Origin: Bacteriovorax sp. Seq25_V
GTDB lineage: Bacteria; Bdellovibrionota; Bacteriovoracia; Bacteriovoracales; Bacteriovoracaceae
Assembly: GCF_000447795.1 (NCBI RefSeq)
Contig: NZ_AUNI01000019.1
Location: 62,001-126,000 of the forward strand
DNA length: 64,000 bases
Direction: 5' to 3'
Shown here in pieces: positions 1 to 64,000 of this stretch (positions within the stretch are counted from its first letter, which is position 1; each line of letters begins with the position of its first letter). Both the position numbers and the translations under genes were made by a program. The notes under the pieces were generated by a model. It was not told where the DNA came from. It searched no databases and was given only the letters and a program-made list of their open reading frames with translations.

Positions 1-829
1 CTAATTTTGAATAGATCATTAGCGCTGGAGCAGCTTCTTCCTTCTCTGCTTTGTCTCCATCATGGGTGTTGAAAGTATAGGGACCTAGCCCTAACGCCAA
101 GTGTACGCGATTGGCCCTTTTTGGAAATTTTGCTTTAAGTTTGACTTGTAGCTTTTCATTTGGATTTTGGAGAGTTGTAATGACAGGTCTTTCATTCATT
201 AAAATTGCAAAATATGGAGCCGATGTATTAAGAGGAGAGCGAAGCTTATTCACTTTTGCAGTGACAATAATTCTATTTCTTTCGCTTCCAATTTTTCCAA
301 GTCTCTCACGCACACACCCTAGTGTCGCGTATTCATTTTCAATTCCTTCGACTTCAAGGCCATAAGGCGCACATGAGTAGTCGATAACGACACCTTCATT
401 ATTTTGTGATTTGGCGTTAAACTCAAAATTAACTATTTCAATCAATCTTTCATCTTCAAAAATTTCAATCGGTTTTGGACTGTAAAGATCGATATAGACA
501 ACAGTATTTTTTACTCCTTCTCCTTGAGAGAGAAGAACTTGACTTTCATATTTAAGTGAGACCACTTTTGGACTTCTTACTGAAATTGAAACTAGCGCCT
601 TTGGCGAAAGAATATTCCCTGCTTCTCGGGCCCATTCAGTCGAGTTGTTTACAACACGAATGCTCACATCTGGATTCGACTTCTCTTTAACTACCTTTAC
701 CTTATCTAGATTAAGAGAGAGACGCTTTTCGCCAAGATTAAGAGTACCAAGAGAAAACGAAAAGTCTTTGGCCGTGATATTTAGACTAATTGTCATTAAC
801 AAAATGGGTAGTAGTAATTTTCTTAACAT
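1..829 (-). CDS. Secreted protein of unknown function (C-terminus cut by window edge)
   Basis: The reverse strand is open from an ATG at 829 to the left edge, about 276 residues without a stop, so the gene continues outside the window. The first ~20 residues (MLRKLLLPILLMTISLNITA) are a clear Sec signal peptide. The mature part alternates short beta-type segments with charged loops and contains two cysteines near residues 157 and 175, as in a periplasmic or surface beta-sandwich. No family is recognised. The ATG lacks a Shine-Dalgarno at normal distance. A GTGGAGG lies 25 bases upstream, followed by an in-frame ATG-CCG-TAA. It is divergent from sufE. Coding call is firm; function unknown. Confidence 0.8.
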   Translation of the reverse strand, partial: MLRKLLLPILLMTISLNITAKDFSFSLGTLNLGEKRLSLNLDKVKVVKEKSNPDVSIRVVNNSTEWAREAGNILSPKALVSISVRSPKVVSLKYESQVLLSQGEGVKNTVVYIDLYSPKPIEIFEDERLIEIVNFEFNAKSQNNEGVVIDYSCAPYGLEVEGIENEYATLGCVRERLGKIGSERNRIIVTAKVNKLRSPLNTSAPYFAILMNERPVITTLQNPNEKLQVKLKAKFPKRANRVHLALGLGPYTFNTHDGDKAEKEEAAPALMIYSKL

Positions 830-947
830 AATATCAGTATATTACGGCATAACCTCCACCTGTGATAGATAGCAATTTTTACGTTTTTCAATAGGGTCTT
901 ATTATGCTATAAGTTATTGAATTAATTATTTGAAAATAGGATTTGTG

Positions 948-1382
948 ATGGAAATAACAAAGAGAGTAGACAGTTTAGTTGAAGAGTTTTCTCATCTTGG
1001 AGATTGGGAAGACCGTTATAAATATATTATTGATCTTGGTAAAAGTCTTGAAGAAATGGAAGACGAGTATAAAACCGAAGCGAATAAAGTGAAGGGATGT
1101 CAATCTCAAGTTTGGTTACATGCTAGTGTTTCTGATGGAAAAGTTTATTTTAAAGCAGATAGTGACGCCTCAATTGTAAAAGGAATCGTTTCGGTTCTTG
1201 TTAGAATTTACTCCGGTGCAACTCCTGATGAGATCCTGGCAACAAAACCAGACTTCTTAGATACGATTGGTTTAAGACAACACTTATCAATGAGTCGCGC
1301 CAATGGTCTATCAAGTATGATCAAACAAATCTCAATGTATGCGATTGCATTTAAAACAAAGATTGAAATGGGGATTAACTAA
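948..1382 (+). CDS. sufE: SufE-family cysteine desulfurase sulfur acceptor
   Basis: The 144-residue protein matches SufE, the cytoplasmic sulfur acceptor that takes persulfide from SufS for Fe-S cluster assembly. The family signature around the acceptor cysteine, GCQSQVWL, is present with Cys51, the same position as in E. coli SufE. The N-terminal EEFSHLGDWEDRYKYIIDLG is also typical. An upstream TTG at 930 would extend the frame, but the ATG at 948 has ATAGGA seven bases before it and gives the usual family length. The stop overlaps the hemB start (TAATG), so the two genes are translationally coupled. No other suf or isc genes lie nearby. Confidence 0.93.
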   Translation: MEITKRVDSLVEEFSHLGDWEDRYKYIIDLGKSLEEMEDEYKTEANKVKGCQSQVWLHASVSDGKVYFKADSDASIVKGIVSVLVRIYSGATPDEILATKPDFLDTIGLRQHLSMSRANGLSSMIKQISMYAIAFKTKIEMGIN

Positions 1383-2368
1383 TGAGTTACTTAAATCTTA
1401 AGCGCCCAAGAAGAAATAGAAAGAATGATTCAATAAGATCATTAATTCGCGAAAACTCACTGACCACTAATGACCTTATTGCTCCATTGTTTTTAATTGA
1501 TGGCAAAGATAAGCGTGTTCCTATCGAATCAATGCCTGGCTTTTCAAGGCTGTCGCGTGATCTTCTTTTAAAAGAAGTTAGAGAGTTATGGCAGATGGGA
1601 ATCAAGTGTGTGTCTCTTTTTCCGGCCCTTGATGAATCTCTAAAAGATAAGTTTGCTACAGAATCAAAAAATCCAAACGGTCTTTTACAGCAAACAATCA
1701 AAGATATTAAAAACGCAATTCCTGACATGCTTATTATGACTGATGTGGCAATGGACCCTTATTCAAGCGATGGGCATGACGGTTTGGTTGATGATAAAAC
1801 AGGTGAAATTCTAAATGATGAGACTCTTGATATTCTAAGTGCGATGGCCCTTAATCAGGCACAAGCGGGAAGTGATATCATTGGGCCAAGCGATATGATG
1901 GATGGTCGTATTCGCGCAATTAGAGAGACTCTTGATAATGAAGGTTTTCACAACACTCTTATCATGGCCTATACTGCAAAATATGCTTCATACTTCTATG
2001 GACCTTTTAGAGATGCTCTTGATAGTGCACCAAAGTCTGGTGATAAGAAAACATATCAAATGGACTATCATAATGTAAAAGAGGCGATTAGAGAGATTAA
2101 GCTTGATGAAGAAGAGGGGGCAGATATTCTAATGGTAAAGCCTGGTATCTCTTATCTCGACGTCATCAAAGAGATGAAAGAAAATACTACGCTTCCTGTT
2201 GCTGCCTATAATGTTTCTGGTGAGTATGCCATGGTTAAGGCCGCAAGTGAGAGGGGATGGCTTGATGGCGATATGGTTGCGCTTGAAATGCTAACTTCAT
2301 TTAAGCGTGCTGGTGCAGATATGATCCTTACTTATTTCATTAGAGATGTGATTAAGTACCTAGCTTGA
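1382..2368 (+). CDS. hemB: Delta-aminolevulinic acid dehydratase (porphobilinogen synthase)
   Basis: The enzyme condenses two 5-aminolevulinate molecules to porphobilinogen, the second common step of tetrapyrrole synthesis, in the cytoplasm. At 328 residues it has normal family length. Both Schiff-base lysines are visible, in MAYTAKYASYFYGPF and in ILMVKPGISYLD. The region that carries the Cys zinc ligands in zinc enzymes reads DVAMDPYSSDGHDG, with Asp and Ala instead. It therefore belongs to the magnesium/potassium-type HemB known from Pseudomonas, not the zinc type. It starts on the last base of the sufE stop codon, and a hairpin with a T-rich tail follows the gene. Haem is needed by the di-haem peroxidase at 5430. 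Confidence 0.97.
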   Translation: MSYLNLKRPRRNRKNDSIRSLIRENSLTTNDLIAPLFLIDGKDKRVPIESMPGFSRLSRDLLLKEVRELWQMGIKCVSLFPALDESLKDKFATESKNPNGLLQQTIKDIKNAIPDMLIMTDVAMDPYSSDGHDGLVDDKTGEILNDETLDILSAMALNQAQAGSDIIGPSDMMDGRIRAIRETLDNEGFHNTLIMAYTAKYASYFYGPFRDALDSAPKSGDKKTYQMDYHNVKEAIREIKLDEEEGADILMVKPGISYLDVIKEMKENTTLPVAAYNVSGEYAMVKAASERGWLDGDMVALEMLTSFKRAGADMILTYFIRDVIKYLA

Positions 2369-2376
2369 TAGTATAC

Positions 2377-2502
2377 TTATCTTGAATTTGATTTGATACG
2401 AACAGGGACCTTTTTAGGTTCCTTTTCTTTTGCAATAGAAGCACCGATAACACCAGCGATGATGCCAAAGATAATTCCTGCTGCGATTACTGATACTTCC
2501 AT
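2377..2502 (-). CDS. Possible 41-residue single-span membrane protein
   Basis: A short reverse-strand frame begins at ATG 2502 with AAGGG six bases upstream. It encodes a hydrophobic helix of about 20 residues (residues 3-23, rich in Ile, Val, Ala and Gly), followed by a basic tail containing KEKEPKKVPVRIK. This is the look of small inner-membrane peptides. Its 3' end lies across the terminator hairpin of hemB, on the opposite strand. No family is recognised and the frame is short, so chance cannot be excluded. The good ribosome binding site and helix-plus-basic-tail pattern argue for a real gene. Confidence 0.45.
   Translation of the reverse strand: MEVSVIAAGIIFGIIAGVIGASIAKEKEPKKVPVRIKSNSR
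2405..2431 (+). terminator. Rho-independent terminator after hemB
   Basis: GGGACC and GGTTCC form a 6-bp stem with one G-U pair around the loop TTTTTA, followed by TTTTCTTT. It lies about 37 bases after the hemB stop. Confidence 0.6.
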
Positions 2503-2612
2503 AATTAACCCTTAATTAAGGCCAAAACCTATGTTTTGACCTTCTCTAGTTAATTATACGGCATAAAGTGAGGAAAATGTTAATTCTTACATTTACTTAT
2601 TCTTGCACTTTG

Positions 2613-2903
2613 CTAAGGGCTTGATTTTAGGTGGCTGATGAGATCTTCAATAGATTCTTTTGACAATTTTTTAAACCACTTATTTTCTGGATATATCACC
2701 GCATGAATACCCTCGTTACATACACCAAGGCAGCCCGCTGCATTTACCCTGATATCTTTTGTATTGAATTCTGTTTTTACGCGGCTTTTTAATTCCATCC
2801 GTAAGTCAGATGCATAGTTCAGGTCATCGCAATGATTGTCATTAGTGCACTTTGTGCAAACAAAAATATGTTTTGTAAAAGATGTTTTATTGTTTTCTTC
2901 CAT
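2613..2903 (-). CDS. Thioredoxin-like [2Fe-2S] ferredoxin
   Basis: This 96-residue soluble protein has the cysteine pattern of the thioredoxin-fold ferredoxins related to the NuoE C-terminal domain. Cys16 and Cys25 are in the N-terminal loop (with an additional Cys19), and Cys58 and Cys62 are in GCLGVCNEG. The C-terminus YPENKWFKKLSKESIEDLI is also typical of this family, where it forms the last helix. The likely role is one-electron transfer; the partner cannot be told from the sequence. It is transcribed alone, divergent from the gene at 2990 and convergent with the hemB region. Start is the ATG at 2903. Confidence 0.85.
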   Translation of the reverse strand: MEENNKTSFTKHIFVCTKCTNDNHCDDLNYASDLRMELKSRVKTEFNTKDIRVNAAGCLGVCNEGIHAVIYPENKWFKKLSKESIEDLISHLKSSP

Positions 2904-2989
2904 AGACGCTTATCCTTCAAGCTTTATGTATTAGATATATTCTGTTAAACTAGTCATATCTTAAATTTACTAAAAATTGGAATTAAAAT

Positions 2990-4393
2990 ATGGATTTTTG
3001 TCAAATTTTAGAGCCTAAACAAAAGGCCCTACAAATCAATCTTGATAATAAAATATATGGAACCTTTGCTGAAATCGGTGCGGGCCAAGAAGTTGCAAGA
3101 AACTTCTTTCAGGCCGGTGGGGCAGCTGGAACGGTAGCAAAAACAATGTCTGCATATGACATGACTTTCTCTGATAGCATCTATGGAAAAGAGAAAAGTG
3201 GGCGTTATGTATGCCAGGACAGAGTGATGAAGATGCTTGATTATGAGTATGATCTGCTTGTCGATAGACTTGGCAAAGTTCGTGGTGATGATACTACTTT
3301 CTTTGTATTTGCTGATACTGTTGCGGCAAAGAGCTACTCAGGAAAAGGCGAGTGTCACGGATGGTTAGCTGTTCGTTTTCAACACGCTCCAAACGCAAAA
3401 GCATCAGAGCTTGTTCTTCACATCCGTATGCTTGATCAGGAAAATGTCCAACAACAAGAAGCAGTCGGACTTATCGGTGTTAATATGATTCATGCGTGTT
3501 TCTTTCACCGTGATGATAAGAATAAATTTGTTTCAGCACTAATGGATAATCTTTCAACAAGACGAATTGAAATCGATATGATTCATGTTAGCGGCGAGGC
3601 CCTCGATCATATGGATTCAAGAATCTTATCACTTGAACTTGTTAAGAGAAAATATACAAAAGTTGTTATGTTCGATGAGAATGGACACGTATTACAGGCG
3701 AGAGATTATCTTTACAAGAAAAATCTTGTTGTCCTGCGTGGATCTTTTAGACCGCCGACTCATGTGAATATGGATATGCTTAAGTGTGGACTTGAGATTT
3801 TAAAAGAAGAGGTTGCTGATGGTGAAGAAATCCTAGGACTTCCTGAAGTTTCAATGTCTAAACTAATTGAGCGTGGCGAAGTTTCTAACCGTGACTTCTT
3901 AGCAAGAGTTGATCTTCTCACTGCTTTAAAACAAGTTGTAATGATTTCTAATTTTGATAATTACTTCGAAGTTAACGAGTTTTTAGAGTCCGTAAGTCGT
4001 CGCAAAATTCTTTTTGTGACTGGTGTTTACAATCTTCAAGAAATTCTTGATATCAAAAAATATGAAGAGAATCCAAGTGGAATGCTGGGAGGATTAGGAG
4101 CTTTATTTGGAAAGCAAACAAAGCTTGCTATTTACCCTGCGCTTGATGACGATGATTCATCAAAACTAAATCATATTGACGATGTTAAGTATGATCCAAG
4201 CATTAAGAGTATCGTAAATTATTTCTTTGAAAATAAGAGACTAATTAATGTGACTAATTTCAATGAGGATTACTCGGCCATTTGGTCTCGAACTGTTCTT
4301 AAAATGATTGAGGACAATGAGAGTGGTTGGGAAGAAATGGTTCCGGAAGTGGTTGCAAATCATGTTAAGGCGAAGAAGTTATTTTCTAAATAG
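2990..4393 (+). CDS. Conserved cytoplasmic protein of unknown function
   Basis: The 467-residue protein has no signal peptide or membrane segment. I recognise it as a broadly distributed conserved family from its N-terminal block, NKIYGTFAEIGAGQEVARNF followed by GGAAGTVAKTMSAYDMTFSD and IYGKEKSGRYVCQDR. A second conserved block around residue 155 (QQQEAVGLIGVNMIHACF) also fits. Database names for this family are inconsistent and none is experimentally founded that I know of, so no function is assigned. The first half is very strongly conserved in character, and the C-terminal quarter is more variable with charged helices. The gene stands alone between the divergent ferredoxin and the nuclease at 4443. 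Confidence 0.93.
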   Translation: MDFCQILEPKQKALQINLDNKIYGTFAEIGAGQEVARNFFQAGGAAGTVAKTMSAYDMTFSDSIYGKEKSGRYVCQDRVMKMLDYEYDLLVDRLGKVRGDDTTFFVFADTVAAKSYSGKGECHGWLAVRFQHAPNAKASELVLHIRMLDQENVQQQEAVGLIGVNMIHACFFHRDDKNKFVSALMDNLSTRRIEIDMIHVSGEALDHMDSRILSLELVKRKYTKVVMFDENGHVLQARDYLYKKNLVVLRGSFRPPTHVNMDMLKCGLEILKEEVADGEEILGLPEVSMSKLIERGEVSNRDFLARVDLLTALKQVVMISNFDNYFEVNEFLESVSRRKILFVTGVYNLQEILDIKKYEENPSGMLGGLGALFGKQTKLAIYPALDDDDSSKLNHIDDVKYDPSIKSIVNYFFENKRLINVTNFNEDYSAIWSRTVLKMIEDNESGWEEMVPEVVANHVKAKKLFSK

Positions 4394-4442
4394 AATATTC
4401 TTCCGTCTATAATCTCATTCATATCCATGAAATTATATTAAT

Positions 4443-5288
4443 ATGAAAAATATAATTTTATGGATTACCCTATTTTTTAATTTTACAATTTTTGCAACAG
4501 AGATTCGTGTAATGAGTTTTAATACGACTTGTGCCTTATGTAATAAAGGTCAGTTTGATAAATTCTCTAAAAGAAAACATTGGATAGTTGATACGATAAA
4601 AAGAAATAATCCTGATATAATCTCTCTTCAAGAGGTTCTGACTTCACGCCAATTAAAATGGATTGCGAAGCAACTTAAAGACTACAAATTATTCTATGGT
4701 AACTATAGAGTTTTTAAATTTTCCGATTCGGCACTTCTTGTTCGTAGGGATCGTTTTTCTGTTGTAAAAGATGGTGGCTACTGGCTTGGACGCCGCGGAG
4801 GTAAGCGCTTTAGCTTTGGTTGGAGTTTCGCTCTACCACGTCGAGTTCAATGGGCGACAATGGTAGATAATAAAACGGGAAGAGAGTTCACTTTTGTTGG
4901 TGGACACTTTGACAATCGTACAAAGAATAAAGAAAAATCAGCACAGTTTGTAATTGATACTTTTTCAAAAGAAGCTATACCTATTCTTTTTGCAGGTGAT
5001 ACTAATTTGAAACCAACGACAGAAGGTTATAGTTTATTAAAAACTTTTTTCGATGATAGCTTCGATCTGGCAGATGAATTTTCTATGATTAGAAATACAG
5101 ACACAGGATTGAACGATGGGTGTAATCTCGAAAAAGGAAAAATTTTTCCAGACTGTCGTGTTGATCATATTCTCTTGTCGAGCCGTGATAATTGGCAAGT
5201 TTCTAATTGGGGGATTGATCAATTTAAGTATGATGGAAAGTTTACGTCTGATCACAGGGCCATCTTTAGCGACATCAGTATCGAATAA
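4443..5288 (+). CDS. Secreted endonuclease/exonuclease/phosphatase (EEP) family protein
   Basis: The 281-residue product has a Sec signal peptide (first ~18 residues, ending IFA) and then a complete EEP fold. Visible landmarks are VMSFNTTC at the first strand, IISLQEVL with the metal-binding Glu, GGHFDNRT, FAGDTNLKP with the Asp/Asn pair, RVDHILLS, and the terminal SDHRAIF with the catalytic His. Members are DNases, sphingomyelinases or phosphodiesterases, so the substrate is open. The clustered basic residues around 115-130 would suit a polyanion such as nucleic acid. It would act in the periplasm or outside the cell. A strong terminator follows. It is one of three EEP genes in the window. 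Confidence 0.88.
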   Translation: MKNIILWITLFFNFTIFATEIRVMSFNTTCALCNKGQFDKFSKRKHWIVDTIKRNNPDIISLQEVLTSRQLKWIAKQLKDYKLFYGNYRVFKFSDSALLVRRDRFSVVKDGGYWLGRRGGKRFSFGWSFALPRRVQWATMVDNKTGREFTFVGGHFDNRTKNKEKSAQFVIDTFSKEAIPILFAGDTNLKPTTEGYSLLKTFFDDSFDLADEFSMIRNTDTGLNDGCNLEKGKIFPDCRVDHILLSSRDNWQVSNWGIDQFKYDGKFTSDHRAIFSDISIE

Positions 5289-5315
5289 AAATTGATTTTA
5301 ATCATCATAATCAAT

Positions 5316-5346
5316 AAGGCCCCTGCTAGAAGGGCCTTGTCTTTAT
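5316..5346 (+). terminator. Rho-independent terminator after the EEP gene
   Basis: AAGGCCC and GGGCCTT form a 7-bp stem around a 9-base loop, followed by TTGTCTTTA, 27 bases after the stop at 5288. Confidence 0.75.
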
Positions 5347-5429
5347 CTCTTTTGCATTGCATTCTTTTATTTGTTTGACAGCTCAAACAACTTTACGCAA
5401 AAATAGTTGATCAACACAATTGGACATTT

Positions 5430-6710
5430 ATGAGAACACTATTTTTACTTTTTATTGCAACAGTAACTTTTGCAAATAATACTCTTGATACAGAGCTTGA
5501 TCGCTATATTAAGAAGTTTAACTTCAAGGCCGTTACTATTCCTTCTGGAAAAAATTCTAAAATTTACGCCCTTGGTGAGGCGCTTTTTTTCGAAGAGGCC
5601 ATTTCAGGAAATAAGAATATTAGCTGCGCCACTTGTCATGATCCCAATTTCGGAACAAGTGATGCTCTTCCAACTTCAATTGGAGAAGGTGGTTATGGTT
5701 TAGGGAATAAAAGAGTTGCAACTAATTCTGAACAAATCGTTCCTCGAAATTCACCAGGTCTTTTTAACGTAGGTTCTGATGAACTTAGTTTTATGTTCTG
5801 GGATGGTCGTGTTCACTATAGTAAGCGCCGGTTAGAATTTACCACACCAGAACCAGGACTCAATGGTGATTATCCTGAGTTTTATGAGATTGTAGATGAG
5901 CTCGATTCTGTACTGGCAGCACAGGCGTTGTTTCCAATCACTAGTCATGCCGAAATGAGAGGGCTTCCTGGTACTAATGAGCTTGCGAATACTAATTCGA
6001 ATCTCGAATTATGGGAAGCGGTGATGAAGCGTCTGATGGCAATGCCGAAGTATCAGAAGCTATTTAAAGAAGCTTTTAATATTGCAGACCTATCTAAGTT
6101 TAATATCGGTCACTTTGGTCGAGCTCTTGGGCACTATCAAAAATTTGCATTTGTGATCGCTCAAACACCTTGGGATAAATATTTACGAGGTGATAAAGGG
6201 GCACTATCAAATGATGAGAAAAAAGGGGCCATTGCTTTTGCTACTTCTGGTCTCTGTGCAAATTGTCACAATGGTGAGTTACTTGGTGGAATTGGCTTTT
6301 TTAATGTTGTGGCACCACAAACTGGTCCGGGAAAAGATATCAAACATAATGATGAGGGGTTATTCTTAACAACGGGAACTGATCAGCATAAATATCTTTT
6401 TAGGACTCCAATGCTTCGTAATGTTTCCAAAACAGCACCATATTTTCATAGTGGTGCGTACTCTACGTTAGAACAGGTTATCGAGCACTACTCGACTGGA
6501 CCTAATGCTATTGATAACTATGACTTTAAGATACTCGAACCTTTTGAGAAGAATAATTACAAAGAACAGCTCTTTGTTGAAACAGATCGTTATATGCTCT
6601 TCAAAAAGAAAAATACCGCTCATCCTCTGATAAAGAGTCACATGATTCGTTTAACTAGCGAAGAAAAGAGGCTAATTGCTCTCTTTTTAAGAAAGTCTCT
6701 TACGGAGTAA
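5430..6710 (+). CDS. Periplasmic di-haem cytochrome c peroxidase (MauG/CcpA family)
   Basis: The 426-residue protein starts with a signal peptide (cleavage near residue 15) and carries two c-type haem motifs, CATCH at residues 66-70 and CANCH at 276-280. This spacing is that of bacterial di-haem peroxidases, which reduce hydrogen peroxide in the periplasm with electrons from cytochrome c or cupredoxin. Other family blocks are FFEEAISGNKNISC before haem 1, FWDGRVH, LFPITSHAEMRG, and FRTPMLRNVSKTAPYFHSG in the second domain. Related MauG enzymes modify proteins, so peroxidase activity is likely but not certain. The protein may need cytochrome c maturation proteins, not seen here. It converges on the MscS gene across a shared hairpin. 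Confidence 0.92.
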   Translation: MRTLFLLFIATVTFANNTLDTELDRYIKKFNFKAVTIPSGKNSKIYALGEALFFEEAISGNKNISCATCHDPNFGTSDALPTSIGEGGYGLGNKRVATNSEQIVPRNSPGLFNVGSDELSFMFWDGRVHYSKRRLEFTTPEPGLNGDYPEFYEIVDELDSVLAAQALFPITSHAEMRGLPGTNELANTNSNLELWEAVMKRLMAMPKYQKLFKEAFNIADLSKFNIGHFGRALGHYQKFAFVIAQTPWDKYLRGDKGALSNDEKKGAIAFATSGLCANCHNGELLGGIGFFNVVAPQTGPGKDIKHNDEGLFLTTGTDQHKYLFRTPMLRNVSKTAPYFHSGAYSTLEQVIEHYSTGPNAIDNYDFKILEPFEKNNYKEQLFVETDRYMLFKKKNTAHPLIKSHMIRLTSEEKRLIALFLRKSLTE

Positions 6711-6738
6711 TCTAAAAATAGAAGAATTCTTTTATGCA

Positions 6739-6769
6739 AGCGAGAGAAATAATGCACTTATCTCTCGCT
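6739..6769. terminator. Bidirectional terminator between convergent genes
   Basis: AGCGAGAGA and TCTCTCGCT form a perfect 9-bp stem with a 13-base loop in the 67-base gap between the convergent peroxidase and MscS genes. T-rich sequence is weak on both sides. Confidence 0.6.
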
Positions 6770-6777
6770 GTATTCTC

Positions 6778-8481
6778 TTATACTTTTTTGTCTTTCTCTA
6801 TAAGATCTATGGAAGAACGATTCTGGCTCATCAGAGTACGCTCATTCTTAAGTCTATCAACTTGAGCTTTCATGAGATCATAGTTAATCTCGCTCTTTTC
6901 ATAAACTGGTTTTGCCTCATTTAGTAGATGGAGAGTCTGAGTTGGGAAAGCAAAGTTGACATTCATATCTCTTGCTATTCGCATAATATCGAGAAGCAAA
7001 TTGTGCTTCTCGCATAACTCTGCTGCAAGATCGGGAACGGCCCAAAATACACTGAGGTAAATATCTAATGAACTTGCTCCAAGATTATTGAAATAAACAT
7101 GGAAGCTGTCTTTTCTTGTGTGTGGGTGAGCAATGATTACCTGTCGAATGGCCTCGCAAAAGTTTTCAATCGTTTCAACTGGAGTATCGTAGTCAATTCC
7201 AAGTGTCGTGATAAAGCGACGGTACTTTCTTTTTCCATAATTATCAATATTCGCGTTTGTTAACGTTCCATTTGGAACAGTTACGAGAGAGTCATATGCT
7301 GTCCTAATGCGAGTCGAGCGCAAGCCAACTTCTTCAACAGAGCCTGTGATATCCCCATTTATTACAACCCAGTCTCCAATTGAAAATGGACGATCTATAA
7401 GAACAGTGAAAGAGCCAAAGAGATTAGAGACGGTATCTTTTGCGGCAAGGGCAAAAGCAATACCACCGATTCCCATACCGGCAAGGATATTTTTCATATT
7501 CAGATCAAGTGCATCGCCTACATAAATGATACCAAAGCAATAGATGAAGAATTTAGCTGTTTTTTTTATGAGAGGTACTAAAACATCATCAAATTTATTT
7601 TCTGTTAACTTCGCCTTGCGCTCGAGAAAAACGCAGACAATATCCACAACAGAAGAGATGATAAGTACCATGGCAAATGCCATCCCAATATCTGCGAGCT
7701 TAAATAAGATTGAAAGTACTTCCTCATCGAGATTAATTTTTGCAACTAAGAGATTAAAAATAGCGATGAATGTAAATAATCCAAATGGGTAAGTGATTCG
7801 TTTTCTCTCTTTACTTGTGAAACTGATATTTTTATTTGCAAGAAATTGGATCAGTTTTGAAGCGATATAGAATCGAACAAGTCTATCAAATATGAAGGCC
7901 GTTAATATTATAAATAAGATCGCTATCCATTGATAATTTTTTAAAATGAGATTTTCTCTCTTTGTCCAGCTTGGAAGTTTCTGTAAAATTTCCTGACGTA
8001 GACTCTTGTCAGCTACAACATTGGAAATAATCTCTTTTGAAGCAAGAGCAGACTCGTAAAACTTTAAGGAATCATAGGTCGCTTTAGAAAATTTCCATTT
8101 ACCATCTTCCTTCATCTTGATGATAGAAATTTCCACATCGTTATTTCCGTCTAGCTTTTCTTTTCTAAAGTACCAAATATCATATTCTGTCTTTTCTGGA
8201 ATTTTGTTTACGTCGACATATTCAATTTTGTCTATTACTTGACTAAGGGAAACAGCAAAATCCTCTGATTTAACCTCTGCAATAGCTTTTGAAAAATGAG
8301 CGGTGTCAAGGGCCTTGGTTGCTAGCTTTATGGCCTCTTGGTCACCTAGCTTAAATCCTTTCATTGTTTTCAAAAAATAATTCATTGTATCTCGAGGAGA
8401 GCTAAGGCTTGCTTCGGGATACTTTGCTTCTGCGAAAGAAATGAGACAAATGAGTGAGATTATAAGGGCTTTAATTTGCAT
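6778..8481 (-). CDS. MscS-family mechanosensitive channel with periplasmic N-terminal domain
   Basis: This 567-residue inner-membrane protein opens with a signal peptide (MQIKALIISLICLISFAEA) and a ~150-residue periplasmic region. About five transmembrane segments follow, between residues ~183 and ~375. The last one is the pore-lining MscS helix, KNILAGMGIGGIAFALAAKD, followed by the cytoplasmic beta domain with DRPFSIGDWVVINGDITGSV and VEEVGLRSTRIRT. Such channels release solutes on osmotic downshift. The extra periplasmic part sets it apart from the small E. coli MscS and recalls YbdG/YnaI-sized relatives. A C-terminal ~60-residue charged tail ends the protein. It is transcribed alone. Confidence 0.92.
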   Translation of the reverse strand: MQIKALIISLICLISFAEAKYPEASLSSPRDTMNYFLKTMKGFKLGDQEAIKLATKALDTAHFSKAIAEVKSEDFAVSLSQVIDKIEYVDVNKIPEKTEYDIWYFRKEKLDGNNDVEISIIKMKEDGKWKFSKATYDSLKFYESALASKEIISNVVADKSLRQEILQKLPSWTKRENLILKNYQWIAILFIILTAFIFDRLVRFYIASKLIQFLANKNISFTSKERKRITYPFGLFTFIAIFNLLVAKINLDEEVLSILFKLADIGMAFAMVLIISSVVDIVCVFLERKAKLTENKFDDVLVPLIKKTAKFFIYCFGIIYVGDALDLNMKNILAGMGIGGIAFALAAKDTVSNLFGSFTVLIDRPFSIGDWVVINGDITGSVEEVGLRSTRIRTAYDSLVTVPNGTLTNANIDNYGKRKYRRFITTLGIDYDTPVETIENFCEAIRQVIIAHPHTRKDSFHVYFNNLGASSLDIYLSVFWAVPDLAAELCEKHNLLLDIMRIARDMNVNFAFPTQTLHLLNEAKPVYEKSEINYDLMKAQVDRLKNERTLMSQNRSSIDLIEKDKKV

Positions 8482-8550
8482 ATTTTAGTCCATTTTTTAT
8501 AAATTTTAAGCACCTAAAATATCATGGTTTAAAAATATTGGTCAACCAAC

Positions 8551-8578
8551 CTTGACATGATCTTTACAAACACCATCT
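8551..8578 (+). promoter_or_regulatory. Heat-shock (sigma-32-like) promoter of clpB
   Basis: CTTGACA, a 13-base spacer and CACCATCT match the E. coli sigma-32 consensus CTTGAAA-N11-16-CCCCATNT with one mismatch in each box. It lies 38 bases before the clpB start, a fitting place for a heat-shock gene. The CTTGACA also contains TTGACA, but no sigma-70 -10 follows at 17 bases. Confidence 0.6.
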
Positions 8579-8615
8579 TATTTTTAGTTAGATGAATATT
8601 TGACTGGAGGTCAGT

Positions 8616-10943
8616 ATGAATAAATTTGATTCGATTGTTGCTGGAGCTTTTGATATTGCACAGACGGAAGTATTAAAGAGAAAGAATTCTGAACTCTCAG
8701 AATATCACCTCTTACATGGATTAATGGCAAATCCTTCAAGCTTCTGTTCTCGTGCATTGAAAGAATATAAGAAAGATGTAAAAGGTAAAATTGATCAACT
8801 TCCTACTGTATCACATATCGATGCTCAAAATATTAGACCAAGCTCAAAATTGTCAGAGTGGCTAACATATGCTTCGAGTTATTCAATTCAAGAAGGACGT
8901 CAGGAAGTCATCGAAAAAGATCTTATTCGTTATATTCCACAAGTATTCACTGCGCTAAATATAAATCCAGAGATTTTTACTCAAGCCCATGGAGAAGAAA
9001 CGGAAGTTCCAAGTTTCTTAACAAACCTTAATGACCTTGCCAATGAAGGTAAGTTAGACCCTGTAATTGGAAGAACAAAAGAAATACGTGCCGTGATGGA
9101 GATTTTAGGTCGTCGTGGGAAGAACAACCCTGTCCTTGTTGGTCCAGCGGGAGTTGGTAAAACAGCTATTGTTGAAGGTCTTGCTGAAGCGATTGTCGCT
9201 GGTAAAGTACCAGATGTTCTACTAGGTAAAACTGTGTACTCTCTAGATATGGGTGCGCTTATGGCCGGTACAAAATTTAGGGGAGAGTTTGAAGAGAGGC
9301 TTCAAGGACTTCTTAAATTTATAAAAGAAAACGCAAGTGACTCAATCCTCTTTATCGATGAAATGCACCAGCTTGTAGGCGCGGGTAAAACTGACGGCGC
9401 GATGGACGCTGCCAATCTTTTAAAACCAGCTCTCGCTCGAGGAGAGTTAAATTGTATAGGCGCAACAACGCCAGAAGAGTATCAAAAATATATTCTTGGG
9501 GATAGTGCTCTTGATAGAAGATTTAGAAGTGTTCCTGTTGAAGAACCAAGTGTTGAAGATGCCATTGAAATTCTTATGGGAGTAAGAGAAAAACTTGAAA
9601 TGCACCATGGAATTAAAATTTCTGACGATGCAATTTATAACTCAGTTCTTTTATCTAACCAGTATATTACTGATAAGAATCTTCCTGATAAGGCGATTGA
9701 TCTTGTCGATGAGGCGGCCTCTGCTTTAAAGCTTTCTGCTGAGGCGATGCCAGCATCTCTTGCTGAGCTTGAAGCAGATATTCGTTCGAAGAAAGTTTAT
9801 CTTCAGATAGAACCTGATAATAAAAATTTAAAAGAAGAACTTGAGAAGCTTGAATCAGATTTTGCGCAGAGAAGAAGCTCGTGGGAACAGGAGGTTTTAT
9901 CGCTTAAAAAAGTTTCTGAATTAAAGAACCAACTCGACCGCTACCGCTTTGAATTAGAGCAAAATGAGAGAAATCAAAATTATGAAGAAGCCTCGAAGCT
10001 TAAATACTCGATAATTCCAGAGATAGAAAAACAACTATCGCAGTGTCATCATGACTGGGTTTTAAATAAAGAGAATATCGCTCAGGTTATTTCAAGACAA
10101 AAAGGAATACCTGTTGAGAAAATTTTAAAATCTCGTCAGGATAAGATTTTAAAGCTTGAAAGCTTTTTAAATGATAGAGTCTTTGGACAGCAAGAATCAT
10201 TAAAAGAAATTTCAGAAATTCTTCTGACTGCTCACGCAGGACTTTCTGACCCAACAAGGCCACTTGGTTCTTTCTTATTAAAAGGACCTTCTGGTGTAGG
10301 TAAAACTGAAACTGCAAAGGCCCTCTCAGAGTTCTTATTTGATACTCAGGATAATATCATACGTCTGGACTTGTCTGAATATAGTGAGAAGCATTCGGTG
10401 TCAAAACTTATTGGAGCAGCCCCTGGTTATATTGGATATGAGGAAGGAGGGGTACTAACTGAAGCTGTACGCCGTAGACCATATAGCGTGATTCTATTTG
10501 ATGAGGTTGAAAAGGCCCATAGGGACTTCTCTGATATCTTGCTTCAGATCTTGGATGATGGACGCTTAACTGATAATAAAGGTCGAGTGATTGATTTTAA
10601 AAACACGATCATCCTTCTCACTACAAACTCTAAAGATCTAGAAGGAGACTTCAAGCCTGAGGTATTGGGTAGACTCGATGCTGTGGTTGATTATCATGCG
10701 CTTGATAAATCAGTAATGACTAGTCTGGTGACAAAACAGGTGAAATTATTAAACGAAAGACTTGCAGCAAAAAAAATTTCTGTAATCTTAAAAGAAGAAA
10801 CGATCCAGAAACTTTGTGAACTTGGCTATGATGAACGTTATGGAGCACGACCATTACAGTCGGTCTTTAACCGTGAAATTGTGCGCCCACTTTCTAAGCA
10901 GGTTCTCTCTGGAGAAATTAAAGAAGGAAGCGTAAGCTTATAA
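8616..10943 (+). CDS. clpB: ClpB-type AAA+ protein disaggregase
   Basis: The 775-residue protein is a Hsp100 ATPase. It has an N-domain (1-125) and a first AAA+ domain with Walker A GPAGVGKT (176-183) and Walker B ILFIDE (244-249). A coiled-coil middle domain (~380-500) contains YEEASKLKYSIIPEIEKQL, typical of ClpB. The second AAA+ domain has Walker A GPSGVGKT (557-564) and Walker B VILFDE (625-630). No IGF/IGL loop for ClpP binding is seen in the second domain, which agrees with a disaggregase rather than a protease subunit. It is about 80 residues shorter than usual ClpB, from a shorter N-domain, middle domain and second domain. The start has GGAGG at good distance. A sigma-32-like promoter precedes it. 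Confidence 0.88.
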   Translation: MNKFDSIVAGAFDIAQTEVLKRKNSELSEYHLLHGLMANPSSFCSRALKEYKKDVKGKIDQLPTVSHIDAQNIRPSSKLSEWLTYASSYSIQEGRQEVIEKDLIRYIPQVFTALNINPEIFTQAHGEETEVPSFLTNLNDLANEGKLDPVIGRTKEIRAVMEILGRRGKNNPVLVGPAGVGKTAIVEGLAEAIVAGKVPDVLLGKTVYSLDMGALMAGTKFRGEFEERLQGLLKFIKENASDSILFIDEMHQLVGAGKTDGAMDAANLLKPALARGELNCIGATTPEEYQKYILGDSALDRRFRSVPVEEPSVEDAIEILMGVREKLEMHHGIKISDDAIYNSVLLSNQYITDKNLPDKAIDLVDEAASALKLSAEAMPASLAELEADIRSKKVYLQIEPDNKNLKEELEKLESDFAQRRSSWEQEVLSLKKVSELKNQLDRYRFELEQNERNQNYEEASKLKYSIIPEIEKQLSQCHHDWVLNKENIAQVISRQKGIPVEKILKSRQDKILKLESFLNDRVFGQQESLKEISEILLTAHAGLSDPTRPLGSFLLKGPSGVGKTETAKALSEFLFDTQDNIIRLDLSEYSEKHSVSKLIGAAPGYIGYEEGGVLTEAVRRRPYSVILFDEVEKAHRDFSDILLQILDDGRLTDNKGRVIDFKNTIILLTTNSKDLEGDFKPEVLGRLDAVVDYHALDKSVMTSLVTKQVKLLNERLAAKKISVILKEETIQKLCELGYDERYGARPLQSVFNREIVRPLSKQVLSGEIKEGSVSL

Positions 10944-10951
10944 TATTCAAT

Positions 10952-10972
10952 GGGGGGATTCTTCCCCCTTTT
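10952..10972 (+). terminator. Terminator after clpB
   Basis: GGGGGGA and TTCCCCC pair in a short hairpin followed by TTTTC, eight bases after the clpB stop. Confidence 0.65.
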
Positions 10973-11020
10973 CTCGGTCGCTAAATTCCAATAAAATTTA
11001 TAAGTAATTAAGGAGTTTTT

Positions 11021-11374
11021 GTGGCCGATACAATCAATCTGAAACCGAATGAATACTTACTTCGTGAAGGTGAAGAAAGTGCAAATATGTACTATCTACA
11101 AAGTGGAACTCTTTCTGTTTATAAACGAAAAGGCAATGCTGAACATCAGATAGGTACAATTTATTCAGGTGAGCTTGTTGGAGAAATGAGCTTTTTAGAT
11201 AAAAAGCCACGAAGCGCATCTGTAAGAGCTATTCAAGAATGCACTCTTGTCATTGTTCCAATTGAAAAATTTCAAAAATATCTTGATAAGCAGCCAGCTT
11301 GGTTTGGTGCACTTATTACAACTTTATTAGATCGTTTAAGAAGAGCGAATACGAGAATTAAAATTGATATCTAA
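11021..11374 (+). CDS. Stand-alone cyclic-nucleotide-binding domain protein
   Basis: The 117 residues are a single CRP-type beta-barrel effector domain with no DNA-binding helix-turn-helix. The landmarks are LKPNEYLLREGEES at the start, the phosphate-binding cassette GELVGEMSFLDKKPRSASV, and the C-terminal helix ending LLDRLRRANTRI. The canonical Arg of the cassette that binds the cyclic phosphate is present in KPRSASV, so binding of a cyclic nucleotide is plausible. Start is GTG with AAGGAG five bases upstream. Its stop overlaps the TTG start of the secreted protein at 11364 by 11 bases, so the two are co-translated. Output partner unknown. Confidence 0.85.
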   Translation: MADTINLKPNEYLLREGEESANMYYLQSGTLSVYKRKGNAEHQIGTIYSGELVGEMSFLDKKPRSASVRAIQECTLVIVPIEKFQKYLDKQPAWFGALITTLLDRLRRANTRIKIDI

Positions 11375-13271
11375 AACGTTATTACCTATCTTACTTTTAC
11401 TTCAGGTTAATGCCCAAGAGATTTGCTCGGGCAAGAATATTGAGTCTTTTGATAGCTCTTGCCGTGAAGAACTCATGCCACTACCACTTGAAGTTTCTGA
11501 CGATTCATTGTTACCATTAGCTAAATGGACATGGTTAAATAAGAAACTCGAAGATCATAAGGCCCTTTTAAGAGCTGAGCTTGATTCTAATAAAGATCTC
11601 TTTCGCTATGTTAGAGATGGAAAAGCTCCTGAAGATGAAAACCTAACTTGGTATGAAAATGAGTATAAGAATTTAGAAAGTGATTTTAAATTTCTGATGA
11701 ATGTTGTCGAACAGCTAAATAAAATAACGTATCAATTAAATAACTGTATGGGCTGTTCAGCATCTTGGAGAATAGATAAAGAGAAGGAACAGCAATCTCT
11801 TCAAAAATTAAAGATTTCTCTACTTTCAAAAAATCCTATATTCGGTGCTGGTGAGTTTGAGAATATAGCATCTGAAGATTTTAATGAAGCAAAATTCAAA
11901 AAGGCTTTCGTTGTCGCTAGTTCAAGCTATCTTTCAAATCTTCAGGCCGGAATAAAAGAAGTTTCTAATTATAGTAACAAAGCTCAAAAGCAATATGAAT
12001 TTCTAATGGCGTCAAGGCCTGCAGTTCAAAAATCAAGACAAGATGAATTTTTTAAATTAGCTTCATCCCAAAGTGAATTGAAAGATGACTTCGTCTCGAG
12101 AGTTCTTAGTGGCCTTGATTGGAAGAATGAGTCTGCCGATCCTATCTTTGGTAATATTGCTTGTTCTTATTATAATAAAAATAAAGACTTTGTAGATACT
12201 AAAGAGATGAAGGCAATGGCCATCGATGGGACGATGATCGTCGCTCCATTTTTACTTGGTCCTACTTTTAGACTAGGAGTTTGGGGGCTACGTGGCACAG
12301 GACTTTTAAAATGGGGAATGAGAAGCGAGGTTTATGAGGCCGCCGTATCAAGCGGAATGAAGGCATTATCTGCGGGATATTTTGTTAATAATCTCTCAGA
12401 CCTCGAAGATTCTCGTAAAGAGTGTTCTAACTTATTTAGAGATTTCAATATCTCAAAAGATTCAAAAGTTTATGAAATGTATAAGTCATGTGAGAGTGAT
12501 TTATCTAATTCTATTGCACTCTCACTAGTCGAAGTAGGAGTGAGTTCATTCGCCACATTCAAGTCAATAAGCAAGGCCATCCCTAAAATAAAAAATTATA
12601 ATTTCACTGATAATATTTACGAAGTTAAGTCTTTGGATGATCTTGGACACCATCTTGTAGCTAATCCTTTAAATGGAGATTCTATTGCAGAGTCGGGATT
12701 TCGTTTTCGTTCAAAGGGGGAAGGTGATTTCCTCGCATTAAATCTATCTCATGCTAACACGAAGAAACCTTTTGAAAAATTAAGTGATAATTATTGGGGA
12801 TTTGTTTCTGATGTATATTCAGAAAGGCTAAAATTAGGGCCCGAAGAAATAAAGGCCTTTATAAAATCTTCTAAAGAGATGGCGCCTCGAACAACTCTTG
12901 TTGTTAATACCGCTAAAGCAAGTGATTCAGAATTTCGCGGAGGAGTAGCAATGGTTACCTCTGCAAAGAAAGAAGAGCTCATGCCATTTGAAAAAGCAAC
13001 AGGGTTTAAGGTTGATAGAATAGATGGGAAACGTGTCGCCGAAATCGTTCGACTCTCTGTTGATGAGAAGTTAAAAGACCCGAAGCTTTCTAAGAAGCTT
13101 ATTTCAACTTTATTCTCCTCGATCAAAGGTGAAGGAAATATTGATAAGGTCTATGTCTATACTTCTAAATCTCATCAGGTCCTTTATAAACGCCTACGTG
13201 TCCCAATGAAACAGATTAAGGACCTTGGGCGAGATGTGGTTTTAGAAATAGATATAAATGATATTCCTTAG
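11364..13271 (+). CDS. Large secreted protein, possible acyl/acetyltransferase-like C-terminus
   Basis: The 635-residue protein begins at a TTG within the end of the preceding gene and has a short Sec signal peptide (LLPILLLLQVNAQ). Residues 20-280 are helical and charged with a CMGC pair near 130. A hydrophobic segment near 290-330 could be a hairpin in a membrane. The last ~200 residues, with FRSKGEGDFLALNLS, VDRIDGKRVAEIVRLSVDEK and YTSKSHQVLYKRLRVP, resemble the strand-helix order of GNAT or autoinducer-synthase-like N-acyl transferases. That resemblance is a visual impression only. The overlap with the cyclic-nucleotide-binding gene implies co-expression. Function not established. Confidence 0.8.
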   Translation: MISKTLLPILLLLQVNAQEICSGKNIESFDSSCREELMPLPLEVSDDSLLPLAKWTWLNKKLEDHKALLRAELDSNKDLFRYVRDGKAPEDENLTWYENEYKNLESDFKFLMNVVEQLNKITYQLNNCMGCSASWRIDKEKEQQSLQKLKISLLSKNPIFGAGEFENIASEDFNEAKFKKAFVVASSSYLSNLQAGIKEVSNYSNKAQKQYEFLMASRPAVQKSRQDEFFKLASSQSELKDDFVSRVLSGLDWKNESADPIFGNIACSYYNKNKDFVDTKEMKAMAIDGTMIVAPFLLGPTFRLGVWGLRGTGLLKWGMRSEVYEAAVSSGMKALSAGYFVNNLSDLEDSRKECSNLFRDFNISKDSKVYEMYKSCESDLSNSIALSLVEVGVSSFATFKSISKAIPKIKNYNFTDNIYEVKSLDDLGHHLVANPLNGDSIAESGFRFRSKGEGDFLALNLSHANTKKPFEKLSDNYWGFVSDVYSERLKLGPEEIKAFIKSSKEMAPRTTLVVNTAKASDSEFRGGVAMVTSAKKEELMPFEKATGFKVDRIDGKRVAEIVRLSVDEKLKDPKLSKKLISTLFSSIKGEGNIDKVYVYTSKSHQVLYKRLRVPMKQIKDLGRDVVLEIDINDIP

Positions 13272-13378
13272 GAAGTGTCTAGTTTTTAGACGGCCTTGAA
13301 ATTTGTACAAAATTCCTGATTATTACCCTTAAAAATTTTATGATAGTGACTATTATTTATCATTTTTCAGGGTTTGCT

Positions 13379-14515
13379 ATGCTTAAATTTTTCAAATTTT
13401 GCTCATTACTTTCACTTATGCTTACATCTCCATTTGCTCTGGCCAACGGTACGACTCCAATTGATGAGATCGTCTCGAAAATGACACTTAAAGATCGTGT
13501 GGGTCAGCTCTTACTCATTGGATTTCGTGGTGATTCTGTTGAGAACTCAGAAAGTATTAAACGTGATATTCAAGATATTGGGGTAGGCTCAGTTATTCTC
13601 TTTGATTATGATGTGGCCCTTAAAGTTCGTGATAGAAATATTAAAAACCCTGCTCAGTTAAAGAAATTGAATCAAGATATGCAATCCCTTGCGAAGATAC
13701 CTCTTTTTATTTCAGTCGATGAAGAGGGAGGTATGGTTTCACGCCTTAAGAGTCGTTATGGGTTTGAATCAAAACTTTCTCCAATGGAGCTTGGAACTTC
13801 TGAGAGTCGAGTTGTTCAAAAAGAAATGAGTAAACTTGCAGGAGAGTTACACGAGAATAATTTTAACATGAATTTCGCACCTCTCGTGGATGTCAATGTA
13901 AATCCAGAGAATCCAGTTATTGGAAAAATTAAAAGGAGCTTTTCTGAGGATGAGAATACAGTATCTCAATTAGCTTCTCAAATGATCGATATACAAAATA
14001 AGGCCGGAATTGTTTCTGTTCTAAAGCACTTTCCTGGTCATGGAAGTTCTGACTCTGACTCCCATCTTGGCATGGTTGATGTAACTGAGACTTGGCAGGA
14101 CAGGGAGTTAACTCCTTATCGTGATCTAATTGAAGATGGTAAAGTAGATATGATCATGAGTGCTCATGTCTATCAAAGGAACCTTGACCCCGACTATCCA
14201 GCGACTCTAAGTAAGAAGATCCTTGGTGATCTACTACGTACTGATTTAGGATATGAAGGAGTTATTATCAGTGATGATATGAATATGGGGGCCATTAAAG
14301 ATCATTATGGTTTTGAGCAGGCAATTGAATTAGCACTAAATGCTGGAATTGATATTTTACTTTTTGGAAATAATTTACATTACGACAAGGATACTGCCGC
14401 TAAAGCGAGTAATTTAATTATTCGCCTCGTAAATACAGGGAAAATATCAACGAAACAAATTAATGATAGTGTTACAAGAATTCTAAAACTTAAAAGAAAG
14501 GCCGGATTATTGTAA
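13379..14515 (+). CDS. Glycoside hydrolase family 3, beta-N-acetylhexosaminidase (NagZ-like)
   Basis: The start chosen is ATG 13379, with AGGG six bases before it, because it puts a signal peptide (LKFFKFCSLLSLMLTSPFALA) at the N-terminus. A longer frame from 13340 has no such support. The catalytic domain shows the GH3/NagZ signature KHFPGHGSSDSDSH with the acid/base His-Asp pair. It also has FAPLVDVNVNPENPVIG, and IISDDMNMGAI with the nucleophile Asp. The enzyme would remove N-acetylglucosamine from peptidoglycan fragments or chitobiose. NagZ is normally cytoplasmic, so an exported copy points to digestion of cell-wall material outside the cytoplasm, fitting for a predator. The stop codon lies in a hairpin. 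Confidence 0.9.
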   Translation: MLKFFKFCSLLSLMLTSPFALANGTTPIDEIVSKMTLKDRVGQLLLIGFRGDSVENSESIKRDIQDIGVGSVILFDYDVALKVRDRNIKNPAQLKKLNQDMQSLAKIPLFISVDEEGGMVSRLKSRYGFESKLSPMELGTSESRVVQKEMSKLAGELHENNFNMNFAPLVDVNVNPENPVIGKIKRSFSEDENTVSQLASQMIDIQNKAGIVSVLKHFPGHGSSDSDSHLGMVDVTETWQDRELTPYRDLIEDGKVDMIMSAHVYQRNLDPDYPATLSKKILGDLLRTDLGYEGVIISDDMNMGAIKDHYGFEQAIELALNAGIDILLFGNNLHYDKDTAAKASNLIIRLVNTGKISTKQINDSVTRILKLKRKAGLL

Positions 14516-14520
14516 TCCGG
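14502..14520. terminator. Hairpin overlapping the stop of the GH3 gene
   Basis: CCGGATTA and TAATCCGG form a perfect 8-bp stem with a TTG loop. The right arm contains the GH3 stop codon. On the reverse strand it is followed by CCTTTCTTTT, so it probably also terminates the LRR gene. Confidence 0.55.
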
Positions 14521-14527
14521 TTAATAG

Positions 14528-15100
14528 TTAGATTGTAATCTTAAAAACCTGGTTAATACGCAGAACTTCATCCTCATCAAATTGATTTCCATCAACAGAG
14601 AGGTGATTGAGCTTTGGTAAATCTTTTAAAAAGTTTGGAAGGTGAGTAAGTCTATTGTGGTCAAGATTTATTCTTCGTATTGCTTTTAACTCTTTTAAAA
14701 AATCTGGAAGTTCGCAAATTGCGTTTCCTTGCAGGTCGAGAGTCTCAAGCTCGTGACAAATTGCTAGCCACTTTGGTACTTCTTTTAATTCAAGGTTTGC
14801 TAGTTGCAAAGTTTTCAAGACATCAAAATCGTATTCATGGTTATCAAAGTTTATTTGAACGCAATTCTTAATCTTTAAAATTTCTAATCGTAAGCAGCTT
14901 CCTAGAAACGAAGGGAGTTTCTTCAAGGCCGGGCAGTTGAGTTCAACTGATTTAATTCTATCGGTTGGAAAATCTGTTGGACAGTTTATTGCTGCGAGGT
15001 CATTGGAAAAAATTTCAACGCGTGTGATGAAGTGATAATCGTACTTATCCCAATTTATTTCTGTCACACCTTTTCTAAGTTTTATTACTAAACTGCTCAT
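14528..15100 (-). CDS. Leucine-rich repeat protein
   Basis: The 190-residue protein has no signal peptide. It is built of about six leucine-rich repeats of ~23 residues. The clearest are LETLDLQGNAICELPDFLKE, IRRINLDHNRLTHLPNFLKD and LNHLSVDGNQF, with the LxxLxLxxNxLxxLP pattern. LRR proteins bind other proteins; nothing here reveals the partner. No Shine-Dalgarno precedes the ATG, and an A/T-rich -10-like stretch lies directly upstream, so it may be translated from a leaderless message. It converges on the GH3 gene and is followed upstream by panD on the same strand. Confidence 0.85.
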   Translation of the reverse strand: MSSLVIKLRKGVTEINWDKYDYHFITRVEIFSNDLAAINCPTDFPTDRIKSVELNCPALKKLPSFLGSCLRLEILKIKNCVQINFDNHEYDFDVLKTLQLANLELKEVPKWLAICHELETLDLQGNAICELPDFLKELKAIRRINLDHNRLTHLPNFLKDLPKLNHLSVDGNQFDEDEVLRINQVFKITI

Positions 15101-15155
15101 TCTATAATTTTAATAGATTTAGCAAAAAGATAAAGAAGAAAAGATTTCTGTTAAA

Positions 15156-15497
15156 TTAGAGAAATTGTACGAATTGGTTCTTTTCGTTAACAAGAATCTG
15201 TTTTGGTGTAACTGGGCTATCAGAAAAGGTGAAAGAGATGATGATGATTTCATCGCCTTTTTTTACAAGATGTGCTGCCGCTCCGTTTACACAGATCTCA
15301 CCTGAGCCTCTTTCGCCTTTAATAACGTAAGTTTCTAGCCTTGCACCCGACGTATTTGATACAATAAGAACTTTTTGGCCTGGCCATAGATCTACTAGCT
15401 CGAGAAGCTCTTCATCAATTGTTATTGACCCGATGTAACCAAGATCAGCTTGGGTAACGTAGGCCTTATGAATTTTTGATTGTAATACTTCTCTCAT
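15156..15497 (-). CDS. panD: Aspartate 1-decarboxylase proenzyme
   Basis: The 113-residue protein is PanD, the pyruvoyl enzyme that makes beta-alanine from aspartate for pantothenate and coenzyme A. The self-cleavage site YIGSITID is present with Gly23-Ser24. Further family blocks are [15 protein letters not shown], the substrate loop [12 protein letters not shown], and the [19 protein letters not shown] region with the Asn-Gly-Ala-Ala motif. Length is normal. No Shine-Dalgarno precedes the ATG. The -10-like TATAAA/TATTAT lies only 10-18 bases upstream, so the leader must be very short. A perfect inverted repeat spans that -10. No panB or panC is nearby. Confidence 0.95.
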
Positions 15498-15499
15498 AG

Positions 15500-15527
15500 T
15501 GGGCCAATTTATAATATATTTGGCCCA
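15500..15527 (-). promoter_or_regulatory. Inverted repeat across the panD promoter (candidate operator)
   Basis: TGGGCCAA (15500-15507) and TTGGCCCA (15520-15527) are perfect inverted arms separated by 12 A/T bases. Those bases contain the reverse-strand -10-like TATTATAAA of panD. A dimeric repressor bound here would block the promoter. The position just before the ATG suits an operator better than a terminator. Confidence 0.45.
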
Positions 15528-15578
15528 TTTTCAAAGAAAAAAGAGGGAAAATACCAAATTTTCCCTATTAAATTTCAA

Positions 15579-16787
15579 TTATTTAAGGCTTCCTGGAATT
15601 CCCAAGAAGTAAAGGATTGAGGTCATAGGCCCATGAGACATGTGGTTCTGAGCAGCTTTTTTGACAATGTCTTTAGCGTGGAAAGCAATTCCAAGTCCTG
15701 CTTGTGAAAGCATTGGAAGATCATTCGCACCATCACCGATTGCCACTACTTGCTCTAGTGAGATATTTTCCTGTTGAGCAATTAGGCTTACTAGAATTGC
15801 TTTTTGATCAGCATTAACTATTGTTCCTAAAACATTTCCAGTTAGTTTTCCATCAATAATTTCCAGTTCATTTGCAAAAGCGTAATCAAGTTTTAATTTC
15901 TCTTTTAAGGCATTTGCAAAGTATGTAAATCCTCCTGAGATGATGGCGACTTTGTAACCAAGCTTTTTAATTGTTTGAACAAATTCTTCAACACCTGGAG
16001 TTAGTGGAAGTTTTTCGAGAATGTCGTGCATGACTTTTGCATCAAGTCCTTTAAGCATTGAAACTCGTTTTGTCAGCGACTGATTAAAGTCTAACTCACC
16101 ATTCATCGCTTGCTCTGTAATTTCTGAGATCTCATCACCAACTCCGTGGGCCTTTGCAAGTTCATCAATTACTTCGGCTTGAATGAGGGTAGAGTCCATA
16201 TCAAATACGATGAGTCTCTTAGACCTTCTAAAAACATTATCTTTTAAAAATGCGATATCAATCTTATGGGTATTAGAAACTCCAATAAGTTCTTCTTTTA
16301 ATTTCTTATGATCTGTACTTACTGGAACAATCGTCAGAATCTCTAGTGAAGTAAATTCAGTGGGAGACACTTTATCAATTCGAAGAATATTCACGTTAAA
16401 TTTTGCCAGAGTTGACGAAATATCGCGTATAAAGTGCGGAGTGATATTTACCGGAGCAACACAGTTAAGGATAAATTTCTCTTCATCCTTAGCTACAGTA
16501 TCAAGCAGGGACTCGACAACTTTATAATCAAGTGTCATTCCCATTTTATATGACTCGAAAAGAAGCTCTTTAATAACATGATCGCTACTTGCACAGTTTT
16601 CATCTATTTTTAAAACAAAGCTTAGTGATAGAAGTCCATGTGTAACAGACTGACCAATGTCGAGAACAGGAGTATTATTCTCACTGACGATCTTCATTAG
16701 TCGTGCAGTAATACCAGGATGGTCAGGCCCTGAGATTTTGATTAAAAGATTTTTTCCTTCGAAGTTATCTTTTGAAGTTATTGTCAT
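15579..16787 (-). CDS. serB: Phosphoserine phosphatase with N-terminal ACT domains
   Basis: The 402-residue enzyme catalyses the last step of serine synthesis, removing phosphate from phosphoserine. The HAD phosphatase domain (from ~residue 185) has motif I FDMDSTLIQAEVIDELA with both aspartates, motif II SGGFTYFA, and motif IV GDGANDLPML. The first ~180 residues form two ACT-like domains, the first beginning KISGPDHPGITARLMKIV, and these usually bind serine for feedback control. Family length with two ACT domains is as expected. It sits seven bases downstream of pgsA on the same strand and probably shares its transcript. Confidence 0.95.
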   Translation of the reverse strand: MTITSKDNFEGKNLLIKISGPDHPGITARLMKIVSENNTPVLDIGQSVTHGLLSLSFVLKIDENCASSDHVIKELLFESYKMGMTLDYKVVESLLDTVAKDEEKFILNCVAPVNITPHFIRDISSTLAKFNVNILRIDKVSPTEFTSLEILTIVPVSTDHKKLKEELIGVSNTHKIDIAFLKDNVFRRSKRLIVFDMDSTLIQAEVIDELAKAHGVGDEISEITEQAMNGELDFNQSLTKRVSMLKGLDAKVMHDILEKLPLTPGVEEFVQTIKKLGYKVAIISGGFTYFANALKEKLKLDYAFANELEIIDGKLTGNVLGTIVNADQKAILVSLIAQQENISLEQVVAIGDGANDLPMLSQAGLGIAFHAKDIVKKAAQNHMSHGPMTSILYFLGIPGSLK

Positions 16788-16794
16788 TGTATTC

Positions 16795-17463
16795 CTAATG
16801 CGCTGAATTTTTCTTTTGAGCGCGCGCTGTTTTGATCTTCTGCAATAATCCTCCGGTATAAAGAATCGCCGAATAGACTGAGAAGAAGAATGATAAATAG
16901 ATAAAAATAGTCCCTAAAAGTGGAAATGAAATTCCATAAGGTTTATCCCAGGCCATGAGCATCGGGATTGCTATCATTTGAAAGGTCGTTTTCCATTTTC
17001 CGAGACTGCTCACAGGTACTTTTATCCCACGCTCCATTGCAAGAAGCCTTAGGGCCGTCATGTACATTTCTCTAAGAACTAAAACAACCACTACGAGCAC
17101 AGGAATGCGGCTAAGATTGTTTAAGAGAATTAGTGAAGAGACAACCAAGAATTTGTCGGCAATTGGATCGAGGAAAGAGCCAAATACGGTAACTATTTTT
17201 CTCTTTCGCGCAATATAGCCATCAAAGAAATCTGTGATTGAGGCCGCTACAAATGTCCATGCAGCGACGTAGCCTAGGGTCTTTTTCAGTTCCTCAGACC
17301 ATGACAGTTCGAAAGTTGTTACATAGAGAGAGCCAATAATGACTGGAATCAAAAACATTCTCAAAATTGTAAGACGATTTGGAAGGTTATCGATTTCCCA
17401 CTCATCTACGGGAGCATTTTTGTCAAGATTATCAATGTTAATTTGATTTGTTTGATTTTCCAT
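16795..17463 (-). CDS. pgsA: CDP-diacylglycerol--glycerol-3-phosphate 3-phosphatidyltransferase
   Basis: This inner-membrane enzyme makes phosphatidylglycerol phosphate from CDP-diacylglycerol. The CDP-alcohol phosphotransferase signature D-x2-DG-x2-AR-x8-G-x3-D-x3-D is complete as DFFDGYIARKRKIVTVFG then SFLDPIADK. Five to six transmembrane segments follow the pattern of PgsA. A longer frame starts at 17502. The ATG at 17463 is preferred because GAGG lies six bases upstream, whereas 17502 has no ribosome binding site. The result is 222 residues, with an acidic ~35-residue N-terminal extension before NRLTILRMFLIP, the usual beginning of the family. The gene leads a transcript into serB. Confidence 0.93.
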   Translation of the reverse strand: MENQTNQINIDNLDKNAPVDEWEIDNLPNRLTILRMFLIPVIIGSLYVTTFELSWSEELKKTLGYVAAWTFVAASITDFFDGYIARKRKIVTVFGSFLDPIADKFLVVSSLILLNNLSRIPVLVVVVLVLREMYMTALRLLAMERGIKVPVSSLGKWKTTFQMIAIPMLMAWDKPYGISFPLLGTIFIYLSFFFSVYSAILYTGGLLQKIKTARAQKKNSAH

Positions 17464-17591
17464 TACTGCCTCAGGGTAGCACCATTGTATGCCCTCGTCC
17501 ATTTAATGAGAACCATTTTCCTAATATATTCGCTTACTTTTTTGAGTTAAGCTATAAGAAGTTTTAGTTTTTAACAGAAAGGATTTTTTTA

Positions 17592-18314
17592 ATGGAGAGA
17601 CATCTTAATCTTATCAAAACTGGTCATCAAGAAATTGAAAAGCGTATTTTTCCACGTTTTCCATTCAGCTACCTAGTTTTTAGAGCAAATAGTAACGCAA
17701 AAAGTTATCAGGTTAAAGATATCTCTTATAATGGGATGAGCATTGCTCTTAAAGATGGAGAGTCTACTTTTTCCGAAGGAGATAGCATTTCTGGTGAAAT
17801 TCACTGGCACGGTGTTAAAGTTGAAGTCTCAATGCTTGTGAGAAGAGTATCTGCTGATTCAATTGGTGTGGAGTTTACTGGTGGGCGTTCTACAGAAATT
17901 GCTATGAAGGATTTTCTTTCAATTTCTAATATTGCAAAAAGTATGAAACCGATTCATGAATACAAAGATCAAATGGAAATACCATCAAATCTATCTTTCT
18001 GGCTTCGTTGTGATGGGCCTTTCGAATTATTTATCTGGAAGCATGCTGATGGTGAAGTGAGTAAAATTCAAATTATTATGATGGCCAACTTCATTGAGTG
18101 GAACGATGGTAAAGGCTTAAGCAGTGGAAAAATTCTATCGGTGAGAAATACTGATACGCCACTGACGAATGAGGAAGAGTTTGAATTTCTGATTGATGAT
18201 AAGTTAGATGAAGAAAAACTAGATTTTGCGAAGGAAATCATCAGAGAAATTAATCATGATTTACTCTCAAAAGAAGTGTATGACTTCATATGCTTAAAAC
18301 TTAGTGTTTCTTAA
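17592..18314 (+). CDS. PilZ-domain protein (candidate cyclic-di-GMP effector)
   Basis: The 240-residue soluble protein begins with a PilZ domain. KRIFPRFPFSY supplies an RxxxR-like basic motif (here K/R-x3-R) and VKDISYNGMSIAL gives the DxSxxG motif, together forming the cyclic-di-GMP site. The first position of RxxxR reads EKRIFPR, so the motif is intact as R-I-F-P-R. The remaining ~140 residues are a helix-rich extension of unknown role. PilZ proteins are numerous in Bdellovibrio relatives and control motility and predation there. It is divergent from pgsA and ends in a clear terminator. The start has AAAGGA nine bases upstream. Confidence 0.87.
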   Translation: MERHLNLIKTGHQEIEKRIFPRFPFSYLVFRANSNAKSYQVKDISYNGMSIALKDGESTFSEGDSISGEIHWHGVKVEVSMLVRRVSADSIGVEFTGGRSTEIAMKDFLSISNIAKSMKPIHEYKDQMEIPSNLSFWLRCDGPFELFIWKHADGEVSKIQIIMMANFIEWNDGKGLSSGKILSVRNTDTPLTNEEEFEFLIDDKLDEEKLDFAKEIIREINHDLLSKEVYDFICLKLSVS

Positions 18315-18319
18315 ATACG

Positions 18320-18347
18320 GTGCGTCGAAAGGCGCACTATCTTTTTC
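18320..18347 (+). terminator. Rho-independent terminator after the PilZ gene
   Basis: GTGCG and CGCAC form the stem around an eight-base loop, followed by TATCTTTTTC. Confidence 0.75.
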
Positions 18348-18417
18348 GCTTTGTCCTTTTAATTTCAAAAAAATATCCCTATAATTTAGCAAAATTAATT
18401 AAAAAAAGGATCATAGA

Positions 18418-19371
18418 ATGAACAGAAACCTTGCTCTTGAATTTGTACGTGTTACAGAAATGGCCGCTATTGCTAGTGCGCGATTAATGGGAAGAGGTGA
18501 TGAGAAGGCTGCAGACCAGGCAGCCGTGGATGCCATGAGAACAATGCTTGATTCTGTTGATTGTCATGCAACGGTTGTTATCGGAGAAGGTGAAAGAGAT
18601 GAAGCGCCAATGCTATATATTGGAGAGAAAGTTGGTGCTGGTAATGGACCAGAACTTGAAATCGCTCTTGACCCACTAGAGGGAACAACAGTTTGTGCTA
18701 CTGGTGGATATAATTCTATTTCAGTTATGGCCATCGCTGAAAAGGGATGCTTACTTCATGCTCCTGATACATATATGGAAAAAATCGCTGTTGGTCCGGA
18801 AGGAAAAGGCGTGATTGATATTAATGAATCTCCAGCTGAAAACTTAAAGAGACTTGCAGAAGCAAAAAAATGTCGCGTTCAAGATTTAACAGCTGTTGTT
18901 CTCGATAGACCAAGACACGAAAAACTAATCTCTGATATTAGAAATGCTGGAGCTCGTATTCAGCTTATTGGAGATGGGGACGTTTCAGCAGCTATCGCTT
19001 GTGCGGAACCTGAAAGTGGTATTGATATCCTTTTTGGTATCGGTGGAGCTCCTGAAGGTGTAATCGCTGCTGCAGCACTTCGTTGTGTTGGAGGTGATTT
19101 CCAAGGACGTTTAAAACCACGCAATGAAGAAGAAGTTAAGAGAGCACATGCAATGGGTGTGACAGATATTAACAAAGTATTCCAAATTGAAGAGCTTGCT
19201 TCAGGGCATGTCATGTTCTGTGCAACTGGTGTGACATCGGGGAGCTTTTTAAAAGGTGTACAATTTAAGTCATGGGGAGCAATTACTCATTCAATCGTAA
19301 TGAGAAGTCAGTCTGGAACAATCAGAAAGATTACAGCTGAGCACCACTTTGATACAAAGCCGAGGTACTAA
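18418..19371 (+). CDS. glpX: Class II fructose-1,6-bisphosphatase
   Basis: The 317-residue enzyme hydrolyses fructose-1,6-bisphosphate in gluconeogenesis. It has the GlpX sequence throughout: RNLALEFVRVTEMAAIASAR at the start, VVIGEGERDEAPMLYIGE, and the metal/phosphate motif ALDPLEGTT. DGDVSAAIA and GIGGAPEGVIAAAALRC follow. Length is normal. A TATAAT at 18380-18385 lies 33 bases before the ATG and AAAAGGA precedes the start. It is first in a packed run with the SRPBCC protein, the phasin-like protein and yggS, with gaps or overlaps of only a few bases. Confidence 0.96.
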   Translation: MNRNLALEFVRVTEMAAIASARLMGRGDEKAADQAAVDAMRTMLDSVDCHATVVIGEGERDEAPMLYIGEKVGAGNGPELEIALDPLEGTTVCATGGYNSISVMAIAEKGCLLHAPDTYMEKIAVGPEGKGVIDINESPAENLKRLAEAKKCRVQDLTAVVLDRPRHEKLISDIRNAGARIQLIGDGDVSAAIACAEPESGIDILFGIGGAPEGVIAAAALRCVGGDFQGRLKPRNEEEVKRAHAMGVTDINKVFQIEELASGHVMFCATGVTSGSFLKGVQFKSWGAITHSIVMRSQSGTIRKITAEHHFDTKPRY

Positions 19372-19373
19372 GG

Positions 19374-19805
19374 ATGGCAAAGGCACAAAGAACAGAAGTT
19401 TTTGAAATTGATATTCAAAAATTCTACAATGTAATAATTGATTATAAGAGCTACCCAGATTTCGTTTTAGGCGTTAATTCTATCGAAGTTCTTGAACAAG
19501 ATGATAATGGTGCAAGAGTAAAGTATTCAATCGATATGATTAAAAAGCTTACTTATATTCTAAATCTAAAGCACAAAGCACCTAATAGTGTTTCATGGAC
19601 ATTTGAGTCGGGTGATCTCTTTAAGATCAACCAAGGTGGTTGGGAACTTAAAGATCTTGGTAATGGGAAAACTGAAGTTACTTATTCAATCGAACTCGAT
19701 ATCAAAGGATTTATTCCAGGATCGGGAATGATTGTAAATAAACTGACTGAAACTTCACTGCCATCAATGATGAAATCTTATTTTGAGAGAGCGAAATCTT
19801 TATGA
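19374..19805 (+). CDS. SRPBCC/Coq10-like START-domain protein
   Basis: The 143-residue soluble protein has the start of the polyketide cyclase/dehydrase and Coq10-type ligand-binding fold. It begins AKAQRTEVFEIDIQKFYNVI followed by DYKSYPDFVLGVNSIEVLE. The strand pair VSWTFESGDLFKINQGGWEL, then GKTEVTYSIELDIKGFIPG, and a long C-terminal helix complete it. Members bind lipids, quinones or other hydrophobic ligands. The abundance of menaquinone genes in the window makes quinone binding worth a thought, but nothing in the sequence proves it. It starts two bases after the glpX stop and overlaps the next gene by four bases. Confidence 0.87.
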   Translation: MAKAQRTEVFEIDIQKFYNVIIDYKSYPDFVLGVNSIEVLEQDDNGARVKYSIDMIKKLTYILNLKHKAPNSVSWTFESGDLFKINQGGWELKDLGNGKTEVTYSIELDIKGFIPGSGMIVNKLTETSLPSMMKSYFERAKSL

Positions 19806-20143
19806 GTGATCCAAAGAAAGAATCAGGTCTAAGTGATGTCATAAAGAAAGTTGTTTCGATTGGCGTTGGAGCAGCTTTCATGACTGAGGAATCAGTCAAG
19901 AGCATTCTGGCGGATCTGCCTCTTCCTAAAGATATCGTGACAGGACTCGTGCAAAACGCGAAGGGTGTTAAGGAAGATTTCGTAAAACAAGTAAGAGAAG
20001 AGCTTTCTGAGCACATGTCTAAAGTGGACGTAAAAAGAGTACTTGAAGAAGTTCTCTCACAATACGATGTTGAAGTAAAAGCAAACTTCAGCTTCAAAAA
20101 GAAAGAAGATGGATCGCAAACTACTGATTCAAAAAAATCTTAA
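19802..20143 (+). CDS. Small helical phasin-like protein
   Basis: The 113-residue protein is nearly all helix, with a mixed amphipathic region (residues ~8-30, VIKKVVSIGVGAAFMTEESV) and a lysine/glutamate-rich second half ending FSFKKKEDGSQTTDSKKS. Its size and layout recall phasin/PhaF-like proteins and the small helical proteins often found beside yggS in deltaproteobacteria-type genomes. No enzyme motif is present. It overlaps the SRPBCC gene by four bases and yggS by 35 bases, so it is translated as part of the same unit. Function is not established. Confidence 0.8.
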   Translation: MSDPKKESGLSDVIKKVVSIGVGAAFMTEESVKSILADLPLPKDIVTGLVQNAKGVKEDFVKQVREELSEHMSKVDVKRVLEEVLSQYDVEVKANFSFKKKEDGSQTTDSKKS

Positions 20144-20792
20144 AAAAATAGAACAAGATATAGCGACTTATAAGCAAGTTGATAATGTCACATTAGTCGC
20201 CGTCACGAAGTACGGCGATTACAGTGATGTCGAGCGACTCTACGAGCTTGGCCATCGTGACTTCGGTGAGAATCGCGTTGAGGCCCTTGAAGAAAAGCAA
20301 GAATTTGTTAAAAGACTCGGTCACTCTGATCTTCGTTGGCACTTTATCGGAAATCTTCAAAGTAATAAGATTGAGCGCCTGATGAGTATTGAAAACCTTG
20401 TGGCCATTCATTCGATTTCTAAGTTCGATCATTTGACAAAGATTTCAAAACATCAAAAACACCCACTCGATATTTTTATTCAAGTTAACACTTCCCATGA
20501 AGATGAAAAGAGTGGCCTTGAAAACTTTGAAGAACTTCAAGAATTTTACGAAAGATTTCTAGAGTCTCATTTCCAAGGTTTAATTCTCAAGGGTTTGATG
20601 ACAATGGGAAGAATTAGAACTGAAGATGTGGCCTTAAGTGCTAAGGAGTGTTTCAGTAAATTATCTGAGATGAAAATGAAACTAGATGAAGGCCTATCTC
20701 TCTCGATGGGAATGAGTTCAGACTATATTTATGCCCTTGAAAATGGTGCAAACTATCTGCGAATTGGCTCTACACTGTTTAAATCTATCTAA
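20109..20792 (+). CDS. yggS: YggS/PROSC-family pyridoxal-phosphate homeostasis protein
   Basis: The 227-residue protein is the PLP-binding homeostasis factor that carries PLP without known catalysis. The Schiff-base lysine lies in VTLVAVTKYGDYSDVERLYE, followed by the family block HRDFGENRVEALEEK, then WHFIGNLQSNKIERL, FIQVNTSHEDEKSGL and the phosphate-binding end SMGMSSDYIYALENGANYLRIGS. Length is typical. The ATG at 20109 lies inside the end of the phasin-like gene, with GAAAGAAG just before it. That overlap of 35 bases fits translational coupling within the glpX run. Confidence 0.95.
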   Translation: MDRKLLIQKNLKKIEQDIATYKQVDNVTLVAVTKYGDYSDVERLYELGHRDFGENRVEALEEKQEFVKRLGHSDLRWHFIGNLQSNKIERLMSIENLVAIHSISKFDHLTKISKHQKHPLDIFIQVNTSHEDEKSGLENFEELQEFYERFLESHFQGLILKGLMTMGRIRTEDVALSAKECFSKLSEMKMKLDEGLSLSMGMSSDYIYALENGANYLRIGSTLFKSI

Positions 20793-20894
20793 TTTTGATA
20801 TGATATCCATCTCTTTAATCTGCCTTTCTATGTTAACTTATTGATTTCTAAGAGTTTTGTTATGTATTAGCTCAACTTTATATTTATTATGAGT

Positions 20895-20923
20895 TTGACT
20901 TAAATTCTATTCTCAATTAAATA
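20895..20923 (+). promoter_or_regulatory. Sigma-70-type promoter of the 2OG-Fe(II) oxygenase gene
   Basis: TTGACT, a 17-base spacer and TAAATA lie 35 bases before the ATG at 20958. The -35 has five of six consensus bases; the -10 is weaker. Confidence 0.55.
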
Positions 20924-20957
20924 TATTCAAACAATAAAACAACCTTTGGAGAGTAAG

Positions 20958-21905
20958 ATGAACCAAACATTGAGAGAAGTACCAAGCTTGAGCTTGATGA
21001 GCTATATCAACGGTACAACTAATGACCAAATTAAATTCGTAGATAATTTAATGTTTGGTCTCAAAGAGTATGGTTTTATCATTCTTAATGATCATACTGT
21101 TGATCAAGCGAAAGTTGATGAAGCATATGAAATGGTTAAAACATTCTTCAAACTTCCTGTTGCTGAAAAATTAAAATATGCTGGTGTTGAAGGTGGACAA
21201 CGTGGCTACACTCCATTTGGAATGGAGCATGCTAAAAATAATCCATATCCAGACTTAAAAGAATTCTGGCATGTTGGTAGAGATCTCGCAGCAACTTCTG
21301 CATACAAAGGTATATACCCAGAAAATGTTTGGCCATCAGAGGTTCCGAATTTTAAAGCGGCCTTTCAGTCTCTTTACCAATCAATGGACATCACTGCAAA
21401 TACGCTTCTTGAAGCGATCGGGAAGGGGCTTGATGTTCCAGCTGGCTTCTTTGAAGACATGATTAATGATGGTAATTCAATCCTTAGAACTATTCATTAC
21501 CCACCAACAAAGGGTCATGACACTGAAACTTCAATTAGAGCTGCAGCTCACGAAGATATTAACCTTATCACAATGCTTGTAGGTGCTACTTCTTCAGGTC
21601 TTCAACTTCTTGATAGAGATGGAACTTGGTTAGACGTTGATTCAAAGCCAGGTCAACTTGTTGTTGATAGTGGTGATATGATGGCAAGGCTGACAAATAA
21701 TGTTCTTCCTGCAACAACTCACAGAGTAATCAATCCAGATAACGATGGAAGCGAGAGATTCTCAATGCCATACTTTGTTCATCCACATTCGAATGCAAGC
21801 CTTGCTTGTCTTCCATCTTGTATCGGAGAAGGGAAGAAATTTGAAGATATCACTGCAGGCGAGTTTCTAACTCAGAGACTTAGAGAAATCGGACTACTAA
21901 AATAA
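20958..21905 (+). CDS. Isopenicillin-N-synthase-like 2-oxoglutarate/Fe(II) oxygenase
   Basis: The start chosen is ATG 20958, since TTGGAGAG immediately before it is the ribosome binding site. A TTG start four codons earlier would lie on that site. The 315-residue protein has the N-terminal DIOX_N region (LKEYGFIILNDHTVDQAKVD) and the double-stranded beta-helix with the iron ligands His198, Asp200 (AAHEDINLITML) and His255 (TTHRVINP). It also has the R-x-S co-substrate motif with Arg267. These enzymes oxidise small molecules; the substrate cannot be read from the sequence. It is a single-gene unit with its own promoter and terminator, and stands next to MITE 1. Confidence 0.92.
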   Translation: MNQTLREVPSLSLMSYINGTTNDQIKFVDNLMFGLKEYGFIILNDHTVDQAKVDEAYEMVKTFFKLPVAEKLKYAGVEGGQRGYTPFGMEHAKNNPYPDLKEFWHVGRDLAATSAYKGIYPENVWPSEVPNFKAAFQSLYQSMDITANTLLEAIGKGLDVPAGFFEDMINDGNSILRTIHYPPTKGHDTETSIRAAAHEDINLITMLVGATSSGLQLLDRDGTWLDVDSKPGQLVVDSGDMMARLTNNVLPATTHRVINPDNDGSERFSMPYFVHPHSNASLACLPSCIGEGKKFEDITAGEFLTQRLREIGLLK

Positions 21906-21952
21906 TTCAGAAATCGTCAAAGAAGAATACACAACAAACAACACAACTACTT

Positions 21953-21983
21953 CAAGGGGCCAAAATTGGCTCCTTGTTGTTTT
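21953..21983 (+). terminator. Rho-independent terminator after the oxygenase gene
   Basis: CAAGGGGCCAA and TTGGCTCCTTG pair over 11 bp with one G-U, with a tight loop, followed by TTGTTTTTAT. Confidence 0.8.
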
Positions 21984-21986
21984 TAT

Positions 21987-22142
21987 AAACTGGTCCCGTT
22001 AAATGGGGATAAGTTCTTTGTTTTTCCCTGCCATTTTGATTACTTAAGACCTCGGATTGCTTACTGCCGTGAAAGTAAACGCATAAGATAATGAAGTTGT
22101 TAAGGAGTTGAGAACGTTGTCCCCATTTAAGTAAGGCAGTTT
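21987..22142. mobile_element. MITE 1: 156-bp non-coding element with IS-type ends
   Basis: The left end AAACTGGTCCCGTTAAATGG continues with GGATAA. The right end, read on the other strand, is AAACTGCCTTACTTAAATGG then GGACAA. The two ends therefore match over about 26 bases. The same ends flank the transposase element at 50594-51637 and a second 156-bp copy at 52935-53090. The interior has no reading frame. It lies between two terminators in a 295-base gap between genes. Flanks give TAAACTG...CAGTTTA, but no clear longer target duplication is visible. Confidence 0.8.
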
Positions 22143-22174
22143 AAAAAATAAAAAGGCACTCTTTCGAGTGCCTT
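22143..22174 (-). terminator. Terminator of the HEXXH protein gene
   Basis: On the reverse strand AAGGCACTC and GAGTGCCTT form a perfect 9-bp stem with loop GAAA, followed by TTTATTTTTTAA. This is a textbook intrinsic terminator. Confidence 0.85.
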
Positions 22175-22200
22175 CATTATTTCTTTTGTATTTAGAAATC

Positions 22201-23082
22201 TTAGTTAGCCGATGGCTTGTACCAACAAAGTGGTCTTACACCGTCAGTCATACCGTCAACTCTGTTGCAGAAACCGATTTTAGCATCTGTTTGAGAAGCG
22301 TCTACTTCGTGGTCAACTGTACAGATCGCTCCAGAGAAGTAAGTATCTAAGCGACACTGTGGCGCAGGGTGATTGTCATCAGTTGTAGTAACAACTCTTG
22401 AGTCTGGAGTATCAAACTTAAGTGGAGTTTGAAGGTTTCTTAGAGCGTGGAAAAGGTTTGCTAAAGACATACCGGCCATTGCTCCTCTTTGACACATTGC
22501 AATTTCATTTTCAGTTGTAAAAACAGAACATTTCTTTTCTACAGTAGTAGGAATTTCCATTTTTGATACGATAGTCGCGTTGTCATCAAGTTCCATGAAT
22601 CTTCTTAAACATTTAGAAGTTCCAAAGTAATCAGCTTGACCTTCGTTTGATGCCCATGAAGATGACCAAAAGCTCTTCTTTTTTGGTGCTCCACCAATGT
22701 GGTGACCAATTTCGTGACAAATAACTGTAGCAAAACCATCTCTTGTGATTGTCTCGTGACGAGCTAAACCACCAAACATTGCTACTTTCCAGTTTCTTCC
22801 ACTTTGACTTGCATAAGCGTTAACTGTTCCATCAGTCCAATTTCTTTCAACAGATAGAGTCGCGTTAAATTCTTGAGCAATAATTGGCTTGTAGATACTT
22901 TCTACCTTGTCAATAATGTCATTGAATTCTTCTTCTGTTAATCCACCATTACTTTTTTGTCCAACTGGGATGTATAGATCATTCTTTTCTACAATTCCTG
23001 TTACACCGTGTTCATCACAAGCGTTCGTAAACGTTGCCATCATCACTAATACTAGTGCTAGAAGTCCCTTTCTCATCTTCAA
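22201..23082 (-). CDS. Secreted zinc-metallopeptidase-like protein (HEXXH)
   Basis: The 293-residue protein has a signal peptide (MKMRKGLLALVLVMMATFTNA) followed directly by Cys. The bases AAGGAGG sit seven bases before the ATG, an ideal ribosome binding site. Around residue 120 there is ATVICHEIGHHIGG, a HEXXH zinc motif with a third His close by. EGQADYFGTSKCLRRFM follows ~30 residues later and could supply the glutamate or aspartate ligand of a gluzincin/minigluzincin-type peptidase. At least six more cysteines in the second half suggest disulfides outside the cytoplasm. The family is not recognised. The Cys after the signal peptide lacks a good lipobox, so lipidation is doubtful. Confidence 0.85.
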   Translation of the reverse strand: MKMRKGLLALVLVMMATFTNACDEHGVTGIVEKNDLYIPVGQKSNGGLTEEEFNDIIDKVESIYKPIIAQEFNATLSVERNWTDGTVNAYASQSGRNWKVAMFGGLARHETITRDGFATVICHEIGHHIGGAPKKKSFWSSSWASNEGQADYFGTSKCLRRFMELDDNATIVSKMEIPTTVEKKCSVFTTENEIAMCQRGAMAGMSLANLFHALRNLQTPLKFDTPDSRVVTTTDDNHPAPQCRLDTYFSGAICTVDHEVDASQTDAKIGFCNRVDGMTDGVRPLCWYKPSAN

Positions 23083-23213
23083 TCCTCCTTGAGATTATAA
23101 GCAACTTTAAAAAGTTATATCTAATTAAAATTTTTAAAACACGTTTTGTCTAATTGTTATGTTAAAGTTAAGAAAATGTTAGAAATTGGTTAAAAATAGT
23201 GGAGTGTTTTAAT

Positions 23214-23528
23214 ATGGTAAAGCTTGTTTTTTATATCCCTAAAAATGAAGAAAAGCCTGTGCTGGACGCTATCTTCGCTGCTGGAGCAGGTCAAATTGGA
23301 AACTATATTAACTGTTGCTTCAAGACCGAAGGATTTGGCCAATTTATGGCAAAGGTTGGCGCCAACCCAAAAATTGGTAAAATTAATGAGCTTGAAACAG
23401 TTGTTGAGTATCGAATTGAGACAATCTGTCCCAAGAGTAAGCTTGATGACGTTCTCGTGGCCTTAAGGAAGACACATCCCTATGAAGAACCGGCCATTGA
23501 TGTTTTTGAACTTTATAATAAGATCTAA
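23214..23528 (+). CDS. NIF3/YqfO-insert-like small protein (CutA-type fold)
   Basis: The ATG at 23214 is chosen because GGAG lies nine bases upstream and the protein then begins MVKLVFYIPKNEEKPVLDAI, the normal family start. A GTG at 23199 would run through the ribosome binding site. The 104 residues match the small domain found as an insert in NIF3/YqfO proteins and as stand-alone proteins. Landmarks are AGAGQIGNYINCCFKTEG, GKINELETVVEYRIE and LRKTHPYEEPAIDVFEL. The HPYEEPA motif is diagnostic. The biochemical role of the stand-alone form is not known. It is two bases from the next gene. Confidence 0.9.
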   Translation: MVKLVFYIPKNEEKPVLDAIFAAGAGQIGNYINCCFKTEGFGQFMAKVGANPKIGKINELETVVEYRIETICPKSKLDDVLVALRKTHPYEEPAIDVFELYNKI

Positions 23529-23530
23529 GA

Positions 23531-23965
23531 ATGAAAGTGATTCTTATCTTTTTAGTTATATATTCTCTTTCTTATGCTCAAGATGACAGTTTCGAGCAGT
23601 ATAGAAAAATTCGTCAAGAGATGTTTGAGAAACTTTTGAAAGATGATAACGATAAGTTTGACAATACTGCCTTAGAGATTTTAAAAAAACTTCAAAATAG
23701 TGGGATGCAAATCCCAGAGAATGTCTTCTCTTATCATAAATTAGATTTCTCTTGGGAAGATAATAAGCTACTTATTTTTCCAGTGAATGAGAATGACAAA
23801 ATTGAAATGAATATAAAGAACGGTGTGGTAGCGATAAATGGATTGTCTTCTAAGTCACGAAAGAAAATAAAACAATCCATCCCTATAATTCAAAAATACT
23901 TAAATTACAAAAACACTAAAGCTGATTTTAAAGACGAGAAACTCATCATTACTTTTATAAATTAA
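23531..23965 (+). CDS. Secreted small protein of unknown function
   Basis: The 144-residue protein has a signal peptide (MKVILIFLVIYSLSYA), a charged helical stretch (residues 17-58), and then a beta-rich end. The end has repeated short strands (KLLIFPVNENDKIEMNIKN, VVAINGL, ADFKDEKLIITF), faintly like a half Hsp20 sandwich. That resemblance is weak and no function is assigned. It follows the NIF3-like gene by two bases, so they share a transcript, and its end overlaps the convergent response-regulator gene by four bases. Confidence 0.78.
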   Translation: MKVILIFLVIYSLSYAQDDSFEQYRKIRQEMFEKLLKDDNDKFDNTALEILKKLQNSGMQIPENVFSYHKLDFSWEDNKLLIFPVNENDKIEMNIKNGVVAINGLSSKSRKKIKQSIPIIQKYLNYKNTKADFKDEKLIITFIN

Positions 23966-24351
23966 GCCGCGATATTTTTATTTTTAATTTCTTGAATAAT
24001 GTCTGTTAGTTTTGAAACAAATTTCTTGGCGTTAAATGGTTTTGCTAGTACATGTTTGATTTTAAAGTCTGATGCTACTTGAACATTTTGATGATTGAAT
24101 CCACCTGATATAAGAAGAATCTCGGGATTGTTTCCCGACTTCTCACGAATATATTTAATAACACTCAGACCATCAACCTTTGGCATGTTGATATCAACAA
24201 CAACAAGATCAAAATCAAGCTTATCGATTTTCTTGCATGCATCTGATCCATCTGAAGCCTGAACAATATTTTTAAATAAAGTAGATTCTGCAAGAATCAT
24301 GTGTAAAGAATCGATAATTATTTTTTCATCATCTACAATTAAAACGTTCAT
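23962..24351 (-). CDS. Single-domain response regulator (CheY-like receiver)
   Basis: The 129 residues form one receiver domain: NVLIVDDEKIIIDS with the acidic pair, the phosphoacceptor Asp in DLVVVDINMPKVDGLSV, the switch Ser in ILLISGG, and the conserved Lys in VLAKPFNAKKF. No output domain follows, so it signals by protein contact, as CheY or Spo0F do. No kinase is adjacent; the nearest in the window is at 32879. The CBS-domain gene lies 84 bases upstream on the same strand. The C-terminus ends with KNKNIAA. Confidence 0.93.
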   Translation of the reverse strand: MNVLIVDDEKIIIDSLHMILAESTLFKNIVQASDGSDACKKIDKLDFDLVVVDINMPKVDGLSVIKYIREKSGNNPEILLISGGFNHQNVQVASDFKIKHVLAKPFNAKKFVSKLTDIIQEIKNKNIAA

Positions 24352-24435
24352 CTGTGTTCTTCTCCGATTTACTAAACTTATTTTAATTATCGGATGCCTT
24401 TTAAAAAAATGAATTTAAAAAAAGTTAAGATTTGT

Positions 24436-24852
24436 TCACTTTTCATTTAAGCGGCCAGCGATAAACTTCATTATGTCACTAATTGCTATCATTCCGGTAG
24501 GTTTGCCTTCGAGATTGACAATAGGTAAGTTCCTAAAGTTTCCGTTACTCATCATTTGTAGTGCAATAACCATGGATTCGTTGCCGCCAATCGTTTGTGG
24601 ATTTCGTGTCATAAACTTCTCAACTGGCTGATCGAGGTACTCTGGCTTATCTATTATGTAGTTTAATACATCACGCTCGGTAAAGATTCCACAAAGATTC
24701 ATAGAGGAATCAACCACGAGGCAACAGCCTGTTCGATTATCTCTCATGATATCAATGGCCTTCTTGACGGGATCTGTTTGGATCACATACTTAGCTTTTT
24801 GAGATGAGATTTCATCAATTGTATATTCCAGCACTTCAAATAATTCTGTCAT
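24436..24852 (-). CDS. CBS-domain pair protein
   Basis: The 138 residues are two tandem CBS domains. The first is PVKKAIDIMRDNRTGCCLVV with GIFTERDVLNYII. The second is NPQTIGGNESMVIALQMMS with GNFRNLPIVNLEGKPTGMIA and ISDIMKFI. CBS pairs bind adenosyl nucleotides such as AMP, ATP or SAM and usually act as regulatory modules. No enzyme domain is fused. AGGAGT lies six bases before the ATG. A neighbouring receiver-domain gene on the same strand suggests a regulatory pairing, which is inference. Confidence 0.92.
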   Translation of the reverse strand: MTELFEVLEYTIDEISSQKAKYVIQTDPVKKAIDIMRDNRTGCCLVVDSSMNLCGIFTERDVLNYIIDKPEYLDQPVEKFMTRNPQTIGGNESMVIALQMMSNGNFRNLPIVNLEGKPTGMIAISDIMKFIAGRLNEK

Positions 24853-25108
24853 GAGTGACTCCTAAGTTTCCTGGTGTATTTAGGCTTGAGTTTAGTTACC
24901 TATATTCTAGACCCAATGGAGCCTAAGAGTTAGTGTGAGTGTTAAGATCTCTTTTTAAAATCTTGAATTCAGCTACTTGAGGATGTGTAGAGTACAGTAG
25001 AAACAGTTATTTAGGATGGATAAAATATACTTTATTGACAACTATATTAGTCAGCTAAAGGTATTGGGCATTATAGCCGATATATTTAGTAGGTTTAAGG
25101 AGTTATCA

Positions 25109-25552
25109 ATGAATAGAAAATCAATTCTCTTACTCTGCTTCTTTTCGCTTAGTAGTTTTGCTCTCGAACAGACATACTTCAATGGAAAAATCATGCCAAC
25201 GGGCACGAGAGAGCTATCGATTATTGTTACAGATACTGGGTACTATCCAAAGAAGCCGATTGCCTTTGTAGGTGAGAAAGTGAAGATCTTTGTCACTAGT
25301 ACGACAAAGATGCCATCGTGTTTAATTTTAAAAAATAAAGAAGTGTATCTCGAAGCTAAGAAAGGTGAACTAGCTGAAGGTGAGGTATTTCTAGATAAGG
25401 TTGGGGATATTGAGATTTATTGCCCGACGACCAAGCATCGTTCAACACTTGTCGTACTTGAGCACCCAAAAGATAAAGAAGATAGAATCCAGCGGCAGAT
25501 TGCGTCTGAAAAGTTAAAAGGTCTCAAGATTTGGCGTCCAAAGGACGATTAG
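25109..25552 (+). CDS. Secreted cupredoxin-like protein
   Basis: The frame is open from 25016, but ATG 25109 has TAAGGAG seven bases upstream and begins a clean signal peptide (MNRKSILLLCFFSLSSFA), so it is taken as the start. The 147-residue product resembles the cupredoxin_1 / CzcE-like fold: SIIVTDTGYYPKKPIAFVGEKVKIFVTS, TKMPSCLILKNKEVYLEAKKGELAEGEV, and DIEIYCPTTKHRSTLVVLE. The copper-site pattern Cys...His is partly visible as IYCPTTKHR. Copper binding is plausible but unproven. It might donate electrons to the di-haem peroxidase, which is speculation. Confidence 0.78.
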   Translation: MNRKSILLLCFFSLSSFALEQTYFNGKIMPTGTRELSIIVTDTGYYPKKPIAFVGEKVKIFVTSTTKMPSCLILKNKEVYLEAKKGELAEGEVFLDKVGDIEIYCPTTKHRSTLVVLEHPKDKEDRIQRQIASEKLKGLKIWRPKDD

Positions 25553-25597
25553 TAGAGGGTGTTAGTTAACTTTTATTTTTATTAGGATTAATGAATT

Positions 25598-26734
25598 ATG
25601 TCTTCAGTATTTAACGATGCCATTGCCAGTTTGCTTTCTCCAATCGGTGATCTTCTTGCAGATGAGGGTGTCTCTGAAGTTATGATAAATGGACCGCACG
25701 AAATTTTCGTTGAAAAAAAAGGTCTCGTATATAAAGTTCCAAATCAATTTAATGACGAAGGACATTTATTATCAGCAATGAGAGCGATTGCTCAATCTGT
25801 TCATCGTACCATTGATGATGACAATCCACGTCTGGATGCACGTTTACCGGATGGTTCACGTATTCACGTTGTTTTGCCACCAATGGCAAAGAATGGAACA
25901 ACGGTTGCGATTAGAAAATTTTCAAAAGAAAAGCTGACGTTGAAAGATATGATTGCCTTTGGTTCTCTCTCTGATATTGGTGCGCGCTTCTTAGATATTT
26001 GTGTGTTTCTAGGAAAGAATATTCTTGTCTCTGGTGGGACAGGCTCTGGAAAGACAACGATGCTAAATGTTTTAGGAAGTCGAATGCCTAAGACTCAACG
26101 TCTTATCATAATCGAAGATGCGGCCGAGCTTCAGGTGAAGGCCGATCACGTTGTGAACTTTGAAACTCGTAAGGCCGACCCTTTAAAAGGTGTTGATGAA
26201 GTTACGATTAGAGAGCTTGTTATATCTGCCATGAGATTAAGACCAGATAGAATTATCGTTGGAGAGGTTCGTGGTGATGAAGCACTTGATTTAGTGCAAG
26301 TAATGAATACAGGTCATGATGGCTCGATGGGAACGGTTCACGCGAACACTCCGCTTGACGCTTGTACTCGTCTTGAAACCCTTTGCTTAATGGGGGATAC
26401 CAAAATTCCTCCAGACGCGATTCGAAAAATGGTCGGAAGTGCTTTGCAGATTATTGTTCAGTGTAATCGTTACCACGATGGTGGACGCCGAACTTCTGCA
26501 ATTTCTGAGGTTTTAGGTGTTGATGAAAAAGGTCAATACATCGTGCGAGATATTTTCAAGTGGGTACAAAAAGGTAAGGACCCTGAAACTGGAAAATATA
26601 TAGGTGAGATGGTTCCTTGTAACTATGTCCCAACTTTCTTCGAAGATATTGTCGTAAATAAGCTCCCATTTCCTAAAAACAATTTTCTTGCACCAGATTG
26701 GGCCAAAGAATTTGTTAAGAAGAAGGCCGCTTAG
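25598..26734 (+). CDS. cpaF: CpaF/TadA-family secretion ATPase
   Basis: The 378-residue cytoplasmic ATPase belongs to the type II/IV secretion family, CpaF branch. Visible are the N-terminal region DEGVSEVMINGPHEIFVEKK, Walker A SGGTGSGKTTMLN, the Asp box LIIIEDAAELQVKADHVVNF, Walker B RPDRIIVGEVRGDEALDL, and the His box GSMGTVHANTPLDACTRL. CpaF powers Flp/Tad pilus assembly. None of the usual partners (tadB, tadC, cpaB, cpaC or a pilin) flanks it; the next genes encode secreted proteins of unknown function. It therefore either serves a pilus locus elsewhere or a different machine. Confidence 0.95.
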   Translation: MSSVFNDAIASLLSPIGDLLADEGVSEVMINGPHEIFVEKKGLVYKVPNQFNDEGHLLSAMRAIAQSVHRTIDDDNPRLDARLPDGSRIHVVLPPMAKNGTTVAIRKFSKEKLTLKDMIAFGSLSDIGARFLDICVFLGKNILVSGGTGSGKTTMLNVLGSRMPKTQRLIIIEDAAELQVKADHVVNFETRKADPLKGVDEVTIRELVISAMRLRPDRIIVGEVRGDEALDLVQVMNTGHDGSMGTVHANTPLDACTRLETLCLMGDTKIPPDAIRKMVGSALQIIVQCNRYHDGGRRTSAISEVLGVDEKGQYIVRDIFKWVQKGKDPETGKYIGEMVPCNYVPTFFEDIVVNKLPFPKNNFLAPDWAKEFVKKKAA

Positions 26735-26835
26735 TTAGGCCTACTGTCATCCTCCAATACATCCCTGTAATTTTTTCACTGAAGGTCTAAACAGGCCTTC
26801 AAAAATGTCATAATGTCTCTTAACGGAGACTTATT

Positions 26836-28782
26836 ATGAAGAAAATTTACTTAGCAGCAATGCTATCTGTGATGCTTGCTCATGGTGCTGAGGCATCAAT
26901 TCTTGAGCAATTGAAGCCAGCTCATCTTAAAGAGAGAATCAAAGAAGAATTCGCTGATCTTGACGTCAGTCTTAGCCTGAAGCTTGCAGATATTGATATT
27001 GCTGAAGGTGTAGGTATTTCTTCTAAGTATAAGTATGAAGTTGAACAGTCCGACATCGCTGGTTTGCATGCTAGGATTGATAAGTGGAATATCAAAGTTG
27101 ATTTGCGACCAGGTGATATTCTAAAAGATGTTATCGATTTTCCAATTTTTTTAAATATTAATAAAGGTGCTGAAGTTCATTTTGTAAGACAGTACGAAAA
27201 GAAATCAGAGGCCTTAAAGGCGATTCCATATACTCTTGCTAAGCTTCCTGTTACCGCTGATCATGCCCTCAAGCTTCATCCTGGAGACTTTGTTTCCATT
27301 CCTACTGCAATGTCGATTATTACTGGTGTGCAGGCCTCTGGACTAACTAACTATATTCATGCTGATGCCAAGGCCTATGGTGTATTTAGTGGAGAGTTTC
27401 TTGTTCATGTCTTTAGAATGAAGGATTCGAAAGTTCGTTTAAAAGTTATCGCGCAACGCTCTCAAAACTATGGTGCAAATACAGCAGTTAAATTTGATTA
27501 TAAACTTTTTGGAATTGGTGTTCTTGATAAGCAGGTCGAAAGAGTCTTCGACTTTAAACTCGCTGATATTGGCCTTACTACAGGTGATGGGAATCAGCTT
27601 ATTATTGATTACGTATTTGATCTTTCTAATGAACAGGCGAAGAAGGCCTATAATAATATTCTTGGGTCATCATTCAAGTTTAGAGATGTGGAAATTTTTA
27701 GAGAGTTTTTGAATGAAAGAGGCCTTGAGGACCGATTATTTGCTACTTATGAATTAGCAGACCAGCTTGCTACTCAAGACCTTGAAGGCACCGATAAAAA
27801 GCGTGTTGAGAGAATATTTAAAGGCTTCAATGATTACGATAAAGATACAAAAAAGTTCAAAATTAGTCTTCTCCTTGCTAAATATGACAAGAATTGGACT
27901 GAGCTAGAAAATCATATTTCATTTGATAATGATGAAGGAGAGAGAACTTCATATTACTACCCAACGTTTACTTATAGGAAAGAACAGAAAATTGGCGTAG
28001 GGATACTTTCATCGAAAGAAAAAACAGTTCAAACTTGGTTTGGTCTAGTTCCAACAAAGAATGCAGATGATTGGGGAGATTTCTCTGATTTTGGAATTAC
28101 CTTTGATAGAAAAGATCAATTCTTTAGATACGATGAGCAAGTGCGTTTTCACCAATACCTATCAGATATCCTACCACCGGTTCTTTTTGAAAAAGTTGAT
28201 CTGGGGGCGTGGGATAAGCTTGATGATAAGAAAGGTGCCAATACGCATGTTCAGGTTGTCATTAAACGTGAAGGATTTGAGCAACTAAAGCGTTACTCAC
28301 AAAAAGAAATTACACAAAATCTTTATGACTATTATAAAAATCGTAAAATGGTTAACCTTACTTTTGTAGATGGATTCTTTAAGAAGTTATGGAAGCGTTT
28401 AACGTTGATTAAAAAAGATGAAAGATCTGATATTAAAGAAATTGGTGCAAAGATTTATCAATTTGTTAATGATGAAAAATTAAGTGGTAAAGAACGTTTA
28501 CAATTAATTTTTGATCTTAGAGAGAGGTCTGTATTTAAAAAAGTTGGACTTGCATTTATGATCTCATTACTTGATGCAGAATCAATTGAACAAAATGTCT
28601 ATGTGAATATCGGACTTGGTGCAAAAGATATGGAAAAGTTTGAATTTTCGTTTGGCCATCAATTCAATGCAGGCCTGTATAAGCAATTGCACTACGTAAA
28701 TAGAGTATTAAATGATCGCTCATACGACCTGAGGCTTACAAATGAGCAAATAAGTTTTAAAGAAGAATCAAAGGTCGATTAA
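26836..28782 (+). CDS. Large secreted protein of unknown function
   Basis: The 648-residue protein has a signal peptide (MKKIYLAAMLSVMLAHGAEA) and no cysteine-rich or catalytic motif that I recognise. Residues 25-300 are rich in alternating hydrophobic positions, suggesting beta-sandwich or barrel-like sheet, and include HPGDFVSIPTAMSIITG. The rest mixes helices and strands and ends KFEFSFGHQFNAGLYKQL. Acidic and lysine residues dominate. The ribosome binding site GGAG is in the arm of a 6-bp hairpin (26815-26830). The 3' end overlaps the convergent small gene by four bases. Similar large orphan secreted proteins are common in predatory bacteria. Confidence 0.82.
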   Translation: MKKIYLAAMLSVMLAHGAEASILEQLKPAHLKERIKEEFADLDVSLSLKLADIDIAEGVGISSKYKYEVEQSDIAGLHARIDKWNIKVDLRPGDILKDVIDFPIFLNINKGAEVHFVRQYEKKSEALKAIPYTLAKLPVTADHALKLHPGDFVSIPTAMSIITGVQASGLTNYIHADAKAYGVFSGEFLVHVFRMKDSKVRLKVIAQRSQNYGANTAVKFDYKLFGIGVLDKQVERVFDFKLADIGLTTGDGNQLIIDYVFDLSNEQAKKAYNNILGSSFKFRDVEIFREFLNERGLEDRLFATYELADQLATQDLEGTDKKRVERIFKGFNDYDKDTKKFKISLLLAKYDKNWTELENHISFDNDEGERTSYYYPTFTYRKEQKIGVGILSSKEKTVQTWFGLVPTKNADDWGDFSDFGITFDRKDQFFRYDEQVRFHQYLSDILPPVLFEKVDLGAWDKLDDKKGANTHVQVVIKREGFEQLKRYSQKEITQNLYDYYKNRKMVNLTFVDGFFKKLWKRLTLIKKDERSDIKEIGAKIYQFVNDEKLSGKERLQLIFDLRERSVFKKVGLAFMISLLDAESIEQNVYVNIGLGAKDMEKFEFSFGHQFNAGLYKQLHYVNRVLNDRSYDLRLTNEQISFKEESKVD

Positions 28783-29027
28783 ATATCGACCTCAATTCCT
28801 TCCTCTGAAATTTCAACTGTAAAAAATAGTTTTTGAAGCTCTTCGGTCTTATCAAGGATATCTTGCATATCCTCAACTTCAAGCTCGGGATCGAGCTCCA
28901 TATCGTTTGAAAAGCATCTAATAATCTGAATTCCCATCTTAAAATCAGACTTTTCTTTGAATTCGTTAATTGGAAAGATGATTTTATAACCACCAGTAAA
29001 TTTATCAATATCTACATCTATTTTCAT
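28779..29027 (-). CDS. Small acidic protein of unknown function
   Basis: The 82-residue product has no signal peptide and is acidic, with strands FTGGYKIIFPINEF and KLFFTVEISEEGIEVDI around a helical middle (LEVEDMQDILDKTEELQK). An alternative reverse-strand frame at 28757-29008 has a less protein-like composition, so this frame is preferred. No clear ribosome binding site is visible. It overlaps the end of the convergent secreted gene by four bases. Family unknown. Confidence 0.6.
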   Translation of the reverse strand: MKIDVDIDKFTGGYKIIFPINEFKEKSDFKMGIQIIRCFSNDMELDPELEVEDMQDILDKTEELQKLFFTVEISEEGIEVDI

Positions 29028-29211
29028 ATAGTTATGATTTCACAATTTCAAAATTTTGGGAAGATAGAAAATTAAGTACGTAGATTCCTGGCTTACGAGT
29101 TTTCAAATTGTCTACTTTTTTGACACCCCTTGAATCATTTTCAAACTGACCTAAGTTTCTGTAAAAATCCAGTAAGATAACTTTAATCAAATTAATTTTA
29201 CGAGGGATTTC

Positions 29212-30015
29212 GTGATTAAGAATCTATTGCTTACAACAGCTATTTTATTTTCTGCACAGGCATTTGCATCATCGCAAATCAAGGCAAAGTATGAGGTGAA
29301 ATCTTACTTTGATCTAAAAAAGTACAACTCTTCATTTGTTGAACTCGGTGATACGCGCGCTGTAAAAGGAAGTCTTGATATTAATCTTATTCACAGCGAT
29401 AAGAAGAGTGAAAGGTATCAGGTGAAAATTGGATCATCTGATTTGAGACAACCAGAGCTTTTAAAAATAAAAAATGGAAGTTTCACAGTAGGAAGCAAGA
29501 GATCAAATATTACCTATAAGAACAAATATTCATCAGCTGAGGCGTACGCTCTTTTAGAAAGTTCATTGAAGCGAGATGTCTTTGAATTGATTAAATCACT
29601 TGATAAGAATGTAACGTTAAAAAATACAAAGATAAATGTGACCGATTTAAGTTTCTCGTGTACTGATGTCAATGTTCGAAACAAAGAGTGTGTGGCAACA
29701 GGTGTTGTTGTCGTTGTTGCAAAAAAGGGAGCTGTTGACAATATTAGCCTCTTGAAGAATCACTTGAATGACCTAAAGGTTGAGATGGTTAAGTCAAAAG
29801 AAGACTATGATATTCAAGGCTATCGTGAGTTTCTGGATAAGTGTGAAAAACTGGTGAAAGATGTTCTCGATGGTAATAATGGTAATAAGAAACTTCATTC
29901 TCTTGTCGAGATAAGAAGAAAAATTATCAACGAACGAGTCGATTCATACGAGTACACTGCAATTCGTTCTGCTTCGATCGCGAAGTTTGTCGATGAAATC
30001 CTGGCAATTATCTAG
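29212..30015 (+). CDS. Secreted protein of unknown function
   Basis: Start is GTG 29212 with GAGGGA upstream; it opens a signal peptide (MIKNLLLTTAILFSAQAFA). The 267-residue product is rich in lysine and serine. It has a beta-type first half and a helical second half (from ~residue 165), with only two cysteines in the middle (SFSCTDVNVRNKEC), likely a disulfide. No known domain is recognised. It converges on the gene at 30018 with a two-base gap. That neighbour shares the strand-then-helix layout and a Cys pair, so the two could be distant relatives, which is inference only. Confidence 0.8.
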   Translation: MIKNLLLTTAILFSAQAFASSQIKAKYEVKSYFDLKKYNSSFVELGDTRAVKGSLDINLIHSDKKSERYQVKIGSSDLRQPELLKIKNGSFTVGSKRSNITYKNKYSSAEAYALLESSLKRDVFELIKSLDKNVTLKNTKINVTDLSFSCTDVNVRNKECVATGVVVVVAKKGAVDNISLLKNHLNDLKVEMVKSKEDYDIQGYREFLDKCEKLVKDVLDGNNGNKKLHSLVEIRRKIINERVDSYEYTAIRSASIAKFVDEILAII

Positions 30016-30017
30016 AT

Positions 30018-30707
30018 CTATAGGAGCTCAATTTCTTTCTCTTTAATTACTTTTAAAATTTGAATAATATAATTAAAGAGATCATTGTATTGGGCCTTAA
30101 TAAGCACATTATATACTGGTTGAAGATTTGTTTCCTTACTATCTTTGTAGTTGAAGGCCTTGAACATAACCTGGCCATTTACAACTTTAAGCTCGAGATC
30201 AACGTTGTAGGCGATTATTCTAATTGCTTCTGGCGTGAAGAATATTTTGTATTGCAAGATAGTGTCAATGCCATCAATTTTAGCAATTGCTCTTTTCAAA
30301 ACCTCTGTGGAAACCCTTGTCCATTCAATGACTTTTTCTTCGCCTGGGTTTGCTTCTGGAGTTAGAGTTTCAAGTTTTGTGATAAATTTTGTAATGAGAT
30401 GATCAATGACATATGCTTTTTTCTTTTCAAGCTTTTCTACCATGTCTCGGCCCTGAAATCTTTGATCACTATATTTCTTTACTATCAGTTTACGGCTAAG
30501 GGTAAAATCAACTTTCTTATCAGTTGTTTTATAGTCACAGCCGTAGTCAATCCCGTCATCTGAAAAAGTATACTTGCAAGCAAATGATCCGTAGAGTGGT
30601 TCTTCGTTCACACTAACTGCTAGCTTGGTGATATCTTTTGGAGCTAGAGTGAATTTATTCTTTAAGCGTTTTTTTGAATATAGTTTCGAATAAAAAAAAG
30701 ATATCAT
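30018..30707 (-). CDS. Conserved-looking protein of unknown function
   Basis: The longest frame starts at 30743. ATG 30707 has AAGGA eight bases upstream and gives MISFFYSKLYSKKRLKNKF, so 229 residues are taken. There is no convincing signal peptide. The first part contains a Cys pair (FACKYTFSDDGIDYGC) with strands, and the second half has helices ending DLFNYIIQILKVIKEKEIEL. No family is recognised. It is divergent from murI and convergent with the secreted gene at 29212. Confidence 0.65.
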   Translation of the reverse strand: MISFFYSKLYSKKRLKNKFTLAPKDITKLAVSVNEEPLYGSFACKYTFSDDGIDYGCDYKTTDKKVDFTLSRKLIVKKYSDQRFQGRDMVEKLEKKKAYVIDHLITKFITKLETLTPEANPGEEKVIEWTRVSTEVLKRAIAKIDGIDTILQYKIFFTPEAIRIIAYNVDLELKVVNGQVMFKAFNYKDSKETNLQPVYNVLIKAQYNDLFNYIIQILKVIKEKEIELL

Positions 30708-30766
30708 ATGGCAATTCCTTAAAGTTTTGATATTGTTTATCATAATTAATTGATGAGAATTGGTCT

Positions 30767-31531
30767 ATGGTGAAAATCGGTATTTTTGATTCTGGAATCG
30801 GTGGTCTTAGCATCTTGCGTGAGATTGCTAAGTTGCGTCTTGGAATAGAGATGTTCTATTTTGCAGATTCTCTCAATAATCCGTATGGGCAAAAGGATGA
30901 CTCCTTTGTTATCGCGCGTTGCGAGTTTATTGTGGAAACTCTTGAAGCCAAAGGGGCTAATCTTATTGTTGTCGCCTGTAATACAGCTACCGCAATAGCT
31001 ATTGATCACCTCAGGGAGAAATATCCTCATTTGGTTTTCGTTGGAGTTGAGCCTTATATCAATGTAATCAATCAACGCCCTGAGCTAAAGACGCGACGAG
31101 GAGTGGTACTTGCCACGCCTCTAACAGGGAACTCAAAAAGATTTAAGGCACTGAAAGAAAGACTTGATCCAAATAATTTACTCGATGTATTTACTCCCAT
31201 TCATTTGGCCAAATTAATTGAAGATAATTTCTTCAATAAAAGTCATGCATTCGAATTTGACGTCAAGAAAGAACTTTTAGGTCTATCAAACGACTATGAT
31301 TACCTAATTCTTGGTTGTACGCATTATCCTCTTATTAAACCGCAGCTACTTTCTTTTCTTAAGGGAGAGATGATCTCACCATGTCCGATGGTTGCAATGC
31401 GTGTAAAGAACCTTCTACTTGGAAAGTTTGGGATGACCGAAGGTGATGCCTCTGCTACAAATTTTGCTTTCTATCAGAGTGGTGTGTCATCTGATTTTAA
31501 AACTTTAAATATTGATGAAGTCTTTATATAA
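30767..31531 (+). CDS. murI: Glutamate racemase
   Basis: The 254-residue cofactor-independent enzyme converts L- to D-glutamate for peptidoglycan. Both catalytic cysteines are in their motifs: the first in [19 protein letters not shown] and the second in [14 protein letters not shown]. The N-terminus [18 protein letters not shown] is the family signature with the active-site Asp and Ser. Length is normal. The gene lies 32 bases before eno on the same strand, so they may be cotranscribed. The start has only a weak GAGAA upstream. Confidence 0.96.
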
Positions 31532-31563
31532 TTTTTGAAAATTTAATCTACAAAGGAAATATC

Positions 31564-32844
31564 ATGAGTAAAATTACAAGTATCAAAGCAAGACAAATTC
31601 TTGACTCTCGTGGAAATCCAACTGTTGAAGTTGATGTGTTTACACAAGACGGTAATATGGGAAGAGCTGCTGTTCCTTCTGGAGCATCGACTGGTTCTAA
31701 AGAAGCGCTTGAACTTAGAGATGGTGATAAGTCATACTTTCTAGGAAAGTCTGTTCGTAAGGCCGTATCAAATATCAATGATAAAATTTCTTCTGTAGTT
31801 GTTGGAAGTGATAGCCATGACCTTGGTGGAATCGATAAGAAGATGCTTGAGCTTGATGGAACGGAAAATAAAGATAATCTAGGGGCCAATGCTCTTCTTG
31901 CTGTTTCAATGGCGACAGCACGCGCTGGTGCACTTGATGCGAAAAAAGATTTATACGATTATTTATATAACGATCTTAAAATTCCAAACGCAGTAGGGGA
32001 CTTGAGACTACCTTGTCCACTAATGAATATTATCAATGGTGGAGAGCACGCTTCTAATAATCTTGATATTCAAGAATTTATGATCGTACCACATATCAAA
32101 GGGCCATTTTCTGAAAATCTAAGAGCAGGTGTAGAAGTTTTCCATCAGCTTAAGAAAGTTTTATCTGATGCGGGTCACTCAACTAACGTTGGTGATGAAG
32201 GTGGATTTGCTCCAAATCTTGGTTCTCACGAAGAAGCAATTGAGTGCATCTTAAAAGCTATCGAAGCTGCAGGTTATAGAGCAGGTGAGCAAATTAGTCT
32301 GTCTTTGGATGCTGCTGCAAGTGAGTTCTACAAGAATGGTCTATACAATATGCAAGGAAAGCAACTTTCTAGTGAAGAAATGATTGAATACTACTCAAAT
32401 CTTTCGTCTAAATATCCGATATATTCAATTGAAGATGGACTTGATGAGGCAGACTTTGATGGTTGGCAAAAGCTGACTGCAAAGCTTGGTGATAAAGTTG
32501 TGCTAGTAGGGGATGATCTTTTTGTAACAAATAAGAAAATTCTTCAAACTGGTATTGAGCAAAAACAAGCGAATTCAATTCTTGTAAAAGTAAACCAAAT
32601 TGGAACTTTAACAGAAACTTTTGAAACTCTTGATCTTGCTTTCAAGAATAACTTTAAAGCTATTATCTCGCATCGTTCAGGTGAGACAAGTGATTCATTC
32701 ATCGCTGATCTTGCTGTTGCTTCTGGAAGTGGACACATTAAAACTGGTTCTGCTTCAAGAAGTGATCGTATGTCAAAATACAATCAACTACTAAGAATTG
32801 AAGAGGCCCTTGGTAGTAAAGCAAGATATGATCTTGTAAAATAG
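31564..32844 (+). CDS. eno: Enolase
   Basis: The 426-residue glycolytic enzyme interconverts 2-phosphoglycerate and phosphoenolpyruvate and is often part of the RNA degradosome. All hallmarks are visible: [35 protein letters not shown], the general acid loop [11 protein letters not shown], the metal-binding YSIEDGLDE and VGDDLFVTN, the catalytic Lys in [13 protein letters not shown], and [15 protein letters not shown] lies six bases before the ATG. A strong terminator follows and overlaps the start region of the next gene. Confidence 0.98.
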
Positions 32845-32853
32845 ATTTTAATG

Positions 32854-32878
32854 AGGCCTCTTTTTAGAGGCCTTTTTT
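32854..32878 (+). terminator. Terminator of eno, overlapping the next gene's ribosome binding site
   Basis: AGGCCTCT and AGAGGCCT form a perfect 8-bp stem with a TTTT loop, followed by TTTTTT. The 3' arm contains GAGG, eight bases before the ATG at 32879. Confidence 0.85.
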
Positions 32879-34171
32879 ATGCCAGTAGACTTTGCTAAGA
32901 AATATTTTAATACATTATGGCCTATTGAGCTTTATAAGTTTACTGCATTCCTAACCTCATCTCTTTTATGGTGTGTTCTCTACTACAACGAAGCCAACTT
33001 TTTTGCACATGCACATTTTGTTTCTCTACTTGCTGTTGGAAATGGCATCGTATATTTTTCGACAAAAGAACTCTCTCATATTTTTAGAACAGGTTCGGAC
33101 TTACCGGCTTACTTTCTTTTTCAATTCATTTGTTTTGTAGGAATGAGTTATGCTCACGCTCAGAGCGAGTATATCTATATGGCAATGATTCCTGCTATGA
33201 TGTCGATGTATTTCATTACATTCGTTTCAACATCTAAAGAAACATTCGCGCAGAAAAAAAGCCTCTTCGTTTATACGGCAGTATTTTGCTCGATGATTCT
33301 GTTTGAAAGTTATAAAAAAGGTGAGTTCTTTAATAATGGCCAGTTAATTAGTTTTATGGCCTTTTCATTTTGGTCATTATCGACTGTCTTTTGGGGACTT
33401 GAGCAGTATTTAAAGGGAAGAAAAATTATTTTTTCAAAACTACTTTCAATTTCTAATGATGAAAATAAAATATCATCATCTCGCTATGATAGAATTTTCT
33501 TTCATGATGTGATTAATCACACACATTCGCTTTTGCTATTTTTGAGAACTAAAAAAGCTAATGGTATAGATCAAAATGAAGTTAATAATTTAATTGGTGA
33601 GTTAAAATTATTACAAGAAAATATCCAACATCACTTCGGTTTTAAGCATAAAGACCTTCTTTCTTCAAAAAAAGAAGTTCCATTTCAGATTGCTCTTGCA
33701 AGAGTTTATGGATTAATTGACGCTTTCTTTACTCATGGTGAGCAAGTTTATATTAGTCTTAAAGGTGAAATTTCTGAGCAAGAAAACTCAGATGCTTTAA
33801 GAAATTGCACCGTAAACATTATTATTTTTCATCGTATCATGACTAATATTATTAAGAACGTTTACGAGGCACAAAGTCAGCGTGTTGAATTCATTTTCGA
33901 CTATAAACAGGATGGACTTCATACTACGGTCATAAATGAACCAAAAAAACTTAATCATGAAAAAATTAATCTTGATAAAGATCTTGGACGCGTAATACTT
34001 GACCTGGGGGCTCGACAAAGGAGCGGGCTGGGGCTGGATTCAATTAGTCGGATATGTGAAGAGGTCGGTGGAGACTTTACTTTTTCGTTTAACGACGGCC
34101 ATTGGCATACATATTTCTTTCTGCCGCACGAAAATGCTGCTTCCAATAATACGGCAAAAAAGTCAGCTTAA
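32879..34171 (+). CDS. Membrane sensor histidine kinase
   Basis: The 430-residue protein has about six transmembrane helices in its first ~180 residues (an MHYT/7TMR-like membrane sensor without a periplasmic domain). A dimerisation helix with the likely phosphoacceptor His in FFHDVINHTHSLLLFL (about residue 209) follows. The ATPase domain has the N box IMTNIIKNVYEAQSQ and a G box in SGLGLDSISRICEEVGGDF. The D box is weak, which is unusual. No response regulator is adjacent. The start is the first ATG after the eno terminator, and its GAGG ribosome binding site is inside the terminator stem. The next gene follows 57 bases later. Confidence 0.85.
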   Translation: MPVDFAKKYFNTLWPIELYKFTAFLTSSLLWCVLYYNEANFFAHAHFVSLLAVGNGIVYFSTKELSHIFRTGSDLPAYFLFQFICFVGMSYAHAQSEYIYMAMIPAMMSMYFITFVSTSKETFAQKKSLFVYTAVFCSMILFESYKKGEFFNNGQLISFMAFSFWSLSTVFWGLEQYLKGRKIIFSKLLSISNDENKISSSRYDRIFFHDVINHTHSLLLFLRTKKANGIDQNEVNNLIGELKLLQENIQHHFGFKHKDLLSSKKEVPFQIALARVYGLIDAFFTHGEQVYISLKGEISEQENSDALRNCTVNIIIFHRIMTNIIKNVYEAQSQRVEFIFDYKQDGLHTTVINEPKKLNHEKINLDKDLGRVILDLGARQRSGLGLDSISRICEEVGGDFTFSFNDGHWHTYFFLPHENAASNNTAKKSA

Positions 34172-34228
34172 GATTTAAATTTGTCATAAACTATTTTTTT
34201 AGTAATCTATCTATATAAGGAAAATTAT

Positions 34229-35407
34229 ATGGTTAGATTACTTTGTTTATTACTTTTTATTACACCGTTCACTTCTTCGGCATCCCCACGTACGGTTTAT
34301 CCACTTAGTTCTTCAACGCTTAATCCTGGAGCTATGGGTGTAGAACTCTCGGCCCTCTACTCTCAGACTTTAAGCTATTTTGATGTTGATGGTAATGAAG
34401 TTGAGCTTGATGAAGATGATGATTATAAGCTAATGGATTATGATTTCTCTTTGACTTATGGGTATACTGCCCAAATTCAAATTGGAGTTAATGCAAAATT
34501 CCGACAAGTAACAAGTGTGAATTCTACAACTGAGAATTCAGCTTCTGGTCTGGAGTCTGTAGCTGCACTTTTTAAATATCAGTTTAAAAATAATAGTGAT
34601 TATCACTTTGCAATTTCTGGAGAGTATCGCTATCGTCCATATGAGAATGAAGTCTACTCTAGTGCTTCCAATGTTCCTGCTGATGAAATTGTACTCGGTG
34701 ATTCAGGGGCATCTTTTTTAGTTACGGCCCATCTTGATGCAGTTATTTCTAAATGGACAACAATCGAATCATCTTTAGGTTATCACATGCCCCCTAACGA
34801 TCTATCTCCTGAGCTTCCTTACCGAATTTCCTTAATTAAGAATTTTAATACATGGGCTTTTTGGGGAGGAGTTAAAGGAATTTATTCTCTTGGTTCTGAC
34901 GAATATGCTGATGCACCTTCGCTAAAGCCATTTAATGCAAATGGTGAAACAGCGAGATGGAATTCTATCAATAGAAGTTTTGCTATGCCTTTTGGTGGTG
35001 TACGTTTTCTTATGGGAAAGAAGTACCGACTATCATTTGAAGGTGGGCAGATTATGAGCGGTACATCTACAGATAAGACGATGGAAGGGCTCGTGTCTCT
35101 TTCATGGAATACTGGTGGTGTGAGTAAAGAAGAGCGTCTTGAGAATGCTTTCAAGGAATATACTTCAGAAGCAACTATCATCAAGGTTTCTCCACGTGGA
35201 AAATTCTTGAAAATTGATAAAGGACTAGTCCAGGACGTTGCAAAGGGCGCAGCTGTCGATATTTATAAGTCAGATTACTTCGGAGGGAATATTCTTATTG
35301 CCTCAGGGGTTGTTTATGAGAGTGGACCAAATTGGGCCATTGTCAGACTGACAAAAAGATATAAAGACATGCCAATTGAAAAAGGCTTAACTGTTAGGGT
35401 TAAATAG
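34229..35407 (+). CDS. Outer-membrane beta-barrel-like protein with FlgT-C-like tail
   Basis: The 392-residue protein has a signal peptide (VRLLCLLLFITPFTSSASP) and about 270 residues of alternating strands, such as SLTYGYTAQIQIGVNAKFRQV and YHFAISGEYRYRPY, which suit an outer-membrane barrel. The final ~85 residues form a separate domain: ATIIKVSPRGKFLKIDKGL, AKGAAVDIYKSD and WAIVRLTKRYKDMPIEKGL. This resembles the small beta domain at the end of FlgT and other surface proteins. The combination of a barrel and that domain is unusual. AAGGAAA lies before the ATG. Function unknown. Confidence 0.78.
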   Translation: MVRLLCLLLFITPFTSSASPRTVYPLSSSTLNPGAMGVELSALYSQTLSYFDVDGNEVELDEDDDYKLMDYDFSLTYGYTAQIQIGVNAKFRQVTSVNSTTENSASGLESVAALFKYQFKNNSDYHFAISGEYRYRPYENEVYSSASNVPADEIVLGDSGASFLVTAHLDAVISKWTTIESSLGYHMPPNDLSPELPYRISLIKNFNTWAFWGGVKGIYSLGSDEYADAPSLKPFNANGETARWNSINRSFAMPFGGVRFLMGKKYRLSFEGGQIMSGTSTDKTMEGLVSLSWNTGGVSKEERLENAFKEYTSEATIIKVSPRGKFLKIDKGLVQDVAKGAAVDIYKSDYFGGNILIASGVVYESGPNWAIVRLTKRYKDMPIEKGLTVRVK

Positions 35408-35483
35408 CCGAAATGTATTTAAATTTTGAAATTTAATAATACGCAATTAAGATATTGAGATTGTTTTGAAGAAAGGAATTTAC

Positions 35484-36251
35484 ATGAAGTTATTAATTAC
35501 ATTAATGATCACATTATTTACTTCTATGGGGTTTGCAAAAACTTTTACGAGTCAGTTTTGTGAGTTTCTTCTTCCTACGGGATGGGAATGTGACATGGAG
35601 GGCTCAGAGTGGGTTTGTCAGTCAGTTAACGAGGAAAGAAAAAAAGAAGCAATCATTATTCTTGCTGCAAAACTAAGAGGACCACAGGATGATCTGCCAC
35701 AGTATCAGGCATATCTGCAGGCTCCGAAGTCGTTTAAACTTCCTGGTGGAAAAACACAGATCTCTGAAGCGAAGTATACAAAGCAGTTAAAAATAGCAAC
35801 TCAAAACCACATGTGGATCGACTCTCTTCATCTTGCTTCCGAAGTGCCAGGTTTTTACACAAGATATTTAGCAACTGTAAAAGGTGAACTTGGTGTTGCT
35901 GTCACTTTCTCAGTATCAAAAGATCACTATGATAGCTATAGACCAATTTTTGATAAAATTGTTGAAACTCTAAAAGTATTTGCTGAAAAGAAAGCAGCTC
36001 CAACAGACTTTAAACTTGCAGGTTCTAAATCAGGTTCAATCCCAGGTGGTGAAGGTGACTTCATTGATGACAACGCTGGAAGACAAGATATTGGTGTAGG
36101 TAAGCAAGGTGCTGGAAAAGGTGGCTCTGGATCAGATGATATGATGTTGTATCTTATTATCGGTGCTGCAGTCGTAGCAGGTATTATTCTTAAAAAGAAG
36201 AAGGGTGCAGCTGGTGCGGGTAAGAAAAAGAAAAAGAAAACAAAGAAGTAG
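35484..36251 (+). CDS. Exported protein with C-terminal membrane anchor and polylysine tail
   Basis: ATG 35484 is preferred over a TTG at 35466 because AAGGA lies seven bases upstream and a signal peptide follows (MKLLITLMITLFTSMGFA). The 255-residue product has a soluble domain of ~160 residues with two Cys pairs near the start (FCEFLLPTGWECD, EWVCQ). A Gly/Asp-rich linker (residues ~185-210) leads to one transmembrane helix (MMLYLIIGAAVVAGIIL). The cytoplasmic tail has runs of lysine. This order of signal peptide, domain, linker, anchor and basic tail suggests a type I inner-membrane protein facing the periplasm. No family recognised. A strong terminator follows. Confidence 0.8.
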   Translation: MKLLITLMITLFTSMGFAKTFTSQFCEFLLPTGWECDMEGSEWVCQSVNEERKKEAIIILAAKLRGPQDDLPQYQAYLQAPKSFKLPGGKTQISEAKYTKQLKIATQNHMWIDSLHLASEVPGFYTRYLATVKGELGVAVTFSVSKDHYDSYRPIFDKIVETLKVFAEKKAAPTDFKLAGSKSGSIPGGEGDFIDDNAGRQDIGVGKQGAGKGGSGSDDMMLYLIIGAAVVAGIILKKKKGAAGAGKKKKKKTKK

Positions 36252-36255
36252 ATAA

Positions 36256-36714
36256 TTAGAAAGAGGACTTAATGTCCTCTTTTTTTTTGCATACAAAGCT
36301 AGAGCCTGGTGTTTTTAAACTTTCACAAAGAATACTAATAATGCTCTCAGGCCCTTCAATCATGAGAGAAAGTGGATCTTTTTCTATGCTAATTTTATTC
36401 GATTGAATTCTCCCTAATCCCGTTGGTAAATAACCGTCATCTAGTTTCTTGTAACGAAGTAGTGTGAAAAATTGGTGTATTTCTTCTTCATAATGTGAGA
36501 ATGAGAGGTCGCGATCTTTGTTTCCTGAGTTAATCTCTAGTACAACTTGTCGAACTTTTTTTTCTAGTAAGGTAAGTGTGAATGAGAGACTAATGATCAG
36601 TGAGAAAATAGTGAGGGCCAATGAAGCCTTCCAATTAAGTAGAATAAGGGTTGTAATACAAATAATAGAAGTTAAGAGTATGCAGAATAGGGTAACAAGT
36701 CTTTGTGTCTTCAT
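36256..36714 (-). CDS. Small membrane protein of unknown function
   Basis: The 152-residue protein has two transmembrane helices near its start (residues ~7-27 and ~30-49) and a cytoplasmic-looking domain of about 100 residues rich in Glu, Lys and Ser. It ends MIEGPESIISILCESLKTPG then a basic tail. The last codons lie over the terminator of the convergent gene at 35484. No motif is recognised. The ATG at 36714 lacks a clear ribosome binding site. It probably is a real gene because the transmembrane pair is well formed. Confidence 0.68.
   Translation of the reverse strand: MKTQRLVTLFCILLTSIICITTLILLNWKASLALTIFSLIISLSFTLTLLEKKVRQVVLEINSGNKDRDLSFSHYEEEIHQFFTLLRYKKLDDGYLPTGLGRIQSNKISIEKDPLSLMIEGPESIISILCESLKTPGSSFVCKKKEDIKSSF
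36262..36288. terminator. Strong terminator between convergent genes
   Basis: AGAGGAC and GTCCTCT form a 7-bp stem around TTAAT, followed on the plus strand by nine T bases. Confidence 0.9.
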
Positions 36715-36731
36715 GACATTAGTTTAGACAA

Positions 36732-36760
36732 AAAAAAAGCTCCGGTTAAGGAGCTTTTTT
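36732..36760. terminator. Bidirectional terminator
   Basis: AAAAAAAGCTCC and GGAGCTTTTTT pair around GGTTAA. The A and T runs on both sides make it work in either direction. On the reverse strand it ends the serine protease gene. Confidence 0.8.
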
Positions 36761-37529
36761 ATTTATCAGAGTTAAGACAAGACTTGATTGCTTGTGTTAA
36801 TTCTGTGTGTTTTGCAATTAGTGTTCCTTGGTTAGCTCCACCCCATGAAGAACATCCTCCGTGAGTGTGAATACCAATGATTTTTTCATCAGACTCTCTA
36901 ATGATTGTCGATCCTGAGTTACCACCCATTGTATCTACAGTGTGTGTAAGTCTTGAGTATGGTCTTCCGTTCCAGTTATCTTCATCGTCTGTATCTCTCG
37001 TTGCTGTACCAACAGATTGTAAAGCTCCTGTATGAGTTTGTTGAGCAAGGTTCTTTGATGGCTCTGAATCAAGTCCGTAACCTGTGATTCTTAATACATC
37101 ACCAATTTCTGGGATTTCAAAAGATACATCGTATGTTCCTTGAACATCTCCTGCATATAATCCTGTTTCATTGTTTGGTAGTACTTTAAATACTGCCCAG
37201 TCATTACCTGGTCCACCATTTTTACTTTGAATAGATTTTTGATCAATATCGTATACGTCTTTAGCTTCAGGGTGTTGAATATTTCCATTTACAGATTCAG
37301 AAGTATTGAATTCAGCAACTTTTAAAACAGATAGACAGTGACCAGCAGAAACACCACATGATTTAGAAATCATCGTAAGTGTACATCCTCCATCTCCAGA
37401 TCTTGAGTCTAGCAGTCTACCAATCTTTGGGTTAGTTGAAAGAGCTCTGTCATCAGTTTTTCCACAGATTGATTTATTACCAGCGAATGCCGTTAGGTTT
37501 GCCAAAGCTAAAATTGCTACTAGTCTCAT
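36759..37529 (-). CDS. Secreted trypsin-like serine protease (S1 family)
   Basis: ATG 37529 is chosen over 37577 because GGAG lies five bases upstream and a signal peptide follows (MRLVAILALANLTAFA). The 256-residue product has a chymotrypsin-fold triad: His64 in SCGVSAGHCLS, Asp110 in GGPGNDWAVFKV, and Ser205 in MGGNSGSTII. Cysteine pairs are positioned as in S1 proteases (CTL...SC, and GGCSSW near the end). This recalls glutamyl endopeptidase/V8-type bacterial S1 enzymes. It likely acts outside the cell or in prey periplasm. The gene is a single unit with a strong terminator. Confidence 0.92.
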   Translation of the reverse strand: MRLVAILALANLTAFAGNKSICGKTDDRALSTNPKIGRLLDSRSGDGGCTLTMISKSCGVSAGHCLSVLKVAEFNTSESVNGNIQHPEAKDVYDIDQKSIQSKNGGPGNDWAVFKVLPNNETGLYAGDVQGTYDVSFEIPEIGDVLRITGYGLDSEPSKNLAQQTHTGALQSVGTATRDTDDEDNWNGRPYSRLTHTVDTMGGNSGSTIIRESDEKIIGIHTHGGCSSWGGANQGTLIAKHTELTQAIKSCLNSDK

Positions 37530-37618
37530 CTTTTCTCCACTTCTTTGAACTTGTGGAAAAAATATTACACATAACATTAATTATCTGGCCAACAAAAACC
37601 TGACAATTTTAGTAGATG

Positions 37619-37921
37619 TTAGATAATGTTAAGTTTTTTGCCGTTTAGTGAAGCAAATGCGTGCTTTTGACTTGTTGTGTCAATGTCAATTTCACGAGTT
37701 TCCTCGTATGTTTTGACCTCCTTCCAGCTCGTTTCTTCAGGATTGCCTTTTACCGCCAATGGGTTTGAGTAGGCCCTGTCAGGAAAATAGGGGGAGTTTG
37801 TGGTTTGCTGAGGTGTTAATTTCTCGAGAACGACGCGTCTTTCAGTATCTTGGAGAGATTTTTTAATCTCTCTAAGTTCATCTAAAATACCTTTGTCAAT
37901 TTGTTGTGATGATATCCTCAT
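37619..37921 (-). CDS. Small hydrophilic protein of unknown function
   Basis: The 100-residue product has no signal peptide. A helical N-terminal segment with heptad-like spacing (IDKGILDELREIKKSLQDTE) is followed by a polar, probably disordered region rich in Glu, Thr, Asn and Pro. No motif is recognised. The start at 37921 has a weak ribosome binding site. It follows the menE-menH gene by 27 bases on the same strand and may be the last gene of the lexA-dinB-menEH transcript. Confidence 0.6.
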   Translation of the reverse strand: MRISSQQIDKGILDELREIKKSLQDTERRVVLEKLTPQQTTNSPYFPDRAYSNPLAVKGNPEETSWKEVKTYEETREIDIDTTSQKHAFASLNGKKLNII

Positions 37922-37948
37922 TAACTGACTTATCGGAATAACGGACTA

Positions 37949-40006
37949 TTACTTGAGCAATATGTTTCTGATACTGCGTAAGTATTTGTTTCTATTAGTG
38001 TCGTGAATATTGTGAGAGGCATTTTCGACTGGGATGGCAATATCAAATTGATCAGCAATTAGTTTATATTTATGATCATTAACTCCATAAAGATAAATTG
38101 TTTTCTCCGTATTTTCAGTGAGAACACGTGGTGAAATAGCAGGCATTTTGGACTGACCCATTAGTTGCAGTGAGTACTTCCAGCCTTCAATATATTTTGT
38201 GTCTTTGTTTATCAAAGTTTCGAATTTCGGTGAGTTTTCAATTCCTGTGAAAATCGTTTGCTGATACCAATTTTTTAAAAATAAATTCAGTTCTTCATTT
38301 GTTGTAACACCATTAAATAGTTTTTCATCTCGCTCTGCACGATCTAACTTTTCTTCGTTAGGGATACCAAGCCCAGATGATTCAAGAATTAATTTTTTGA
38401 TGGTGTTGTTATTCATCGCAAGTAGAGAAGCGACACGGCCACCTAGCGAGTAGCCAAGAGCATTAATTTTTTTCTTATAGCTGAGTTTTGTGACTGCTTC
38501 ACTGAGTTTCGAAATATAATCGTTAAAATCACTGTAGAGATGAAGTCCTTCTCCGTTGTGACCTGGTAGGTTTACAAAAATCAAGAGAAAATCTTCTTCA
38601 AGTTCTGGAATTAGAAATTCAAAGTCCTTATCACTACCCATGAATCCGTGAAAAACGAGGAGTATATCTTTTGAAAGATCTCCTCTGATGAGAGGATTGC
38701 CAAGTATCTCCTTGACTTCATAAAGTGAAGAGCCAAGCGACTCAAGTTCTTTTCTTGGTATTTTAATTCCTGCTTTAATGGAATCGAAACTTTTAGATTG
38801 AATGAGAAGTTTTGGTTCATGGTATTTTGGAAGATTTTCTTTGATTTTGTGAAGGACCTCTCGATGAGAAAGAACCTCTACTGCTTCAATGAAACTTACG
38901 CCTACTTGTCCAAGTCTTGAATCAGTAACAGCGACTGTCTTACTTGAAGTGATGCCTTTCATACTCTGTTGAATTTCATGGTCAATGGAGTGGGGGCTAA
39001 TATTTTTTCCTCCACTGATATAGATATCATCGGCTCTTCCAAAAACAGTTAAATTATTATGAATATCAAATTTACCGATATCACTTGTTATAATAGTTCC
39101 ATTGAAATTCTCTTTGGAAAAAATACCGTGAGCGATAGTCTCTCCAGAAATTTCTATAATATTTTTGTCATTGAAGCGAATCTTTGTGTTGCCAAGTGGG
39201 GAACCTACAGTTTCAAGTAGTTTTAAGTCTGTTGTAAAAGGAGTTGCGCAAATTTGGGAGCACGTCTCTGTTTGTCCGTAGGAATTGGATAATTTTATCC
39301 CAAGTGCGACAGATTTTTGCAAGGTGTGAAGGCTTGTTTTTGCTCCACCGAGTACGACTCCCTTAAGTTTTTTAAGTCTATCGCATGAGTATTCATCCGT
39401 TAATAACTTTTGAAGCTGAAGATCAATTAGCGAGAGAATTGTGATTTCTGGATTCATGTCTAGAGATGAAGCAATATTTTTTGGATCACAGAAAACCGTT
39501 TTTGCTTTTGCCAGGATCGTTCGATAAATAATCATCAGACCACCAATGTGAAAGAATGGGAGAGTCATCCCCCAGCAGTCATTGATGTTCATTTGATAGT
39601 GCTCTATTGTCTGCTTTGCACTTGTTAAAAAGTTAAAATGAGTGAGCTCAATAGGTTTTGGTTTTCCACTTGATCCTGAAGTAAAAATAATGGTCGAAGT
39701 GTTTGAGAGCACTACTTCTTTTTCTTTGAAATCATAGTTTAAAGCATTTTCAAAATTTATATTAAATGATGTTAGAAGTTCATCTCTTTGTTTCTGTGGC
39801 AGTGATGGGTCGATCATTATCGCCACCTTGCCACTTGCAATGATTGCAAAGTATTTAACAAGATCGTGAGGAGAGTTGCACTCTACGACTTGGTACTTTT
39901 CGTCAGAAACTTTTTGAGCGCAAACTTCACTCCAAAAGGATGTATAGGTGTAGTAATCCTTGATAAAGGTAGTCTTTAATGAAAAAAAATCTGAATATAG
40001 TTTCAT
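37949..40006 (-). CDS. menE-menH: Fused O-succinylbenzoate--CoA ligase and SHCHC synthase (MenE-MenH)
   Basis: The 685-residue protein joins two menaquinone enzymes. Residues 1-440 are an AMP-forming acyl-CoA ligase of the MenE type: P-loop IIFTSGSSGKPKPIEL (~107-121), YGQTETCSQ, the GRADDIYISGGKNI hinge, and the catalytic-lysine region KIPRKELESL. Residues 447-685 are an alpha/beta hydrolase with VFHGFMGSDKDFE, the nucleophile GYSLGGR (Ser520) and the terminal His665 in ENASHNIHD, matching MenH, the SHCHC synthase. In most bacteria these are two proteins, and MenH acts two steps before MenE (MenC is between). The gene overlaps dinB by four bases, far from the main men operon at 53.6-59.2 kb. 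Confidence 0.88.
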   Translation of the reverse strand: MKLYSDFFSLKTTFIKDYYTYTSFWSEVCAQKVSDEKYQVVECNSPHDLVKYFAIIASGKVAIMIDPSLPQKQRDELLTSFNINFENALNYDFKEKEVVLSNTSTIIFTSGSSGKPKPIELTHFNFLTSAKQTIEHYQMNINDCWGMTLPFFHIGGLMIIYRTILAKAKTVFCDPKNIASSLDMNPEITILSLIDLQLQKLLTDEYSCDRLKKLKGVVLGGAKTSLHTLQKSVALGIKLSNSYGQTETCSQICATPFTTDLKLLETVGSPLGNTKIRFNDKNIIEISGETIAHGIFSKENFNGTIITSDIGKFDIHNNLTVFGRADDIYISGGKNISPHSIDHEIQQSMKGITSSKTVAVTDSRLGQVGVSFIEAVEVLSHREVLHKIKENLPKYHEPKLLIQSKSFDSIKAGIKIPRKELESLGSSLYEVKEILGNPLIRGDLSKDILLVFHGFMGSDKDFEFLIPELEEDFLLIFVNLPGHNGEGLHLYSDFNDYISKLSEAVTKLSYKKKINALGYSLGGRVASLLAMNNNTIKKLILESSGLGIPNEEKLDRAERDEKLFNGVTTNEELNLFLKNWYQQTIFTGIENSPKFETLINKDTKYIEGWKYSLQLMGQSKMPAISPRVLTENTEKTIYLYGVNDHKYKLIADQFDIAIPVENASHNIHDTNRNKYLRSIRNILLK

Positions 40007-41139
40007 GCTATTTCACTTAGTGGCAGAGGAATTTGCACACTCTCTCTGTCTTTTAACTTAATCCCTGTTCCCATCAATCGAATACCTTTTGGAGAGCTAT
40101 TGATGAAAGATTCGATGGCATTTCTTATCATAGATATGGCCTGATCATCTAGGCACAGATGATCAAGAATTTTCTTGGCATGGATTGAGTCTAGCATTAA
40201 TTCTTTGGTATGAGATTCAAAGTCGCTATATCTTATTTTTATCACAAGATGTGAAATGGTTCGATTATGAATATGAAATTGATCTATTTCTTTAAAGCGC
40301 TCACCAAATTCCTCAATCAGATCATCAATATAATCTAAGGCCATCGATTTTGTCGTTTCCGAGAAGAATGTTCGTTCAATGCTAAAACTTTTTCGCTGAC
40401 GACGATTGATGACTTCTGAATTATCAATTCCAAGGCATGATTCGTATAGATCAATGGCGTAGCGTTTACCAATTTTGATGATGAGCTCATGAAGATCATA
40501 CTTTAAAACATCGGAGCAGGTTCTTAGGCCAATTCTTTCAAGATTTGTTGCACTGACTTTACCAATTCCTGAAATTTTCTTTAAAGGAAGGTCTTTCAAA
40601 AAATCCTGCGCCGAATCTGGCGTGACACAATATTGTCCATTAGGTTTATTCCAGTCTGATGCAATCTTTGCGAGCATTTTATTATATGAAATTCCAGCAG
40701 AGGCAGTAAGTCCTGTCCTCTCATATATTTTCTTTCTAATCTCATTGGCCATCAGTGAAGCCGAACCCTCAAAATGTTTTGAGTCCGTAACATCAAGAAA
40801 TGCTTCATCAAGTGAAATCATTTGTACTTTGTCTGTATATTCATAAAAAATATCACGAACAATTTTAGATGCGGCTTCATACTTTGCAAAATTTGGTCTA
40901 ACTAGAATGAGACTTGGGCATAGCTGAAAAGCTTTAAAGGTAGGCATTGCAGCTCTTACACCAAATTCACGTGCCTTGTAATTACTTGTGCAAAGAACAC
41001 CCTTCGTTTTCGAAGGGCCGCCGATGGCCATAGGGACATTTTTTAATTTGGGGTTATCTCTCATTTCAACAGCAGCATAGAAACAATCCATGTCAATATG
41101 GATAATTTTAAATGTCTTCTGATGAAAGATGTTATTCAT
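40003..41139 (-). CDS. dinB: DNA polymerase IV (translesion, Y family)
   Basis: The 378-residue polymerase copies damaged DNA during the SOS response. Catalytic carboxylates are in IIHIDMDCFYAAVEMRDN and ISLDEAFLDVTDS. Other family blocks are GGPSKTKGVLCTSNYKAREF, GISYNKMLAKIASDWNKPNG and the helix-hairpin-helix ISGIGKVSATNL. The C-terminal little-finger domain is present. It ends QIPLPLSEIA, a plausible beta-clamp-binding end (QxxLPL). It overlaps lexA by eight bases and menE-menH by four, so LexA likely controls all three. Start is ATG 41139. Confidence 0.96.
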   Translation of the reverse strand: MNNIFHQKTFKIIHIDMDCFYAAVEMRDNPKLKNVPMAIGGPSKTKGVLCTSNYKAREFGVRAAMPTFKAFQLCPSLILVRPNFAKYEAASKIVRDIFYEYTDKVQMISLDEAFLDVTDSKHFEGSASLMANEIRKKIYERTGLTASAGISYNKMLAKIASDWNKPNGQYCVTPDSAQDFLKDLPLKKISGIGKVSATNLERIGLRTCSDVLKYDLHELIIKIGKRYAIDLYESCLGIDNSEVINRRQRKSFSIERTFFSETTKSMALDYIDDLIEEFGERFKEIDQFHIHNRTISHLVIKIRYSDFESHTKELMLDSIHAKKILDHLCLDDQAISMIRNAIESFINSSPKGIRLMGTGIKLKDRESVQIPLPLSEIA

Positions 41140-41764
41140 AGTTTCTAAGTAGCCCTACAACAACTCCTGCTATTCTGAAGTCTTGATCTTCTCTGATTGA
41201 GAATGGCTTCAGTCGTTCGTTTGCAGGGTGAAGTTCGATAACTCTGTTTTTTTGATAAAATCTCTTAACTGTTGCTTCGTTGTCGATTATGGCGATGACT
41301 GTTTGACCTTGGTTTGCCTGGGCCTGATAGCGACAAATTAGTACATCTCCCTCAAAAATTCCGTCTTCAATCATCGAGTCACCTTGCACATTCAGTGCAT
41401 AGTATTTTCCTGGGCGATTGACCATTGTTTTTGGAACAGAAGTAAGGCTATCAGGGTTTTCAAGGGCCTCAATAGGATTACCTGCGGCAACATCCCCAAG
41501 AAGAGGGATTTCTTCATAAAGATCATTTTGAGCTGTGATTGTTGATTTTGCTTCAAGCTCAAGCACACGAATTCCTCGGCGGGCATTCCAGTCCATCTCA
41601 ATAAGATTTGCTTCCTGAAGGTACTTCATATATTTATTTACAGAGCCAAAAGACTTAAGGCCAAAGTGGTCTTTAATTTCTTTCTGTGTAGGAGAAACCT
41701 CCTGCTCGAGAGTGTAAGTCTTAATATATTCGTATACTTCTTTCTGTTTTTTAGTTAGTGCCAT
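41132..41764 (-). CDS. lexA: LexA SOS repressor
   Basis: The 210-residue repressor has a winged helix-turn-helix (TKKQKEVYEYIKTYTLEQEV, SPTQKEIKDHFGLKS) and an S24 peptidase domain. The self-cleavage site is Ala94-Gly95 in LLGDVAAGNPIEAL, the nucleophile Ser130 is in VQGDSMIEDG, and the general base Lys167 is in ATVKRFYQ. RecA-stimulated cleavage would derepress SOS genes. The start is ATG 41764 although the frame is open to 41812. That ATG lies six bases after the -10 element, which suggests a leaderless message, and the N-terminus then aligns with the family. dinB overlaps it downstream. Confidence 0.95.
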   Translation of the reverse strand: MALTKKQKEVYEYIKTYTLEQEVSPTQKEIKDHFGLKSFGSVNKYMKYLQEANLIEMDWNARRGIRVLELEAKSTITAQNDLYEEIPLLGDVAAGNPIEALENPDSLTSVPKTMVNRPGKYYALNVQGDSMIEDGIFEGDVLICRYQAQANQGQTVIAIIDNEATVKRFYQKNRVIELHPANERLKPFSIREDQDFRIAGVVVGLLRNYE

Positions 41765-41799
41765 ATAAATATAATGTGCGTAAGTAGGGCGTAAGTCAA
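41765..41799 (-). promoter_or_regulatory. lexA promoter with 8-bp direct repeat (candidate LexA operator)
   Basis: On the reverse strand TTGACT (41799-41794), a 17-base spacer and CATTAT (41776-41771) form a sigma-70 promoter. ACTTACGC occurs twice with an 11-base period (41789-41796 and 41778-41785), one helical turn apart, covering the -35 and spacer. Start of transcription would fall at about the lexA ATG. Confidence 0.6.
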
Positions 41800-41918
41800 G
41801 TATATTTTTCAATGGCTAATTTTTTGACACGATTGAAAGTTCTACAGGTTTTGCCCATTTGGGCCACTGCAATTGATATGATGTTGTCTTATCGCTACCA
41901 AGCTTTTTAGGAGTATTA

Positions 41919-43646
41919 ATGTCACCAAAAAATGGTCTTTTCCTTTTAACTTTCATCATTTCTCAATATTCATTTGCAACAACTTGTCCAAGTGTGAAGG
42001 AGAGAACCGAGGGAGTTTGGAAAACGGTTTCATATTGTGAAAAGGACATCCTTACTAAGGAGCTCGAGTACTATATTCCGACAGGTTCAAAGACAAAGGA
42101 AATTCATTTCAACTCTAAGGGGCAAGAGGTTTCTGTAGATTCATGGAGTACCGATGGAATACATCGTTACTCTTCAGTGATCGAACATAAGGATGAATCC
42201 CATTATACAGAGACATCTTACTCTACAGATGGGAAACGTTCTCTTGTCTCTAAAGAGGAACATACTTTGCTCGAAGGTGATGATTTTATTACTAAAGAAT
42301 GGGTGATAACAAAGTCATCACACATTCCACAAGCAATTAAACATTATAAAATTGCTGCTGAGAAACCATATCGAATTGATGTGCTAAATAAAGAAGGTGA
42401 GGTCGTTAAATATTATCTTGTTACTTTTAACATGGATGCACCATTGGCAAATCTTGTAAATGAGTTCCAAGCATATACACCAGAAGGTGCATTGATTGGA
42501 AGTTATGATGAAAGTAGTGATTTTGATATTGTTTCACACATTAAGCGCACTTCTAAAACAGAAGCAGAAGCTACTGAGAAAATAAGAATATTTGAAAATA
42601 AATATCGTGAGCCTGTCGTCATTATTGATACTGGTTTTGATATCATGCACCCTACAATTACACATAAACTCTATAATTCGCCAGTTGAGATTTCTGGTGA
42701 TGGAATTGATAATGATGGCAATGGGCGAATTGATGATTCTTGGGGATGGCAAAGACAAGATGATGCAGGTTTAAGTCTTTTACGCGATGACAATAATATT
42801 AGAGAGACTCATTCTCTTATTCATACTCCTTATCCTGTTTCTCATGGAACACATGTTGCATCTCTTGCTCTACGTGATCTTGATAGCTATGGTCTAGTTG
42901 GATTTGCTGGAGACGTGGCCATTGCTGATCATCTCGAAAAGGCAGGCGATTATATAGCAGATAAGAATATTAGATTTGTGAATATGAGCTTCGCGATAGG
43001 GTTTCCAGGTGTTCCTATGTCGGCACCCCGTGAGTCTTTTTATTATCTTGAAAATATTTTTATTCAAAATCCAAATGCTTTATTCACAGTAGCAGCAGGC
43101 AATGGAAGAGGGGAACTCGACTTAGATCAAAAGGGGAATGATAACTTTCCTGCAAGCTACAATTATAATAATATGATTAAGGTTGGTGCTATCAATACTT
43201 CTGAACTTTCTATTAATGACTATCCTAATTATAAGATGGCCTCTTTTTCTAAGTATGGAATTAGCAAGGTTCAAATTTTTGCTCCTGGGCAAGGAGTGGT
43301 TTCTGCACAATCTGGTGGTGGGGATATTGCTCTTAATGGAACGTCAATGGCATCGCCATATGTAATGAACGTGCTACTGAAAGGACATGAGTTAAACAAA
43401 AAATTGGATACACAGTCTTTGAAAGAGTTATTACTAAAAACTGTTTACATACCAAAGGGGAATCCATTTCCATGCCAAAGCGGTGGGATCGTCGTTCCAG
43501 AGCGTTTCTACCATGCTATTAAAAATGTCTCAAATGATGGGTCATTAATAAGCGCAATTGAAAGCGCACGTAAGACAATAGCAATCGCTGGCGAAGAAAG
43601 ATCATTAGAAGTTATATCTAAGATGTGGAGAGAGAGAGGCCTGTAA
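41919..43646 (+). CDS. Secreted subtilisin-family serine protease (S8)
   Basis: The 575-residue protein has a signal peptide (ending YSFA), a ~210-residue N-terminal propeptide-like region, and a subtilase domain. The catalytic Asp237 is in PVVIIDTGFDIMHP, His309 in SHGTHVASLALRD, Ser476 in LNGTSMASPYVM, with the oxyanion Asn395 in VAAGNGRGE. Insertions and a short C-terminal tail follow. Secreted S8 enzymes digest proteins outside the cell. The N-terminal part contains repeats of charged strands (YYIPTGSKTKEIHF, SVDSWSTDGI) reminiscent of MORN-like or antitoxin-like beta repeats. AGGAG precedes the ATG, which is divergent from lexA. Confidence 0.93.
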   Translation: MSPKNGLFLLTFIISQYSFATTCPSVKERTEGVWKTVSYCEKDILTKELEYYIPTGSKTKEIHFNSKGQEVSVDSWSTDGIHRYSSVIEHKDESHYTETSYSTDGKRSLVSKEEHTLLEGDDFITKEWVITKSSHIPQAIKHYKIAAEKPYRIDVLNKEGEVVKYYLVTFNMDAPLANLVNEFQAYTPEGALIGSYDESSDFDIVSHIKRTSKTEAEATEKIRIFENKYREPVVIIDTGFDIMHPTITHKLYNSPVEISGDGIDNDGNGRIDDSWGWQRQDDAGLSLLRDDNNIRETHSLIHTPYPVSHGTHVASLALRDLDSYGLVGFAGDVAIADHLEKAGDYIADKNIRFVNMSFAIGFPGVPMSAPRESFYYLENIFIQNPNALFTVAAGNGRGELDLDQKGNDNFPASYNYNNMIKVGAINTSELSINDYPNYKMASFSKYGISKVQIFAPGQGVVSAQSGGGDIALNGTSMASPYVMNVLLKGHELNKKLDTQSLKELLLKTVYIPKGNPFPCQSGGIVVPERFYHAIKNVSNDGSLISAIESARKTIAIAGEERSLEVISKMWRERGL

Positions 43647-43794
43647 TTTTTACAGACTATTCGTTAATAGAACTAATATATTATTTAAAGAATATTAAAG
43701 TTTCTTAGAAATAGGCATGTTAGAAAATTTTATTTGACTACTGTAAATACACAAAAGTATTGTCTCCTCAATAATAATTCAAAGGGGGAGATTG

Positions 43795-44490
43795 ATGAAG
43801 TATTTACTATCAGTATTCATGTTAGCTCAACTAACTTTTGCCAATGTCAGCGTGACAAAAATTGCTGTTAACGAAAACAATGATCCTTATTTTGAAATTT
43901 CAGAAATCCAAGTAAAAGAACTTCCACCGTTAAAAGCAAATCATGAAGCTCTTGATGAACAGAAAGTGGATTTAAAACAAATCGCGATGGTTATTGACGG
44001 TATTATCGCAATAGGAAAGAAAATTTGGCCTATTATCGAAGCTGGGAAGCCAGTGGTAGATGTAAATATGGGACAAGGTGTTTCAGTAATTCCATTTAAA
44101 AAGGGAGATGATCTTAATGCCACATTTATGGATATGGAAAATTGGTCTGCTCCAGTAGCAAAAAGATACAATGTTACATATAAGAATGGTTTTGGGGCAA
44201 AAGTTATATCTTTTGATTACACTGTAATGTTTCAGCACAGTGGTTCTTTTGAAGAGAAAGGAAAGTATCTTACAGGTGTTAATGTTGTTGCTTCGAATAT
44301 CTCCGTAGCATGGGGATTCGATTTTAAGGCATCTACTGAGCTTGTTCAAATTTCAAACCACGGGAGTAAAGACGATCGTGTAGCAGGTGCAACTTTTAAA
44401 GTTAATTACACAGCTGAAACTGTTTTCAAAACTATTCAATCTGCTGACACTTTCCATGTCATGGGTAATGGTCAATTAACAAAGTATTAG
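43795..44490 (+). CDS. Secreted protein of unknown function
   Basis: The start is ATG 43795, with GGGGGAG two to eight bases before it. A TTG at 43792 is an artefact of the open frame. The 231-residue product has a signal peptide (MKYLLSVFMLAQLTFA) and no cysteine. A hydrophobic segment near residue 65 (IAMVIDGIIAIGKKIWPII) is followed by a beta-sandwich-like region with a repeated pattern (YNVTYKNGFGAKVISFDYTV, VNVVASNISVAWGFDF, FKVNYTAETVFK). The layout recalls small surface or pore-forming-type secreted proteins, but I recognise no family. A clear terminator follows. Confidence 0.78.
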   Translation: MKYLLSVFMLAQLTFANVSVTKIAVNENNDPYFEISEIQVKELPPLKANHEALDEQKVDLKQIAMVIDGIIAIGKKIWPIIEAGKPVVDVNMGQGVSVIPFKKGDDLNATFMDMENWSAPVAKRYNVTYKNGFGAKVISFDYTVMFQHSGSFEEKGKYLTGVNVVASNISVAWGFDFKASTELVQISNHGSKDDRVAGATFKVNYTAETVFKTIQSADTFHVMGNGQLTKY

Positions 44491-44504
44491 TTCATGCTTA
44501 AACT

Positions 44505-44530
44505 AGGCCTACTTTTCGTAGGCCTTTTTA
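44505..44530 (+). terminator. Rho-independent terminator
   Basis: AGGCCTAC and GTAGGCCT form a perfect 8-bp stem with loop TTTTC, followed by TTTTATTC. The 175 bases from here to the GTG at 44706 hold no recognisable gene. Confidence 0.85.
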
Positions 44531-44705
44531 TTCTTAACCAAATCATAATAAAACATATACAAGTCAAAAAAATCTTTTAATTTCCATAAGATATCGCGCA
44601 AACTTATTTTATAACTTTTACACGTTTAGCCATGCATTGTGGATAAATACACTCAAGTGAAGTATAAGGGGGGCAAATCGATTTTATACACTTAAGGGGT
44701 TTGTT

Positions 44706-46082
44706 GTGCATTTTAAAAAGTTGCCCGCTATTGCTGTTCTAGCTACTAGTTATCTTTGTTCGTTTAATTCGTCTGCAAAAGACTTAGAAAAATTTTATTT
44801 TAAGAATTTCTCTTATGAGGAGTATGTTTACTCTGATTCAAAGAAAACTGAAGTTGGAGATACTGTAGAACTTGAATTAGATGTTGCTTACGATTATTCA
44901 GAAAACACGAAATTCACCCTTGGTTTTGAAACATATCCAGAAGACAATCGCTTTAATAATAAGACGTCAAAATTTGAATTAGTAGCTTCTCATAAATATG
45001 AAAATGTTAAATTTTCAATCGATGGCGAACTTCAAACTAATGAACCAGATAATAATTCTGGTGGCACTAGTATAGGTGCTGATCTTGACTCAGACAAAAC
45101 TTATATTAAATATAATATGAGTAAATCAGTTGCTCTTACTTACTTTCCATTTAACTTTGATGGTGAAGTCGGTGAAGAATTCAATACTTGGGATGTGACA
45201 AGAATTTACTACTTTGAAGGAACTCCTAGTTCTATTAGTGGAACAATTAGTGATGATGAGAAAGTCGCGCAAAAAACAATCCCTGGACTCGTTTTAAGCT
45301 ATGAGGGTGAAAATGGTTTAGATGTATACGCAGGGATTGGAAAAGCAACATTCTTATATCCTGGTAACGCGAACTTTAATCTTAGTTCAAACCCAAATGC
45401 GACGAGATGGGAGAGAAAAGAGACAACTGGGATTAAGGCCGGAATTTCTTATGCGCAAGCAAAAGAGATGAAAGTAGAATTGAAATACGTAACTCAAGAT
45501 AAGTCTGAACAAACTGGTGCTCTTTTACAGTCTGCTGCTTCTGTTTATGGATTATTTAATATTTTGGATTCATTTCTGTTTGAAGCAGAAGTTACTTACT
45601 CAAAAGCTGGAAAAGCACCTTGGAATGTAAATAGATCTAAGAGCTGGTTCGACAAGACTGCTCCTTTTCAACCAATCTATGCTGATAGCACAAATAAACT
45701 TCAAGACTGGATTGGGAAGAGTGATACTGCGTATGCAGTAAAACTTGCATATATGCTTGATGATGTAACACCATATGTTTTTTATCGTTATCAAGGTGAA
45801 CACTTCATCTTTAGAGAAAGAGAGTCTGCACATATCTTAAGAACTGCAGATGACTCTAAGTCACACGGTGGTCTAAGTCGTTTTGGTCTTGGGAGTTACT
45901 TTAAAAAAGGTAAGTTCACAATCAATCCTGAGTTTGAAATGTTAAGAGCGAAGAATCCTGTTTTTAGTAGCAGTTCTGACGTTCGTGATGATCGTCTTTT
46001 AAGTACATTTAAAAAGAATGATTATCTACTTTATATAAAAGTTGATTACAACTTTGATGGATCTAAATTATTTGCACTTTAA
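44706..46082 (+). CDS. Outer-membrane beta-barrel protein
   Basis: Start is GTG 44706 with AAGGGG upstream. The 458-residue protein has a signal peptide (LPAIAVLATSYLCSFNSSA) and alternating amphipathic strands throughout, e.g. TVELELDVAYDYSENTKFTL, KFELVASHKYENVKFSID, KLAYMLDDVTPYVFYRYQ and DYLLYIKVDYNF, consistent with a porin-like barrel of roughly 16-18 strands. The C-terminus ends FAL, without the terminal aromatic residue most barrels carry. It is first in an operon with the lipoprotein at 46096 (13-base gap) and the nuclease at 48084 (11-base gap), so it may import the products of that nuclease. Substrate unproven. Confidence 0.82.
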   Translation: MHFKKLPAIAVLATSYLCSFNSSAKDLEKFYFKNFSYEEYVYSDSKKTEVGDTVELELDVAYDYSENTKFTLGFETYPEDNRFNNKTSKFELVASHKYENVKFSIDGELQTNEPDNNSGGTSIGADLDSDKTYIKYNMSKSVALTYFPFNFDGEVGEEFNTWDVTRIYYFEGTPSSISGTISDDEKVAQKTIPGLVLSYEGENGLDVYAGIGKATFLYPGNANFNLSSNPNATRWERKETTGIKAGISYAQAKEMKVELKYVTQDKSEQTGALLQSAASVYGLFNILDSFLFEAEVTYSKAGKAPWNVNRSKSWFDKTAPFQPIYADSTNKLQDWIGKSDTAYAVKLAYMLDDVTPYVFYRYQGEHFIFRERESAHILRTADDSKSHGGLSRFGLGSYFKKGKFTINPEFEMLRAKNPVFSSSSDVRDDRLLSTFKKNDYLLYIKVDYNFDGSKLFAL

Positions 46083-46095
46083 TATTGGGGAACCT

Positions 46096-48072
46096 ATGAG
46101 GCCACTACTTTTAGTTTTTGTTTTATCACTTTCATCACTATCTTTTGTTTCTTGTTCGAAAGAAGAGAGTGTTGAAGTTACGAATCTTGCTCCTGAGTTT
46201 TCTGAGCTACAGAGCATGGCGTTTAATCTTGAAGAGGATGTGGCCAAAGGCAGAATTCTTTCAAACTCTACTGAAGCCGACAGAAATATCATCATCTCAG
46301 CCGTGAAAAGATCAAAGACAGCTGTTTTGGCCTTAAATAAAGATTCAACCAATATTAGTTACATTAAAGTTCTTGTTGAATCTGTGCGCGAGTATCAAAG
46401 TGCTTCTAAAATTACACGTGATGAAGCGAAGCTTGATAGATACTTTAAAAGAGTCGCCGAGCTAGCATCTAAATATGCCCAAATTGCAGGTCTTGATATT
46501 GCTTCTCTTAAATGGAAACAATTTGAGTATTCATTTAGCGATGGAATTGCTCCTTTTGGATCATATGCAGATGCTGCAAACTGGACAACTGACTGGCAAC
46601 AAGACATGCCCCTTGCTCTTATAAAAGGAACTGGCACTGATGCTTGGTTAATCTCTCCTGAATTTGATCTAACCGATGTTGATAGCATCTCGCTTGAAAT
46701 CAATCATATGTTTGGAGTTGATAGCAACGCTCGTGAAACAGGGGTTGAGTTTAATAGAGCTAAATTCATTAGAGATGTTTACAATCTTGTCGTTTCTACT
46801 GATTACCAAGGTGGTGACCCTTCGAGTGCAAAGTGGACAAAGATTTCAATGGGGAAGCTTCCTACTTCGGTTGATTTTCATAAGGTCAAAAGTGGTGAGA
46901 TTTCTCTCGATCGTTTTGCTGGAGAAAAAATTACAATTGCATTTCACTATGCTGCCGATTCAAAAAAAGTTGGTCGTCATTACCTAAACTGGAATATTTA
47001 CGATTTCAAATTATCTGCAAATAAATCTATCGGCCCAGTTGAAAGCCGTCCAAGTTCAATTCTTACTGATAAGGTTCAAGGTAGCCTTGGAAACTTTCAG
47101 TCGGTATCAAGCTCTGCAGAGGGCGCCCAGTGGACATATGGTAGTGGTGGAGGAAATGAATTCGCTGTTATTAATAGTAATGGTACAGACTCAACTACAT
47201 GGCTAATCTCATCGAAGTATGACTTATCCAAAGTTGAGAGTGCGTCACTCGTTATTAGAGAAATTGCAAAAAATATCGACTTAAGAAATGCCAAGATTCT
47301 TATTTCTAGTGACTATAGTGGTGGTAATCCTACTGAAGCTTCATGGGAGTCGATCAACCATAAGAGTGCAAAAGACGTTCTTGATGATAGCTGGAATGAT
47401 TTAACGGCAGGTCCATTTGATCTTAAAGATTATATCGGTAAAGAAATTGTTGTTGCTTTTGAATTTACTCAAAAGGCAAATGATAGATCAACTTGGGAAA
47501 TTATCTCTCTTGATTTCATTGGAAAGGGAGAGGCAATTTCAAGGACTAAGTTAAGTCTAAGTTATGAGACACCAAAACCTATCGAAGTCGGTGAAACTGT
47601 CAAAGAAGTTAACCTCGCTGAAGTATTCGCTGATCTCTCGCAAGTTACAGTTAGTGGTACTCCTGCAGACTTCTTTGTAAACAAAAGAGGTGATTCTCAA
47701 AATATTCGTATCTCAGGATATAAGAATAAGAATGATGGTGTAATTCGTTTGATTTCACCAAAGTTTGATCTTTCATCTGTAGATGCAGATTCTATCTTAG
47801 TAGAACACTCATTAAACTTTGCAAAAGGTATTGATCCAAAAGAGCTTGTAAAGATTTATGTAAGAGAAGCAGGAAAAGATGAGACATTAACTCAATTATC
47901 TTTTGATGACTTTCCACTTGGAAATTCTTTTAATGTTGTGAAATCTGGTCCAGCTGCAATTCCTGCTGAGTTGGGTGGAAGACAAATCGAAGTTGTTTTT
48001 GAGTATAAATCATTCGATCCTAACTTTACGACATGGGATATCTATAATCTTCAATTGAAGAAAATGAAATAG
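46096..48072 (+). CDS. Lipoprotein with three choice-of-anchor-J-like repeats
   Basis: ATG 46096, with GGGGA before it, begins a lipoprotein signal (MRPLLLVFVLSLSSLSFVSC, Cys20); the longer frame from 46042 is within the previous gene. The 658-residue protein contains three copies of a jelly-roll module. Each has the motif WLISPEFDLTDVDSISLEI, TWLISSKYDLSKVESASLVI or IRLISPKFDLSSVDADSILV, and later IVVAFEF- or IEVVFEY-type strands. Two copies also have VSTDYQGGDPSSAKWTKIS and ISSDYSGGNPTEASWESIN. This is the choice-of-anchor J/cleaved-adhesin fold known for binding carbohydrates or host molecules. It lies between a barrel and a nuclease gene and may dock substrate on the surface. Confidence 0.82.
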   Translation: MRPLLLVFVLSLSSLSFVSCSKEESVEVTNLAPEFSELQSMAFNLEEDVAKGRILSNSTEADRNIIISAVKRSKTAVLALNKDSTNISYIKVLVESVREYQSASKITRDEAKLDRYFKRVAELASKYAQIAGLDIASLKWKQFEYSFSDGIAPFGSYADAANWTTDWQQDMPLALIKGTGTDAWLISPEFDLTDVDSISLEINHMFGVDSNARETGVEFNRAKFIRDVYNLVVSTDYQGGDPSSAKWTKISMGKLPTSVDFHKVKSGEISLDRFAGEKITIAFHYAADSKKVGRHYLNWNIYDFKLSANKSIGPVESRPSSILTDKVQGSLGNFQSVSSSAEGAQWTYGSGGGNEFAVINSNGTDSTTWLISSKYDLSKVESASLVIREIAKNIDLRNAKILISSDYSGGNPTEASWESINHKSAKDVLDDSWNDLTAGPFDLKDYIGKEIVVAFEFTQKANDRSTWEIISLDFIGKGEAISRTKLSLSYETPKPIEVGETVKEVNLAEVFADLSQVTVSGTPADFFVNKRGDSQNIRISGYKNKNDGVIRLISPKFDLSSVDADSILVEHSLNFAKGIDPKELVKIYVREAGKDETLTQLSFDDFPLGNSFNVVKSGPAAIPAELGGRQIEVVFEYKSFDPNFTTWDIYNLQLKKMK

Positions 48073-48083
48073 GTTTGGTTACT

Positions 48084-50609
48084 ATGAAATATACTATTAG
48101 TTTACTTTTTATATCGCTCTTCTTCACTTCTTGCTCAGACAAGGGGTATCGTTTACAAAATGATGAGGTGGCTATCACTGCAAGTGCAAGTATGATGCAG
48201 TCTTCAAAAATTGGAAATCTTGTTACGAGTGCGATGAAGGAAACTAATGGGCTCGATATGGTTCTCTTTCCGAGTGAACTTCTTCCTCAAGATATATTTT
48301 CTCTTGTTTACCCAGGAATGACAGCAACTGAGATTACTGAGTTTGTTAACGAATTTTCATCTGGAGTTAAAGACCAATTTCGTGTTGGTGTGATGAGTGG
48401 TAAAGATATCAAGGCCCTTATTGCAGCTCGTGCAAAAGAAAAATATTACGCTGCTTTTCAGGTTGCGGGAATCAAATATCATATTCATTATGTTGGTGGA
48501 ATGGCCCGTTTTGAAAACTTTGAGGGAGACGAAGGTGTCCGCCTTGAAGACAAAAGAAAGTACAGAATTGCAGTCAGTGAGTACTTCTATTTTAGTGGGA
48601 CAACATTCCCAAGTTATAAGTACAAAAATGGCATGAACCGCACCCTTCGCGAAACTGGTGAGACGATCTCAGTAAAAGAATCGCTTACAAAATACCTTAG
48701 GAATGTTGAGTTTCTTCCATATCTTGACGAAATAAGAGCTCTTGTAACTACTAAGATCATAGGTGATGTCGGATTTAAAACAATCCCTCAAATCCAAGGA
48801 GAAACTCATCTATCTCCTTATTATGGAAACAAAGTAAAGACAACAGGTATAATTACGGCCGTTGCTGCTGCAGACTGGTTTCCTGGTGGAACTGATTTAT
48901 ATATTCAAACTAAAACTCCTGATGCTAATCCAAAAACATCGGAAGCAGTTTTCGTTCATCTCGATAGCGAATCACTTGTTTTAGATATTGGTGATGAGAT
49001 TGAATTATCAGGTGTGGTTTACGAGGATATGACAACTTCAGGTCTGTCGCTAACTTCCATAAAAGAAGTTTCTTCTTTAAAAATTATTTCAAAGGACAAT
49101 CTCCTACCGGCCCCTGTCAAACTTGGACATGGGGGACTTGAAATTCCTTCGAAGCACTTTTCTACTTTCATTGGAAACTTAAACGATAAGAAAACTTTAA
49201 ACCTTGATGATGCCATTGATTTTTATGAGTCGCTAGAGGGAATGAGAATCAATTTCAATTCTCCTCGTGTTGTTGGATTTAGAGGTGGAAATGAAGAGTT
49301 TGAGGAGTTAAGTGCTAAAGGGCATCTTACTCTCTACGTTAAAGTTGATGGTGATCAACAACTTGTTAATGAGACTCCAGACGGTGGAGTAATTGTTGAT
49401 GAAATAAACGATCTTCATAATCCAGATATTTTACAAATCATATCAAGTCACCTTTCGACTGGTATTCCTATCGATTACTACTATCAAGTTGGACAAACTA
49501 TTGAAGGCCAGATTGAAGGGGTACTTACATATAGTAAAAACCTTTTTGGAGGTGGAGAATTCGCTGTAGTTATCCCTCAGAAACAAAACACTCTAACGAC
49601 CCTGGTATCTACTGAAGCTCCACGCACACAGATGGTTCCACTTGAAAAAAGACCAATTGCTCCTTTTGATAATGAAGATGATGCTCTAACTGTTGCTACT
49701 TATAATGTTGAAAACCTAGCAGGTAATCAACAGCGAAGAATCGATGAGATTGGAAAATCTATTCGCGTAAACCTTAAATGTCCAGATATTGTTAATCTTG
49801 TTGAGATACAAGACTTTAATGGAATTGATTTTAAAGGTGGTGCATCGGCGGTAAAGACACTTCAAAAGCTCATAGCAGCAACAGGATGTAGTGGTGTTGA
49901 TTATGGTTATATTAATATCGATCCAATAGAAAATGGTGAGGGGGGACAACCTGGTGGAAATATCCGTGTTGCCATGATCTATAATAAGAAAAAGCTTGGT
50001 TTTAGTGAAAGAAAGATGCCGACTTCAATTTCTGATACATACGTATTAGAGAATGGATCAATTAATTATAATCCTGGTCGTGTTTATGCTAACGATGATG
50101 CTTTCGAGCACACAAGAAGAAGTATCGTTGCTGAATTCTCTTATAAAGGAAAAAGATTATATGTAGTTGGTAACCACTTTAACTCCAAACTTGGAGACTC
50201 CGATCGAATGGGTGCAGTACAACCCTTTGTCTCTGGATCAGAAACCAAACGTGTAAAGCTTGCAAAGATGATCAATAATTTTGTTCAAAGAATTCAGCAC
50301 TACGATTCTGAAGCTATCGTTTTTGTTATGGGTGACTTTAATGCTAATCTCAACGAAAACTCAATGAAGGTTCTCGCTGGAGATCATATGACAAACCTTG
50401 TTGGCGTGGATGCTCTGGTTGACTTTAATGATCGTTACACAACGAATCATAACGGAACTTCTCAGCCTCTTGATTATATTTTTGCAACCAATAATGTTTT
50501 CAAATACGAACTTCAGGTAGCTCCTCTGCATATCAATTCAGACTATATGGGACGATTGTCTGATCATGATCCTGTGGTTGCAAAAATCAAAGTTAAACTG
50601 GACCAGTAA
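48084..50609 (+). CDS. Lipoprotein nuclease: 5'-nucleotidase-C-like, OB and EEP domains
   Basis: ATG 48084 begins a lipoprotein signal (LLFISLFFTSC, Cys17); the frame is open from 48075. The 841-residue protein has three parts. Residues ~25-215 resemble a 5'-nucleotidase C-terminal domain (KIGNLVTSAMKETNGLDMVL, VMSGKDIKALI, YRIAVSEYFYFSG). Residues ~240-335 are an OB-fold like YhcR-type nucleases (VKTTGIITAVAAADWFPGGT). From ~535 it is an EEP nuclease: TVATYNVENLAG, DIVNLVEIQD, YVVGNHFNSK, FVMGDFNANL, DYIFATNN and SDHDPVVAKI. This suits an extracellular DNase/nucleotidase. The final codons CTG GAC CAG TAA come from the left end of the IS, so the native terminus was probably altered. Confidence 0.87.
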   Translation: MKYTISLLFISLFFTSCSDKGYRLQNDEVAITASASMMQSSKIGNLVTSAMKETNGLDMVLFPSELLPQDIFSLVYPGMTATEITEFVNEFSSGVKDQFRVGVMSGKDIKALIAARAKEKYYAAFQVAGIKYHIHYVGGMARFENFEGDEGVRLEDKRKYRIAVSEYFYFSGTTFPSYKYKNGMNRTLRETGETISVKESLTKYLRNVEFLPYLDEIRALVTTKIIGDVGFKTIPQIQGETHLSPYYGNKVKTTGIITAVAAADWFPGGTDLYIQTKTPDANPKTSEAVFVHLDSESLVLDIGDEIELSGVVYEDMTTSGLSLTSIKEVSSLKIISKDNLLPAPVKLGHGGLEIPSKHFSTFIGNLNDKKTLNLDDAIDFYESLEGMRINFNSPRVVGFRGGNEEFEELSAKGHLTLYVKVDGDQQLVNETPDGGVIVDEINDLHNPDILQIISSHLSTGIPIDYYYQVGQTIEGQIEGVLTYSKNLFGGGEFAVVIPQKQNTLTTLVSTEAPRTQMVPLEKRPIAPFDNEDDALTVATYNVENLAGNQQRRIDEIGKSIRVNLKCPDIVNLVEIQDFNGIDFKGGASAVKTLQKLIAATGCSGVDYGYINIDPIENGEGGQPGGNIRVAMIYNKKKLGFSERKMPTSISDTYVLENGSINYNPGRVYANDDAFEHTRRSIVAEFSYKGKRLYVVGNHFNSKLGDSDRMGAVQPFVSGSETKRVKLAKMINNFVQRIQHYDSEAIVFVMGDFNANLNENSMKVLAGDHMTNLVGVDALVDFNDRYTTNHNGTSQPLDYIFATNNVFKYELQVAPLHINSDYMGRLSDHDPVVAKIKVKLDQ

Positions 50610-51637
50610 ATTGGGGATGTCATATCCCCTTTGTAAATTCAATTTTTGAACTAATCAACAATTTGCTTCATTAAAATTAGGTGTTTAGCGTTCTTGTATC
50701 CTGGCATGGCCTGCATTAAACATGTCATGATATACCGCTGCCCAAATTTTGACTGTCACTCAACAACCAAAAACAAACATATTTCAAAGGATGGCTTCTT
50801 TTTTAGACGGAATGATTCAAGAATGATTCAACGTTTTGTCTGTAAGACCTGTGGGAAAAAATTCTCTCGCGCAACCTCAACGCTTGAGAAGTAATCAGAA
50901 AAAAAGAAGGATCAATCGAAGACTTTTTCTTGATCTCGCTACAAATAATACAATGAGATCATGTGCACGAAAGTATAAGGTTAACTACAAAACGATTTAT
51001 AATCGAATTAATTATTTTGCAATCAAGGCCAGAAAGAATAATAACAAATTTCTCAAAAAGCTAGAGAAGTCAAAAGTTCAAGCAATGCAATTTGATGATT
51101 TAATTACAGTCGAGCATACAAAGATGAAGCCTCTTACAATTACAATAGCAGTCGATAGAAAACGCCGGTACATCCTCGCTGCAGAAGTTTCAAGGATTCC
51201 CGCCTTTGGTTTACTAGCTGAGAAATCACGAAGAAATATGGATATCGAAAAAGTGAACATGAAAGAGGATTAGAAAATGTATTTGAAAAAATTAAAAATG
51301 TTGTTGCTAAAGACGCAAGAATACAATCAGATGAGCATCAAGCTTATCCAAAATTTGTGAGTAAATATTTTCCAGAAGCAGAGTATAGAAGATATAAAGG
51401 AGGTAGAGGTTGTATCGCCGGTCAAGGAGAACTTAAGAAACTTCGATTTGATCCTCTTTTTACACTAAACCACACTTGCGCGATGTTTAGATCAAATATA
51501 AATCGACTTGCGAGCGAGAAAAAGTTGGTGCACAACAAAGAGAATCGACATGCTTCAAAGGCATGTCGATATTTTTATAAGTTACTTTAATTTGATTTAT
51601 CTGAAAGGGTCTCTCCCCATTTAACTGGAGCAGTTTA
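50594..51637 (+). mobile_element. Decayed IS1-like insertion sequence
   Basis: The ~1.04-kb element has imperfect terminal inverted repeats. The left is TAAACTGGACCAGTAAATTG followed by GGGA. The right, read in reverse, is TAAACTGCTCCAGTTAAATG followed by GGGA. It contains one transposase region in broken frames. Its left end forms the stop codon of the nuclease gene and its right end the stop of the barrel gene on the opposite strand. The same ends occur on the two 156-bp elements at 21987-22142 and 52935-53090. No clear target-site duplication is visible at the junctions. Confidence 0.82.
50727..51624 (+). pseudogene. Frameshifted transposase of an IS1-like element
   Basis: Conceptual joining of frames gives an InsA-like zinc finger (YRCPNFDCHSTTKN, RFVCKTCGKKFSR), a helical linker (CARKYKVNYKTIYNRINYF), and a DDE-type catalytic part. 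The catalytic part includes TITIAVDRKRRYILAAEVSR, RIQSDEHQAYPKF and a C-terminal block WCTTKRIDMLQRHVDIFISY, similar in order to IS1 InsB. The frame breaks near 50890, again near 51235, and at 51510-51517 where GCGA is tandemly duplicated. No classic A6C slippery site joins these frames, so decay is more likely than programmed frameshifting. The final frame stops inside the right inverted repeat. Confidence 0.8.
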
Positions 51638-52750
51638 GAACCAGAAAGAGGCCGAAAGATTAGCTCCATAAGCATTATAATCTTCAAGTTCAGTTTTATA
51701 ATCTACGTTTCTGTACTGTCTCTCCCAGATGAGTCCGTAGTTAAGTTGTGCTCTTTGTGCTATCTTATACTGAAATCCTGGGTTAACTTTGTATGAGTAG
51801 TAAGTTGATGTTTTCCCATCGTTGTAGCTACTCTGTCCTTCAATATTTGCATCGTAATTATTTTTATCATGATGTTGTTTTCTAACAAATGCTGCTTCTA
51901 GGTTAATCCCTGTTGCCCACTTATCTGAGATTCTATAAAGATATCCAAGTTGAATTAGGTTGTCGTACTGCTTCTTTGATGTGTATTTGTCGTTTGGATG
52001 TTTTGAAGTGTAAGCAAATACATATTCAAACCATACTTCATATGATTCAGTGTTTTTGTTATAAGCAATATCAAATGCCCAGTCAGCATCTGGATCAATG
52101 TCTCTCCAGTAGTAAAGACCTGCAATTGAATATTGTGTCTCATAGTCTGGAGTGAGATTGAATTGGTACGCAAGACCTCTTTCATTTTTTGAGTTGAATG
52201 TCTTCTCTTGAGTGTATTCAATTGTTGACTTACTGTCTTTTAAATATGGCTTAGATTCATCGTCTCTGTCACGTTTAATTGATTGGCTATTACCAAAGAA
52301 AGTAATATTTTGGTAGTAACCATTTTTTCTTCTTCCTATCTCTAAGTTTGCAAGATATTTTCTATCCTGATCTCTAAAAGAGTGGTTTGTGTTGATTAAG
52401 TAACCACCATCTGTGTACGTGATATCTGAGATACCATAGTGCATTTGGTGGAAACGAATTTTTCCTTTTCCAAAAGTCATTTTGTAGTTTTCGTCGAAAC
52501 GATACATGACAAGTACTTCTTCCATAAGGTCAGTTGATCCATCGATGTCGAGTTTAATCTTTGAAGAGAAATCTTCGTGATTAAAGTAAACTTTTACATC
52601 TGCTGTTCCATAACCGAGACCGATTGAACCGTCTGAACTTTCAACTTTCTCAAGATTTAGTAAATCAAGAGCAACGAAACCTTTGACTTTGAAGTCTGCT
52701 CCAAGAGCACACAATGTCATTAATGAGATGAGAATTGATTTTCTTAACAT
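51635..52750 (-). CDS. Outer-membrane beta-barrel protein
   Basis: The 371-residue protein has a signal peptide (RKSILISLMTLCALGA) and about 16-18 amphipathic strands, e.g. GFVALDLLNLEKV, SIAGLYYWRDIDPDADWAFD, YEVWFEYVFAYTS and YGANLSASFWF. It ends in Phe, the usual outer-membrane assembly signal. The stop TAA is formed by the edge of the IS (51635-51637), directly after that Phe. Ligand unknown; it resembles small porins or LbtU/OprO-like barrels in layout. It is transcribed alone, converging on the IS. Confidence 0.85.
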   Translation of the reverse strand: MLRKSILISLMTLCALGADFKVKGFVALDLLNLEKVESSDGSIGLGYGTADVKVYFNHEDFSSKIKLDIDGSTDLMEEVLVMYRFDENYKMTFGKGKIRFHQMHYGISDITYTDGGYLINTNHSFRDQDRKYLANLEIGRRKNGYYQNITFFGNSQSIKRDRDDESKPYLKDSKSTIEYTQEKTFNSKNERGLAYQFNLTPDYETQYSIAGLYYWRDIDPDADWAFDIAYNKNTESYEVWFEYVFAYTSKHPNDKYTSKKQYDNLIQLGYLYRISDKWATGINLEAAFVRKQHHDKNNYDANIEGQSSYNDGKTSTYYSYKVNPGFQYKIAQRAQLNYGLIWERQYRNVDYKTELEDYNAYGANLSASFWF

Positions 52751-52902
52751 GATTATGCTCCTAGAATTTTGGATTATCTAGTTAAGCATGTATCAGAAAA
52801 AACACGTTTCTTAAAGGACTAACTTATTAATCAATGTAGAATCACCTAATATTAGGATCTCGTTAAAATATAATCACTGACTATATTAGGGGGGACGCTA
52901 AG

Positions 52903-52950
52903 ATGATAGTTTATTTTAATTTCTTACTGTCTATGAACTGCTCTACTTAA
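52903..52950 (+). pseudogene. Possible 5' gene fragment cut by MITE 2
   Basis: GGGGGGA precedes ATG 52903, and TATAAT lies at 52869-52874. The frame reads MIVYFNFLLSMNCST and then stops in the MITE end (ACTTAA). The hydrophobic start resembles a signal peptide. No continuation is seen after the MITE, where a lipoprotein gene ends on the other strand. A chance short frame is possible. Confidence 0.3.
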
Positions 52951-53090
52951 ATGGGGATAATTATCTTGAATCTTCAATAACTACATACTGTTAGGTAAGC
53001 GTATTTGTCGCAGCAAAAAAAAATCTTAATTAACTATTTAAAATTGCCAAAGACAGCCTAAAATTTATCCCCATTTAAATGGACCAGTTT
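52935..53090. mobile_element. MITE 2: 156-bp copy of the IS-related element
   Basis: The ends are GAACTGCTCTACTTAAATGG then GGATAA on the left, and AAACTGGTCCATTTAAATGG then GGATAA on the reverse strand at the right. Length equals MITE 1 exactly. The interior is non-coding and only faintly similar, with a shared core like GCGTATTTGTCGCAG when MITE 1 is reversed. It is 1.3 kb from the full IS and ends two bases after the stop of the small lipoprotein at 53093. Confidence 0.8.
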
Positions 53091-53092
53091 AT

Positions 53093-53260
53093 TTAGAGAT
53101 CATGGCACATTTCGTAATACTCGAAATAATTGTACTCATTTACGAAATATCTTTCAGCGCACGGATCACTTGCCATTGAACGGTTTTTCTTATCAACTTG
53201 GTAAGAAGAACAAGAAGAAAGGGCCATTAAAATTATTGCTATTGGAATTAATTTTTTCAT
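53093..53260 (-). CDS. Small lipoprotein of 55 residues
   Basis: The frame begins at ATG 53260 with GAAGG six bases upstream and encodes MKKLIPIAIILMALSSCSSY, a classic lipoprotein signal with lipobox LSSC (Cys17). The 39 mature residues are polar and aromatic (ERYFVNEYNYFEYYEMCHDL at the end) with two more cysteines that could pair. No family is recognised. The stop codon lies two bases from MITE 2, so the element inserted immediately downstream. Too short to be found by size cut-offs, yet start signals and lipobox are convincing. Confidence 0.75.
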   Translation of the reverse strand: MKKLIPIAIILMALSSCSSYQVDKKNRSMASDPCAERYFVNEYNYFEYYEMCHDL

Positions 53261-53278
53261 AGATACCTTCATAAATTG

Positions 53279-53308
53279 CCGATAGATTTACTCTCATAAA
53301 CCTATCGG
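53279..53308 (-). terminator. Inverted repeat between two small lipoprotein genes
   Basis: CCGATAG and CTATCGG, extended by TTTA/TAAA after one mismatch, form an 11-bp hairpin around CTCTCA. It lies 61 bases after the stop of the gene at 53369. The T tract on the reverse strand is short (CAATTT), so termination is only probable. Confidence 0.4.
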
Positions 53309-53368
53309 TAAATTACATGCTATCCTTCACAAAAAGAATGGATATCTAAATAATTTAGATGACTTAGA

Positions 53369-53569
53369 CTACTTCTTATCAGAGTCTGACGATGAAGAAG
53401 AGTGGCAAGACTTGTCTTTTCTGTCACATGATTTTTTGTCGCAACATTTCTTTGAACCATCTCTCGAACACGATTTACCATCTTTGTGCCCATGGTGATC
53501 CTTATGAAACATCCCACAAGAAGTGAAAGAAAGAAGACCTGCTAAAATAAGTACGTTTGAAAATTTCAT
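53369..53569 (-). CDS. Cys/His-rich small lipoprotein
   Basis: The 66-residue product has a lipoprotein signal (MKFSNVLILAGLLSFTSC, Cys18), then FHKDHHGHKDGKSC and SKKCCDKKSCDRKDKSCHS, followed by serines. Six cysteines and five histidines in ~45 mature residues suggest metal binding, for example copper or zinc, or heavy cross-linking. GAGGAG lies five bases before the ATG. A different-frame ORF at 53320-53517 is a shadow. It lies between the men operon and the 55-residue lipoprotein. Function unknown; metal binding is inference from composition. Confidence 0.75.
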   Translation of the reverse strand: MKFSNVLILAGLLSFTSCGMFHKDHHGHKDGKSCSRDGSKKCCDKKSCDRKDKSCHSSSSSDSDKK

Positions 53570-53599
53570 TTTTTCTCCTCGAAAATACTTCTAATAATA

Positions 53600-54610
53600 T
53601 TATAAAGAAAAATGAGAAAAAGTGTATGCCTGTACCTTTGTTCCTTGTGGACTAAATAGGTCTTGTTGTTGCATTTGAGTAATTGTGCCAAGCCCATGCG
53701 CCAAATCATCATTTCCGCGTTTTTTATTTATGATATGACCCAAATGTAGAAGTGTGTTCAATGATTGTGCGGGTTCATAACTTGAGCTTAGTACGAGATC
53801 TATTTCTTTGAAAGAATCATTATCTAGTAATTTAAAAATATTTGAGATTGATGAATTGTAACTAGGTTTTAATATAAGTGCCTTTATTGAATATCTAAAT
53901 TTTGAGAAAATTACATCAAAATTATTTTCTATCACTGTTTCATCTAGCGCCAGTTTAAATTCACTTCTTCTATTGAAAGTTTGCCACTCATTTATGTCTA
54001 GAAATGGCTCTTCAATATATTCAATCAATGAAGCAGGAATATCTTTTAAAATTTTTTCAAGTTGAGTCACAGAAAGTGACCGGTTCGCATCAAGTCGTAA
54101 CTTAATGTCAGTATTTGTGAAAGACTTGAGTAGTTCATTCTCCGCAATACTATCTCTTTGACCAATTTTTAACTTCTGCGTTCCTCTCGTTTTGACATTG
54201 TCATCAAATTTGGTCTGCAGCGCTGAGACTTCTACAAGAGGAGTGGAATTCAGATTAATATATATTGGTAGCAAGTTTTTGATATCTAAGAATGCTAGAA
54301 GCGCTTGTTCGATAGCAAATTGAAAATTGGCATCAAGCTTAAGATCATCAATCAAATTAAAGTATGGTTTTGTTAGATCGAAACACGCAAGATTTCTGAG
54401 TTCTAATTCAGTTGGTAACGACTGTTTTTGATCCTTCCAAAATAGAGGAAGTTGGTTCACCTCTCCAAGAATCTGGTACTGGTTAGTGTTGTCGATAAAG
54501 AAGAAGTCGAGTTCTTTTGAATAGGTCTCAGTGTAAAGTTGCCCTTTCCAAGGGATTTGGTTTTTGAAATAGTGGGTACGCGTACTACCTTCTTCAATCA
54601 GGATTTTCAT
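53600..54610 (-). CDS. menC: o-Succinylbenzoate synthase
   Basis: The 336-residue enolase-superfamily enzyme dehydrates SHCHC to o-succinylbenzoate. The metal ligands appear in order as Asp of KLRLDANRSLSV, Glu of YIEEPFLDINEW and Asp of FKLALDETVIEN. The second catalytic lysine is in ALILKPSYNS. The first lysine, in a K-x-K motif near residue 145, is seen as TQKLKIGQ. Length is near normal. It is the last gene of the operon, overlapping menA by four bases. Divergence from textbook MenC is considerable, but the operon context settles the call. Confidence 0.9.
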   Translation of the reverse strand: MKILIEEGSTRTHYFKNQIPWKGQLYTETYSKELDFFFIDNTNQYQILGEVNQLPLFWKDQKQSLPTELELRNLACFDLTKPYFNLIDDLKLDANFQFAIEQALLAFLDIKNLLPIYINLNSTPLVEVSALQTKFDDNVKTRGTQKLKIGQRDSIAENELLKSFTNTDIKLRLDANRSLSVTQLEKILKDIPASLIEYIEEPFLDINEWQTFNRRSEFKLALDETVIENNFDVIFSKFRYSIKALILKPSYNSSISNIFKLLDNDSFKEIDLVLSSSYEPAQSLNTLLHLGHIINKKRGNDDLAHGLGTITQMQQQDLFSPQGTKVQAYTFSHFSL

Positions 54611-55485
54611 GGTAGCGTTAGTGTGATCGCGTACACAAGCCCATAAAGAAAGAGATATTTACCTGTGCTTGCTAAGTAATTATTAAATTTCTCGTCTATA
54701 AAATCTTTCGCGATTGCTTTCCATGTCTTAAAGAAAAGATACATCGTGAAACTTGTAATGATAACAGTCGATTTCTTCGAGAAGTAGAGAATATCAACGA
54801 ATGGCACAAATGACGAAAGTAATACGAAGATTAGGACAAGTGCACGGGCCTTCTTTTCCCCTAGAAGAATTGCTAGTGTGATTTTAGTTGTTTTTGAATC
54901 ACTTTTAATATCTCGAAGGTTGTTAATTGCCATGATCGCGGCACTAATGAGACCTGGAGCACAGCCCATAACTATCGGTGCGTAATGAAATTGATTGGTT
55001 TGTAAAAAGTAAGTTCCATAGACAGCTACCGGACCAAAGAAAATAAATGCCAGAATTTCGCCAAGTCCATAGTAGGCGAGAGGTAGTGGACCACCTGTGT
55101 AAATGAAAGCGAAAAGAATAGAACTAAGTCCAATGGCAATGATTGTTGGTCCTCCAACACACATAAGATAGATGCCAATGATGAAGGAAATTAGTAGTGT
55201 AGTAATAAACGATTTCTTTACAGTTTCTTTACTCAGCCCACCTGTCGCAGTTTCTCTTGTAGGGCCTATTCTGTCTTCTCCATCGATTCCTCTCACGCCA
55301 TCGTAATAGTCATTGATGAGATTTGTGGAAACTTGTAAAAACATTGCGCACAGAAGTGTTAAGATGGCGACAAGAGTATTAATTTCTCCAATGTGCGAAT
55401 AGGCTATTGCAAGTCCCATTGCTACAGGCCCGATTGAGGCTGGTAAGGTTTTTGGTCGAGATGCACTTAATAGTTTTTTTATCAT
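54607..55485 (-). CDS. menA: 1,4-Dihydroxy-2-naphthoate polyprenyltransferase
   Basis: The 292-residue UbiA-family membrane enzyme attaches the polyprenyl tail to DHNA, giving demethylmenaquinone. The first Asp-rich motif is NLINDYYDGVRGIDGEDRIG, followed by TATGGLS, typical of MenA; the second is NNLRDIKSDSKT. Eight to nine transmembrane segments are evident. It starts at the last base of the menD stop (TAATG) and overlaps menC by four bases. The prenyl donor probably comes from the synthase at 59427. Confidence 0.95.
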   Translation of the reverse strand: MIKKLLSASRPKTLPASIGPVAMGLAIAYSHIGEINTLVAILTLLCAMFLQVSTNLINDYYDGVRGIDGEDRIGPTRETATGGLSKETVKKSFITTLLISFIIGIYLMCVGGPTIIAIGLSSILFAFIYTGGPLPLAYYGLGEILAFIFFGPVAVYGTYFLQTNQFHYAPIVMGCAPGLISAAIMAINNLRDIKSDSKTTKITLAILLGEKKARALVLIFVLLSSFVPFVDILYFSKKSTVIITSFTMYLFFKTWKAIAKDFIDEKFNNYLASTGKYLFLYGLVYAITLTLP

Positions 55486-57200
55486 TACATTTTTACCGTT
55501 TTAAGTTTGTCGTATACGGCCTTATTTATCTCTTCGTTTAGCTCAACTTCGATAAAGTTAATTTTGTTCTGTTTTAAGGCCTTTGAATAAATCGCGTTGA
55601 ATTCAATTTTCTTTTGAACTTTTGTATATTCAATATAGTCAAAAGCTCTTAGAAGATCAGTGAAATTATTAGTGTGAGGGGTTGTTAGTAGGTGGAGAAA
55701 GTCACGCTCTTTTGCCACTGGCAGAAGTTCAAAAATTCCACCACCCTTATTGTTGACGATAATAATCGTAATATTCTTATCTTTCATTTCCTTAAGCATA
55801 TAAAGAGAATTCAGATCATGCATGAATGAGATATCGCCAAGCACGAGAACTTTTGCTTTGTCGTCAGCATCACATAGGCCGCATAAAGTTGCATTAAAAC
55901 CTTCTATACCACTAACCCCGCGATTACTAAAAACAGTAATTGGATAATGCGAGTCTGCCGAAATGTAGAGATCAAATGACCTGATAGCAGTTGAATTTCC
56001 AATAAGTAGATCAATTTCGACATCAGTTTTCTCAACGATATTCTTTGAGAGGTATGGAAATGATATTTCATTTTCTTCGATGATATCTCTCTTGGCATTA
56101 GTGAAGGTTTTCCAGTTGATGACTGGGGAACTGTTTAGTCCAAGATTTTTGACTTCGGCCAGAAATGATAATGGATTGCAAATTACTTTAATATTATTTG
56201 AAAAACCAGGGTCATGATCTTCGTCAAAATCAGTAACGTGGATGATTTTGATTTGTGGATTTAGTTCCTGGTAGCGGTAGTAATGTTTACTAACTAGACG
56301 CCCACCGATATGAATAATAAGATCTGGCTTACTTCTTTGGTAGGCCTCAAATACTTCACTGTGATCAAATGAAGGATTGAGATTATCTTCGAGATTGAAG
56401 TGATACTTAATCCCACTAGTGACATCAATATACTTTGGAATGTCGATCTCTTTAAGGGCTTTAATATAATCTTGGCCATTTGCTTGCTTATCAAATTTAC
56501 CAAAAACAAGAAGCGGTGAGGTTGCCGATTTTAATAGGTCTTCAAGTTCGGCATTAAGTTTGAAGTTATTAAAGAAGTACGTTTTATTCTTGGAAAGTGA
56601 GTTATGAAATGTTTCTTTTGCACTTTCAAGATAAGATTCGCTTATTAATTCAGGAGTCGCATCAATTGGTTCCCTAAAAGGGAGGTTGATGTGAACAGGG
56701 CGTTGGTGGGCCTTTGCTCTACCAATTGCCGTTGCGATAAGTGTGCGAAGACGTTTTGGAGTTAATGCCTCAGATGGAGCTTCTAGTGCTAGTGTGTAGC
56801 AACAAAACTCTTTAAAAATATCGATTTGATTAATTGTTTGGTTCGCATCTATTTTGACTAATTCAATCGGTCTATCGGCCGTTATGATAATTAATGGGAG
56901 GTTTGAACGGTAGGCCTCAATTACAGCGGGTAAAAAGTTTGCCATCGCAGTACCAGAAGTACATGTGAGAGCGACAGGGTTCTGTTCCTTTTTTGCTTTT
57001 CCTAGCGCCCTAAAAGAAAGTGCACGCTCATCTATAAAGCTATATGGCGTAATACTCTCATTATAAAATGATGCTGCAAGTATAGGTGCATTTCGCATTC
57101 CTGGGGCACAGTAAAAATCTCTGACGTCATTCTTTGCGAACTCGTCAACGATCATCGATGCCCAAAGGCGAGAGATGTTTTCATTTAGTATATTACTCAT
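55485..57200 (-). CDS. menD: SEPHCHC synthase (MenD)
   Basis: The 571-residue thiamine-diphosphate enzyme adds the succinyl semialdehyde unit from 2-oxoglutarate to isochorismate. Landmarks are DFYCAPGMRNAPILAASF, the ThDP-activating Glu in SFIDERALSFRALG, LTCTSGTAMANFLPAVIEAY, ITADRPIELVKIDANQTINQ, and the ThDP binding end VLGDISFMHDLNSL with IIIVNNKGGGIFELLP. Length is as usual. It overlaps menF by four bases (ATGA) and couples to menA by one base. The pathway order MenF then MenD is the gene order here. Confidence 0.97.
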   Translation of the reverse strand: MSNILNENISRLWASMIVDEFAKNDVRDFYCAPGMRNAPILAASFYNESITPYSFIDERALSFRALGKAKKEQNPVALTCTSGTAMANFLPAVIEAYRSNLPLIIITADRPIELVKIDANQTINQIDIFKEFCCYTLALEAPSEALTPKRLRTLIATAIGRAKAHQRPVHINLPFREPIDATPELISESYLESAKETFHNSLSKNKTYFFNNFKLNAELEDLLKSATSPLLVFGKFDKQANGQDYIKALKEIDIPKYIDVTSGIKYHFNLEDNLNPSFDHSEVFEAYQRSKPDLIIHIGGRLVSKHYYRYQELNPQIKIIHVTDFDEDHDPGFSNNIKVICNPLSFLAEVKNLGLNSSPVINWKTFTNAKRDIIEENEISFPYLSKNIVEKTDVEIDLLIGNSTAIRSFDLYISADSHYPITVFSNRGVSGIEGFNATLCGLCDADDKAKVLVLGDISFMHDLNSLYMLKEMKDKNITIIIVNNKGGGIFELLPVAKERDFLHLLTTPHTNNFTDLLRAFDYIEYTKVQKKIEFNAIYSKALKQNKINFIEVELNEEINKAVYDKLKTVKM

Positions 57201-58534
57201 TTATTTATTCTCAAAAATTTTTGAAAGTTTTGCATTTTTACAGCAGTCTCATTCCACTCGTTAAGAGCGAGGGATTCTTTAACAACTCCGCATCCTCCAT
57301 AAATTGCGATTTCGTTAGAGTTGACTCTTGCGCATCTAATTGCCACACACATATCTGACTCATTCTTAGAGAAATATCCCATTGGCGCAGCATAGAAACC
57401 ACGAGTTTCAGTTTCATTTTCTAAGATGAAGTCCATTGCACTTTTCTTTGGAAGTCCGCCAACTGCTGGTGTTGGATGTAATGAAGTCAAAAGTGAGATA
57501 TCTTCTCCTTTTTCAACGTTTGCAGAAATTGTGGTATGAATATGCTGTACGAATTTTAACTTTAATATTGTTTCAATACCTGACTTTTGTAAGTTAGATA
57601 GTTTGTCGCCATGGTTTGTCTCTAGAAGATTAGTAATGTAATTTGTTACAAAGCGATGCTCTGATAATTCTTTCGGGTCGTTTAATAACTTTGTGGCAAG
57701 TGCTTCATCTTCTTCAGTGGTGATTCCTCGTGCAATTGTTCCAGCAAGGGAATCAATTGTTAGTAGACCATCATTAGTTCTAAAGAGACATTCTGGAGTA
57801 ACTGACATGAATGCCTTGCTCTTTTCATACTTAAAGTAGAGTAGATAGCTTGGGCTGTTTTGATCTTTTACAAGCTTAGTGAACTCTTCTTCACTGTTGA
57901 TATCGTTAGAGAAAGTGACAACCTCTTGACGATGAAGAACAACCTTATCAAAGATTTTTTCTTCAAATGCGAAGTGTGCCTTTGCAATCATCGCAGACCA
58001 CTCTTCTTGATTCGGTGTCAGTCTACTTGATAGAATGAAATTATCCTCGTCTCTATCATTACTAGTGCTTAGAAGCTCAAGTAATTCGATTGTTATGGCC
58101 GAGAGGTTTTCATTTGTTCGAAGATTTATCTTAATTTCATTTTCTTCAAATATAATTCGTGGGATAAAGTAGAGCATCTCTTCGAGCCCTTCCCATTTAT
58201 CTTCTTTGGATGAAGTAAGTTCTTTCTTGTTAAATCTCTCGCCCCCTAAAATCTTGATGAAATCATGTTCTTTAAGAATATTTGAGATTACTTTTTTATC
58301 TGTGTGGGATGTAAATGTGCTGAGACTTCCAAGTGCAAAAAGCTCCTTTGATGGCTCAGCTTTGGTTTTAAAATAGAATTTGAAATCAGCGCTAAAGTAT
58401 GTGATCAAACTTGAAAGCTTGGTCGTTTCTGTCTTAAGAATTATTTGTGAAAATTCTCTGCCCTTGGTGATGTTTTGTTCACCTTGTTTCAGTGCTTTTA
58501 AAAGGTCTGTGCTAAGGGATGAGAGTTTAATCAC
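57197..58534 (-). CDS. menF: Isochorismate synthase
   Basis: The 445-residue chorismate-utilising enzyme converts chorismate to isochorismate, the entry to menaquinone. The C-terminal catalytic domain shows FDKVVLHRQEVVTFS, VTPECLFRTNDG, IDSLAGTIARGITTEEDE, LLNDPKELSEHRFV, SLHPTPAVGGLPKKSA and RGFYAAPMGYFS. The N-terminal half is less conserved, as is normal for the family. Start is ATG 58534, three bases after the ubiE stop. It overlaps menD by four bases. A salicylate or siderophore use is unlikely given the neighbours. Confidence 0.95.
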   Translation of the reverse strand: MIKLSSLSTDLLKALKQGEQNITKGREFSQIILKTETTKLSSLITYFSADFKFYFKTKAEPSKELFALGSLSTFTSHTDKKVISNILKEHDFIKILGGERFNKKELTSSKEDKWEGLEEMLYFIPRIIFEENEIKINLRTNENLSAITIELLELLSTSNDRDEDNFILSSRLTPNQEEWSAMIAKAHFAFEEKIFDKVVLHRQEVVTFSNDINSEEEFTKLVKDQNSPSYLLYFKYEKSKAFMSVTPECLFRTNDGLLTIDSLAGTIARGITTEEDEALATKLLNDPKELSEHRFVTNYITNLLETNHGDKLSNLQKSGIETILKLKFVQHIHTTISANVEKGEDISLLTSLHPTPAVGGLPKKSAMDFILENETETRGFYAAPMGYFSKNESDMCVAIRCARVNSNEIAIYGGCGVVKESLALNEWNETAVKMQNFQKFLRINK

Positions 58535-58537
58535 TTT

Positions 58538-59248
58538 CTATTTATCTCCAATGTACAGAGTTGCAATTCCAAAAGTTAGTTCTTTATAATGTACATTTTT
58601 AAAACCAGCATTCTTCATAAGCTGTGCGAAGTCATCTCCATACGGGAAGTCCTCGACTGTTTGATTTAAGTAGCTGTACGCATCTTTGTGTTTTGAAATT
58701 AGATTTCCTACAAATGGTAGCAGGTACCTAAAGTAGAAGAAGTAAATTGCTCTAAAGAAAAAATTCTTTGGAATAGAAAATTCAAGAACCATCGAACGGC
58801 CATTTTCTTTTAATACTCTATGCATATTTACCAGTGATCGCTGTGGGTCTGGAAAGTTTCTAATTCCAAAACTTACTGTTGTTACATCAAAAATTTCATC
58901 AGCAGTTGGAATTTCAACACCATCGCCAATTTGCATTGATGCTTTATTATCAAGTTTTTGATTTTTAATTTTAACGAGTCCTAAGTCAACCATGCCTTTT
59001 GACATATCAAGACCTGTCACTTTCTCAACATTCTTTGCTTTTGCTAATGCGATAGTTAAATCCCCTGTTCCGCAAGCAAGGTCAAGACAATTGAGATTTT
59101 CTCTTTTTGGAAGATTTGCGATTGCTACTTTTCTCCAATATATATCAATACCAAATGAAAGAATGTGGTTCAAAAGATCATATGTTCCTGCGATTTTATC
59201 AAAAATTTTGTATGACTCTGTCTTTCTTTCCGACAATTGATTCGACAC
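58538..59248 (-). CDS. ubiE: Demethylmenaquinone C-methyltransferase (UbiE/MenG)
   Basis: The 237-residue SAM-dependent methyltransferase makes menaquinone from demethylmenaquinone. Start is taken as GTG 59248 because AAGGA lies seven bases upstream and the family start SNQLSERKTESYKIFDKIAG follows. The frame is open to an ATG at 59344, but that passes over the promoter. Motifs are YDLLNHILSFGIDIYWRK, the SAM site CLDLACGTGDLTIALAK, VTGLDMSKGMVDLG, FDVTTVSFGIRNFPDP and the C-terminal YLNQTVEDFPYG. It leads the men operon. Confidence 0.95.
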   Translation of the reverse strand: MSNQLSERKTESYKIFDKIAGTYDLLNHILSFGIDIYWRKVAIANLPKRENLNCLDLACGTGDLTIALAKAKNVEKVTGLDMSKGMVDLGLVKIKNQKLDNKASMQIGDGVEIPTADEIFDVTTVSFGIRNFPDPQRSLVNMHRVLKENGRSMVLEFSIPKNFFFRAIYFFYFRYLLPFVGNLISKHKDAYSYLNQTVEDFPYGDDFAQLMKNAGFKNVHYKELTFGIATLYIGDK

Positions 59249-59287
59249 GATAATTTCCTTTTTTTGCTTATTTTCTATTATTCGCAC

Positions 59288-59314
59288 ATTATACCTGGCG
59301 CCATAAATGTGCAA
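59288..59314 (-). promoter_or_regulatory. Promoter of the ubiE-men operon
   Basis: On the reverse strand TATAAT lies at 59293-59288, 40 bases before the GTG start. A -35-like TTGCAC is 15 bases further (59314-59309), or TCTTGC at 17. This placement rules against the longer ubiE frame. Confidence 0.55.
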
Positions 59315-59426
59315 GAGTCCTTTTATATTTAACAAGTTAGACAATTATTTTCTCTGGGTAATTACTTGTTTACGAAATATTTCAAAAGTGTTAAAACTAG
59401 CTGAAATAATTGGAGTTTTTTTAGTA

Positions 59427-60401
59427 ATGGCATCTTTTTTTGAATCAGTACCACAGAGTGTATTAGATAAAATAGATTCACTTGAGTTGAAAGTAGAGGG
59501 GACGAACTGTCTTCAGGCTATTTCATCTCTACTTGAAAAAACAGTCCTCTCTGGTGGTAAGAGACTGCGCCCAATGCTGACTTTCATGATGGGAGAGCTA
59601 TTCTTTCTCGAGTCTGAAGGTGTGGTTGAGTGTGCTAAGGCCATTGAAATGGTTCATGGAGCCAGCCTTGCTCATGATGATGTTGTTGATAATGCAACTC
59701 AAAGAAGAGGTGAGCCTTCAATTAATATTGTTGCTTCAAATAAGTCAGCGGTTCTTGCTGGCGATTATCTTCTTGCTGATGTTATTCACCGGTTGGCGCA
59801 TCTTGGTGATATTGAAGTCATTCGTCAGATGTCTGATGTTATAAAAGAGCTCGCTCTCGGTGAGTGGATCCAGTCTGATGCGATTGAGGAGAGAAGTTAC
59901 TCTCGAGAATTAATCGAAAAAATTGCACAACATAAAACAGCTTCAGTTATGAGCTTTTGTACTTGGGCCCCTGCTCATATAAGTAAAGCTCCTGCTGAAA
60001 TAGTTGCCAGTGCTCACGAATTTGGTCGTCGTCTAGGTCTTGCTTTTCAGTTGATGGATGACACTCTTGACTATAGTGATAATTCTCAAAAAGATGTTCT
60101 TTTGGATGTCAAAAATAATATTGTTAACTCTGTTGTACTTGAATGGCTTGAGTTAAACCCTGAAGCATTTGCAAAGTATCGTGAAGGTACTGATCTTATC
60201 GACCTTTGGAATGAGAGTCACCTCGAAGCAGCTGTTGAAACAGTTAAGTCTCGCGCCCTTTCTCATATGGATGTGGCCAGGGATTGTTTATCAAAAATTG
60301 CTGCTTATCATGAATCTCAAGGACAAAGCAAAGAGGTGATTGATCAAAGACTAGCACCTCTTAACTTTATTATTGATTTTATTATCACTCGCGATATTTA
60401 A
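59427..60401 (+). CDS. Long-chain polyprenyl diphosphate synthase (IspB/HepT type)
   Basis: ATG 59427 with TTGGAG upstream is preferred to the long frame from 59307, because the family start SFFESVPQSVLDKIDSLEL follows. The 324-residue trans-prenyltransferase has GGKRLRPMLTFMMG, the first Asp motif in HGASLAHDDVVDNATQRRGE and the second in LAFQLMDDTLDYSDNSQKD. Chain length is not decided by eye; the family spans C30-C50. Divergent from the men operon, it most likely supplies the menaquinone side chain. It ends with a four-base overlap with the convergent lipoprotein gene. Confidence 0.93.
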   Translation: MASFFESVPQSVLDKIDSLELKVEGTNCLQAISSLLEKTVLSGGKRLRPMLTFMMGELFFLESEGVVECAKAIEMVHGASLAHDDVVDNATQRRGEPSINIVASNKSAVLAGDYLLADVIHRLAHLGDIEVIRQMSDVIKELALGEWIQSDAIEERSYSRELIEKIAQHKTASVMSFCTWAPAHISKAPAEIVASAHEFGRRLGLAFQLMDDTLDYSDNSQKDVLLDVKNNIVNSVVLEWLELNPEAFAKYREGTDLIDLWNESHLEAAVETVKSRALSHMDVARDCLSKIAAYHESQGQSKEVIDQRLAPLNFIIDFIITRDI

Positions 60402-61576
60402 ATCTTAAAAACTGCCCAAATAGGGAAGTGATCACTAGCGCGCTTAAGTTCAATACTCTTTTCACTAATACAAGCACTTTCATCTAATTTTTCTTTTCTC
60501 GGCTTAAATTCTCTAGGAATATCTTTTGCTTTGATACATACACCACTTGTTTCATCTGGATAGTAAATCCCTGCATCAATTACTTTTAAGTTCTGATAAA
60601 CCATATAATCTAGTGTCAGCTTTAAACGATCTTTGCCGAAGTGTTGTTGCTCATGTGTGTGGCCTGGCTTATCAATCCATAGATTCGTGTTCTTAAACAA
60701 TCTTCTCAGCACAATAGAGCCTGGATGATTATCTTCAATTGAAGCATTCCAGTCACCTGTTGCAATATAAATAGCATCTTTAGGCAGTGGCCTGATATGT
60801 TGAAATTTCTTTGGAAGATTGACAGGAATGTCAGTTCCACCAGTTAAGTACCACTCTAAAAATCTTAACTGGTCGCGATTCCTTTCATAATTTGGAGATT
60901 TGCGATTTCCAAAATGATATGAAGGAACTGTGTGCAGTGAGATAAAGTGAACTTCTTTATCATTGACCTCTATAACGATATCACTAAAACCTTTATCAAA
61001 TAATTGAATGTTTTTTGGGAGCTTCTCTCCATTGTCTCTTCTAAACTTTGAAAGTTTAATGTCTTTATTAAAGTCTCGCCAGCGAAGATCTGTGATAATT
61101 AGCTCTTCTTTGATAGGATAACTAGAAAGCACGGCACTTGAATACTGCCCAGGGTAAAGACCAAAGTTGTCTTGGTCGGCCTTTCCTCGTGTTTGTCTTG
61201 TTAGTTGAGTCTCGTACGAACCTTTTGTTTTTCGTGCATTTTTTCCAGTGTTAGCTTCGTAGAAACTAATCGCATGTTCCATTGGATCTTTGCCAAGAAG
61301 TTGTAAGAACGTTTGTGCATTTTGTCCTGTCGTGCGGTAGCGATAGTTAGGAACGTACATTTTATCAAATTGGATTTCATTGATATTTAAAATATTAAAC
61401 TCTAGTGAATTTAAAATACTCTCTACTGCTTTAAATTGGGCGTTGTCTTTGTCGACCTTCTTTGTTTCTAGTTCTTTGATATTCCAATGAACAACTTTGA
61501 AAGTATTATCTTTGCTTAAAAATAGAGAACAGCTCGAAAGAGTTAAAGTGATAAAGAGTAGTTTTAATAATTTCAT
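60398..61576 (-). CDS. EEP-family (endonuclease/exonuclease/phosphatase) lipoprotein
   Basis: The 392-residue protein has a lipoprotein signal (LLKLLFITLTLSSC, Cys16) and an EEP domain: FKVVHWNIKELETKK, ILNINEIQFD with the metal Glu, VHFISLHTVPSYHFG, IATGDWNASIEDN with the Asp/Asn pair, LDYMVYQNLKVIDAG, and SDHFPIWAVF with the catalytic His. It is surface-anchored or periplasmic. Substrate could be nucleic acid or phospholipid. It overlaps the upstream gene at 61573 by four bases and the convergent prenyl synthase by four bases. Confidence 0.86.
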   Translation of the reverse strand: MKLLKLLFITLTLSSCSLFLSKDNTFKVVHWNIKELETKKVDKDNAQFKAVESILNSLEFNILNINEIQFDKMYVPNYRYRTTGQNAQTFLQLLGKDPMEHAISFYEANTGKNARKTKGSYETQLTRQTRGKADQDNFGLYPGQYSSAVLSSYPIKEELIITDLRWRDFNKDIKLSKFRRDNGEKLPKNIQLFDKGFSDIVIEVNDKEVHFISLHTVPSYHFGNRKSPNYERNRDQLRFLEWYLTGGTDIPVNLPKKFQHIRPLPKDAIYIATGDWNASIEDNHPGSIVLRRLFKNTNLWIDKPGHTHEQQHFGKDRLKLTLDYMVYQNLKVIDAGIYYPDETSGVCIKAKDIPREFKPRKEKLDESACISEKSIELKRASDHFPIWAVFKI

Positions 61577-62019
61577 CTTTTATTTCCTGCCTTACAAAAA
61601 TTGATTCCGAAAGTAAGGTCTGAGAGTGCCATGAAGCATCTTTCATTGCCGTGGAATGTTTGCCTTGGAAATTTTCTTAGGCTTGAATTTTTATAGAGAG
61701 ACTTATCTTTTGAGGAAGGACGTGGCCCCTCGGCTTTTTTGATGTTTATTTCGACAAGGCATTCCTTATAGACTTTTCCCGAAAGAATTCGACTTGTCTC
61801 CACGTAGAGAGAATCGGCCATGTAATTGATCGTTTCCTTCATTGATACTTCTTTGACAAATTTATACCCTCTCTGTGAGAGCTTAGATTTCAAGAGTGTT
61901 GTTTCTTTTTTATTTAACTGATTGTCGACGAGGTAGAACTCGCAAGTAGGGTGTGAAAATGACTCCACACCCATGGCATATGAACTATAAATCAAGAAAA
62001 GTGATATAATCTTTTTCAC
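61573..62019 (-). CDS. Secreted small protein of unknown function
   Basis: Start is GTG 62019 with AGAGGA six bases upstream, lying 35 bases inside the end of pepP. The 148-residue product has a signal peptide (KKIISLFLIYSSYA) and four cysteines in the mature part (PTCEF, KECLV, ERCFM, NFCKAG), probably two disulfides. No domain is recognised. It overlaps pepP upstream by 35 bases and the EEP lipoprotein downstream by four bases, so all three form one transcript. Confidence 0.78.
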   Translation of the reverse strand: MKKIISLFLIYSSYAMGVESFSHPTCEFYLVDNQLNKKETTLLKSKLSQRGYKFVKEVSMKETINYMADSLYVETSRILSGKVYKECLVEINIKKAEGPRPSSKDKSLYKNSSLRKFPRQTFHGNERCFMALSDLTFGINFCKAGNKR

Positions 62020-63319
62020 AAGCTTCCTCTACTTCTTTTACTTCTTTTGGAATCATTGAAGATAGGTTCTCATGACCTTTGTCTGTAATCAAGATATTAT
62101 CCTCAATTCTGATTCCAATTCCTTGTAAATGAGAAGGAATTTCGCCATCACCTTTTGGAAAGTAAAGTCCTGGCTCCACTGTAAAGATAACTCCTGGCTC
62201 AAATTTCATTGGATTTCCAGTGCCATCCATATATGGATTTTGATCGTGTACATCAAGTCCTAGCCAGTGTCCCGTACCGTGTGGGAAGAATTTTCTAAAA
62301 GTACCTTTTTCAAGGTTCTCTTCAACACTTCCTTTAAGAGCTCCAAGGTCGATGAGCCCCTGAGTGAGTACATTACAAACAGACTGATGTAGTTCTGGAG
62401 CTGTTCTTCCTGGCCAGGCATGACTGATTGCAGTTTTTTGCGACTCAAGTACGATTTCGTAAACGTCTTTTTGAACATCTGTGAATTTTCCATTAACTGG
62501 GAAAGTTCTTGTGATATCCGTTGCATAGTAGTTTAACTGGCTTCCTGCATCGATAAGAAAGAGATCGCCATCTTTCAGTTCTTGGTTATTTTCAATATAG
62601 TGAAGAATATTTGCGTTATTTCCACCCGCTACAATATTGTCGTAGGCGTTTCCTTGGCTATCACCTTTTTCAAAGATAAATTGAATTAGAGCTGCAACTT
62701 CTTTTTCGTTTCTTCCTGGTCTAGTGAAGGCCATGGCCGCACGGTGTGCTTTGTCTGTTGCGATCATTGCTTTTTTCATCGTAAGAATTTCGTTAGCATC
62801 TTTTGTGTAACGTAATCTTTCAACGATTGCTCCAAGATTTTTAATTTCGCTTGGAGGTAGCTCAGTACTTTTTCTCTTCTTATTAAATAGATCACCTGAA
62901 ATTCTTTGCGCAAGATCAAAGATATCTCTTCTCTCGTGGAAGTGCATATAAAGATTTCTGTGACCTAGAAGTAGGTGAGGGATTTCTTTTTCAAAGTCTT
63001 TGATGTCAAAGGCCTGGTCTGCATCCATAAGGTCTTGTGCTTTTTCAAGTCCAAGTCTTTTGCCTGCCCACATCTCTTCAAAAGCATCATTTTTTCTAAT
63101 GAAGATATATGTTTTATTTTCTCCACCTTTTTGAGTCATAACAAGAATTGAATCTGGCTCATTAATTCCAGTAAGGTATTTGAAATTTGAATTTTGTCTA
63201 AATGGATATTCCGTATCGTTACTTCTCGTTACGAATTTTGCAGAACCAAGGATCGCAATCCCATCTTCCATCATGTTGAAGACTTTCTCACGTCTTGCTT
63301 TAAAATCTGTATTTTGCAT
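61985..63319 (-). CDS. pepP: Xaa-Pro aminopeptidase
   Basis: The 444-residue M24 metallopeptidase removes N-terminal residues that precede proline. The N-terminal AMP_N domain is evident (FNMMEDGIAILGSAKFVTRS, FRQNSNFKYLTGINEPDSIL). The pita-bread domain carries the dimetal ligands: Asp in LFLIDAGSQLNYYATDITRT, His in FFPHGTGHWLGLDVHD, Glu in FTVEPGLYFP and Glu in IGIRIEDNILIT. Length is like E. coli PepP (about 440). It is probably cytoplasmic and helps finish peptide degradation from prey proteins. First gene of the three-gene run. Confidence 0.96.
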   Translation of the reverse strand: MQNTDFKARREKVFNMMEDGIAILGSAKFVTRSNDTEYPFRQNSNFKYLTGINEPDSILVMTQKGGENKTYIFIRKNDAFEEMWAGKRLGLEKAQDLMDADQAFDIKDFEKEIPHLLLGHRNLYMHFHERRDIFDLAQRISGDLFNKKRKSTELPPSEIKNLGAIVERLRYTKDANEILTMKKAMIATDKAHRAAMAFTRPGRNEKEVAALIQFIFEKGDSQGNAYDNIVAGGNNANILHYIENNQELKDGDLFLIDAGSQLNYYATDITRTFPVNGKFTDVQKDVYEIVLESQKTAISHAWPGRTAPELHQSVCNVLTQGLIDLGALKGSVEENLEKGTFRKFFPHGTGHWLGLDVHDQNPYMDGTGNPMKFEPGVIFTVEPGLYFPKGDGEIPSHLQGIGIRIEDNILITDKGHENLSSMIPKEVKEVEEACEKDYITFLDL

Positions 63320-63420
63320 ATAGTTTCCTTTATTTTTTTCGTAAATTTTAACAAAAATTTAGTAGAAGATATATCAAAATTTCCTTAGACACTCGTTGTC
63401 GTATCAGTTATTTTGTTTAG

Positions 63421-64000
63421 ATGTGGAAAACTATATTATTTTCATCTCTTTTATCTAACTTCAGCTATGGGAGTGCTGGCAGAATCAAGTTTATCTATGA
63501 CAATTATTGTCCGTGGTCATGTTTAGTTAAAGATGGAGATCAGCATTCGGGATTTGCTGTTGATCTGGTAAAAATGATTTATGCTGGAGATTGGCAGATT
63601 GACTTTAGTTCTTCATCATTTCAAAGAGCGATTAAAGAAGTTGAGTCAGGGCGTAGTGATATTATCCCAGCTGTCTATAAGAATAATGATCGTAATTTAA
63701 TTTACTCTTTACCTATCAGTACTACAAATATTTCAGTTGCAATTAAGTCAGACAATATAAGGAAGCTTGACTTTTCAAAGGGGCTCCATCCTCTAAAGGT
63801 CGGGGTAGCAAAGGGCTTTGTATACTCTAAAGCTATTGCGGACTATCAGAAAAGATATCCTGATTTAACTTCCGTTGTCTCAACTACCTCAGCAGTTGGA
63901 CAACTTCTAAAGATGATTGATGCTGGACGTATCGATTTAATGACAGATAACCATGAAGTTTTGGTATTTTGGAGAGATTACTACAAATTAAAAGGAATAG
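63421..64000 (+). CDS. Periplasmic solute-binding protein (type 2 PBP), C-terminus beyond window
   Basis: From ATG 63421 the frame is open to the right edge (193 residues). It has a signal peptide (WKTILFSSLLSNFSYGSAG) and then the start of an SBP_bac_3-like domain: RIKFIYDNYCPWSC, GFAVDLVKMIYAG, ESGRSDIIPAVYKNNDRN, LIYSLPISTTNISVAIK, LKVGVAKGFVYSKAIADYQK and MIDAGRIDLMTDNHEV. These small proteins, common in marine and predatory bacteria, often lack an ABC partner. The ligand cannot be read. No ribosome binding site is seen before the ATG. It is divergent from pepP. Confidence 0.85.
   Translation, partial: MWKTILFSSLLSNFSYGSAGRIKFIYDNYCPWSCLVKDGDQHSGFAVDLVKMIYAGDWQIDFSSSSFQRAIKEVESGRSDIIPAVYKNNDRNLIYSLPISTTNISVAIKSDNIRKLDFSKGLHPLKVGVAKGFVYSKAIADYQKRYPDLTSVVSTTSAVGQLLKMIDAGRIDLMTDNHEVLVFWRDYYKLKGI

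Follow-up and report, generated by a model that had tools for sequence, protein, structure and literature searches.

The predicted lexA operator of this Bacteriovorax-like bacterium was confirmed, by comparison of sequences, to be a repeat of two half-sites in the same direction and not the usual mirror-image site. We put at about 0.86 the probability that LexA itself uses this repeat as its operator, by which it would repress lexA-dinB, recA, and umuDC, and that the lexA mRNA is leaderless. The sites, genes, spacing, conservation, covariation, catalytic residues, and -10/ATG geometry used below were read from the sequence.

The locus lies in a window of 64 kb, which is the whole stretch of DNA that was analyzed. 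The lexA upstream sequence (minus strand, 41799-41762) is TTGACTTACGCCCTACTTACGCACATTATATTTATATG, and the following features were placed at the locus:

40003..41139, minus strand: dinB (DNA polymerase IV), overlapping the lexA stop by 8 bp
41132..41764, minus strand: lexA, 210 aa, TIGR00498
41764, minus strand: predicted lexA transcription start, at the A of the ATG or 1-2 nt off, placed from the -10/ATG geometry
41771..41776, minus strand: -10 hexamer CATTAT, with a 17-bp spacer and with 6 nt (ATTTAT) between its end and the ATG at 41764-41762
41778..41796, minus strand: predicted LexA operator, ACTTACGC-CCT-ACTTACGC, a direct repeat of the form TTAC-N7-TTAC with an 11-bp period
41778..41785, minus strand: downstream half-site ACTTACGC, within the promoter spacer
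41789..41796, minus strand: upstream half-site ACTTACGC, overlapping the -35
41794..41799, minus strand: -35 hexamer TTGACT, from the promoter scan

The sequence-only reading had claimed that ACTTACGC occurs twice, 11 bp from start to start, across the lexA -35 and spacer, and this was borne out at 41796-41789 and 41785-41778. The -35 and -10 together gave 9 of 12 consensus matches. An Rfam scan of the window gave 0 matches.

The protein was identified as LexA by a TIGR00498 match of 176.9 bits (cut-off 110.95), and it carries the winged-helix DNA-binding domain PF01726 and the S24 peptidase domain PF00717. It has an Ala94-Gly95 cleavage site and a Ser130/Lys167 dyad, and the Ala-Gly, Ser, and Lys were kept in all 130 aligned LexA rows, this protein included. 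The recognition helix spans residues 39-51 in a predicted structure with a mean pLDDT of 88.1. The lexA ATG is correct, because the N-terminus of most relatives (MxLTKKQ or MxITKKQ) aligns with the start of this protein, in which the next Met is only residue 46. The 8-bp overlap suggests that lexA and dinB probably form one operon. Within 37949-41139, a 685-aa frame with an AMP-binding domain fused to an alpha/beta hydrolase follows lexA-dinB with a 4-bp overlap, and it may be another member of the lexA operon.

The half-site ACTTACGC was counted 4 times in the window, where 0.68 was expected, and an 8-mer of any kind recurred at offset 11 at 10 positions. Since ten such repeats in 64 kb mean that a bare repeat is not rare, recurrence was the proper test. 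The exact ACTTACGC-N3-ACTTACGC had 3 matches in the bacterium's own 3.45-Mb genome, upstream of lexA-dinB, recA, and umuDC, and a third-order model of the window gave 0.0003 expected exact matches per genome. The sites thus precede lexA, recA, and error-prone polymerase genes, as is looked for in an SOS box. The operator of recA lies about 164 nt upstream of the gene, whose product matched TIGR02012 with 564.3 bits (cut-off 325.3). The UmuD-like protein is an S24 protein (PF00717), and UmuC (PF00817) had UmuC as its best NCBIfam match, with 359.4 against 431 bits in a gene that is incomplete at the end of the locus. Enrichment of the repeat before SOS genes had been named beforehand as a test, and it was found as exact copies at lexA, recA, and umuDC, but not at the best uvrA match of the genome, which showed no repeat by eye in 260 bases upstream. 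This best UvrA match (G000:C21:204014-206530) and the LexA-box uvrA of a genome of the same genus share only 43% identity, and the two genomes may have kept different uvrA copies.

Looser patterns were also searched in the same genome. Sites with 2-3 mismatches numbered 14, against 9 control matches overall; they were mostly intragenic, had no SOS role by eye, and were taken as chance. The pattern CTTAC-N6-CTTAC gave 11 matches against 6 in the control; three of the 11 are the exact SOS sites.

The search was extended to 129 genomes of 48 genera, which make up one order with a single family (Bacteriovoracaceae). With at most one mismatch, the motif was found at 178 sites in 62 of the 129 genomes, and a reversed-pattern control gave 5. 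Among the 150 sites listed, 36 were at most 600 bp before lexA, 45 before recA, 17 before umuD-like genes, and 52 elsewhere. A chance or promoter-related repeat without any regulatory role would agree with the 10 offset-11 positions in the window, but the excess over the control and the position of most listed sites before SOS genes make its probability close to negligible. All lexA and recA sites had the same direction as the gene, and the umuD sites were opposed in 13 cases and alike in 4. Of the other 52 sites, 34 (32 loci) were inspected. SOS-type genes adjoin 22 of these 32 loci, namely umuDC (12), a Y-family polymerase gene (3), ImuA-like genes (2), uvrA (2), rSAM_link_UDG or similar genes (2), and an S24 protein gene (1); the remaining 10 had no evident SOS gene. 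The expected enrichment was therefore upheld across the family, since the motif also stands before Y-family polymerase, uvrA, and rSAM_link_UDG genes. Part of the genes at the 32 loci were named by profile scans and the remainder by eye: TIGR03916 matched at one of the 2 rSAM_link_UDG-type loci, the ImuA-like genes L321 and L326 had no profile match and were named by eye, and the UmuD-like proteins reached 76-94 bits, where the cut-off is 110. A divergent SRAP gene (PF02586) was present at 2 loci, L310 and L281.

The order has 110 full-length genes for LexA, and the geometry of the repeat was analyzed upstream of 90 of them; 18 of the 20 others are from genus g36. A direct TACG pair at offset 11 was present within 120 bases upstream in 84 of the 90, the next commonest offset (31) was present in 9, and shuffled sequences had the offset-11 pair in a mean of 0.14 and a maximum of 2 of 90. 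The commonest inverted TACG arrangement was seen in 15 of the 90. In other families of the phylum, the offset-11 pair preceded 21 of 40 lexA genes; by family, it was found in 11 of 12 rows of f8 and in 3 of 3 of f20. Additional tandem CTTACGC half-sites lie upstream of the main lexA operator at L019 and L020, from the same genus.

The LexA box of B. bacteriovorus is given as the palindrome TTAC-N3-GTAA (PMC8565304, PMC3323433), and it resembles the Bacteriovorax box in its TTAC core and in coming from a related lineage. The TTAC/GTAA half-site common to both would fit the possibility that this palindrome is the true operator here and the direct repeat incidental. However, the lexA promoter of the window has no GTAA at N3 after TTAC, and no more than 15 of the 90 lexA upstreams share any one inverted TACG arrangement, whereas 84 have the direct pair, so that we regard the palindrome as highly improbable. 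TTAC-N3-GTAA was also outside the 8 commonest inverted arrangements in the 90 lexA upstreams of the order. Each of 4 genomes of genus g83, which is probably Bdellovibrio, has exactly 2 zero-mismatch sites of the composite CTTAC-N7-TTACA-N2-GTAA, one of them at lexA and the other at an imuA-like gene. Two of these four imuA-like genes were scanned and scored 46 and 49 bits, below the cut-off of 150, and the others were named by eye. With at most one mismatch, the composite gave 11 matches against 6 in the reversed control, so that weaker sites carry no weight and only the 8 zero-mismatch sites were used. At both zero-mismatch sites of g83, the published Bdellovibrio palindrome lies inside a direct repeat of the family geometry.

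Direct-repeat LexA boxes as a kind are already known. The claim that the box is a one-turn direct repeat and not a palindrome stood, but the type of operator had been described before, because GTTC-N7-GTTC is a direct-repeat LexA box in Alphaproteobacteria (PMC8565304, PMC3323433). Like the Bacteriovorax repeat, that SOS box has two 4-bp cores in the same direction, an N7 spacer, and an 11-bp period. The cores differ (GTTC against TTAC in the half-site ACTTACGC), as do the phyla, and a leaderless-looking lexA tied to the box is a feature of Bacteriovorax, unlike the alphaproteobacterial GTTC-N7-GTTC. A LexA orthologue of Synechocystis is described as binding the direct repeat CTA-N9-CTA (PMC3091678), which differs in core and spacing and has a 12-bp period. 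The E. coli box, CTGT-N8-ACAG (PMC8565304), belongs to a repressor of the same family with an alignable helix, but it is palindromic and has different letters. A literature search of open-licence papers gave no report of the operator in Bacteriovorax or Halobacteriovorax. Within that literature, the sequence ACTTACGC-N3-ACTTACGC, its lineage and spread in the phylum, the covariation with two residues, and the leaderless-looking lexA appear to be new.

Two types of operator were seen, TACGC and, in some genera, TACGG. In the 105 lexA genes of clear type, G accompanied Asp at LexA residue 44 in 29 genes, and a single Asp gene had C, at a weak site; residues other than Asp went with C in 75 genes and with G in 0. 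Genome-wide, TACGC-type sites were found in 51 of 54 non-Asp44 genomes against 0 of 29 Asp genomes, and TACGG-type sites in 3 of 54 against 22 of 29; 7 of the 29 Asp genomes had no such pattern. For genomes with an unclassified LexA, the figures were 0 of 20 (TACGC-type) and 19 of 20 (TACGG-type), and for genomes with both kinds of LexA, 2 of 3 and 1 of 3. In the whole order, there were 134 TACGG-type sites against 15 in the control, and such sites were present in 6 of the 23 genomes in which no full LexA was found. Residue 40 went with the fifth base, which was G in all 106 rows that had Gly or Ser and A in all 10 that had Asn, Phe, or Ala (130 rows, 14 of them without a pair). Arg, Lys, or Asn at residue 44 may contact the G opposite C, and Asp44 the C opposite G. 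Residues 40 and 44 lie on helix 39-51 of the model and align with Asn41 and Glu45 of E. coli LexA, which are listed as DNA contacts (PMC3091678).

The operator before each LexA copy was also compared with that copy's residue 44. In G107 and G108, which are 2 of the 3 genomes with both kinds of LexA, each of the two copies was preceded by the operator that its residue 44 predicts; in G075, the third such genome, the Asp copy was ambiguous. Parsimony on a tree built without the helix columns gave 4 changes of residue and 5 of site. Independent pairs numbered 2 on supported branches (4 on all); a mean of 1.9 were concordant, and none ran the other way (sign test, p 0.5). The covariation of residues and operator is strong across genomes and thin in independent events. 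Because the operator letters track residues 40 and 44, LexA very probably reads the direct repeat.

Another regulator binding the repeat at SOS promoters would explain the persistence of 13 sites in 9 of the 23 genomes in which a full LexA was not found. However, 6 of these 9 genomes are at most 88% complete (the other 3, G023, G034, and G041, are at least 96% complete), the site type follows residues 40 and 44 of LexA, and in G107 and G108 the operators fit the copies that they precede. We therefore consider a regulator other than LexA quite improbable.

Hinge length was considered as a cause of the direct repeat and rejected, because the TACGG-type LexA proteins have shorter hinges (median 14 against 19) yet also have direct repeats. 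A second box is frequent in the TACGG-type lexA genes of genera g5, g7, g10, g11, g24, g36, g40, and g43: besides the box near the promoter, there is one near the Shine-Dalgarno sequence (SD) and the start codon.

The lexA gene of the window has a -10 that would place the transcription start at the start codon, and it has no SD. In 51 TACGC-type lexA genes where the pair was clear, the gap between repeat and ATG was 13 nt in 34, 12 nt in 8, 14 nt in 2, and another length in 7. We examined 34 promoters chosen for a gap of 13-14 nt and for TTGACT, so that the distance, though not the letters, is partly set by selection: in 33 of the 34, there were 6 nt between the predicted -10 and the ATG, and the hexamer began with T in 23, had A as its second letter in 31, and closed with T in 32. 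An SD-like string was missing in 50 of the 51 TACGC-type genes, whereas an SD was present in 22 of 24 TACGG-type genes (these figures leave out 14 of the 90 rows, which had no clear pair, and 1 mixed-letter row). Most TACGC-type lexA genes are thus very probably leaderless, to judge by a TAnnnT -10 six bases from the ATG and the missing SD.

The repeat could also be the LexA operator while transcription of lexA begins at a more distant upstream promoter and the mRNA has a leader. The -10 of the window lexA is weak (4 of 6 matches), and recA and uvrA of the family are distant enough from the site for leaders and have purine-rich stretches before the ATG. However, the lexA promoter was the only promoter-like site in 41650-41950, where shuffled sequence yields 0.7, and the 13-nt gap, the TAnnnT pattern that most of the 34 promoters show, and the different SD counts of the two operator types make an upstream start unlikely. 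The leaderless reading of lexA proposed from the sequence was supported by the conserved spacing, the conserved -10 letters, and the missing SD.

The start region of umuD in the bacterium's own genome is TATAAT-GACAAA-ATG. Among 9 umuD loci, the distance from -10 to start was 6 nt in 5 (L001, L325, L329, L281, and L282) and 7 nt in 2 (L310 and L277), and L319 and L327 do not fit the leaderless layout. The Y-family polymerase genes L314 and L316 had 7 nt. Leaders are expected for recA and uvrA, since these genes are further from the site. Leaderless starts as a genome-wide habit were not supported, because only lexA and one weaker case among 48 frames of the window fit; the layout seems to belong to these particular genes and not to the genome at large.

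We infer LexA binding, dimer geometry, repression, and the transcription start as follows. Each winged-helix domain of a LexA dimer would occupy one ACTTACGC half-site, with both domains in the same orientation and one helical turn between them. Alphaproteobacterial LexA probably binds GTTC-N7-GTTC in such a same-facing geometry. Bound LexA would cover the -35 and spacer and block RNA polymerase, so that lexA-dinB would repress itself, and the same site would repress recA and umuDC. RecA filaments would then induce self-cleavage of LexA at Ala94-Gly95 and free the promoters, and the derepressed lexA mRNA would begin at the ATG or 1-2 nt off and be translated without a Shine-Dalgarno leader.

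LexA is the classic example of a repressor that has switched operators again and again during evolution. The phylum largely holds one direct-repeat geometry, and the letters shift with two helix residues, even between two LexA copies of a genome; since the letters co-vary with these residues, the rewiring is testable by single swaps. The canonical SOS genes of B. bacteriovorus, recA among them, are reportedly not under LexA (as said of work by Campoy in 2005), whereas recA of its relatives in the Bacteriovoracaceae carries the predicted operator. The results suggest a re-reading of the palindromic Bdellovibrio operator and a master switch of stress that may run on a leaderless mRNA. A joint reading, which we see at even odds, is that in much of the Bdellovibrionota LexA reads TTAC-N7-TTAC by a two-residue code (residue 40 for base 5, residue 44 for base 6), that the Bdellovibrio palindrome arose as a composite when an inverted half-site was added to the repeat, and that the repressor and the mutagenic polymerases are made from leaderless mRNAs, bypassing Shine-Dalgarno initiation.

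Several further observations were made in the family. Among 30 recA upstreams, 20 had the forward repeat, 5 had a reversed TACGG repeat, and 5 had no strict match but a one-mismatch site. The reversed TACGG repeat lies about 85-112 bp before recA in G019, G022, G123, G124, and G125, and these sites suggest that a direct repeat may function in both orientations. In eight g36 genomes (G091-G094, G097, G099, G100, and G102), the recA match ends at about residue 180-203, in 5 of the 8 at a contig start, which may reflect an intein, an intron, a repeat, or an assembly break. Genome G104 of the same genus, a single contig, has 15 TACGGAAANNNTACGG sites, 6 of which are TACGGAAAAGATACGG, whereas other genomes of the order have at most 5; either a larger regulon or a mobile repeat could account for the excess. 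In three g14 genomes, exact operators (L291, L292, and L293) lie 170-213 bp upstream of genes without a known SOS role, and the two of their proteins that were scanned had a weak papain-family match (PF00112).

Follow-up and report, generated by a model that had tools for sequence, protein, structure and literature searches.

Genes and features at the locus

The window, a 64,000-nucleotide stretch of the genome of Bacteriovorax sp. Seq25_V (GCF_000447795.1 NZ_AUNI01000019.1:62001-126000), carries three co-directional ORFs at positions 44706-46082, 46096-48072 and 48084-50609, which encode a predicted outer-membrane barrel, a lipoprotein with jelly-roll repeats and a multidomain lipoprotein with a nuclease domain. 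The features of the locus are:

44505..44525, plus strand: terminator-like hairpin with T tail (AGGCCTACTTTTCGTAGGCCT TTTTATT, 8 pairs), 3' of the upstream gene
44706..46082, plus strand: predicted porin-type outer-membrane beta barrel of 458 aa with a signal peptide, assigned to no Pfam family
46096..48072, plus strand: 658-aa lipoprotein with three jelly-roll repeats of the choice-of-anchor-J (DUF5017-like) kind
46516..47085, plus strand: J repeat 1, residues ~141-330 (DUF5017 match at 227-312)
47080..47535, plus strand: J repeat 2, residues ~329-480 (best choice_anch_J match at 331-469)
47566..48069, plus strand: J repeat 3, residues ~491-658
48084..50609, plus strand: predicted multidomain nuclease lipoprotein, 841 aa (ATG at 48084, TTG at 48075 as alternative start; Cys17 invariant)
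48183..48710, plus strand: lone 5'-nucleotidase C-terminal-like domain, residues ~34-209, ligand motifs lost
48783..49583, plus strand: putative OB-fold region plus the beta-rich part that follows it, residues ~234-500, common to 9sf9 and ExeM-like nucleases
49674..50591, plus strand: EEP (DNase I/TDP2-type) catalytic domain

As an earlier reading made from the sequence alone had described, the genes are separated by gaps of 13 and 11 nt, counted from the signal-peptide-bearing ATGs at 46096 and 48084. The barrel has an ordinary signal peptide and the middle and last proteins have lipoboxes, which are present in nearly all members and mostly carry Ser or Gly at the +2 residue, a pattern that by the E. 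coli rule fits sorting of the lipoproteins to the outer membrane. The terminator-like hairpin at 44505-44525 may form the upstream boundary of the operon and separate it from the preceding gene; terminator-like hairpins in total, like promoter-like sites, are no more numerous than in shuffled sequence.

Upstream, at 43792-44490 and outside the unit, lies a gene for a secreted protein of 232 aa with no Pfam family, relatives of which stand near the cassette in just two other genomes. On the 3' side, a short basic ORF (50836-51273) with a weak match to HTH_Tnp_ISL3 (E 0.07) is possibly an insertion-sequence remnant, judging by this transposase-type helix-turn-helix, and the minus-strand ORF at 51635-52750 encodes a 371-aa protein that resembles an outer-membrane barrel too and matches no Pfam family significantly.

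A three-gene cassette inherited as a unit

When each gene was searched separately, all three were found in the identical 23 of 129 genomes at the family level and, at the phylum level, the barrel and the nuclease each in the identical 33 of 369 Bdellovibrionota genomes (17 of 182 genera). The number of possible presence sets is ~10^25 for the former and ~10^47 for the latter, counts that ignore shared ancestry, and the identity of the sets is more than chance would give. In every intact locus that we read (about 30, covering three families in the phylum) the three genes lie side by side on a single strand with an unchanging order. The sample comprised 21 family loci (20 and the window) and a further 10 genomes belonging to two other families; in one of these genomes the cassette is split over two contigs. 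The tree distances of barrel and nuclease are correlated (r 0.88), so that the two proteins co-diverge. The cassette belongs to marine, Bdellovibrio-like bacteria; it is also present in strain Bacteriovorax sp. DB6_IX and absent from G048, a well-assembled genome within that genus. The three genes are a true unit, gained and lost only as a set, and are thus probably parts of one machine for the use of extracellular nucleic acid; the sequence-only reading had proposed one functional unit and named conserved synteny as a check on it, and the gene set does occur far outside the strain.

The only genes common to all 21 compared loci are these three. After the three core clusters, the next most widespread gene clusters extend to 7 loci, which belong entirely or largely to one genus; this rules out a larger conserved operon and sets the boundary of the cassette at these three genes. 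Several neighbourhoods have features of their own. A gene for a DTW-domain protein adjoins the operon in locus L088, with related genes in that place in 7 loci; at L088, L089 and L092-L096, all of one genus, similar stretches (CCTAATAA...ACTACTTTTT...GGGGAATTTTTACAAT) lie ~50-180 bases 5' of the barrel gene and are possibly a shared promoter or operator; and in family f3 (L134:13301-16490) the cassette is followed by two genes, one for a second EEP-domain protein (470 aa) and one for a protein of 608 aa that has no Pfam family. Second cassette copies in two MAGs assigned to different genera, at L074 (G038:C153) and L075 (G078:C217), are 99.35% identical over 3402 bp, so that at least one of these small contigs is probably mis-binned and the apparent duplications in G038 and G078 are not to be trusted.

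Beyond the phylum, a scan of 84,980 species with the barrel, which reaches close relatives only, returned 23 loci, all of them from Bdellovibrionota by title where a taxon was named. No relative was found in viral contigs; the plasmids searched contain relatives of the nuclease core at ~29% identity, without the N-terminal domain, and no match to the barrel.

The barrel and the anchor-J lipoprotein

The AlphaFold2 model of the first protein consists mostly of long strands (pLDDT 78, pTM 0.79) and scores equally well against MOMP, maltoporin, OccK and OprP/OprO (VIA Z 15-17, all tied); the protein thus models as a plug-less, porin-type fold of 16-18 strands. The outer-membrane barrel of the sequence-only reading is upheld by this, its closer identity in the weak sense of a porin-type channel in the model. 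The protein has no sequence match to any solved structure. Two other identities were tried and rejected: a TonB-dependent receptor, for which no sequence match was found (Plug and TonB-receptor matches are absent in the 20 barrel members), and a FadL-type barrel, for which sequence support is likewise absent. Chains of FadL are listed by Foldseek and are missing from the best VIA rows. Against PagL, the best E-value is 0.003, in 4 members. Mean sequence identity is 44%, and the 20-member alignment (A1) contains invariant stretches, including ESAHxLR and SHGG, which are located outside the predicted strands and would suggest that the protein recognises a specific ligand or partner.

The middle protein matches the choice-of-anchor J (E 7.7e-15) and DUF5017 (E 1.9e-10) profiles, the former (NF038128) with 55.5 bits and thus above its cut-off of 30, and its three repeats are mutually homologous (E 1e-15, 1e-9 and 5e-9). 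Together with the lipobox, this bears out the description as a J-fold lipoprotein with three repeats. Among the 21 J-protein members, 16 match NF038128 at E 0.001 and none matches DUF5689 (PF18942). It is the most divergent of the three proteins (23% mean identity, 312-734 aa), as would be expected of a surface binding protein; relaxed constraint would look alike.

The predicted nuclease lipoprotein

Residues 234-835 of the third protein, comprising the OB-like region and the EEP domain, align end to end with the solved structure 9sf9 (E 2e-56), and residues 568-820 match ExeM/NucH. Against the full NF033681 (ExeM/NucH) model, the score of 137.7 bits does not reach the curated cut-off of 300, and the OB-like assignment of residues 234-500 rests on the alignment to 9sf9, an OB-fold Pfam match being found in one member only. 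The EEP catalytic residues N541, E574, H698, D751, N753, D827 and H828 are invariant in 29 aligned proteins, and the structural model (pLDDT 84.5) reproduces the EEP fold with Z scores of about 20-23. With a complete EEP active site, the protein is predicted to be an ExeM/NucH-type nuclease that cuts DNA or RNA, and the multidomain nuclease of the sequence-only reading is supported. In one genus (g13, loci L092-L096) the nuclease is 995-1123 aa long: inserted sequence separates the OB region from the EEP domain and, in three cases, the C terminus is extended as well.

The N-terminal part, which had been described as 5'-nucleotidase-C-like, is truly homologous to that domain: 5_nucleotid_C matches residues 34-173 (E 3e-9), PF02872 is found in 20 of the 21 nuclease members, and comparison with 31 true 5'-nucleotidase C domains by hhalign gives 98.1% (E 8e-14). 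In UshA and CD73, this C-terminal domain binds the substrate and a metallophosphatase domain catalyses. Here, the protein starts with the C-type domain and Metallophos has no match in any of the 21 members; at the positions of the NGGxR and PFGN motifs, the aligned segments read FPSELL and EFSSG, with neither the Arg nor the Phe conserved. In the absence of a catalytic domain and of the ligand motifs, dephosphorylation of nucleotides by this protein, as the sequence-only reading had envisaged, is unsupported and was discarded; the domain is the non-catalytic half of the enzyme, standing alone, and probably serves as a docking or ligand module. The idea that F99 and F175 form a base clamp as in CD73 was dropped after alignment with UshA; the two residues are, moreover, not fully invariant. 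The host genome encodes no other 5_nucleotid_C protein.

Comparison with known systems

The closest analogues are little-studied operons of Bacteroidota. In Riemerella anatipestifer, genes for a barrel and for an anchor-J/DUF5689/DUF5017 protein (RA0C_RS04915/04920) form one operon, only this pair having been described, and both are essential for natural transformation (PMC8459023). In four of four Bacteroidota loci that we examined, a small sample taken from plasmid records and thus a supported lead and not a census, a barrel or barrel-sized protein and a DUF5689/anchor-J lipoprotein are accompanied by a secreted nuclease. The nucleases fall into three types unrelated to one another: Bacteroides has EEP, Prevotella has Endonuclease_NS, and Aureibacter and Flammeovirga have EEP and Endonuclease I. 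As in the present cassette, the barrel, an anchor-J/DUF5017 lipoprotein and the nuclease share one operon in Aureibacter pAT2, the Bacteroides finegoldii plasmid and Flammeovirga p1. Anchor-J domains are also fused directly to secreted DNases, namely ExeM/NucH in Ponticoccus and Endonuclease I in Flammeovirga. The recurrence with unrelated nucleases argues for nucleic acid processing as the common theme. The Bdellovibrionota cassette differs in having a plug-less porin and no DUF5689, where Bacteroidota have a barrel of the TonB-dependent-receptor type and DUF5689, a contrast qualified by the fact that some Bacteroidota barrels also lack a Plug match (the 846-aa Prevotella and 906-aa Flammeovirga candidates have no Pfam match, the latter being annotated as a TonB-dependent receptor), and in the fusion of its nuclease to a lone 5'-nucleotidase-C-like domain.

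With ExeM of Shewanella and other NF033681 proteins, the nuclease shares an EEP domain with complete active site and, putatively, the OB-like region; deletion of either of these domains inactivates ExeM (PMC6085458). Unlike ExeM, which has a C-terminal membrane anchor with a rhombosortase site, it is a lipoprotein, and the 5'-nucleotidase-C-like domain takes the place of the lamin-tail domain. The EEP-domain protein of 9sf8/9sf9 in the PDB, for which a literature search turned up no paper, lacks the N-terminal domain in the solved chain. To E. coli UshA, the homology extends over 155 columns of the C-terminal domain; the metallophosphatase domain, the NGGxR arginine and the PFGN phenylalanine are what sets the present protein apart. 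An analogous logic is seen in the PusCD phosphate utilisation system of Flavobacterium, which pairs a surface barrel and lipoprotein with phosphodiesterases; these are phosphate-induced SusCD homologues and not homologous to the present cassette (PMC8115612).

The sequence-only reading had regarded the three-part set as undescribed. This stands in so far as we found no paper on the three-gene cassette, within an incomplete coverage of the literature, and it falls in so far as analogous barrel, DUF5689/anchor-J and nuclease operons exist in Bacteroidota. Nuclease core, J domain and porin fold are of known kinds, and the Bacteroidota operons share the three-part logic; what is new is that the partner is of the porin type, that a predicted surface nuclease carries a lone degenerate 5'-nucleotidase-C domain, and that the genes are strictly co-inherited across Bdellovibrionota.

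A putative route for nucleic-acid scavenging

We interpret the cassette as a candidate surface nucleic-acid scavenging operon, whose products may act as one complex, and give this reading, drawn from sequence, model and analogy, a probability of about 0.5. The anchor-J lipoprotein, exposed on the outer membrane, would bind nucleic acid or hold the complex together, the EEP nuclease would cut DNA and/or RNA into short products, the porin-type barrel would admit these to the periplasm, and the N-terminal 5'-nucleotidase-C-like domain would act as the non-catalytic docking or ligand module. It is supported by the identical presence sets and fixed gene order, the co-divergence of barrel and nuclease, the invariant ExeM/NucH-type catalytic residues, the lipoboxes fitting outer-membrane sorting, the anchor-J-DNase fusions and the Bacteroidota trios, and surface nucleic acid, the substrate first suggested from the sequence, would be the likely one. 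Counting against it are the acidity of the barrel and the J protein (pI about 5), with no obvious DNA-binding surface, the lack of any uptake, phosphatase or PHO gene linked to the operon, and the occurrence of anchor-J domains in adhesins and other exoenzymes too. Also in its favour, the host has a gene for a NupC-type concentrative nucleoside transporter elsewhere in its genome; the nucleotide antiporter TLC gave no match, nor did it in the control genomes. A further point in favour is that Bdellovibrio bacteriovorus, a related predator, is reported to import intact nucleoside monophosphates (Ruby 1985 and Rittenberg 1975, as cited in PMC7529429), and a pathway with no dephosphorylation at the surface would agree with this.

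A more specific version is less likely than not: a dedicated acquisition machine of Bdellovibrionota, in which the surface nuclease and a plug-less, TonB-independent, substrate-specific porin couple cutting to import in one complex and the degenerate nucleotidase-C domain passes the products to the pore.

Among the alternatives to scavenging, the remodelling of extracellular DNA or disposal of prey DNA without uptake (in biofilm detachment, viscosity or competition), with the barrel as partner or anchor instead of conduit, is unlikely but survives best. Biofilm dynamics is the main role of ExeM (PMC6085458), and Bdellovibrio is reported to secrete nucleases during predation (PMC7925074); mere degradation, however, needs no obligatorily co-inherited, dedicated channel with strongly conserved motifs. 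Slightly less probable still is DNA uptake for transformation, with the J protein capturing DNA and the barrel-nuclease pair processing it for entry. A plug-less porin of 16-18 strands is narrow for duplex DNA, an intact surface nuclease would destroy the transforming DNA, and ComEC, which is weakly detected, shows no association with the cassette (ComEC found in 7 of the 23 cassette-bearing genomes and in 41 of the 106 others); these points weigh against the precedent of Riemerella, where such a role was proposed, both genes are essential and the J protein has DUF5017/anchor-J as here (PMC8459023). Another surface phosphodiester as substrate, such as a phospholipid head group or a sugar phosphate, is improbable: the EEP fold also houses sphingomyelinases and sugar phosphatases, and sphingomyelinase and the mannosyl-6-phosphatase BT3783 are among the fold neighbours, but the best family match is an ExeM/NucH DNase with an OB region and J domains are elsewhere fused to true DNases.

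The cassette ties the unexplained Riemerella transformation pair, through anchor-J/DUF5689, to secreted nucleases in three phyla, and thereby makes it testable whether these domains serve generally in handling extracellular DNA. Predatory bacteria live on the macromolecules of their prey; no outer-membrane route by which nucleic-acid products could enter Bdellovibrionota is known to us, and the cassette provides a concrete candidate for one.
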